Under the pieces are notes generated by a model that had not been told where the DNA came from, did no database searches, and saw nothing but the letters and a program-made list of their open reading frames with translations. Of a stretch of DNA of 31,813 nucleotides, positions 1 through 31,813 are shown piece after piece. A program made the position numbers and the translations under genes. The DNA comes from Flavobacterium psychrophilum. GTDB taxonomy: Bacteria > Bacteroidota > Bacteroidia > Flavobacteriales > Flavobacteriaceae. Where the stretch lies: positions 1 to 31,813 of the forward strand of contig CAMAQD010000030.1 of assembly GCA_945860385.1 (NCBI GenBank), read 5' to 3'. Numbering within the stretch: position 1 is the first letter of the stretch; each line of letters opens with the position of its first letter.

Positions 1-37
1 GCGTATAAAATTACCGCTTTTGTTCTAAATAGGCATG

Positions 38-73
38 TTATACGCATGTTTTTGCTAGTATTTATGCGTATAA
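38..73. repeat. GCGTATAA inverted-repeat cluster
   Basis: A perfect 10-bp inverted repeat, TTATACGCAT at 38-47 and ATGCGTATAA at 64-73, is separated by 16 bases. A third copy, GCGTATAA, lies at 1-8 and is itself an exact inverted partner of TTATACGC at 38-45. The three copies therefore alternate in orientation over 73 bp, just past the stop codon of the recombinase remnant at 111. There is no clean T-run typical of a terminator. The arrangement could be a recombination or attachment site of the lost element, or a structured 3' end. The sequence alone cannot decide, and the cluster may extend left of the window. Confidence 0.6.
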
Positions 74-110
74 TTTTTTACTTTATACTATACAAATTTA
101 ATTAAAAATC

Positions 111-262
111 TTACATATCAAAAGGATTAATGATGTTTTTTAAAGAAGTACTACTTACATAGGTATAAATCATAGTTGTTTTGGGACTGCTATGCCCTAA
201 TAGATTTTGAATATAGCGTAAATCATCACCATTGGTCTATAGTCGCTATAACGTAGTGTATT
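111..262 (-). pseudogene. Tyrosine recombinase (phage/Xer-type integrase), 3' remnant
   Basis: Reading the minus strand from 236 to 111 gives 41 codons and a stop. They match the C-terminal end of Xer/phage-type integrases: DLRYIQNLLGHSS, then TTMIYTYV, ending NPFDM. The conserved LGH histidine and the nucleophilic tyrosine (IYTYV) are present. The frame is closed just upstream by TAG (237-239). Another frame at 262-245 reads NTLRYS, which resembles the H-x-L-R-H-S box II with both histidines lost, so the gene probably continues upstream as a frameshifted, shortened relic. Nothing recognisable remains beyond about 275. It cannot make an active recombinase. It is likely the residue of an integrated element and is the only sign of a mobile element at the left edge. 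The C-terminal identity is confident; the upstream extension is tentative. Confidence 0.75.
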
Positions 263-360
263 ATTTAACACAATATAAAAATAATAATTGAAATACAAAT
301 CATCAAAAAAACTCTTAATATGTTGAATGCCTTTTACTTCAAAAAGTTTGAAAACAGCAA

Positions 361-1125
361 TCAAAATCCTTCAAAAACACCCAATCCAAACAAAGCAAAA
401 TCATATTTCACAGGATCGTTCGGGTCGAGTTCACGGAGTTTTAAATCGAGTTCTGCCAAGGCTTTTCCATCATTTTGTTTTCGGGTAAGTAAACCTAGTT
501 TTCGAGCCACATTTCCAGAATGAACATCCAAAGGACAAGATAAGAGAGAAGGCGAAATACTTTTCCAAATGCCTAAATCAACGCCTTTGTTGTCTTGGCG
601 ACACATCCATCGTAGGTACATATTAATTCTTTTCGCCGCGGAACCGTTCATTGGGTCAGAAATGTGTTTTTGGGTTCGGTTTTGATGAGGAATTTCGAAA
701 AACAGCTTCTTGAATTCGGAAATACTTTTTTGCATCGAATTATGTTCTTGATGTTTGGCGAAAACCGCTTCAAGACCACCGTGATTATTGTAAATATGCT
801 GCAAGCCTTTTATAAAACTCGAAAAATCCTGACCGTTGAAGGTTCTGTGTACAAAGGATTCTAGTCGTTTCAAATCCTCATTATTATGTGACATCACAAA
901 ATCATAAGGTGAATTCCCCATCAAATCCATCATTTTATGGGAATTTTTGATAATCATTTTGCGATTGCCCCAAGCGATGGTTGCACTCAAAAATCCAGCA
1001 ATTTCAATATCTTCTTTTTGCGAAAACAAATGCGGAATTTGTACAGGATCACTTTCAATAAAATCAAGCGTGTTGTATTGTATGACCTTTTCGTCGAGGA
1101 AAGATTTAAGTTCTGATTTATTCAT
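361..1125 (-). CDS. TIGR02757 family protein (DUF2400)
   Basis: A 254-residue soluble protein of the TIGR02757 (DUF2400) family, widespread in Bacteroidota and without an assigned biochemical role. Recognisable segments are the N-terminal LKSFLDEKV, then SDPVQIPHLFS, AGFLSATIAWGNRK and, near the C-terminus, HSGNVARKLGLL and DPNDPVKYDFALFGLG. No signal peptide or membrane segment is visible. The start at 1125 (MNKSELKSF) is preferred over an in-frame ATG at 1158 because family members begin there; it overlaps the stop of the preceding membrane-protein gene by 8 bp, which suggests translational coupling. It is the last gene of a three-gene minus-strand operon with the LolD-like ATPase and the membrane protein. 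The family assignment is from memory of its sequence pattern. Confidence 0.85.
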   Translation of the reverse strand: MNKSELKSFLDEKVIQYNTLDFIESDPVQIPHLFSQKEDIEIAGFLSATIAWGNRKMIIKNSHKMMDLMGNSPYDFVMSHNNEDLKRLESFVHRTFNGQDFSSFIKGLQHIYNNHGGLEAVFAKHQEHNSMQKSISEFKKLFFEIPHQNRTQKHISDPMNGSAAKRINMYLRWMCRQDNKGVDLGIWKSISPSLLSCPLDVHSGNVARKLGLLTRKQNDGKALAELDLKLRELDPNDPVKYDFALFGLGVFEGF

Positions 1126-2800
1126 TTTCGAGTGTGTTTTTTGAATAAAATCCATCACCTAAATTGGATGTTCTAAGTTGAGGTTTGAAATGGTATTTCT
1201 TTTTTAAATAGTCTATCTGAACTTTGTTTACACAAGGTAATTTGCCGTTTGCAGTTCCATAAAAGAAGAAGTTTTCTTTAGGGGAATAATACTCTAAATT
1301 GTCTTCTTTGATTTTTTCGAATTCTATTTCGGCATATTTCGAATTTTTTTTGGGTAGTACAATTTGAGTCCAGCTGTTTATTTCTTTTTGTTGATGCAGT
1401 TTGTTTTTTGTTAAATTAGGATACCCTATAATTTCTGTAAATATAAGAGGTACTAGTATGACGATTAGAAATAAATACAGCGTAGTCTTTATATTGATTT
1501 TAAAATAGTAAAAAATCGAGCCGAAAACGACAACGAACAAAAACACAAATTCAGGAAGAAAATAGCGGTATTGTGGGGAAGTAAAGAGTAAAATTAAAAA
1601 ATTGAGAGCAAAGACACTATATAAAAAAATATATTTTCTTTGATTTTTAAAGCCTTTGACAAATAGTCCAACTGCAAAAAGCAGAAGAATTCCAAAGTTG
1701 AAAACACGGTTTATTCCACCAAGATGAATCCAGGAATTTAATTTATCAAGGATTGTTGGATTTTTTAGAATGCTCGTTTTAAAATAACCTGAATTTTCGG
1801 TGATTTGGATAGCAAATTCTAATAATTTTTTGGGAATTGTCCAATCTTCGTTTAGGGGAAAAATATTTAATGGATAGAAAGGATATCCAGTTACAATGGC
1901 ATTTTTAAGGCACAAAACTATAATAATTATGGTGCTTGAAACAAGAAAGAAATAGATTCTTTTTTTGTTTTTATAAATCTGGTAGAAAATGATAAGAATC
2001 AGAGGCGCTACCGTGATTTTAATAAATACCAGATTTAGAAATACCAGCGTTGCAATTTTGGAATTTTCAAGAGTGTCCTCTTTTTCCATAAAATAATAAA
2101 AAAGTATTTGCGATAAGACGATAATTATCAAATCAGGAGATGGTGAGCTAATAAATTGAAAAAATAAAATATTGAATACCAGAATAAATCCAATCCAATG
2201 AATTTCGCCATTGATTTTGTTTCTTTTTTCAAATTCGGTTATAAAATAGATTGACGATAAGTTTAAAATTAAACCGTTGATGTCATTGATTCTTTCCGTT
2301 AAAAAATTGAAATTAAATCCAGCTTGTAAAACGTGAAAAGGAGAAGTCTGCCCAAAATAAATATGCAAATTTCCAAGACCTTTTACAAAGCCATATTCGT
2401 TTATCCACTTAATGGTTTGGATATAGTAGCTTTCATTATCAACAATAAAAGGAAATTGGCTGCATTTAAATAAGGAAAAAATAAAAATGGATACGAAGCT
2501 AAACTTTGAAATAGTGGAGAGTGACCGTAAATCGAATAGGATTTCTTTTATGCTTTCTTTGATTTCTTTTGATTTCCAATACGCTAAACCGATGCTAATT
2601 AAAAAATTGGCGATAAATACTTCCAACCCAATTTTAAAAAAGAAACTGCAAATGCTCAGTCCCAGACATTGGATAAAAATGCCTAAAAATATTGGAATGT
2701 AATTTCCTGAAGATTTTAATTTTAAAAGCGATTTCACTGCAATTCCAGACGGAATGAAAAAAAATAGGAGGATAATCCAGCTTAAAGCAATTAAAATCAT
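1118..2800 (-). CDS. Polytopic membrane protein, LIC_10190-like
   Basis: A 560-residue integral membrane protein with about a dozen hydrophobic segments spread over most of its length, for example around residues 3-25, 35-75, 100-112, 200-250, 265-300 and 370-460. A soluble, charged tail of about 85 residues follows. The segment FIVDNESYYIQTIKWINEYG followed by GLGNLHIYFGQTSPFHVLQ resembles membrane proteins annotated LIC_10190, whose layout recalls lipid-linked-sugar glycosyltransferases; that function is not demonstrated. The gene starts 5 bp after the stop of the LolD-like ATPase gene and overlaps the TIGR02757 gene, so the three are probably co-transcribed. Nothing in the sequence proves a functional link to the ATPase. 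The existence of the gene is certain; the family name is moderately sure. Confidence 0.8.
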   Translation of the reverse strand: MILIALSWIILLFFFIPSGIAVKSLLKLKSSGNYIPIFLGIFIQCLGLSICSFFFKIGLEVFIANFLISIGLAYWKSKEIKESIKEILFDLRSLSTISKFSFVSIFIFSLFKCSQFPFIVDNESYYIQTIKWINEYGFVKGLGNLHIYFGQTSPFHVLQAGFNFNFLTERINDINGLILNLSSIYFITEFEKRNKINGEIHWIGFILVFNILFFQFISSPSPDLIIIVLSQILFYYFMEKEDTLENSKIATLVFLNLVFIKITVAPLILIIFYQIYKNKKRIYFFLVSSTIIIIVLCLKNAIVTGYPFYPLNIFPLNEDWTIPKKLLEFAIQITENSGYFKTSILKNPTILDKLNSWIHLGGINRVFNFGILLLFAVGLFVKGFKNQRKYIFLYSVFALNFLILLFTSPQYRYFLPEFVFLFVVVFGSIFYYFKINIKTTLYLFLIVILVPLIFTEIIGYPNLTKNKLHQQKEINSWTQIVLPKKNSKYAEIEFEKIKEDNLEYYSPKENFFFYGTANGKLPCVNKVQIDYLKKKYHFKPQLRTSNLGDGFYSKNTLENE

Positions 2801-2805
2801 AACTT

Positions 2806-3480
2806 TTATTTAGAAATCAATCCATCCACCATTACCAATTTTCTATCCGCCATATTAGCTAGTTCTTCGTTGTGGGTTACAATGACGAAAGTTTGCCCAA
2901 ATTCATCCCGCAATTTGAAAAACAATTGATGTAAATTTTCGGCTGAATGGGTGTCCAAATTTCCCGAAGGTTCATCGGCAAAAATAATGGCAGGTTTGTT
3001 AATTAAGGCTCTCGCAACAGCCACACGTTGTTGTTCTCCGCCTGAAAGTTCATTGGGTTTGTGATTTATTCGATGTGAAAGTCCTAGATATTCGAGTAAT
3101 CTTTTGGCCTCAGTTTCGGTTTCATGACGCGATTTATTGGCAATATAGGCGGCAATATAGGCAGGAATGCAAACATTTTCCAAAGCCGTGAATTCCGGTA
3201 ACAATTGATGAAATTGGAAGATAAAACCCAGGTTCAAATTTCTGAATTTAGATAAAGTTTTGTCATTCATCGTCAGAATATCTTGGTCGTTGATGCGCAA
3301 TTCTATTCCGTTTTCTATTGTGGGCTTGTCTAATGTTCCAATAATTTGCAAAAGTGTTGTTTTTCCAGCACCCGAAGCACCTACGATAGAAACAATTTCG
3401 CCTTTTTTTATGTGTAAGTCAACTCCTTTGAGCACGTGAAGTTGGTCGTAATATTTATGAATGTTTTTTGCTTGTATCAT
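2806..3480 (-). CDS. lolD: ABC transporter ATP-binding protein, LolD-like
   Basis: A 224-residue ABC ATPase of the LolD/MacB subfamily, which energises lipoprotein release or similar inner-membrane machines. Visible motifs are Walker [10 protein letters not shown] (residues 34-42), the Q-loop glutamine in [12 protein letters not shown] (89), signature LSGGEQQ (145-151), Walker B IIFADEP (165-171), D-loop SGNLD and the switch histidine in VIVTHNEEL (about 203). The length is normal for LolD. No permease gene (LolC/E-like) is adjacent, so the partner must lie elsewhere. It is the first gene of the operon running down to the TIGR02757 gene. An exact 12-bp tandem duplication (3139-3150 and 3151-3162) encodes AYIA twice around residues 107-114, after the Q-loop, in the helical subdomain. 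The subfamily is confident; the substrate is not. Confidence 0.85.
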
Positions 3481-3549
3481 GATTTGGAACTATTTTTACA
3501 AAGAAACAAAGATTTTGGTTATCATTCAGGAAATATTTTAATGGTTTCA

Positions 3550-3590
3550 ATATCTTCTAACTTCCATCTTCTAACCTCTAACTTCCCACT
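3550..3590. repeat. Degenerate TTCTAACTTC low-complexity repeat
   Basis: Tandem, imperfect units of the type CTTCTAAC, CTCTAAC, ACTTCC and ACTTC fill this stretch just upstream of the -7-like box of the small membrane-protein gene. A related stretch (CTTTTAAC, ATCTAACTTC) lies at 8297-8321 before the ferredoxin gene. No protein is encoded. From general familiarity this looks like the pyrimidine-rich intergenic filler seen in flavobacterial genomes. Its role is unknown. Confidence 0.5.
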
Positions 3591-3598
3591 TCAATTCG

Positions 3599-3606
3599 TA
3601 TCTTTG
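3599..3606 (+). promoter_or_regulatory. -7 promoter box TATCTTTG
   Basis: TATCTTTG matches the Bacteroidota sigma-A -7 consensus TAnnTTTG and lies 18 bp before the ATG at 3625. No convincing TTG -33 element is seen about 20 bp upstream, where the low-complexity TTCTAAC repeat sits. It is probably the promoter of the 101-residue membrane protein. Confidence 0.5.
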
Positions 3607-3624
3607 TTTTGAAAATTCGTTATA

Positions 3625-3930
3625 ATGAAAGATAAAATTCTTGAAGAAATTAAAAAAGAGGAAATTGGCAATAAAAACCGAAATCTTATTCTGGGAATTG
3701 CATTCGATGCGATAGGAATGTTGTCGTTTGCTATTCCTTATCTGGGAGAATTTTCAGATGTGATTTGGGCTCCGATGGCTGGATTTCTCATGACTTGGAT
3801 GTACAAAGGAACTGTTGGAAAAGTAGGTGGAATTTTTACTTTTTTGGAAGAAATTATTCCGTTTACCGATTTTATTCCTTCCTTTACATTGACTTGGATT
3901 TACAATTATTGGATAAAAAAAGAAAAATAA
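3625..3930 (+). CDS. Small conserved membrane protein, unknown function
   Basis: A 101-residue protein with a charged N-terminus (MKDKILEEIKKEE) and two or three hydrophobic segments, about residues 21-42, 48-60 and 83-96. It ends in a lysine-rich tail, IKKEK. No catalytic motif or signal peptide is visible and I do not recognise a characterised family. A TAnnTTTG box 18 bp upstream supports expression as a single gene. It converges with the minus-strand gene at 3932, leaving 1 bp between the two stop codons. An overlapping longer frame at 3765-4202 has no protein-like composition and was set aside. Confidence 0.75.
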   Translation: MKDKILEEIKKEEIGNKNRNLILGIAFDAIGMLSFAIPYLGEFSDVIWAPMAGFLMTWMYKGTVGKVGGIFTFLEEIIPFTDFIPSFTLTWIYNYWIKKEK

Positions 3931-3931
3931 T

Positions 3932-4243
3932 TTACTTTTTTTCTTCTCTGAAAAAAAATCCTAATCCCATACTTCGAAGCATTTTTTTTTCGAATGCCCA
4001 GAAAAATTTAAATTGCCCAAAAATAAATCCTATCAGCACCAAAAGAACTTGGTATATTGGGAAAATTAAAAGCAATCGAACAGGAGTAAACCACAAACCT
4101 AAATCTTCTTTTATAATTCCCAACCAAATACAAAACGGTTTCGACAACCAAGCCGATGCCGTTCCTGTTATTGCAAAAACGATAAATATGATGGTAAGCT
4201 GAAAATTAGATGTAATTCCCCAACGTTTTTTTAATTTCTCCAT
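3932..4243 (-). CDS. Small membrane protein, DUF6787-like
   Basis: A 103-residue protein beginning MEKLKKRWGITSNFQLTII, followed by two hydrophobic segments (about residues 14-34 and 58-80) and a basic C-terminus ending REEKK. The opening pattern matches small flavobacterial proteins catalogued as DUF6787, whose function is unknown. I make that assignment from memory and with moderate certainty. It lies between a convergent membrane-protein gene and the lipoprotein gene upstream (35 bp away), with which it may be co-transcribed. No enzymatic motif is visible. Confidence 0.7.
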   Translation of the reverse strand: MEKLKKRWGITSNFQLTIIFIVFAITGTASAWLSKPFCIWLGIIKEDLGLWFTPVRLLLIFPIYQVLLVLIGFIFGQFKFFWAFEKKMLRSMGLGFFFREEKK

Positions 4244-4277
4244 CTTAATTTAATATGATAATACAAATATACTCATA

Positions 4278-4754
4278 TTATCTTGGCGGTACATTACCAT
4301 AAAGTCTTTGATTATAGGTATTTTGAAAATAAATCATGTAGTTGTAAATTAAATAATTTACTTCATATCCATAGTCTATATTTCGGTCGTAATTGATCGA
4401 CATTTCATATAAATTTGGATTGTACCGTTGGGGTTGCATTACGCGATTATTCCATTCTGTTACATAAAATATATTTTTGTTTTCCAAATAAGATTGTGAA
4501 TGATAACCCCGAGGAAAGGATCTGCCAGCGAGCCAGGAACTGAAACCAGGGTCAATAATAATCACTTCATATTCTAGCGAATCATTGGCAATTCTTATAG
4601 TGTCATTTGTAATTTTCAACTCATTTTTTGCAATTTTTATGGTGTCATTTTTAACAGTCAAATTGCTCTCGGGAATAGCCACAACTGACTTTTTACTATT
4701 GCAACTAAGCAGTAGAAAGAAAATCAATGTTACTATGTAGAAATAATTTTTCAT
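4278..4754 (-). CDS. Lipoprotein, DUF6146-like
   Basis: A 158-residue exported lipoprotein. The hydrophobic signal FYIVTLIFFLLLSC puts the lipobox cysteine at residue 18. A spacer then holds short quasi-repeats of the type NDTIKIAKNELK and NDTIRIANDSLE (about residues 36-62). The folded part starts at YEVIIIDPGFSSWLAG and is rich in Tyr, Asn and Arg (EWNNRVMQPQRYNP, YDRNIDYGYEVNYLIYNY). This pattern matches proteins grouped as DUF6146 in Flavobacteriia, with no known role. The serA terminator ends about 65 bp upstream of its start, so it probably has its own promoter. Surface or periplasmic anchoring is inferred from the lipobox. Confidence 0.75.
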   Translation of the reverse strand: MKNYFYIVTLIFFLLLSCNSKKSVVAIPESNLTVKNDTIKIAKNELKITNDTIRIANDSLEYEVIIIDPGFSSWLAGRSFPRGYHSQSYLENKNIFYVTEWNNRVMQPQRYNPNLYEMSINYDRNIDYGYEVNYLIYNYMIYFQNTYNQRLYGNVPPR

Positions 4755-4810
4755 ACTAAAAGTCCGAATGATAAAATTACAAAAACAAATGTTTGATTAG
4801 TTGTTTTTTA

Positions 4811-4844
4811 ACAAAAAAAAAGGCTGCCTTTTCGGGACAGCCTT
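4811..4844 (-). terminator. Rho-independent terminator of serA
   Basis: Arms AAGGCTG (4820-4826) and CAGCCTT (4838-4844) form a stem. On the minus strand it is followed by a run of eight or more T (the A-run at 4813-4820). It lies 20 bp past the serA stop codon. Confidence 0.85.
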
Positions 4845-4864
4845 ATATCGATACGCTAAATTTT

Positions 4865-5815
4865 TTAGCCCAATAAACTTATAATTTGTGAAGCTAATTC
4901 AGTTCCAATTCTATCCTGAGCTTCTCCGGTTGCAGCTCCAATGTGTGGAGTCAAAGAAATTTTTGGGTGCATCAAAATGGTCATTTCTGGTTTTGGTTCG
5001 CTTTCGAAAACGTCTAATCCAGCAAATGATACTTTTCCTGAATCCAATGCTTTTATCAAAGCTACTTCGTCAATAACACCACCACGAGCACAGTTTACAA
5101 TTCCAACACCATCTTTCATAATCGCTAGTGCAGCTTCGTCAACGATGTAACCATCTTGAGCAGGAACGTGCAATGTGATAAAATCAGCTTCTTTGAATAA
5201 AGATTCCAATGATTGAGAAACGATTGTTGTAGTAATAGATTGTCCGTCGAAAAATTCCACTTTTACATCTACTTTTGGAATAAAACTATCGGCAGCAATC
5301 ACTTTCATACCAAGACCTAAAGCCATTTTTGCAGTAGCTTGACCAATACGTCCAATTCCAACAATTCCAAGCGTTTTTCCTCTTAATTCAGTTCCGTTGG
5401 CATACGCTTTTTTCAAACCTTCAAAGTTAGAATCGCCTTCAAGAGGCATATTTCTGTTGGAATCATGCAAAAAACGAACACCTGAAAATAAATGTGCAAA
5501 AACCAATTCTGCCACCGATTCCGATGAGGAAGCTGGCGTGTTTATTACATTTATTCCTTTGCTTTTAGCATAATCCACATCGATATTATCCATACCAACA
5601 CCACCACGTCCAATGATTTTTAGACCTGGACAAGCATCAATAATGTCTTTACGAACTTTCGTTGCACTTCTTACCAATACTACGCTTACATTGTTTTCGT
5701 TTACGAAATTAGCCACTTGTTCTTGTGCTACTTTTGTAGTTATAACTTCAAACCCACCTTTTTCTAAAGCTAGAATTCCACTTTTTGAAATTCCGTCATT
5801 GGCTAATACTTTCAT
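4865..5815 (-). CDS. serA: D-3-phosphoglycerate dehydrogenase
   Basis: A 316-residue D-isomer 2-hydroxyacid dehydrogenase. It probably oxidises 3-phosphoglycerate to 3-phosphohydroxypyruvate with NAD, the first step of serine synthesis. Seen: substrate-side motif GRGGVGMDNID (69-79), NAD-binding GIVGIGRIGQ (150-159) with Asp176 about 20 residues on, and the catalytic set Arg244 (NCARGG), Glu273 (ESEP) and His291 (TPHIG). It is the short form without a C-terminal ACT domain, so serine feedback inhibition is unlikely. It lies downstream of serC on the same strand, separated by a 164-bp gap full of repeats, and ends at a clear terminator. The neighbouring serC makes the phosphoglycerate role more likely than another hydroxyacid dehydrogenase. 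Confidence 0.92.
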   Translation of the reverse strand: MKVLANDGISKSGILALEKGGFEVITTKVAQEQVANFVNENNVSVVLVRSATKVRKDIIDACPGLKIIGRGGVGMDNIDVDYAKSKGINVINTPASSSESVAELVFAHLFSGVRFLHDSNRNMPLEGDSNFEGLKKAYANGTELRGKTLGIVGIGRIGQATAKMALGLGMKVIAADSFIPKVDVKVEFFDGQSITTTIVSQSLESLFKEADFITLHVPAQDGYIVDEAALAIMKDGVGIVNCARGGVIDEVALIKALDSGKVSFAGLDVFESEPKPEMTILMHPKISLTPHIGAATGEAQDRIGTELASQIISLLG

Positions 5816-5826
5816 TTCTTTTATAT

Positions 5827-5850
5827 CATTGCGAGGAACGAAGCAATCTC
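5827..5850. repeat. Dispersed repeat CATTGCGAGGAACGAAGCAA
   Basis: The 24-bp stretch CATTGCGAGGAACGAAGCAA plus TCTC begins 12 bp upstream of the serA start codon. It is close to a dispersed intergenic repeat known from many unrelated bacterial genomes, with ATTGC and GCAAT as its ends. It encodes nothing. Whether it affects serA translation is unknown. Recognition is from memory; only one copy lies in this window. Confidence 0.6.
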
Positions 5851-5880
5851 ATCCTCATATTAATTATTATTTTTTTTCTA

Positions 5881-5960
5881 GGAGCTTTTTCCCGCTATCC
5901 GTTACAATATTTTTTGTTTTTAAAGGAAAAACAAAAAATGATTTCCACTGCTATCGGGGC
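5881..5960. repeat. Composite GCTATC repeat with a perfect A/T hairpin
   Basis: Two GCTATC boxes (5894-5899 and 5950-5955) flank a perfect 13-bp inverted repeat, ATTTTTTGTTTTT at 5909-5921 and its complement at 5927-5939, with a five-base loop. The layout recalls a repeat family common between genes in Flavobacterium (GGATAGCGGGAAAAAGCTCC on the minus strand). The hairpin lies between serC and serA and has T-runs in both directions, so it could attenuate transcription from serC into serA. That effect is inference. Confidence 0.6.
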
Positions 5961-5979
5961 TAAGACATTCAGTTAAGAA

Positions 5980-7050
5980 TTAAATTTTATTTTCTAAATC
6001 TTTCATTACATCAACCAAAACTTGCACACTTTCTAATGGCATTGCGTTGTACATTGATGCTCTGTAACCACCCACTGAACGGTGACCAGGCAAACCAATA
6101 ATTCCGGCTTCTTTCAACATGGCATTGAAAGTATCGGTGTGCAAAGGAGTGTCTAATAAGAAAGTGGCGTTCATTGTAGAACGGTCTTCAACAACTGCAG
6201 TTCCTACGAATAAAGGGTTTCTATCAATTTCCGTATAAAGTAAATCTGCTTTTGCATTGTTTATTTTTTCGATAGCAGCAATTCCTCCAAGATTTTTCAA
6301 CCATTGCAAAGTCAATAGTGAAGCATAAATAGGGAAAACAGGTGGTGTATTGTACATACTTTCCGCTTTGATATGTTTTTCATAATCCAACATGCTTGGA
6401 ATATGGCGACCGTTTTTACCAAGAATTTCTTCTTTCACCACTACTAAAGTTGTTCCAGCTGGTCCCATATTTTTTTGAGCACCGGCGTAAATAATTCCAA
6501 ACTTAGAAAAATCAATGTTTCTGGAGAAAATATCAGAACTCATATCACAAACCATTGGGATATCCAAATCTGGAAATTCCTTCATTTGCGTTCCAAAAAT
6601 GGTATTGTTGCTCGTGCAATGAAAATAATCTGCATCGGCAGGAATAGTATATCCTTTAGGAACGTGGTTGTAATGTTCGTTTTTCGAAGAACCAACGATA
6701 ACAGTTTCTCCAAAAAATTTAGCTTCTTTAATAGCTGCACTTGCCCAAGTTCCAGAATCAAGATAAGCGGCTTTTCCGTTTTCTTTCATCAAGTTGTAGG
6801 GAGCCATCAAAAATTCCATACTTGCTCCGCCAGCAAGAAAAAGCGCTTGATAGCCTTTGCCTTCTAATCCTAAAAGTTCTAAGGCCAATGCACGAGCTTC
6901 CTCCATTACGGCAACGAAATCTTTGCTTCGGTGCGAAATTTCTAAAATGGACAAATCCGAATTGTTGAAATTTAATATGGCTTGTGCTGATTTTTCAAAA
7001 ACTTCTTGCGGTAAAATACAAGGTCCTGCGCTGTAGTTGTGTTTTTTCAT
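5980..7050 (-). CDS. serC: Phosphoserine aminotransferase
   Basis: A 356-residue PLP-dependent class V aminotransferase, converting 3-phosphohydroxypyruvate and glutamate to phosphoserine in serine synthesis. The start at 7050 (MKKHNYSAGPCILP) is chosen because the NYSAGP opening is the usual SerC N-terminus; an ATG 11 codons upstream (7083) would add residues not typical of the family. Seen: AGGASMEF (residues 73-80), the TW pair in DSGTWASAA (98-106), CDMSSDI (168-174), the PLP lysine in YAGAQKNMGPAG (Lys193), and C-terminal GHRSVGGYRASMYNA. The length is normal. It precedes serA on the same strand, which fits a shared pathway. No clear TAnnTTTG box was found directly upstream. Confidence 0.95.
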   Translation of the reverse strand: MKKHNYSAGPCILPQEVFEKSAQAILNFNNSDLSILEISHRSKDFVAVMEEARALALELLGLEGKGYQALFLAGGASMEFLMAPYNLMKENGKAAYLDSGTWASAAIKEAKFFGETVIVGSSKNEHYNHVPKGYTIPADADYFHCTSNNTIFGTQMKEFPDLDIPMVCDMSSDIFSRNIDFSKFGIIYAGAQKNMGPAGTTLVVVKEEILGKNGRHIPSMLDYEKHIKAESMYNTPPVFPIYASLLTLQWLKNLGGIAAIEKINNAKADLLYTEIDRNPLFVGTAVVEDRSTMNATFLLDTPLHTDTFNAMLKEAGIIGLPGHRSVGGYRASMYNAMPLESVQVLVDVMKDLENKI

Positions 7051-7143
7051 GGTGTAATTGATGTCCAAAAAATTAAGTTGCAAATTTCGGAAATCAGAGT
7101 TGAATAAGCGTTAAATAATTCGAAATAATTCGCTTATTTTTTT

Positions 7144-8202
7144 CTATATTGTTAACAAAAATGATATTGTATCAACATTATCTGCATAATCCCATAAATT
7201 TGGCTTTTGGGTTTGTCCAAAACTAATACTGCCTTCAACAAGATTATTGCTTACAATACATTGAATTTGTTCGTTTTCAGATTCTAGCCGAATTTGCAAA
7301 TCTTCGATTGAATCATAGTATTCGTAAAAAATGCTTGAAATTGGCGAAGCATAACTATTGTCTTCTTTTATGGTCAAAAAACCATTGTCCAATAACTTAA
7401 AATTACTCATCAGGAAAACCGCCTTGTTGTAATCATAATTGTTGGCGTATTTCTCGTAATGAATGATGTCCTGATATTCGAAAATCGCTTCAAAAAAAGC
7501 AGTAAAGGAGTAGCCTGTTGGCACAAAAAGTTTTGAAACATTGCGACATCCTAAACCAAAATACCTAAAAATATCTTCACCCAAAGCAATAAGTTGTTCC
7601 TTAGTTTCTTCTCCGTTTAAAACGGCAACCGAATTTCTGTTTTTTCGAATGATACTTGGTTTGCCTTTAAAATAATACTCAAAATAGCGAGCGGTATTGT
7701 TGCTTCCTGTGGCGATTACGGCATCAAAATTTTCTAATTTCCCTTCTATAAAAGTAATTTTGTTGGCAAATTCGGGTTCGATTGCAATTAAATATTTGGC
7801 TAAAAAAGGCAGTAAAAATTGGTCGTTCGACGAAGTTTTTATCAAAACATTATTTCCTGAAATTAGAACCGACAAAAAATCATGAAAACCAACTAATGGA
7901 ATGTTTCCAGCTAAAATTAGCCCAACATTTTTAGATTTTCCTTCTTTGAAATTGTAAGCAGAAAGCCATTTGTCCAGATTTTCTTCTGTCAAAGCTGTTG
8001 CCCAAGATTGAATAGAAAAATATACATTTTCAGGAGTGTACCAACCGTTGTGTGATTGCGATAATTGTATTAAATTTTCAAAATCTTCTAAAAATAAATC
8101 GTTATTCAAAACAGCGGAATTTATACTATTTTCTGCTTCGGAAAACTGACCTAAAAATTTTCCTAATTCAATAAAACCGCTTTTTTTATCGTTTTGTGAC
8201 AT
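7144..8202 (-). CDS. Acyl-CoA reductase, LuxC family
   Basis: A 352-residue protein of the LuxC/acyl-CoA reductase family in the aldehyde dehydrogenase superfamily. Such enzymes reduce activated acyl groups to aldehydes with NADPH; the physiological substrate in Bacteroidota is not established. Seen: AGNIPLVGFHDFL (residues 98-110), a nucleotide-binding stretch GNNVLIKTSSND (116-127), ATGSNNTARYFEYYF (164-178), and the probable catalytic cysteine in FGLGCRNVSKLFVP (Cys219). No signal peptide is present, so it should be cytosolic. It is divergent from the dicluster ferredoxin gene across a 130-bp gap and upstream of serC. A redox link with the ferredoxin is suggested by position only. Confidence 0.82.
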   Translation of the reverse strand: MSQNDKKSGFIELGKFLGQFSEAENSINSAVLNNDLFLEDFENLIQLSQSHNGWYTPENVYFSIQSWATALTEENLDKWLSAYNFKEGKSKNVGLILAGNIPLVGFHDFLSVLISGNNVLIKTSSNDQFLLPFLAKYLIAIEPEFANKITFIEGKLENFDAVIATGSNNTARYFEYYFKGKPSIIRKNRNSVAVLNGEETKEQLIALGEDIFRYFGLGCRNVSKLFVPTGYSFTAFFEAIFEYQDIIHYEKYANNYDYNKAVFLMSNFKLLDNGFLTIKEDNSYASPISSIFYEYYDSIEDLQIRLESENEQIQCIVSNNLVEGSISFGQTQKPNLWDYADNVDTISFLLTI

Positions 8203-8209
8203 AAGTAAC

Positions 8210-8240
8210 TTGTATATGAAAAGTTTTGATTGTATTTTTG
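8210..8240 (+). promoter_or_regulatory. Putative sigma-A promoter of the ferredoxin gene
   Basis: TTG at 8210-8212 and TATTTTTG at 8233-8240 are separated by 20 bases, matching the Bacteroidota pattern TTG-N~20-TAnnTTTG. The leader would be about 85 nt and contains a degenerate TTTTAAC/TCTAACTTC stretch at 8297-8321. The -33 half overlaps the start of the acyl-CoA reductase gene on the other strand. Confidence 0.5.
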
Positions 8241-8332
8241 GGCAAAAATAAGCTTTAATTCGTTATAAGTTCAAAGAGAAAACACAGCTTGCTACTTTTA
8301 ACTTATAACATCTAACTTCTAATATAAAAAAA

Positions 8333-8683
8333 ATGGCAATTATAATAACTGATGAATGCATCAATTGTGGTGCTTGCGAACCAGAATGTCCAAATACTGC
8401 AATATACGAAGGAGCAGATGATTGGAGATACAAAGACGGAACTAGAATCAAGGGAAAAGTAGTTTTACCTTCTGGCGAAGAAGTGGATGCTGATGCTGCC
8501 CAAACTCCAATTTCGGATGATATTTATTATATCGTTCCTGGAAAATGTACCGAATGTAAAGGATTTCATAGTGAGCCACAATGTGCGGCAGTATGCCCTG
8601 TTGACTGCTGTATTCCAGATGATAATCACGTAGAAAGCGAAGAAACTTTACTGTCAAGACAAGCATTTTTGCATAACGAATAA
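8333..8683 (+). CDS. Dicluster 4Fe-4S ferredoxin
   Basis: A 116-residue small electron carrier predicted to bind two [4Fe-4S] clusters. The first motif has Cys9, Cys12, Cys15 and Cys19 ([12 protein letters not shown]). The second has Cys72, Cys75, Cys84 and Cys88, with the spacing C-x2-C-x8-C-x3-CP seen in YfhL/Alv-type ferredoxins. Two further cysteines follow at 92-93. About 50 residues, largely acidic, separate the clusters, longer than in a minimal 2[4Fe-4S] ferredoxin. The start [13 protein letters not shown] is the standard ferredoxin N-terminus. It is transcribed away from the acyl-CoA reductase and ends at a strong terminator. The partner reductase or acceptor cannot be named from the sequence. 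Confidence 0.93.
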
Positions 8684-8706
8684 TAATAGTTCTTACAAAA
8701 AAAATC

Positions 8707-8737
8707 AAATCCTGAATTGACGTTCAGGATTTTTTTA
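8707..8737 (+). terminator. Rho-independent terminator of the ferredoxin gene
   Basis: A perfect 10-bp stem, AAATCCTGAA (8707-8716) and TTCAGGATTT (8723-8732), with a six-base loop, runs into a stretch of T ending at 8737. It lies 24 bp past the ferredoxin stop. Confidence 0.92.
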
Positions 8738-8762
8738 TGGTTTATAAATATGTTTTCAAACC

Positions 8763-8791
8763 AAAAGGGCTATCGATATGACAGCCCTTTT
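8763..8791 (-). terminator. Terminator of the TonB-dependent receptor gene
   Basis: Perfect 9-bp arms AAAAGGGCT (8763-8771) and AGCCCTTTT (8783-8791) lie 22 bp past the stop of the receptor gene on the minus strand. Short T-runs on both sides would let it work in either direction. Confidence 0.7.
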
Positions 8792-8812
8792 TAATTTATT
8801 TTTGATAATTAA

Positions 8813-11488
8813 TTAGAAATTAAATCCTAATCTAGCATAGTAATAAGCTCCGCTGAAACCCATTTGAACGGCATCCCAGTAGCCACCGGCTTCAACCCAG
8901 TCATCCTGTTGATCTGGATAAATATTGAAAATGTTATTACCACCAACGCTAAGTTTAAACGATTTAGAAAGTTTGAATCCTAAGGTCAAATCGGTAACCA
9001 TTTTAGCGCTGTACGTATCCGTTGCAGCAGCAATTTGGTTAGCAAAGCTTCCGTAATCAGCTACGTCTTGATATGTTTGATAATCTAATAATTTTACTTC
9101 ACTAAAGCGAGTGAACGATAAACCAGCATTAAACCATTTTCTGTCATACGTTAGGTTCAAGCCAAATTTACTTTCAGGAGCTGAGGCCAACAAGAAGGCT
9201 TTGTCACGTTCTCCAAAGAAAGTCTGTTCATCAAGACTTCCGTTTTTAACCTCAGTAATCTTCATATCATTAATATTTCCTGTCAACGTAGCACCAAAAG
9301 TGTTTTCGTCAAATTTCTTTTTCCACGCTAACACTACGTCTAACCCTTTTGTTTTGGTATCGGCTCCATTAACAAAAAACTGAGCTGCATCAACATTCAA
9401 TCCTAATGATGTGGCATCGAAATAGCCTGTCAAAACAATTCTGTCTTTTACATTTATTAGATAGCCGTCAATTGTAGCAGTAAAGTTTCCTTTGGTTACT
9501 GTAAAACCTAATGAGGCATTTAGGGCTTTCTCTTCATTTAAAGATTCTATACCAAAAGCTTTTGTTACAGGACTGTCATTGGCAGAAAGTAACACTTCGG
9601 TTGCTCCTGAACTGCTGAAATTAGTAAAACTAGTATTGTAATAAATTTGAGCTAAAGATGGTGCTCTAAATCCAGTACTGATGGAACCTCTCAAATTAAC
9701 AACGTCAGATATTTTAAATCTTGAAGATATTTTTCCGTTTAAAGTGCTACCAAAATCACTGTAATTTTCAAAACGAGCAGCTGCACTTACAAGGAATTTG
9801 TTTGTAATATCAAATTCAGCATCAACATAGGCCGAAAAATTGGAGCGAGATTCATCAACAACGTTTTTTGGACTGTATCCAGGAAAACCTTGCGATCCGC
9901 CAGGTCTTGGTTCGCCAGAAATAGGATCAATTGGAGCTGATTGCGTTAGCGGGTTAGTAATTGGCTTTCCAGTAGTGTCATAAGTTGCATAAGAACCAAT
10001 TTCACCTGAGAAAATTTCGAAGTTCTCCGTTCTGTATTCTGCTCCAAAAGCAAGATTCATTCCCTCAAGTATTGCAGCGTAGTTTTTTGAGAAATCTAAA
10101 TTTAAAGTGTTTTGACTAAGACTATGCCCTCCTGCGTCAAATTGAGTTGGAGAAGCACTTACTAAAGAAGCATTTAAAGTTCCTTTGATGGTATAGTCAA
10201 ATTTATTTTTTCCATAGGAATTGCTTAAATCAATATTCCATCCGCTGGATGTTTTAGTTTTGAAACCTGCCACGATAGAATTGTCAATAATTATTGAAGT
10301 AATTCGTGGTGTAAATCCACCCGGATAAATAGACTCTACCACTCTTTCGCCTCCGTTTCTGGTAAAAGCGTAAGCGTCAGTGTCTCTGTAATTTCTGCCT
10401 CCGAAAGCGTAAAAGTCAATTTTATCAGTAACAGGAAGTGATAAATTACCCATAAAATTAACTCCTGTAATACTGGCTTCTCCAAAACCTTTTCTAAAAT
10501 CAAAACCTGGTCTTAAGGTTTTTTCTTTATTTAAAAATTCACCGGTAAGGTTTGCATATCCTCCTTTTTTGCCTAATACAATTCCGTAGTTTGCAGTAAT
10601 TTTTGTGGACCCACCATCAAAAGCCTGGTCTTTTCCAAAAGAATTTCCATTACCATTTTTGTCTAATCTATACCCATCTGTATTGGCAGTTCCAACAGGG
10701 AAATCTCCTTTTGCATTTGTATTGTAAGCACCATAAGTTACAGAACCCGTTAATTCATCTACATTGTCATTCAAAACAATGTTGATGACACCAGCGATAG
10801 CATCAGAACCATATTGTGCAGCAGCACCATCTCTCAAAATTTCAATTCTTTTGATGGATGAAGCAGGAATGGCATTCAAATCGGTTCCTGTATTTCCTCT
10901 ACCACGAGTTCCAAATAGGTTGATTAGTGAAGATTGATGTCTTCTTTTCCCGTTAATTAAAACAAGGGTTTGGTCAGGTCCTAAACCTCTCAATGAAGCA
11001 GGATCAACGTGATCTGCACCATCTGATCCCGATTGTTTGTTAGCATTAAAAGAAGGCGCAACATATTGTAGCAGTTCGTTAATTTCAATTTTCCCGCTCT
11101 GTGTTGTTACATCCTTAACGCTAATTATGTCAATGGGAACGGCAGAGTTTACCACAGTTCTTTTGGCATTTCTTGATCCTACAATTTGAACTTCTTGTAA
11201 TTCTTGTTCTCCTTCTGAAGATAATACAACATTAAGAGTGGTTTCAGTAACTGCTTTTGTTTCAGATTTGTATCCAATATAGGTAAAAACAAGAGTGGCT
11301 CCTTCTTGAACTTTTATTTGGTAAGCTCCGTCAACATCTGTTGAAACTCCGTTTTTAGTTCCTTTTTCGAAAATGTTTACTCCCGGTAAAACAGCTCCTG
11401 AATTGTCTTTTACTACACCGGATATTTCCTTTTGGGCAAAAAGAAACGTGACGTTCAGTAATAATAATAAAAGTGTAATTTTTTTCAT
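8813..11488 (-). CDS. TonB-dependent outer-membrane receptor
   Basis: An 891-residue outer-membrane receptor. It has a signal peptide (about residues 1-18, ending LFAQ) and an N-terminal carboxypeptidase-like regulatory domain (GVVKDNSGAVLPGVNIF to about residue 90). A plug domain follows (about 105-240) containing SLRGLGPDQTLVLINGKRRH and RIEILRDGAAAQYGSDAIAG. The rest is a long beta-barrel ending in aromatic-rich YYYARLGFNF. It imports a scarce ligand across the outer membrane using TonB energy. The plug resembles receptors for iron complexes or other small molecules rather than SusC. No SusD-like gene is adjacent and no ligand-specific neighbour is present, so the substrate is unknown. It stands alone, with its own terminator, divergent from ychF. 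Confidence 0.93.
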   Translation of the reverse strand: MKKITLLLLLLNVTFLFAQKEISGVVKDNSGAVLPGVNIFEKGTKNGVSTDVDGAYQIKVQEGATLVFTYIGYKSETKAVTETTLNVVLSSEGEQELQEVQIVGSRNAKRTVVNSAVPIDIISVKDVTTQSGKIEINELLQYVAPSFNANKQSGSDGADHVDPASLRGLGPDQTLVLINGKRRHQSSLINLFGTRGRGNTGTDLNAIPASSIKRIEILRDGAAAQYGSDAIAGVINIVLNDNVDELTGSVTYGAYNTNAKGDFPVGTANTDGYRLDKNGNGNSFGKDQAFDGGSTKITANYGIVLGKKGGYANLTGEFLNKEKTLRPGFDFRKGFGEASITGVNFMGNLSLPVTDKIDFYAFGGRNYRDTDAYAFTRNGGERVVESIYPGGFTPRITSIIIDNSIVAGFKTKTSSGWNIDLSNSYGKNKFDYTIKGTLNASLVSASPTQFDAGGHSLSQNTLNLDFSKNYAAILEGMNLAFGAEYRTENFEIFSGEIGSYATYDTTGKPITNPLTQSAPIDPISGEPRPGGSQGFPGYSPKNVVDESRSNFSAYVDAEFDITNKFLVSAAARFENYSDFGSTLNGKISSRFKISDVVNLRGSISTGFRAPSLAQIYYNTSFTNFSSSGATEVLLSANDSPVTKAFGIESLNEEKALNASLGFTVTKGNFTATIDGYLINVKDRIVLTGYFDATSLGLNVDAAQFFVNGADTKTKGLDVVLAWKKKFDENTFGATLTGNINDMKITEVKNGSLDEQTFFGERDKAFLLASAPESKFGLNLTYDRKWFNAGLSFTRFSEVKLLDYQTYQDVADYGSFANQIAAATDTYSAKMVTDLTLGFKLSKSFKLSVGGNNIFNIYPDQQDDWVEAGGYWDAVQMGFSGAYYYARLGFNF

Positions 11489-11643
11489 AATAAATTGATT
11501 TTTGATTTGACTTTGGTTTGGAATTGGTTCGCAATTTAAATTTTTTTAACAAAACATTTGCAGATAGAGTTGTTTTTTATTAAAAAATTATTGGCAATGG
11601 ATTAATCTCTAGTTTTTAATGTGGTAAACATTTTTTTAAGTCT

Positions 11644-11651
11644 TATATTTG
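11644..11651 (+). promoter_or_regulatory. -7 promoter box TATATTTG of ychF
   Basis: TATATTTG matches TAnnTTTG exactly and lies 25 bp before the ychF ATG, giving a very short leader. No TTG at the usual -33 distance is evident. Confidence 0.6.
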
Positions 11652-11676
11652 CACATTTTTAAATAAACACCATATA

Positions 11677-12771
11677 ATGAAAGCAGGAATTGTAGGATTA
11701 CCAAATGTTGGAAAATCAACATTATTCAATTGTTTATCCAATGCCAAAGCGCAAAGTGCTAACTTTCCGTTTTGTACCATCGAACCCAATATAGGAGTTG
11801 TAAATGTTCCAGATTCGAGAATGACTAAACTGGAAGAATTAGTAAAACCACAACGCGTTCAAATGGCAACTGTTGATATTGTTGATATTGCAGGTTTGGT
11901 TAAAGGAGCTAGCAAAGGAGAAGGTTTAGGCAATCAATTTTTGGGAAACATCAGAGAATGTAATGCTATTATTCACGTATTGCGTTGTTTTGATAATGAT
12001 AATATTGTTCACGTTGACGGAAATGTAGATCCTATTCGTGATAAAGAAACGATTGACATCGAATTGCAATTGAAAGATTTAGAAAACGTTGAAAAACGTC
12101 TCGAAAAAGTAAATCGTGCCGCCAAAACCGGAAATAAAGAAGCCCAAGTTGAAAAAGCACTTTTAGATAGAATTAGAGAAACTTTGCTTCAAGCAAAATC
12201 AGCAAGAACGGTAGTTCCGCAAAATTACGACGAAGAAGTTTTGATGGAAGGTTTTCAATTGATTACAGCAAAACCTGTTTTGTATGTTTGTAATGTGGAT
12301 GAAAATTCGGCTGTAAACGGAAACGCTTATGTGGATCAAGTTCGCGAATTGGTAAAAGATGAAGATGCGGAAGTTATTATTCTTTCGGTAGGAGCAGAGG
12401 CCGATATTACCGAATTGGAAAGCTATGAAGAACGCCAGGTTTTCTTGGAAGATATGGGTTTACACGAGCCAGGAGCTTCGGTTTTAATTCGTGCCGCTTA
12501 TAAATTATTGAAACAACAAACGTATTTTACCGCTGGTGTCAAAGAAGTTCGTGCTTGGACCATCAACATTGGAGCCACTGCGCCACAAGCGGCAGGAGTT
12601 ATCCACACTGATTTCGAAAAAGGATTCATTCGTGCCGAAGTGATTGCTTACGAAGATTTCGTTCATTATGGATCGGAAGCCAAATGCAAAGAAGCAGGAA
12701 AGTTCAAGGTCGAAGGAAAAGAATATGTAGTGAAAGATGGAGATGTAATGCATTTCCGTTTCAATGTCTAA
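11677..12771 (+). CDS. ychF: Ribosome-associated ATPase YchF/OLA1
   Basis: A 364-residue TRAFAC-class P-loop NTPase of the Obg family that prefers ATP and is linked in other bacteria to ribosomes and oxidative-stress responses. Seen: P-loop GLPNVGKST (residues 7-15), switch region ANFPFCTIEPN (29-39), DIVDIAGLVKGASKGEGLGN, and CNVDE in place of the NKxD guanine-specificity motif, the usual sign of ATP preference in YchF. The C-terminal TGS domain contains the stretches FTAGVKEVRAWTI and GFIRAEVIAYEDF and ends DGDVMHFRFNV. The length is exactly typical. It is a single gene with its own promoter box and terminator. Confidence 0.96.
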   Translation: MKAGIVGLPNVGKSTLFNCLSNAKAQSANFPFCTIEPNIGVVNVPDSRMTKLEELVKPQRVQMATVDIVDIAGLVKGASKGEGLGNQFLGNIRECNAIIHVLRCFDNDNIVHVDGNVDPIRDKETIDIELQLKDLENVEKRLEKVNRAAKTGNKEAQVEKALLDRIRETLLQAKSARTVVPQNYDEEVLMEGFQLITAKPVLYVCNVDENSAVNGNAYVDQVRELVKDEDAEVIILSVGAEADITELESYEERQVFLEDMGLHEPGASVLIRAAYKLLKQQTYFTAGVKEVRAWTINIGATAPQAAGVIHTDFEKGFIRAEVIAYEDFVHYGSEAKCKEAGKFKVEGKEYVVKDGDVMHFRFNV

Positions 12772-12795
12772 ATAGAAAATAATGAAAATAGATAG

Positions 12796-12827
12796 AACTG
12801 CTCAAGCGATTGGGCAGTTTTTTTTTG
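12796..12827 (+). terminator. Rho-independent terminator of ychF
   Basis: Arms AACTGCTC (12796-12803) and GGGCAGTT (12812-12819), with one G-T pair, are followed by about nine T. The hairpin lies 24 bp past the ychF stop. Confidence 0.88.
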
Positions 12828-13045
12828 GACCTAATCCAGCTTTTCATTACAAGATTTTCCCATAACTCTATTTTTTCTAAGACCAAAAAGGAGCTTCCTT
12901 TAGTCGCTCTTTTTAATCAAGAAAAAAGGAGAGTTAAAGAAAAATGCTTTTCATTGCAATCTGGGGTAAAATCAAGATTGCACTTCCATTGGATTTATGT
13001 TTTTTTTATGTAATTTCACTTTAAAATCTATAAAGTAAAACAAAA
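12828..13045. other. Intergenic stretch with two further hairpins, no gene
   Basis: Between the ychF terminator and the lipoprotein gene I see no convincing reading frame. Two structures stand out: AAAAAGGAGC with GCTCTTTTT (about 12885-12915, one bulge), and an 8-bp repeat TGCAATCT (12955-12962) with AGATTGCA (12975-12982). Neither is followed by a strong T-run. They may be decayed intergenic repeats. Confidence 0.5.
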
Positions 13046-13705
13046 ATGAAAAGATATATTTTAGTATTGGCTTTACTTCTTTTTTTTTCCTGCAAAAAGG
13101 CTGAACCTTGGGGAATCAATTTTTATTTCGAAAATCCTCAACCCATAAATGATGCTGAATTGTCGAAAATCCCTAATAAATTTCAAGGATTATTTATGGA
13201 TTCGGATTCTGTATTCTTTAATATTAAAGAAACTATTATTCTTGAAGAAAATTTTTATCGATTCAAGTTTCCTCTAAAAGATTTGGACTCGTTAAAGAAT
13301 GAATTTATTTTTTCAAATGGCAAGTGCATTTCTAAGGACAAAAAGGAGATTTATGATTATAGAAAACTCAAAGATTCCATAGAATTTTCAAATAAACAAA
13401 TAGATACATTTTTTATTTTTTCAGACTCACAGAAAGCCAAACGGTTCGATGGAAAATTAGTTCTGAGTTACAAAGATTCTATTTACTGGACCATAAAATC
13501 AATTCGATTAGAAAATAATAGGCTGAAAGTAAAATATATTTATTCTGAAGAAGATTTAAAGAGAATTGATTCATTGACAAAAATTAAATCGACAATGATC
13601 GATTCGTCTTCTTTTATTATTAAACCTTCTAGAAACGAATTTAAAAGAATTTTGAATTTGAAACATTTGGGTGAAGATGTAGAATATAGACAAATTTCCA
13701 AATAA
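13046..13705 (+). CDS. Lipoprotein of unknown function
   Basis: A 219-residue exported lipoprotein. A lysine-arginine start and a hydrophobic core lead to the lipobox LLFFSC, with the lipidated cysteine at residue 16 followed by KK. The mature part alternates charged and aromatic residues, with several segments of likely beta-strand (FNIKETIILEENFYRFKFPL, GKLVLSYKDSIYWTIKSIRL). I see no catalytic motif and recognise no family. Its neighbours (ychF, flavin reductase) give no functional hint. Codon use resembles the host. It could be a lineage-specific envelope protein. Confidence 0.7.
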   Translation: MKRYILVLALLLFFSCKKAEPWGINFYFENPQPINDAELSKIPNKFQGLFMDSDSVFFNIKETIILEENFYRFKFPLKDLDSLKNEFIFSNGKCISKDKKEIYDYRKLKDSIEFSNKQIDTFFIFSDSQKAKRFDGKLVLSYKDSIYWTIKSIRLENNRLKVKYIYSEEDLKRIDSLTKIKSTMIDSSSFIIKPSRNEFKRILNLKHLGEDVEYRQISK

Positions 13706-13765
13706 TAGTAGAATTAGCAATAGGTCGATTGCCATTTTTACACTACATTTAGAAAAATATTTATT

Positions 13766-14287
13766 ATGAAAATCATCGCCTTTGCCGGAAGTAATAGTCA
13801 ACATTCTATCAATAAAAAATTAGCCACTTATGTAGCTTCACTTTTCGAAAATGCTGAAATGGAAGTGTTGGATTTAAACGATTTTCAAATGCCTTTATTT
13901 GGTGTTGATATCGAAAAGGAAATCGGTCAGCACCCTTTGGCGAAAGCCTTTTTAGATAAAATTTCAACAGCCGATATTTTGGTAGTTTCCCTTGCCGAAA
14001 ATAACGGAAATTATTCAGTGGCTTTCAAAAATGTTTTCGATTGGTGTTCCAGAATTGGCGCAAAAGTATTTCAGGATAAACCAATGTTGCTAATGGCAAC
14101 TTCGCCCGGAGCAAGAGGTGGAGCATCAGTTCTTGAAATTGCCAAGAATGCCCTGCCTCGTTATGGAGCAGCTATAAAAGCAACGTTTTCCTTGCCTAAT
14201 TTTAATGATAATTTTGATGTTGAAAAAGGGATAATTTCTAATGAGGAATTAGATAAACAATTGAAGGAAATTGTAAAGAATTTTTAA
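13766..14287 (+). CDS. NAD(P)H-dependent FMN reductase-family oxidoreductase
   Basis: A 173-residue flavodoxin-like protein of the NADPH-dependent FMN reductase family (SsuE/ArsH/chromate-reductase group). It would bind FMN and pass electrons from NAD(P)H to flavin, quinone or other acceptors. Seen: the phosphate-binding loop AGSNSQHSINKKLA (residues 7-20), ENNGNYSVAFKNVFDW (78-93), the usual flavin-contact segment, and the second loop TSPGARGGASV (113-123). No signal peptide is present, so it is cytosolic. Its gene lies 60 bp after the lipoprotein gene. The exact electron acceptor cannot be read from the sequence. Confidence 0.88.
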   Translation: MKIIAFAGSNSQHSINKKLATYVASLFENAEMEVLDLNDFQMPLFGVDIEKEIGQHPLAKAFLDKISTADILVVSLAENNGNYSVAFKNVFDWCSRIGAKVFQDKPMLLMATSPGARGGASVLEIAKNALPRYGAAIKATFSLPNFNDNFDVEKGIISNEELDKQLKEIVKNF

Positions 14288-14441
14288 ATCCAAAGTCTGA
14301 AACCCACTGTCAATATCATTCTTAATAACTTTGACGATTTCCTCTTTTAAAATGGGTTGACATTTCCTATATTAGCACACCCGAGGTCAATGGGAAAAGC
14401 ATAGGCCGAACGGTACGTAATTAAATTCGATAAATTTTATA

Positions 14442-16304
14442 ATGTCCGATCAAAATCAATATACCGAAGATAATATTCGGTCACTCGACTGGAAAGAACA
14501 CATCAGAATGCGTCCCGGAATGTACATCGGAAAACTCGGTGACGGTTCCTCGCCAGACGATGGTATTTACATTCTTCTCAAAGAAGTCCTGGACAACTGT
14601 ATCGATGAATTCGTTATGGGCGCAGGAAAAACCATCGAGGTAACCATCAAAGACAAAACGGTTTCCGTTCGCGATTACGGTCGCGGAATTCCCCTTGGAA
14701 AAGTAATCGATGTGGTTTCAAAAATGAATACCGGAGGTAAATACGATTCTTTGGCATTCAAGAAGTCTGTAGGATTAAATGGTGTTGGAACAAAAGCCGT
14801 GAATGCTTTGTCCAATTATTTTCGCGTGGAATCCGTTCGTGATGACAAGCAAAAAGCCGCCGAATTCTCAGGCGGAAACTTGGTTTTGGAGGAAGATATT
14901 ATAGAAACTACCAAACGAAAAGGAACCAAAGTTACTTTTATTCCCGACGAAGCGATTTTCAAAAATTACAAATACCGTTATGAATACATAATCAAAATGC
15001 TCAAAAACTATTGTTATCTCAACAATGGTTTGACTATTTTATTCAACGGTGAAAAATATTTTTCTGAAAATGGATTGAAAGATTTATTGGAAGAAACCAT
15101 CCACGCTGACGATCTCGAATACCCAATCATACATTTGAAAGGAGACGATATCGAAATCGCCTTAACGCACAGTAAAACCCAATACAGCGAGGAATATCAT
15201 TCGTTTGTAAACGGACAAAATACGACCCAAGGAGGAACACATTTGGCTGCTTATCGCGAAGCCATTGTAAAAACCATCCGGGAATTTTACAACAAGAGTT
15301 TCGAAGCTTCGGATGTACGGAAATCCATTGTGACAGCCATTAGCATCAAAGTAATGGAACCCGTTTTTGAGTCACAGACCAAAACCAAATTAGGTTCGAC
15401 CGATATGGGTTCAGAACCGGGAATGCCATCTGTTCGAACATTTGTCAATGATTTTGTAAAAAATAAATTAGACAGTTATTTGCATAAAAACCCGGCAACT
15501 TCTGAGGCACTTTTGCGCAAAATTATGCAGGCAGAAAGAGAAAGAAAAGAACTTTCCGGTATTCGAAAATTGGCGACAGACCGAGCCAAGAAATCCAATT
15601 TGCACAACAAAAAATTAAGAGATTGTCGGGCACACCTTCCTGATACCAAAAACCCAAAAAATTTAGACAGTACCCTTTTTATCACTGAGGGAGATTCCGC
15701 TTCGGGATCGATAACTAAATCTCGTGATGTTAATACACAAGCGGTTTTTAGTCTTCGTGGAAAACCACTGAATTGTTACGGAATGACCAAAAAAATTGTC
15801 TACGAAAATGAGGAATTCAATTTGTTACAAGCTGCTTTAGATATCGAAGATGGTCTTGAAAAATTGAGATATAACAACATCGTAATTGCCACCGATGCCG
15901 ATGTCGATGGAATGCACATTCGTTTGTTGTTGATTACATTTTTCTTGCAATTTTTCCCGGAATTAATCAAAGAAGGGCATTTGTATATTTTGCAAACGCC
16001 GCTATTCAGGGTTCGAAACAAGAAAGAAACCATTTATTGCTATTCTGAAGAGGAACGAAAAGCAGCCATAGAAAAATTAAAACCAAAACCGGAAATCACT
16101 CGATTTAAAGGTTTGGGTGAAATATCGCCAGACGAATTCAAGAATTTTATTGGAGAAACCATTCGATTAGATCCAATTATGATGGATAAAAACACTTCAG
16201 TAGAGCAATTGTTGTCTTTCTATATGGGAAAAAATACGCCGGACCGACAAGAATTTATTATCAAGAATTTGAAGGTGGAATTAGATACGATTGAAGCAAG
16301 TTAA
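14442..16304 (+). CDS. parE: DNA topoisomerase IV subunit B
   Basis: A 620-residue ATPase subunit of the type IIA topoisomerase that decatenates chromosomes. Seen: the GHKL ATPase with catalytic-base Glu48 and Asn52 ([11 protein letters not shown]), DYGRGIP (78-84), the ATP lid [14 protein letters not shown] (111-124), the QTK-loop lysine region (SQTKTKLGS, 311-319), and the TOPRIM domain with EGDSASG (416-422) and DADVDG (485-490), then RFKGLGE near the C-terminus. The length is that of ParE rather than the longer proteobacterial GyrB. parC lies 1.8 kb downstream on the same strand, separated by two small genes. ParE rather than GyrB is chosen because of the ParC-like partner. Confidence 0.93.
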
Positions 16305-16325
16305 AAATGATTTAAAAACATATAA

Positions 16326-17438
16326 TTGTCGAAAGAACTTCAAAATAAAATTTTATTCCAGCAGGTAGTTGAGCTATTGCAAAATGCTCGACAACAGGTT
16401 TTACGTACTGTAAATTCAACAATGGTTTGCACGTATTTCGAAATTGGAAGAATGATTGTTGAAGAAGAACAAAGCGGAAAAGACCGTGCTGAATATGGAA
16501 AACAAATTCTAAAAGGGCTTTCTCAAGATTTAACTGTGGAATTTGGGAAAGGTTTTTCTGTAGTTAATTTAGAAAATATGAGGAAGTTTTATTTAGCTTA
16601 CTCAATTTCCGAGACAGTGTCTAGGATTTTACAAATTCAAAAATCCCAGTCACTGACTGGGGAATTGAATAATAATATATCCCAGTCACTGACTGGGGTT
16701 TCTGAGGGATCAATTTCGAAATCACTGATTTCGCTTTTCAAATTGACTTGGACTCACTATGTTTTCTTAATGCGAATTGACGATGAAAAAGAAAGGCGTT
16801 TTTACGAGATAGAATCCGAAAAATACAATTGGAGTGTTCGGGAATTGAAGCGTCAATATGACTCTGCACTTTACACAAGATTGGCTTTAAGCCGCGACAA
16901 AGAAGGTGTTTTAAAACTTTCGGAACAAGGTCAGATTATAGAGAAACCGAAAGACGTAATTAAAGATCCCTATATTTTGGAATTTCTTGGATTGCCTGAA
17001 TTGCATCAATATTCTGAATCGGAATTAGAAGAAGAAATCATCAATAAATTGGAGCATTTTCTTTTAGAATTGGGTCACGGTTTTACATTTGTGGCTCGTC
17101 AACAAAGAATAACTTTCGACGACAAACATTTCCGAATTGATTTGGTTTTTTATAACCGAATTTTGAAATCTTTTGTTTTAATTGATTTGAAAATCGGAGA
17201 ACTGAAACATCAGGATTTGGGTCAAATGCAAATGTACGTCAACTATTATGATAGAGAAATGCGTTTGGAAGACGAGAACAAAACCATAGGAATTGTACTT
17301 TGCCAAAACAAAAGTGATTTGGTTGTGGAATACACTTTGCCAGAAAACAACGAGCAAATTTTTGCCAGTAAATACAAAACAGTTCTTCCGAGTAAGGAGG
17401 ATTTAATGAAATTAATTTCTAAGGAAATAATCGAATAG
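16326..17438 (+). CDS. PDDEXK nuclease, DUF1016/YhcG family
   Basis: A 370-residue protein with an N-terminal DUF1016 helical domain (residues 1-90, containing YFEIGRMIVEEEQSG and YGKQILKGLSQDL). A repeat-rich linker (95-137) and a conserved core starting LTWTHYVFLMRI follow, then a C-terminal PD-(D/E)XK nuclease fold. In that fold FRIDLVFYN supplies the metal-binding Asp and VLIDLKIG the D-x-K pair, followed by QMQMYVNYYD. Family members are proposed DNA nucleases, often near restriction or mobile loci; the substrate is unproven. The start codon is TTG (16326), 21 bp past the parE stop; no closer ATG fits. It sits inside the parE-parC interval, which suggests insertion of an accessory gene. 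Codon use is not obviously foreign. Confidence 0.85.
   Translation: MSKELQNKILFQQVVELLQNARQQVLRTVNSTMVCTYFEIGRMIVEEEQSGKDRAEYGKQILKGLSQDLTVEFGKGFSVVNLENMRKFYLAYSISETVSRILQIQKSQSLTGELNNNISQSLTGVSEGSISKSLISLFKLTWTHYVFLMRIDDEKERRFYEIESEKYNWSVRELKRQYDSALYTRLALSRDKEGVLKLSEQGQIIEKPKDVIKDPYILEFLGLPELHQYSESELEEEIINKLEHFLLELGHGFTFVARQQRITFDDKHFRIDLVFYNRILKSFVLIDLKIGELKHQDLGQMQMYVNYYDREMRLEDENKTIGIVLCQNKSDLVVEYTLPENNEQIFASKYKTVLPSKEDLMKLISKEIIE
16612..16733. repeat. Four in-frame palindromes in the nuclease linker
   Basis: Within the DUF1016 gene lie AGACAGTGTCT (16612-16622), two identical copies of CCCAGTCACTGACTGGGG (16645-16662 and 16681-16698) and CGAAATCACTGATTTCG (16717-16733). Each is a near-perfect palindrome around a CACTGA or CAGTG core, and each is translated as a similar peptide (SETVS, SQSLTG, SQSLTG, SKSLIS). 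They make up most of the variable linker at residues 95-137. Confidence 0.9.
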
Positions 17439-17440
17439 AT

Positions 17441-18070
17441 ATGAAATATTGGATAATATTTTTTGCTACTTTTTTTATAATATCTTGTAAAAAAGAACAA
17501 ATAGAAAATAAAGAAAAAATAGAAACTGATTTAGTCATTACAATTCCTAAATCAATTAGCAAAACAATTAATAAAAGATATTTTCCTATAATGAATTTTT
17601 CAAAAATTGAATTGGTCTCGTATTATAATAGAATTATTTGGGACACTGTAAAATATAAAGGGGAGCGACCTTCTTATAAAATGTTAGTTGATAATTATAA
17701 ACTGACTTTTGATAGTACAATGATTCAGGAAAGAGTTGTTTTAAATAAATCTCAAGAAAAAGAACTTCTTAATCTGATGGTCTGTGACACTTGTATTCCA
17801 GAAGAATTAAATGCAGCTTGTTATGATCCTAGGCATATGATTTTATTTCGCGACAGTAAAAATAGAATTGTTGGTTATAATGAGTTTTGCATAAACTGTG
17901 TTGGTGGAAGAAATTCTGCTAATCTTGAAGGATTTCAAAAATATTGTTATTCAGAGATGGGTGAATTATTTAGAAAATTTGGGATTAAACTTTTCGTTGA
18001 AGATGATGAAGAGGGAAAAGAATATGAGTTTTTAAGTAAAAAAGGATATTTACCAATAGATATAAAATAA
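17441..18070 (+). CDS. Cysteine-containing lipoprotein of unknown function
   Basis: A 209-residue exported lipoprotein with signal YWIIFFATFFIISC, the lipidated cysteine at residue 16. The mature part carries a cysteine cluster: MVCDTC, AACYDPRHMILF, then NEFCINCVGG. This CxxC, C, CxxC layout in an exported protein suggests disulfides or metal binding; no family is recognised. The start is 2 bp after the stop of the nuclease gene, so the two are likely co-transcribed. parC follows after 24 bp. It has a low-GC, Lys- and Asn-rich composition compared with parE and parC. A role in topoisomerase function is unlikely given export; its position looks accidental or acquired with the nuclease. Confidence 0.75.
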   Translation: MKYWIIFFATFFIISCKKEQIENKEKIETDLVITIPKSISKTINKRYFPIMNFSKIELVSYYNRIIWDTVKYKGERPSYKMLVDNYKLTFDSTMIQERVVLNKSQEKELLNLMVCDTCIPEELNAACYDPRHMILFRDSKNRIVGYNEFCINCVGGRNSANLEGFQKYCYSEMGELFRKFGIKLFVEDDEEGKEYEFLSKKGYLPIDIK

Positions 18071-18094
18071 AATACTGAAATAAATTCAGCATAA

Positions 18095-20815
18095 ATGAAA
18101 GACGACGAAGACGAAGATAACATTATCCCAAACGAAGACGAAAATAACGAAGAGTTAAATGAGTCAGCGGGCGAAGAAGGTTTTGAAGACATAAAAACTT
18201 CAAGTGGGATGCAGCATTTTTACGAAAATAACGACGAAGGGAACGATACCATAACCAAAGTTACAGGAATGTACAAAGACTGGTTTTTGGACTATGCTTC
18301 GTATGTAATTTTGGAGCGTGCCGTTCCAGCAATCGAGGATGGTTTTAAGCCCGTTCAGCGCCGAATCATGCACTCGCTTAAGGAATTGGATGATGGTCGT
18401 TACAACAAAGTGGCGAATGTCGTTGGGCATACCATGCAATATCATCCACACGGAGATCAGAGTATTGGTGATGCTATGGTGCAAATTGGTCAGAAAGAGT
18501 TGCTGATTGACTGTCAGGGAAACTGGGGAAATATCCTCACGGGCGATAGTGCCGCGGCTTCTCGTTACATTGAAGCGCGTTTGTCAAAATTTGCTTTGGA
18601 AGTTCTTTATTCTCCAAAAATTACCGATTGGGGTGTTTCTTATGATGGCCGTCGTGCCGAACCCAATAATCTTCCCGTAAAATTCCCGTTGCTTTTAGCG
18701 CAAGGTGCCGAAGGGATTGCCGTAGGACTTTCCACGAAAGTGTTGCCACACAATTTTAATGAATTGATAGATGCTTCGATAAAAATATTGAAGGGAAAAC
18801 CATTTACACTTTTTCCTGATTTTCAAACTGCAGGAATTGCGGATGTTTCCACTTATAACGATGGAATGCGTGGCGGACGTGTTCGCGTTCGTGCCAAAAT
18901 TGCCCAGTTGGACAAAAATACTTTAGTGATTACCCAAATTCCATTTTCGACCAATACGACGACTTTGATTGACAGTATTTTGAAAGCCAATGAAAAAGGG
19001 AAAATCAAAATCAAGAAAATTGAGGACAATACCGCTGCTGAGGTAGAAATATTAATTCATCTTTTCCCCGGTGTTTCGCCAGACAAAACTATTGATGCTT
19101 TGTTTGCCTTTACGGGTTGCGAAACTTCGGTTGCGCCTTTGGGTTGTGTGATTGAAGACAATAAACCTCTATTTGTTGGGGTTTCTCATATGTTGAAAAT
19201 TTCGACAGAGAGAACAGTGCAATTGCTGAAAAGCGAACTCGAAATTCAGTTGTCAGAACTGGAGGAGCAATGGCATTTCCTTTCATTGGAACGCATTTTT
19301 ATCGAAAACAAAATCTATCGTGACATTGAAGATAAAACAACTCGTGAAGATGTAATAAAAGCGGTTGATGACGGATTAAAACCATTTACTGAAAAATTAA
19401 AACGTGCAGTTACCGAAGAAGATATTCTTCGTTTGTTAGACATTCGAATTATGCGTATTTCGAAATTTGACAGTAACAAAGCGCAAGACAAAATTGAAGC
19501 TTTAGAAGGTGATATCGAACAAGTTAAATATGATTTGGAACACTTAATCGATTTTGCTATTGCCTTTTTTACCAAATTAAAAGAGAAATACGGAAAAGGT
19601 CGCGAACGCCAAACCGAACTGCGCAGTTTCGATAATATAGAAGCAACAAAAGTGGCTTTGCGAAACACAAAATTGTATGTAAATAGGGAAGAAGGCTTCA
19701 TTGGAACAGGATTAAAGAAAGACGAATATGTTACGGATTGTTCCGATATTGATGATGTGATTGTTTTTCTTCGTGATGGAAAAATGATGATTTGCAAAGT
19801 CGATGAAAAGAAATTCGTTGGAAAAGACATCATTCACATTGCCATTTTTGATAAAAGCGACAAGCGTACGATTTACAATATGATTTATCGTGATGGAAAA
19901 TCGGGACCGGCTTATATAAAACGTTTCAATGTTTCAGGAGTTACACGGGATAAATTATACGATTTAACCAATGAAACCAAAGGATCACAGATTCTCTATT
20001 TTACCTGTAATCCAAATGGGGAAGCCGAAGTGATTACCATTTTATTGCGTCAAATAGGAAGTATCAAAAAACTGAAATGGGATGTAGATTTTGCTAATAT
20101 TGCCATAAAAGGTCGTGCTTCCAAAGGGAACTTGGTCAGTAAATATCCAATCAAGAAAATCGAAATCAAGGAAAAAGGGATTTCGACATTGAAACCAAGA
20201 AAAATTTGGTTTGACGATACTGTTCAAAGATTGAACGTTGACGCCAGAGGAGAATTGCTTGGAGAATTCAGACCCAACGACAAGATTTTGGTAATTTCCC
20301 AAACAGGAAAATTAAAAGTCATCACGCCGGAATTATCCACGCATTTCGATGAAGATATGGTAGTTTTGGAAAAATGGCATCCGAAGAAACCGGTTTCCGC
20401 CATTTATTATGATGGTGAAAAAGAACGGTATTATATCAAACGTTTCTTGGTAGAAACCGAAGGAAAAGAAGAAACCTTTATTACGGAACATCCCAAATCA
20501 CAACTGGAAATCGTCTCGACCGATTATCGTCCGATGGCGGAACTGGTTTTCACGAAAGTGAAAGGCGTTCAAAAAGAAAATCAAACGGTTGATATTGAGA
20601 ATTTTATTTCCGTGAAAGGTTTTAAAGCACTCGGAAATCAATTGACTACTGATAAATTAAAGCAAGTTAATTTGCTTGAACCATTGCCTTACGAAGAACC
20701 GGAAGAAGTGGTTCCTGAAGAACTCGAAGTGCAGGGCGAGACGGAAGTTGATATTTCTGATGATGATAGTGATGATGTTCAACTCAATGAAGACGGACAA
20801 ATCACTTTATTTTAA
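18095..20815 (+). CDS. parC: DNA topoisomerase IV subunit A
   Basis: A 906-residue DNA-cleaving subunit of topoisomerase IV, forming a heterotetramer with ParE. Seen: an acidic N-terminal extension (about 55 residues), DYASYVILERAVP (66-78), DGFKPVQRRIMHSL (82-95), the quinolone-determining helix YHPHGDQSIGDAM (116-128), and the catalytic tyrosine in AASRYIEARLS (Tyr158). A coiled segment spans about residues 380-520, and a C-terminal DNA-wrapping domain covers about 560-840. The tail is strongly acidic (DISDDDSDD) and ends GQITLF. The position equal to E. coli ParC Ser80 is Gln122. It is longer than E. coli ParC because of both acidic tails. Its terminator follows directly. Confidence 0.93.
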   Translation: MKDDEDEDNIIPNEDENNEELNESAGEEGFEDIKTSSGMQHFYENNDEGNDTITKVTGMYKDWFLDYASYVILERAVPAIEDGFKPVQRRIMHSLKELDDGRYNKVANVVGHTMQYHPHGDQSIGDAMVQIGQKELLIDCQGNWGNILTGDSAAASRYIEARLSKFALEVLYSPKITDWGVSYDGRRAEPNNLPVKFPLLLAQGAEGIAVGLSTKVLPHNFNELIDASIKILKGKPFTLFPDFQTAGIADVSTYNDGMRGGRVRVRAKIAQLDKNTLVITQIPFSTNTTTLIDSILKANEKGKIKIKKIEDNTAAEVEILIHLFPGVSPDKTIDALFAFTGCETSVAPLGCVIEDNKPLFVGVSHMLKISTERTVQLLKSELEIQLSELEEQWHFLSLERIFIENKIYRDIEDKTTREDVIKAVDDGLKPFTEKLKRAVTEEDILRLLDIRIMRISKFDSNKAQDKIEALEGDIEQVKYDLEHLIDFAIAFFTKLKEKYGKGRERQTELRSFDNIEATKVALRNTKLYVNREEGFIGTGLKKDEYVTDCSDIDDVIVFLRDGKMMICKVDEKKFVGKDIIHIAIFDKSDKRTIYNMIYRDGKSGPAYIKRFNVSGVTRDKLYDLTNETKGSQILYFTCNPNGEAEVITILLRQIGSIKKLKWDVDFANIAIKGRASKGNLVSKYPIKKIEIKEKGISTLKPRKIWFDDTVQRLNVDARGELLGEFRPNDKILVISQTGKLKVITPELSTHFDEDMVVLEKWHPKKPVSAIYYDGEKERYYIKRFLVETEGKEETFITEHPKSQLEIVSTDYRPMAELVFTKVKGVQKENQTVDIENFISVKGFKALGNQLTTDKLKQVNLLEPLPYEEPEEVVPEELEVQGETEVDISDDDSDDVQLNEDGQITLF

Positions 20816-20820
20816 AATAA

Positions 20821-20847
20821 AAAAAGCCACTGAAAAGTGGCTTTTTT
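20821..20847. terminator. Bidirectional terminator after parC
   Basis: AAAAAGCCACT (20821-20831) and AGTGGCTTTTT (20836-20846) form a perfect stem with a GAAA loop and T-runs on both strands. It ends parC and can also stop transcription coming from the PL1 gene on the other strand. Confidence 0.92.
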
Positions 20848-21018
20848 AGTATTGAGATGCCTAAAACTTGGCGCTTATTCAATTTTGCTTAACATAAAGT
20901 ATTTAATTTTCTCTACCATATTTTGGCTGCATGTTATATACAAATTTTAATTAACAATGAATATTATAGTTTTTGTTCGTTTCAATTAAATTAGCCTACG
21001 GTGTGTTCAGAAATAGTT

Positions 21019-22407
21019 TTATTTCTTAATAAATTTCCAAGTGGTTGCAAATTCCCCAATTCTTAAATTACACAAATACAAACCTTTAGATAAGTTGGAA
21101 ACATTAAGTGATAATTTTTCAGAGGAAGTTACATTTTTTGAATAAGACACTATTTTTTCGCCAGAAATAGAATATATATTTATTGCTGAATCTCCTGAAA
21201 CAGTATCAGATAAATTAATGTTTAATATTGTATCAACCTCTGTTGGATAAAATTCACCTAACTTCAAATTGTGGTTTTCTATATCTAAATTAGGACAGGC
21301 TGTCGAAATGACTCCTTGTGCTGTAACGCTCAATGTTGCTCCAGCTCCACAACTTGCATTTGGAATAAAAATAACTACATCTGAAACTGGAAGAACTGAG
21401 TAAGTGTAAGTTGGTTTTGTAGCCGTCAGTTTGTCCAGACCTGTTACTGCTGTTGGTATTAAACCTTTGGTACAACCATCAAATTTTACGGAAGTGGTTC
21501 CAGAACCTTCGGTAACAGGGCTCGAAATGGTAGTTATTTGTTCAAAATTACAATTCTCAACATAACAAGTTGTTCCACTGTTTCCGGCACCCAATCCAAC
21601 AGCCGAAGCTCCAGAAACGCTGGTTTTGAAGTAACAATTTAGCACGTGCAATTCGGCGTTTCTGGCTCTTGGCATTCGGGCTTTACAACCTTCTGCCCAA
21701 TAACAATTTTGAAAAGTTACACTGAATCTACCATCAGAAGAAGGCATGTCATCAATTGCTGATCCTACTAAATTTGAAAAACGATGGTCAGCAGAACCTC
21801 CTGAACCTCCTGCAATCGCTGGTTTTAAATAGGTGAATTTACACCAAGAAACCGTGGTGTTATCGGCTTGTCCTTTTATATCAAAATTACCATCCATTCC
21901 GTCTTGAAACTCGCAGTGATCTACCCAAATATTTCTACCTTCGTTAGTAAGATTGTCTCGTCCATCACAATCAAAAGCACCGGGACCTTCAAAAATAAGG
22001 TTTCTGATAATTACATTGTTGGAACCTGCTTTTATATAAAGAATTCCTGAATTTGCTGCCGATGTTGAAGAATCACTAGCCGATGGAGGATTAGTAGTTA
22101 TTGTTATCTTGTTGTTTCTAAGTCTTGCTCCAGGCAACCCTATAATAGTCTTGTTGGTCAACAAAACACTTGTATAGTCACAATCGATAGTTCCTGAAAC
22201 TAATATTATGGAATTGGCAACCACAGTTGAAGTAAGGGCTGTTTTTAATGCGCTATAGGTAGAAACTGTTACCGTATTAGAAACTGTGGGATTTCCTCCT
22301 CCTGTAGCAGCTGCACCAAAACCTTGTGGGCTCGCCATATAATAATCTTGAGCTGAAACAATGTTTAGGAGTAGTAATAAAGTGCCGAGTAAAATTGTTT
22401 TTTTCAT
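21019..22407 (-). CDS. Secreted pectate lyase, PL1 family, with T9SS sorting domain
   Basis: A 462-residue secreted beta-helix lyase that should cleave polygalacturonate by beta-elimination with calcium. Seen: signal peptide (1-19, ending VSAQ), the PL1 motif NIWVDHCEF (159-167) with calcium-side acidic residues in DGMDGNFDIKG (169-179), and RMPRARNAELHVLNCYF (244-260), which holds the catalytic-side arginines. Residues about 379-462 are a type A T9SS C-terminal sorting domain (LGEFYPTEVDTILNI, then INIYSISGEKI and LSKGLYLCNL, ending WKFIKK). It is the only enzyme here with such a tail, so it is probably released or attached at the cell surface. It has its own promoter with a LacI-type operator and is last in the pectin locus. 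Confidence 0.92.
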   Translation of the reverse strand: MKKTILLGTLLLLLNIVSAQDYYMASPQGFGAAATGGGNPTVSNTVTVSTYSALKTALTSTVVANSIILVSGTIDCDYTSVLLTNKTIIGLPGARLRNNKITITTNPPSASDSSTSAANSGILYIKAGSNNVIIRNLIFEGPGAFDCDGRDNLTNEGRNIWVDHCEFQDGMDGNFDIKGQADNTTVSWCKFTYLKPAIAGGSGGSADHRFSNLVGSAIDDMPSSDGRFSVTFQNCYWAEGCKARMPRARNAELHVLNCYFKTSVSGASAVGLGAGNSGTTCYVENCNFEQITTISSPVTEGSGTTSVKFDGCTKGLIPTAVTGLDKLTATKPTYTYSVLPVSDVVIFIPNASCGAGATLSVTAQGVISTACPNLDIENHNLKLGEFYPTEVDTILNINLSDTVSGDSAINIYSISGEKIVSYSKNVTSSEKLSLNVSNLSKGLYLCNLRIGEFATTWKFIKK

Positions 22408-22483
22408 TTTTTTATTGCGCTTGATGTGTTTATGACCGTAACATAGTATGCAAAACAGATTTATTTTATGTTTAAATAAAAAA

Positions 22484-22497
22484 TGTAATCGATTACA
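22484..22497. promoter_or_regulatory. LacI-type operator before PL1
   Basis: TGTAATCGATTACA is a perfect 14-bp palindrome that fits the LacI-family consensus TGnAAnCGnTTnCA. It lies 77 bp upstream of the PL1 start codon. On the minus strand the -7-like box TATATTTG (22503-22496) overlaps its edge, so a bound repressor would block initiation. The near-identical copy at 31718-31731 precedes GH28. Confidence 0.85.
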
Positions 22498-22503
22498 AAT
22501 ATA
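22496..22503 (-). promoter_or_regulatory. -7 promoter box of PL1
   Basis: On the minus strand this reads TATATTTG, matching TAnnTTTG, and it touches the operator. The -33 half would fall at the end of the acetylesterase gene; no clear TTG is seen there. The leader to the PL1 start would be about 80 nt. Confidence 0.6.
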
Positions 22504-22513
22504 TAAATAAATT

Positions 22514-23248
22514 TTAATCTTTGATATATTTTACTAAATCAAGATTCATTTTCTTTAATTCATTTACAGCAATTTTAGCAACTTCGGTAGCGCCTTTCAC
22601 ATTTAAATGAGTGTTGTCTTCTTTTCCTTCAGGGAAAAAGGCAATCTCTTTTGGTTTATAATGGAGATGCAATTCTTTTGATTTTTCAGGACCATATTTC
22701 ATTTCCAATAATTCCGTGTAATATTCCATTTCTATGAATGGAACATTAAATTCTTGAGCTACCAAACGAGCTTCAAGAGTATAATCGGCGTGAGTACTAA
22801 TTAAGACTCCTTGTTCATTGAAATTTCTTCTCGTTATAGAAGAAAATATAATTGGAGTCGCTCCTTTTTCTCTCGTTTGAGTCACAAAACGAATAAGATT
22901 ATGGCGATAAGCGGTATGGGGATTGGTATAGCGTGTAGAATCGGTTACTTTTCCGTCGTTATGTCCGAATTGAATGAAAACATAATCACCTGGTTTAAGA
23001 GAATTGTATACAGCTTCCCAAAGTTTAAGATCAATAAAACTCTTTGTACTGCGTCCATTTACAGCTCTATTATCTATCGTTATTTTATCATTAAAAAACA
23101 TGGGTAACATTTGTCCCCAACCGCGTTCCGGGTTTTCGTCTGGTTTAATTTTATTGGCCATTGTAGAATCGCCGATGCCATAAATCGTTAGTTTTTGTGC
23201 TAAACTGCTTAATGAAATTAGCATTAAAAATATAGTAATAAGTCTCAT
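22514..23248 (-). CDS. Rhamnogalacturonan acetylesterase, CE12 (SGNH hydrolase)
   Basis: A 244-residue secreted SGNH hydrolase that should remove acetyl groups from rhamnogalacturonan or homogalacturonan. Seen: signal peptide (about 1-17, ending SLAQ), block I YGIGDSTMANK with nucleophile Ser28, block III GHND (95-98), and block V DNTHLNVKG with Asp211 and His214. The length matches the CE12 rhamnogalacturonan acetylesterase family. Its start lies 6 bp after the CE8 stop, so it is the last gene of the long operon starting at GH28. PL1 follows under a separate promoter. Exact substrate specificity (RG-I versus other acetylated pectin) is inferred from family and context. Confidence 0.9.
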   Translation of the reverse strand: MRLITIFLMLISLSSLAQKLTIYGIGDSTMANKIKPDENPERGWGQMLPMFFNDKITIDNRAVNGRSTKSFIDLKLWEAVYNSLKPGDYVFIQFGHNDGKVTDSTRYTNPHTAYRHNLIRFVTQTREKGATPIIFSSITRRNFNEQGVLISTHADYTLEARLVAQEFNVPFIEMEYYTELLEMKYGPEKSKELHLHYKPKEIAFFPEGKEDNTHLNVKGATEVAKIAVNELKKMNLDLVKYIKD

Positions 23249-23254
23249 ATATAA

Positions 23255-24268
23255 TTATTTTAAAAAATTATTTATTGTTTTGGAAAAGTCCGATCCCATA
23301 ATATTTTTGATGGTGTATTTTTTCGCCTCTGATTTTTTTAATTGGTGTGACCACGAAACTCTATTTTCAGGCTGAAATCCCGGTCCATTACATTTAAATT
23401 CAGCGTAAAAAGCTGTTTTTTCAGCTTCGGGTTTTGACCAATTGTGCCAACCTTCGGGTTTTATATGGTTGCCCATTTCGCAGTTTATAAAAACGGTTTT
23501 GGCATAAATTCGCCAAGGTCTTCCCAGATACACTTCTGATGCTTTCGGGGCTGCCGTTATTTTGCAATTTTTGAAAACATATCCAAATGCTACGTTTTGG
23601 GGTGTTGAAGCGGCTGTAATATAGGAATTGCTTTTGCTGTGAATAGTACAATTTTCGAATAAAACAGTGGCATCTCCAAAAATAAAATCAGTAGTTCCTT
23701 CGATATAACAATCCTTAAAATAGTTCTTGGTTCCTTCACCCGATGTATAAAGAGTGTCCTGATTACCTAATAGAGAACAGTTGCTAATTATGACTCTATT
23801 TGCATTTACGTTCAACGCAACCGCCTGACCCACCTCGCCTGAGGTGTTTTTAATGGTTAGGTTTTTTGCAATAAAATCATTGCCTTCTATCAAAACTGTG
23901 TAGGTATGAAATGTACTATTCCTGCCGATATTTATTTTATTGAAATAGTCGTCATAGCTGATGATTGTATTTTCTCGGCTTTCGCCAATTAAAGAAATGT
24001 AAGGATTCCAAGAGTGGATTTTTACTTTTTCAAAATAAACTCCGTTCTTTATAAAAATAGTAATTCTTTCGGATGGAAATGCTTTTGCTGCGTTTATAGC
24101 TTCTTGAATTGTGGTAAAATCACCACTCCCATTTTTGTCAACAACGATGTTAAATTCGTCTTTTGGCGCGGTATTTTTCTTTGGAATTGCCTTTTCAGTT
24201 ACAACTTCAGTTTTTTTTTCCAGGCTGGATATTTTTTCAATACCTCTTTTGGTTCGTTGGTGTACCAA
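23255..24268 (-). CDS. Pectin methylesterase module, CE8, probably the frameshifted 3' half of a PL10-CE8 gene
   Basis: A CE8 pectinesterase of about 300 residues that demethylates homogalacturonan. Seen in numbering from the first ATG (24268): GSGDFTTIQEAI (47-58), GQAVALNV with Gln148, GNQDTLYT with Gln170 and acid/base Asp171, DFIFGDATV with nucleophile Asp194, and LGRPWR with Arg250 and Trp252. There is no signal peptide. The first about 17 codons are the end of the PL10 gene read in another frame, and the next about 20 (KKTEVVTEKAIPKKN) look like an interdomain linker. A run of nine A marks the frame change, and one extra A would join it to the secreted PL10 enzyme. A separate cytosolic CE8 would make little sense, so a fusion, slippage product or sequencing error is favoured. 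Confidence 0.85.
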   Translation of the reverse strand: MVHQRTKRGIEKISSLEKKTEVVTEKAIPKKNTAPKDEFNIVVDKNGSGDFTTIQEAINAAKAFPSERITIFIKNGVYFEKVKIHSWNPYISLIGESRENTIISYDDYFNKINIGRNSTFHTYTVLIEGNDFIAKNLTIKNTSGEVGQAVALNVNANRVIISNCSLLGNQDTLYTSGEGTKNYFKDCYIEGTTDFIFGDATVLFENCTIHSKSNSYITAASTPQNVAFGYVFKNCKITAAPKASEVYLGRPWRIYAKTVFINCEMGNHIKPEGWHNWSKPEAEKTAFYAEFKCNGPGFQPENRVSWSHQLKKSEAKKYTIKNIMGSDFSKTINNFLK

Positions 24269-25284
24269 GCGTATCCCGTTCTTCGTTCTTGTCCGATTTC
24301 TGCAATTGACGATTTCTTGATTCCATCACGGTCACAAAAGAATGGGGCATTGTTTTCTAGTTCCATAAACCGAGCCCAAAGAGGAGTTGCATTGGTATCT
24401 TTCACCATCACTTTTTCGACAATTTTGCTATTAGGAACAGGAACGCGTTCTTCTCTAAGGTCTGTAATTTTTGTTTTTTCGAACCAAGTTACCGCACTGT
24501 TTACTGCTGTAATTATTTCTGGTGACGGGTTTTCGATTGACATTAAAAGCAAAACGATTTTAGCAGATTCTTTCCCGCTTAAAGAAGCTAATTCATAAGC
24601 GCGTGCATTTGCCGGAAGCAAGGTCACTTCGTCATGTTGTGCACACCAAGCAGTGAGAACGCCATTTTGTTTGTATTGTGTTTTTAAAATACAGTCGATT
24701 CCTTTGTCGAAAGCGATTTTGGCTTTTTCTAAAGTGGCTTCAGGAGGTTTTATAGAATAGTAATCCGTTTTTTCTACGCACTCTTTTAATACATTTAATA
24801 TGTTGACCATTGAATCATCATTATAAGTGATGTGTGTGTAATATCCCTTTTTAAGAGGATAAAATTGGGGCCAACCTCCATTTTCATATTGTGCATTCAA
24901 CAAATAATTTAAACCAGCTAAAAAGGCTGTTTTATATCTTTCGTCCGGAACTTGGCCATACATTTTTGCTAAAAACAACATTTCTTGGCAGGTTGCACCA
25001 TTATCAGTTGTCACTTCTTTAGTGTTGGATTTTAGGGTAATTAATTTTTGCTTTTCTTCCTCATTCAAAGGAGTTTGCATTTGAATGTTTTTTGGCCATC
25101 CGCCAACATTGCGTTGGTATAACAATACATTTTCAGCAATTTGTTTTGCTTCATTGGAAGCAAACCAAGCACCTTCCTTTTCTTTAATTATTGAAGCCCA
25201 TTTTTGATTGTGAACTTGAGCCTGAATACTTGTGTTTACTAGAAATAGTAAAGCAAATAAAATTATAGTTTTTAATTTTTTCAT
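24199..25284 (-). CDS. pelA: Pectate lyase, PL10 family
   Basis: A 361-residue secreted (alpha/alpha)-toroid lyase acting on polygalacturonate with calcium. The start at 25284 (MKKLKTIILF) is chosen because it begins a clear signal peptide (1-22, ending QAQ); upstream in-frame ATG codons would add non-signal residues overlapping GH43. Seen: NVGGWPKN (59-66), TTDNGATCQEMLFLA (92-106), NGGWPQFYP (135-143), ITYNDDSM (152-159), AWCAQHD (212-218), ELASLSGKES (231-240), NNAPFFCDRDGI (311-322) and RRTGYAWYTNEP (334-345), the last holding the family's conserved arginine region. The stop comes after KKYPAWKKKLKL, inside the A-run frame change before CE8. The start is 13 bp after the GH43 stop. Confidence 0.92.
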   Translation of the reverse strand: MKKLKTIILFALLFLVNTSIQAQVHNQKWASIIKEKEGAWFASNEAKQIAENVLLYQRNVGGWPKNIQMQTPLNEEEKQKLITLKSNTKEVTTDNGATCQEMLFLAKMYGQVPDERYKTAFLAGLNYLLNAQYENGGWPQFYPLKKGYYTHITYNDDSMVNILNVLKECVEKTDYYSIKPPEATLEKAKIAFDKGIDCILKTQYKQNGVLTAWCAQHDEVTLLPANARAYELASLSGKESAKIVLLLMSIENPSPEIITAVNSAVTWFEKTKITDLREERVPVPNSKIVEKVMVKDTNATPLWARFMELENNAPFFCDRDGIKKSSIAEIGQERRTGYAWYTNEPKEVLKKYPAWKKKLKL

Positions 25285-25297
25285 TTTGAGTTTGTTG

Positions 25298-26917
25298 TTA
25301 TTTTGTGATTCTAAACCAATCAATTGCGGCACTTCCAGCGTCATTTATTACGCCTTGCCTCAATGCCAAAAGGCCTATTTTTGCACCTATCCATTTGCCT
25401 TCTTTCGCTGTAAAACTTTCGCCAATTGGATTAAATGTGTCTCCATTTTCACTGTAGAAAAATTCACAAATGCCATTGGCTTTTACTTTTACTTGTAAAT
25501 AAACTGTTTTGTTTTGTATTGCAATAAGTTTGCTTTCGGTTTCTACTCCTTTTTTATCAGCTTTTAAAGCTGTTTTTTGAGAAACATATAATTTTCCACC
25601 TTCTTGTTTTAGACATAAAAAACTATAATCCAATCCCATAATTACCAATCCTGTGTATTCACCTTCAAATCGTGAATTGAACGTGAGTTTTGTAGTGGCA
25701 GTAAACTCGTTTGAAGGGAATTTTTGTAACAATAAATTGGGAACATCAAATAGATTGATATACTCTTTTGGTACAGGAATACAATTCAAATTGTAATATC
25801 CCATAGGTGTTGGAAAACCCCAAGTGATTTGAGGATTTGCGTGCCATTGCCATTGGAGACCAAGTTTTGGAACATTGAATTCGTCACTCTCTGTTGGTGT
25901 TTCTATAGGGAATGATTTCTTACCAACATTTGGTTTTTTAAAGTTCATTACTGGTTCTCCAATGCCGTTTTTGTCGTCATCAGTTCCTATTATTGGCCAA
26001 TCTTTTTCCCATTTCATTGGTTGTAAATGCACCACTCTTCCGTAAGCAAACTGATCTTGAAAATGAATAAACCAATCTTCTCCTGTTTGTGTTTGTACCC
26101 AAGCCCCTTGATGCGGTCCATTTACAGTAGATTTTCCTTGATCCATTACCTTTCTTTTTTCATAAGGTCCAAAAACGTTTTTAGATCTTAAAACGGTTTG
26201 CCAACCAGTTGCTACTCCACCAGCTGGCGCAAAAATGTAGTAATAGCCGTTTCGTTTGTAAAATTTTGGGCCTTCAATCGTATTTTCATCGGCGTGACCG
26301 TCAATAATCATCACATCATCATTATTGGCTGATGAACCTTCGGAATTCATAGAGCAAACAGCTAAAAGGCTTTTGATTCCGGCACGACTTCCTGCAAAAG
26401 CATATCCAAGATATACTTTTCCATCTTCGTCCCAAAGAGGCGTTGGATCAATTAATCCTTTTCCTTCTTTAACCATTATGGGTTCAGACCAAGGACCTTC
26501 GGCTTTTCGTGCTTTTACAAGATAAATACCGTAATCTGGATCAGGATAGTAAATATAAAATTCATTGTTATGATAGCGAATGCAAGGGGCCCAAACGCCA
26601 TTGCCGTGTTGAGGTTTGTTGAATACTTCCAACGGTTTTTGTTTAGAAAGTGCATAACCAATTAATTTCCAGTTTACCAAATCTTTTGAATGTAGAATAG
26701 GCAAGCCCGGAATACAATTAAACGATGACGCGGTCATATAATAATCATCACCAACACGAATAGCATCTGGGTCGGAATAATCAGCATACAAAATGGGGTT
26801 TTTATAGGTTCCATCTCCGTTATCAGCTACCCAAACTTGGGAATGATTTTCCTGTCCTAATGTCGTTTGAATTGAAATTAGGAATACAAAAAAAGCTATG
26901 ATTTTAAAAAATTTCAT
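25298..26917 (-). CDS. Glycoside hydrolase family 43
   Basis: A 539-residue secreted enzyme with a five-blade beta-propeller (about residues 35-325) and a C-terminal beta-sandwich domain (about 345-539) of the GH43_C2 type. Signal peptide 1-21. Catalytic residues by alignment of motifs: base Asp49 (YADYSDPDAIRVG), pKa-modulating Asp157 (GLIDPTPLW) and acid Glu215 (NTIEGPKFY). GH43 members remove arabinose, xylose or galactose from side chains. In this pectin operon an arabinan, arabinogalactan or xylose-branch target is plausible, but the subfamily and sugar are not decidable by eye. It is located 7 bp after the GH105 stop. Confidence 0.9.
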   Translation of the reverse strand: MKFFKIIAFFVFLISIQTTLGQENHSQVWVADNGDGTYKNPILYADYSDPDAIRVGDDYYMTASSFNCIPGLPILHSKDLVNWKLIGYALSKQKPLEVFNKPQHGNGVWAPCIRYHNNEFYIYYPDPDYGIYLVKARKAEGPWSEPIMVKEGKGLIDPTPLWDEDGKVYLGYAFAGSRAGIKSLLAVCSMNSEGSSANNDDVMIIDGHADENTIEGPKFYKRNGYYYIFAPAGGVATGWQTVLRSKNVFGPYEKRKVMDQGKSTVNGPHQGAWVQTQTGEDWFIHFQDQFAYGRVVHLQPMKWEKDWPIIGTDDDKNGIGEPVMNFKKPNVGKKSFPIETPTESDEFNVPKLGLQWQWHANPQITWGFPTPMGYYNLNCIPVPKEYINLFDVPNLLLQKFPSNEFTATTKLTFNSRFEGEYTGLVIMGLDYSFLCLKQEGGKLYVSQKTALKADKKGVETESKLIAIQNKTVYLQVKVKANGICEFFYSENGDTFNPIGESFTAKEGKWIGAKIGLLALRQGVINDAGSAAIDWFRITK

Positions 26918-26924
26918 TTCTATT

Positions 26925-28157
26925 TTATCTGTTTAATTCTAAGGCTGCCAGAATAAATGGCCCAGTTGCTTTTGGATCATTGTCTTTTTTTCTTTCATTG
27001 ACATAATATTCGTAGGAACCGTCTCTGTATGGAATACCTCCAAGTCCTGCAACGGCGCACGCTTGAGTAAGTGTAATTGTCCCATCGGTATCTGTTTTTA
27101 TCAATTGTTTGGTCAAACCATCGAAGGCTTTGTTGGCTACTTTTTTATATTTTGACGTTAAATATCCTTTGTTTGCCCCTTTTGCATAAACATAAGCAAA
27201 CATTGAGGTTCCTGACGATTCTAAATAGTTTCCTTCTTTTCCGCCTTTATCGGTTACTTGATACCACAAACCCGTTTTTTCGTCTTGAAATTTTTCTAAA
27301 CTTGCGGCGATGTTATTCAAATAACTAACTAATTCTTTTTGTTTTGGATGGTCTTTTGGAAAATAATCCAAGGCATCAACTAAGGCCATCATATACCAAC
27401 CGATGGATCTTGACCAGAAATTTGGAGAAACACCCGTATCTTTATTAGCCCAAGGCATTAATTTTTTTTCGTCCCAACCGTGATATAATAATCCTGTTTT
27501 TGGGTCAGTGGCGTGCAATTGAATTTCTTCAAATTGTTTAGCAACATCGTCTAGATTTTTTCCATTTTCAAAAGTAACGGTGTATTGTGCATAGAATGGT
27601 TCACCCATATACAGGCCGTCGAGCCACATTTGGTTGGTGTAAATTTGTTTGTGCCAAAATCCACCTGATGCAGTTCTTGGTTGTCCTTCCAATTGTTTTT
27701 TTAACGTTTGCATCGCTACTAAATAGCGATTTTCTTTTGTAGTTTGGTATAAATTAAATAATAAACGACCAGGCAAAACTAAGTCTATATTGTATTTTTC
27801 TAATTCATAGGTTTTAATAGTTCCATCGTTTTGAACTAAAATATCCACATAGTTTTTTATGTAGTCTGCATACCTTGGATCCGGATTTTTTTTATACAAT
27901 TCTTCGAATGAGTGAAGTACCAAGGCGTGTACATAGTCCCATTTTGGAGTTTTTGCATCGTCAATCATATACGCTTGTGGATGACGTTTCATTAACGTTA
28001 AAGCCATTTTATCAGACCATTTTGCGTCTTTTGAAATTTCAATATTTTGTGATTCAACCGTTTTTATGGGTTCCTGCGCTTTGGATTTACAACTAAAAAA
28101 AGCTAGTGAAATAAATAGTGTGGTAGCTTTTAAAAGGCTTATTTTTATGTTTAACAT
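26925..28157 (-). CDS. Unsaturated rhamnogalacturonyl hydrolase, GH105
   Basis: A 410-residue (alpha/alpha)6-barrel enzyme of the GH88/GH105 group. These hydrate the C4-C5 double bond of unsaturated uronic acid left by lyases, releasing the end sugar. Seen: lipoprotein-type signal (FISLAFFSC, Cys23), YNIDLVLPGRLLF with Asp125, and GGFWHKQIYTNQMWLDGLYM with Asp180, matching the two aspartates of B. subtilis YteR. Further stretches are NFWSRSIGWYMMALVDAL and ESSGTSMFAYVYAKG. Lipidation would place it in the periplasm or at the outer membrane. It acts after PL1 and PL10. The distance to the DUF4861 gene is 58 bp and to GH43 7 bp. Confidence 0.92.
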   Translation of the reverse strand: MLNIKISLLKATTLFISLAFFSCKSKAQEPIKTVESQNIEISKDAKWSDKMALTLMKRHPQAYMIDDAKTPKWDYVHALVLHSFEELYKKNPDPRYADYIKNYVDILVQNDGTIKTYELEKYNIDLVLPGRLLFNLYQTTKENRYLVAMQTLKKQLEGQPRTASGGFWHKQIYTNQMWLDGLYMGEPFYAQYTVTFENGKNLDDVAKQFEEIQLHATDPKTGLLYHGWDEKKLMPWANKDTGVSPNFWSRSIGWYMMALVDALDYFPKDHPKQKELVSYLNNIAASLEKFQDEKTGLWYQVTDKGGKEGNYLESSGTSMFAYVYAKGANKGYLTSKYKKVANKAFDGLTKQLIKTDTDGTITLTQACAVAGLGGIPYRDGSYEYYVNERKKDNDPKATGPFILAALELNR

Positions 28158-28215
28158 AATTTGGATGTTTACTATTTTTTAAAATTTGATTACCAATAAG
28201 ACATTTTATTTCTAA

Positions 28216-29184
28216 CTAAAGCTTATTCTTTTTGTTTAAAACATCTAATTTTTCATCTAAATATTTGATGAATTCTTCTTTAGATTTTACACCTCCAATT
28301 TCTTGTTCCCAAGCTCCTAAAAGGTAAAAAGAATTTGATTTAGTACTTGGTTTGAAAACCAATAAATGGTCAAATTCAGCATCCTCCAAAGATTCTATAG
28401 TGTTGATTTCATAAAAAATAGCCATCCCTAAATTGTCTGGAACCAAGGATTGTTTTCCGTAAGTGGCTATGTATCCCCATTTTTTGTTGGCACTTTCTTT
28501 TTTAAGGAATTCCGTGTTTTTTTGTTTTACAATTCCGGTGCAAATTCCTTTGATTTCCTTTGAAGCTTGAAAGTTGTGTTTAGTGTAAATTTGGTCCGGT
28601 TTGATACTAAGTTCAGAGGTAAAATCAATTTTATCATCAGCTGTTTTCCATCCGTAATAATTGATTTTCACACCTGATTCATTGCTTTTATTTTGAACCA
28701 TGGCGATGGTAGAATCTACAGCATAAAAGTGTAATTTTTCGTTATTTAGGTAACGGTCGATAGAACCAATTCCGATTCCTTTTCCAGCTTTTAGAATATC
28801 TGATCCCCAATCGCTCATTTCGTGATACGAATCGAAGCCATCTAATCCAACTTTGGGTAAAACCATCGCTTCGGTTTTTTTTCCGAAAATGTCAATGGCA
28901 TTTCTCCAATCGAGATATAAGCGATAGCCTATTTTATTGCTTTCCCAACCAGGACCTTCGTAACGAATGTCAAAAGAATGATCCGTATGTTCAGGAGCCA
29001 ATTTTAGACTTTGAACATTTTTAAAAGTACCACCGATATATTTGCGACCTTCCCATTTGCCTCCTTCTTTAACAGATATTTCGGCATAGGTTTTTGAGTT
29101 TTTACTTGTTGTTTTATTGTTTTGTGCCTGACAAGAGGCTAAACTCAATAGGAGTAAGGCTGCAATTATTTTAGTTGTTTTCAT
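28216..29184 (-). CDS. DUF4861 family lipoprotein
   Basis: A 322-residue exported protein with lipobox SLASC (Cys18) followed by a Thr/Ser/Lys-rich spacer. The mature part contains GGKWEGRKYIGGTFKNVQ, DIRYEGPGWESNKIGYRLYL and YHEMSDWGSDILKAGKGIG, and is rich in Trp, Tyr and Gly like a beta-sandwich sugar-binding or sugar-cleaving fold. This pattern fits DUF4861, a family found in Bacteroidota loci for uronate-containing polysaccharides. No established activity can be stated for this member; a lyase, an esterase accessory or a binding role are all possible. Its start overlaps the esterase stop by 14 bp, so translation is coupled. It sits between the esterase and GH105 in the pectin operon. Confidence 0.8.
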   Translation of the reverse strand: MKTTKIIAALLLLSLASCQAQNNKTTSKNSKTYAEISVKEGGKWEGRKYIGGTFKNVQSLKLAPEHTDHSFDIRYEGPGWESNKIGYRLYLDWRNAIDIFGKKTEAMVLPKVGLDGFDSYHEMSDWGSDILKAGKGIGIGSIDRYLNNEKLHFYAVDSTIAMVQNKSNESGVKINYYGWKTADDKIDFTSELSIKPDQIYTKHNFQASKEIKGICTGIVKQKNTEFLKKESANKKWGYIATYGKQSLVPDNLGMAIFYEINTIESLEDAEFDHLLVFKPSTKSNSFYLLGAWEQEIGGVKSKEEFIKYLDEKLDVLNKKNKL

Positions 29185-30124
29185 TTTTATATTGTTTAAA
29201 TACTTTATCTAAAAATTGTGATGTAAATACTATAGTTTCGTCAAACCAAGGATCTAAAAACCAAAAGGAATGAGGTGAATTCTGAATTGTTTGGACCTCA
29301 TTATAAATTCCGTTTTTGTTTAAAATCGCAATCATATCGTCTCTTCCAGCGTGAAATCGAGGAATACTGCTATTTATAAATAGGGTAGGAGGTGTGTTTT
29401 TATCTGTATGATTTAATGGAGAAGCTTGCTGCCAAATTGTTGGAATTTCTTCATAACTGCCTCCTAACCATAAACCAGCTACTTTTCCTTCTTCAGATTC
29501 ACGATGTTTAAAAGCTAAGATACCGTCAATATTTATGATTGCTTGAACGTATGATGAATTTTTAAGAATCGTATCATCTTCAAAATTTCTATTTTCATTT
29601 GTAGTTCCTATTAAGGCAGCCATTTGACCACCGGATGAACAACCTAAAACTGCAATTTTATTAGGATTAACATTGAATTTTGTTGCATTTTTTCTAATAT
29701 ATTGTATTGCCTTTTTTACATCAAAAATAGCTGCTGGGTAAATTGCTTCTGGTGATAATCGGAATTCAATATTGAAACAAGAATATCCTTTGGAGGCCAT
29801 TTCAACAGCAAAATTTTCCATTTGGGATTTGTTTCCTGATTTCCAACCGCCACCGTGTATGATAATTATAGCGGGATTTTGTTTCTTGGTTTTATTGTAA
29901 TACGCATCAAGATGTAGTTTTCGGTTGTTTATTTTTAGATAAACTATTTCTTTTTGCTCTTTTACGTTTTCATATTTTTTGGGCTGTACAAGGCTAACAT
30001 TAGGATATTCTTTTTTTAACTTATTGTAAACACTTTTTACGGTGTAAGTGGTATCAATAGGATAGTCAGCTTGTGCAAAAACAAATTTGGAGAAAAACAA
30101 AAGGAGTATTGCAATTTTTTTCAT
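29171..30124 (-). CDS. Alpha/beta hydrolase, carbohydrate-esterase-like
   Basis: A 317-residue secreted serine hydrolase of the BD-FAE/lipase-like alpha/beta class. Seen: signal peptide (1-18, ending VFAQ), oxyanion motif HGGGWKSGNK (90-99), nucleophile elbow GCSSGG with Ser163, and catalytic-base His285 in NSPHSFWFLDPW; an acid near Asp262 (AGRDDM) is likely. Related enzymes in polysaccharide loci remove acetyl or feruloyl groups. Here deacetylation of pectin is the simplest guess, and feruloyl ester cleavage is an alternative. It is second in the operon, 108 bp after GH28, with no clear second promoter in the gap. Confidence 0.85.
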   Translation of the reverse strand: MKKIAILLLFFSKFVFAQADYPIDTTYTVKSVYNKLKKEYPNVSLVQPKKYENVKEQKEIVYLKINNRKLHLDAYYNKTKKQNPAIIIIHGGGWKSGNKSQMENFAVEMASKGYSCFNIEFRLSPEAIYPAAIFDVKKAIQYIRKNATKFNVNPNKIAVLGCSSGGQMAALIGTTNENRNFEDDTILKNSSYVQAIINIDGILAFKHRESEEGKVAGLWLGGSYEEIPTIWQQASPLNHTDKNTPPTLFINSSIPRFHAGRDDMIAILNKNGIYNEVQTIQNSPHSFWFLDPWFDETIVFTSQFLDKVFKQYKNENN

Positions 30125-30232
30125 TGTTTAGTTTGAAGAATAAAACCTTTTGCAAAATTTAATAGAGGCGCTTGTAAGCTCCTGATTCAGCTAATTTAAA
30201 ACAATTAATTAACCATTTTTGTCCCCATCATT

Positions 30233-31684
30233 TTAATTGTTGGTATTTTTTACAAGTTCACCGTTAATGTAGGTGTTAACTAATTTAAGATTTTCAACAT
30301 TTTCGATTGAAAACGGAGTGTCTACTTTTTCAATAATTACATTTTTAAACGTAATATTTTTAATAGGAGACTCTTTATGACCCGTAGCAAATATGCTAAA
30401 TTTCCCGCCATATTTTACTTTTACATTTTCAAGACTGATGTTTTCAATGCGGGGAATGAATTTTCCTTCTTGGTTGCCATGAACGCTATAAAACATATCA
30501 ACTTTTAAAACAGCTTCTTTTACTTCTCCGATTTCAATGTTTCTAACATAAAAATTTTCTATTAATCCGCCTCTTTTAGAGTTCGTTTTCAATCGAATGG
30601 CAACATCAAGGTTTGGACTGCTCATTATGCAATTTTCTACATAAACATTACTTACTCCAGCAGACATTTCACTGCCAATGGTTACTCCGCCGTGGCCATC
30701 ATACATTTTACAATTTTGAACAATTATATTTTCACTTTTAATACCAACTCTTCTTCCATCTGCATCTCGGCCTGCTTTTATTGCGATACAGTCATCTCCG
30801 GTATTGAAAGTGCAATTCTTTATTATTACATTTTTTGAATATTCAGGATCGCAACCATCATTGTTTGGGCCATGGCTATTTATTGCAACACCGTCAATGG
30901 TAACATTGGTGGCTTTCATTGGATGAAGAATCCAAAAAGGGGCATTAATAATTTTTATGTCTTTGACCAATACATTGGTACATTCAAAAAACTCAACAAA
31001 ATTTGGCCTCAAATAATGATTTTCACCAAAAATTCTTTCTGGCACTCCAACACCTTTTTCAGCCATATTCATTAAATTTTCAATGTCTTTTTGTTGTTTT
31101 GGCATTCCCTCTTTCCAACCGTAAGTATCTTTTCCGCACCAAGACCACCAATTATCATTATTGGCTTGACCATTTATTGTTCCTTTTCCTGTAATGGCAA
31201 CATTTGTTTTTTGATATGCATAAATTAGAGGTGAGTAATTCATACATTCTGTTCCTTCAAAAGTGGTATGAACTAAGGGAAGGAAATCTTTTAGGTTTGT
31301 ACTAAAAATAATTTCAGCTCCTTCTTCTATATGCAAATTCACATTGTTTTCTAAATGAATTGGACCTGATAAAAATTTTCCTTTTGGGATCAGGACTATT
31401 CCGCCTCCATTTTTGGAACAAACTTTAATTGCTTTTTTTATGGCTAGAGTATTATTGAAAGTGCCATTTGATTTTGCTCCGTATTTAATAATGTTATAGG
31501 TTTTATTGGGGAATGTAACTGGTTTTACATTCTTAATTATCAACTCCATTTTATCCCAAACTACTTTAGTATCTGGAATTTCCTGAGATTTTGCAGCAGT
31601 TGAAACAATTAAAATCATTGCAATTGCAAACCGAAAGAATCCATTGGCCTTATTGGCGGGAGGAAATATTTTTAAATGTTTCAT
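30233..31684 (-). CDS. Polygalacturonase, GH28
   Basis: A 483-residue beta-helix hydrolase that cuts homogalacturonan or exo-acts on its oligomers, or acts on rhamnogalacturonan. Seen: an N-terminal basic stretch and hydrophobic signal (about 16-33), YGAKSNGTFNNTLAIKKAI (68-86), and the four GH28 motifs: NND (274-276), GDDCIAIKAG (296-305) with Asp297 and Asp298, GHGG (330-333) with His331, and RLK (364-366). All catalytic aspartates, the histidine and the RxK pair are present. It is the first gene of the operon, 34 bp behind a LacI-type operator. Endo or exo mode cannot be told by eye. Confidence 0.95.
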   Translation of the reverse strand: MKHLKIFPPANKANGFFRFAIAMILIVSTAAKSQEIPDTKVVWDKMELIIKNVKPVTFPNKTYNIIKYGAKSNGTFNNTLAIKKAIKVCSKNGGGIVLIPKGKFLSGPIHLENNVNLHIEEGAEIIFSTNLKDFLPLVHTTFEGTECMNYSPLIYAYQKTNVAITGKGTINGQANNDNWWSWCGKDTYGWKEGMPKQQKDIENLMNMAEKGVGVPERIFGENHYLRPNFVEFFECTNVLVKDIKIINAPFWILHPMKATNVTIDGVAINSHGPNNDGCDPEYSKNVIIKNCTFNTGDDCIAIKAGRDADGRRVGIKSENIIVQNCKMYDGHGGVTIGSEMSAGVSNVYVENCIMSSPNLDVAIRLKTNSKRGGLIENFYVRNIEIGEVKEAVLKVDMFYSVHGNQEGKFIPRIENISLENVKVKYGGKFSIFATGHKESPIKNITFKNVIIEKVDTPFSIENVENLKLVNTYINGELVKNTNN

Positions 31685-31717
31685 TTTTTTAAAATTAAAA
31701 TTTTTAATATCATTAAA

Positions 31718-31731
31718 TGTAATCGATTACG
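31718..31731. promoter_or_regulatory. LacI-type operator before GH28
   Basis: TGTAATCGATTACG differs at one end base from the palindrome TGTAATCGATTACA. It sits 34 bp upstream of the GH28 start and just downstream of the -7 box, about where transcription would begin. Together with the copy at 22484-22497 it marks two units of one regulon. Confidence 0.85.
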
Positions 31732-31762
31732 CAAACATACGAATAAGTTTGAAATAAACAAA
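31732..31762 (-). promoter_or_regulatory. Sigma-A promoter of the pectin operon
   Basis: On the minus strand TTTG (31762-31759) and TATGTTTG (31739-31732) are 19 bases apart, an excellent match to the Bacteroidota TTG-N~19-TAnnTTTG promoter. The LacI-type operator abuts the -7 box on its downstream side. A weak hairpin, ATGCTT with AAGCAT (31766-31781), lies just upstream. To 31813 no other gene start is seen. Confidence 0.75.
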
Positions 31763-31813
31763 ATTATGCTTAAAAAAGCATTTAATATATTTTCAATCAA
31801 AAAAAATAATAAT

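Follow-up and report, generated by a model that had tools for sequence, protein, structure and literature searches.

The window, a stretch of 31,813 nucleotides from Flavobacterium psychrophilum, carries on its minus strand a pectin cluster comprising genes for GH28, a BD-FAE esterase, a DUF4861 protein, GH88, GH43, PL10, CE8, a GDSL esterase and PL1. The junction between the PL10 and CE8 genes displays the following features:

24199..25284, minus strand: PL10 pectate lyase, from ATG at 25284 to TAA at 24199, with a complete PF09492 domain (solved relatives 1r76 and 1gxm)
24211..24219, minus strand: putative slippery run A9 (T9 on the plus strand), from which the -1 frame enters CE8
24199..24201, minus strand: zero-frame TAA stop, 9 nt past A9, which would release the lyase alone
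24155..24210, minus strand: Lys/Pro-rich linker TEVVTEKAIPKKNTAPKDE, in the CE8 frame
23255..24210, minus strand: complete CE8 pectin methylesterase module without signal peptide, read in -1 (solved relatives 1xg2, 1gq8 and 1qjv)

The PL10 gene ends with TGG-A9-CTG-AAG-TTG-TAA and the T9 is located at 24211-24219 of the plus strand, both as originally predicted, and across the A9 the CE8 frame is -1 relative to that of PL10. The zero-frame, short product has the C-terminus ..YPAWKKKLKL*, while both domains are complete (PF09492 positions 1-292/292 in PL10 and PF01095 positions 1-296/298 in CE8), in agreement with the claim that the slipped frame holds an entire CE8 module. The CE8 frame is open from the called start, TTG at 24268, to 23255; this TTG belongs to PL10 sequence read out of frame and CE8 has no signal peptide, as had been noticed, and within the linker (24155..24210) no ATG, GTG or TTG is found in the CE8 frame between the run and the catalytic core. 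The N-terminus of PL10, by contrast with that of CE8, is a signal peptide (MKKLKTIILFALLFLVNTSIQAQ), and a signal-peptide- or lipoprotein-like N-terminus is likewise present in the GH28, BD-FAE esterase, DUF4861, GH88, GH43, GDSL and PL1 proteins, which bears out the assertion that the other pectin enzymes are exported; all these N-termini were judged by eye and not by a predictor. Five runs of nine or more As exist in the window, and the junction A9 is the only one situated on the sense strand of a listed ORF of at least 120 aa. The DUF4861 protein of the cluster, with its lipoprotein-like N-terminus, is encoded at 28216-29184 (minus strand). Elsewhere in the window, a gene for a YhcG-like PDDEXK nuclease (DUF1016; 16326-17438, plus strand) is flanked by a gyrB/parE-like gene (14442-16304) and a gyrA/parC-like gene (18095-20815).

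Relatives of this locus were collected from three sources: a contig search, of which the best 80 of 590 confirmed stretches were taken; 398 genomes from the genus of locus L002 (F. franklandianum LB3P56, an environmental isolate), 127 of which matched at 1e-90 and were represented by the best match per genome down to an E-value of about 1e-123 (118 of the 127 matched genomes); and 397 genomes from the family of locus L026, where all 29 genomes matching at 1e-118 were used. The resulting 227 loci, including that of the window, were reduced to 148 distinct ones by removal of 40 exact duplicates and of 39 loci without PL10 directly upstream of CE8. In 127 of these 148 loci PL10 and CE8 form an uninterrupted fusion in one frame, so that the hidden fusion suggested for the window finds its counterpart in the relatives, and in 20 the frame is broken with CE8 in -1, a proportion which does not represent prevalence because a broken gene served as query. 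The remaining locus, L127, was excluded from the fused and broken counts: it scored +1 on account of a one-base homopolymer difference inside PL10, and becomes -1 if measured from the part of PL10 adjoining its A10. L127 is the sister of the F. hydatis-like group and, besides the one-base difference in a T-run of PL10, displays other one-base differences around the linker run, which are perhaps assembly errors. A class-level search gave 11 matches in 395 genomes, and the new loci found there (L277-L283) stand outside the frame survey.

All 20 broken loci possess an uninterrupted run of A9 (eight loci) or A10 (12 loci) at the junction, and in all of them the zero-frame stop of the lyase is found between +1 and +16 nt past the run. 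In the fused loci the run is A4 in three, A5 in 19, A6 in 30, A7 in 11, A8 in 15, A9 in 23, A10 in 26, and never longer. Breaks are thus seen in 0/26 loci with A7 or A8 against 20/69 with A9 or A10 (Fisher p 0.001, for loci that are not independent and leaving out L127); since indel mutations also occur at long runs, such a threshold is partly expected. The breaks occupy differing linker positions and codon phases: TGG followed by A9 or A10 in the clade of the window, L007 and L012; GAA AAA AAA AAG in L026 (Mariniflexile), L036, L222 and the F. hydatis group; and GTA AAA AAA AAA in L037 (Lutibacter) and L187. In a tree of PL10 plus CE8, from which L127 was left out, nine changes between fused and broken states were counted; as drawn there are nine separate broken groups, or eight if L004 joins the clade of the window, in a quick tree that leaves 35 of its 145 inner branches open and does not distinguish breaks from reversals. 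Within the clade of the window the run is A9 and the zero-frame TAA lies 9 nt past it in 8/8 loci. Homopolymers are error-prone, and the L127 deposit does hold other one-base homopolymer differences; nevertheless, breaks of one type, always at an A-run of this kind, recur at 20/148 loci from many species and assemblies, which makes the sequencing error considered in the original prediction very unlikely, and error or gene decay taken together hardly credible, also in view of the CE8 median dN/dS of 0.06-0.09 detailed below.

Gene callers annotate CE8 in these loci as a separate gene. Among the 120 listed CE8 database matches (7998 scored), 36 start with xEKK[TNK], which is expected if the Trp codon TGG and the A-run are read out of frame, and four start inside out-of-frame PL10; P0100 and P0108 have both Pfam domains in a single frame. 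These protein matches alone suggest that the break may be common in Flavobacterium and in metagenomes, masked by gene callers. If the annotation were correct, a cytoplasmic CE8 would be translated from an NTG that shares nucleotides with the Trp codon, or else through coupled re-initiation. Five of the 20 broken loci do offer a TTG or GTG ahead of the run end, read in the frame of CE8, namely the window (the TTG lying 58 nt before the run end), L002, L004, L007 and L012, but in the other 15 the stretch from the preceding in-frame stop up to the end of the run is devoid of ATG, GTG and TTG. Past the run, none of the 20 has a start codon in that frame before the core is reached, and a possible start at the very edge of the core is seen in L007, L026 and L037. 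An own signal peptide on CE8 at this site, the observation that would have refuted the original prediction, is absent from 20/20 broken loci, whereas at least 31 of the 39 CE8 genes lacking a PL10 neighbour have a signal-peptide-like start according to a crude rule, which missed L015, L173 and L186, signal-peptide-like by eye. Since, in addition, 127 relatives encode CE8 behind PL10 as one-frame fusions, we regard a separate cytoplasmic CE8 as improbable.

The CE8 of the broken clades is under purifying selection comparable to that acting on PL10 and on fused relatives. Its median dN/dS is 0.09 at a median dS of 1.2 in the eight loci of the window clade (27 of 28 pairs computable), 0.058 at a dS of 0.85 in the five loci of the hydatis group (10 pairs) and 0.067 in the single pair of a third broken clade; the corresponding values are 0.096 (window clade) and 0.057 (hydatis group) for PL10, and 0.069 and 0.065 for CE8 in two fused groups. 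The A-run itself is intact in 8/8, 5/5 and 2/2 members of the three broken clades. Estimated from the all-Lys columns of these genes, the probability of such retention was 0.18, 0.30 and 0.26, respectively, together about 0.014, with clade members not being independent.

Runs of this length also recall contingency loci, in which replication slippage would toggle CE8 between cells, given that A9 and A10 are expected to mutate easily and that a single A separates the fused A10 of L005 from the broken A9 of its relatives at that site; L004 and L005 also differ in frame state. Against this, a single state prevails clade-wide (A9 in 8/8 and A10 in 5/5 loci), and the frame states at loci with nine or more As stand at 49:20:0 and not at one third each (L127 left out; loci not independent). 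Phase variation is consequently a poor candidate, to which we attach little probability. The locus L005 (F. cellulosilyticum), with its in-frame A10 at the site of the out-of-frame A9 of the window, constitutes a one-base natural pair.

Outside the linker, long A-runs are scarce in coding DNA. The 380 neighbouring ORFs (457 kb) contain eight A9 and no A10, and two Flavobacterium genomes, sampled at fixed steps, yield three A9 and no A10 in 314 kb of coding DNA, a scarcity that makes the A9 of the junction more than a chance occurrence. Likewise, the PL10 and CE8 domains of the fused genes hold five runs of nine or more As against 41 expected from codon usage, an avoidance expected if such runs are slippery in these cells. 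KKK is written as nine As at 38/51 linker positions, against 3/65 in the neighbouring ORFs and 0/24 in the two Flavobacterium genomes. It follows that A9 is apparently avoided in the coding DNA of these genomes but not in the PL10-CE8 linker, a difference most simply read as a low cost of slipping at that point, where the lyase is already complete. Fused linkers contain 49 runs of A9 or A10, with 49.0 expected in 500 recodings by codon usage, and these runs look tolerated rather than selected: positive selection for them was rejected, avoidance being merely absent. An immediate -1-frame stop (within 5 nt) follows the run in 36/49 fused genes with A9 or A10 against 12/78 with shorter runs; the notion of a programmed stop after the slip was not retained, the difference being non-significant once relatedness was considered (8.0:2.5 pairs, median p 0.18, with an 8-nt limit). 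Among the 127 fused linkers no run reaches A11 or more, although 2.6 are expected (13 of 500 recodings likewise had none), which hints weakly at a ceiling on run length.

Taken with the anatomy of the junction, these observations are best accounted for by a slippage site which has arisen repeatedly in PL10-CE8 pectinases and is kept within clades. We hypothesize that PL10 and CE8 would be one gene joined by a slippery poly-A linker, of which the exported lyase would be the usual product, most readings ending at the TAA just past the run. In a minority, RNA polymerase would insert an extra A in the transcript, or the ribosome, with lower likelihood, would slip by -1, and translation would continue into CE8 to yield a single exported lyase-methylesterase. 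Both PL10 alone and PL10-CE8 are probably the outcome of slippage at the run, for which RNA polymerase is a likelier agent than the ribosome. That it occurs, at what rate, during transcription, and with both products being of importance, is what we infer from sequence. In evolutionary terms, an in-frame fusion may have tolerated A9 or A10 in its linker, since a slip would still leave a complete lyase; the loss of one base would then have broken the frame, with slippage still giving CE8, and the run would have been kept thereafter. The switch by slippage contemplated in the original prediction is hence the best reading for the broken loci, the slip itself and the choice of RNA polymerase over ribosome being its presumptive part.

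The fusion might instead be made by -1 ribosomal frameshifting at A_AAA_AAA or A_AAA_AAG, of the type known from E. coli dnaX and IS elements. The direction of the break is -1 in 20/20 loci, which fits RNA polymerase or ribosome alike, and a zero-frame heptamer of one of these two types is contained in every A9 or A10 run; furthermore, many E. coli heptamers are described in the available part of one study as shifting above background without stimulators, at low rates (PMC4066793). However, six or seven As would suffice for the ribosome and no broken locus has a run shorter than nine. A Shine-Dalgarno-like element (AGGA or GGAG within 25 nt) is present in two of the 20 broken loci and missing in 18, and downstream structure, pseudoknots aside, was not found in them (mean z -0.23, with z below -2 in 1/20). 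By analogy, a run that is never shorter than nine, with neither element nor structure, would fit transcriptional slippage of the tssM1 kind better than a stimulated ribosomal shift, and ribosomal frameshifting appears unlikely as the source of the fusion, though the least so of the alternatives considered.

In tssM1 of Citrobacter rodentium, according to the accessible portion of the report, As are added at an A11 run at a frequency of 20-25% without Shine-Dalgarno element or structure, and both forms of the product are required (PMC4256274). The likeness to the window lies in a poly-A shortly before the stop, an extra A in the mRNA (predicted for the window) that leads to a longer second product, and no such elements nearby; the difference, as far as that portion goes, is that there the slip was demonstrated, at A11 and in a component of a secretion machine, whereas PL10-CE8 would combine two enzymes of one pathway with A9 or A10 and a predicted slip (PMC4256274). 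In Thermus thermophilus dnaX, as treated in the part of PMC1088944 at hand, the A9 is in frame and slipped mRNAs stop near the run, giving a shorter product; a short slipped product of this type would be expected from fused PL10-CE8 genes with A9 or A10, and the gene of the window is the reverse case, in which the short product comes from the unslipped reading. Shigella mxiE (with a U-run) and IS elements (A9) share overlapping ORFs, a run and the need of a slip for the long product but, unlike PL10-CE8, are not secreted enzymes; that part of the article describes no family which, like PL10-CE8, unites in-frame with out-of-frame members (PMC1088944). The slip predicted for PL10-CE8 has a counterpart, judging from the portion of PMC5009743 available, in genes of endosymbionts, whose broken frames are corrected in some transcripts at long A-runs of AT-rich genomes, although endosymbiont genomes are reduced while those with PL10-CE8 are larger (about 2-7 Mb) and otherwise avoid coding A9.

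Slippage at an A-run is therefore a known kind of system; no earlier report of it in the PL10-CE8 enzyme family turned up among the papers searched. In a literature collection with few subscription papers, no title or abstract among the matches listed joins pectate lyase or CE8 with slippage, the combination of "pectate lyase" and "transcriptional slippage" gave no match, and no case of transcriptional slippage in these bacteria is among the matches listed. The terms pectate, pectin and Flavobacteri are absent from the main text of PMC3711429 and from the available part of PMC5009743. In the accessible sections, PMC11278836 names PL10 and CE8 as gene families without a frameshift, and PMC8710568, to which no weight was given here, deals with prfB frameshifting in F. 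johnsoniae.

If correct, recoding would occur naturally and recurrently in a carbohydrate-active enzyme, whose genes current annotation splits into a lyase and an esterase that lacks an export signal. In-frame and out-of-frame orthologues existing side by side would further allow a direct test of how slippage passes from tolerated noise to indispensable. More tentatively, and with the odds in our view somewhat against it, the poly-A linker could act family-wide as an expression divider, giving mostly the double enzyme when in frame and mostly the lyase when in -1, with about nine one-base switches adjusting the proportions of lyase and lyase-methylesterase to the pectin on which the bacteria live.

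Other candidate genes were sought with the requirement of 100 open codons before and after a run of nine or more As: among 197 distinct sites in the collected loci, only PL10-CE8 junctions emerged. From a whole-genome scan of G331 for A10, nine distinct plus-strand sites were inspected, none of them in an ORF of at least 80 aa. Falling under the 100-codon limit, and found by eye, is L097, which has no PL10; here a 51-codon ORF with a signal-peptide-like start (MKKIKIIILFTLLITWHTKTFSQ..) meets its stop 14 nt past an A9, and CE8 follows behind in -1, the slip junction lying in the 170 nt before the CE8 core. Judging from its sequence, this CE8 would still need the slip to reach its signal peptide, and L097 is the best natural test case for the slip.
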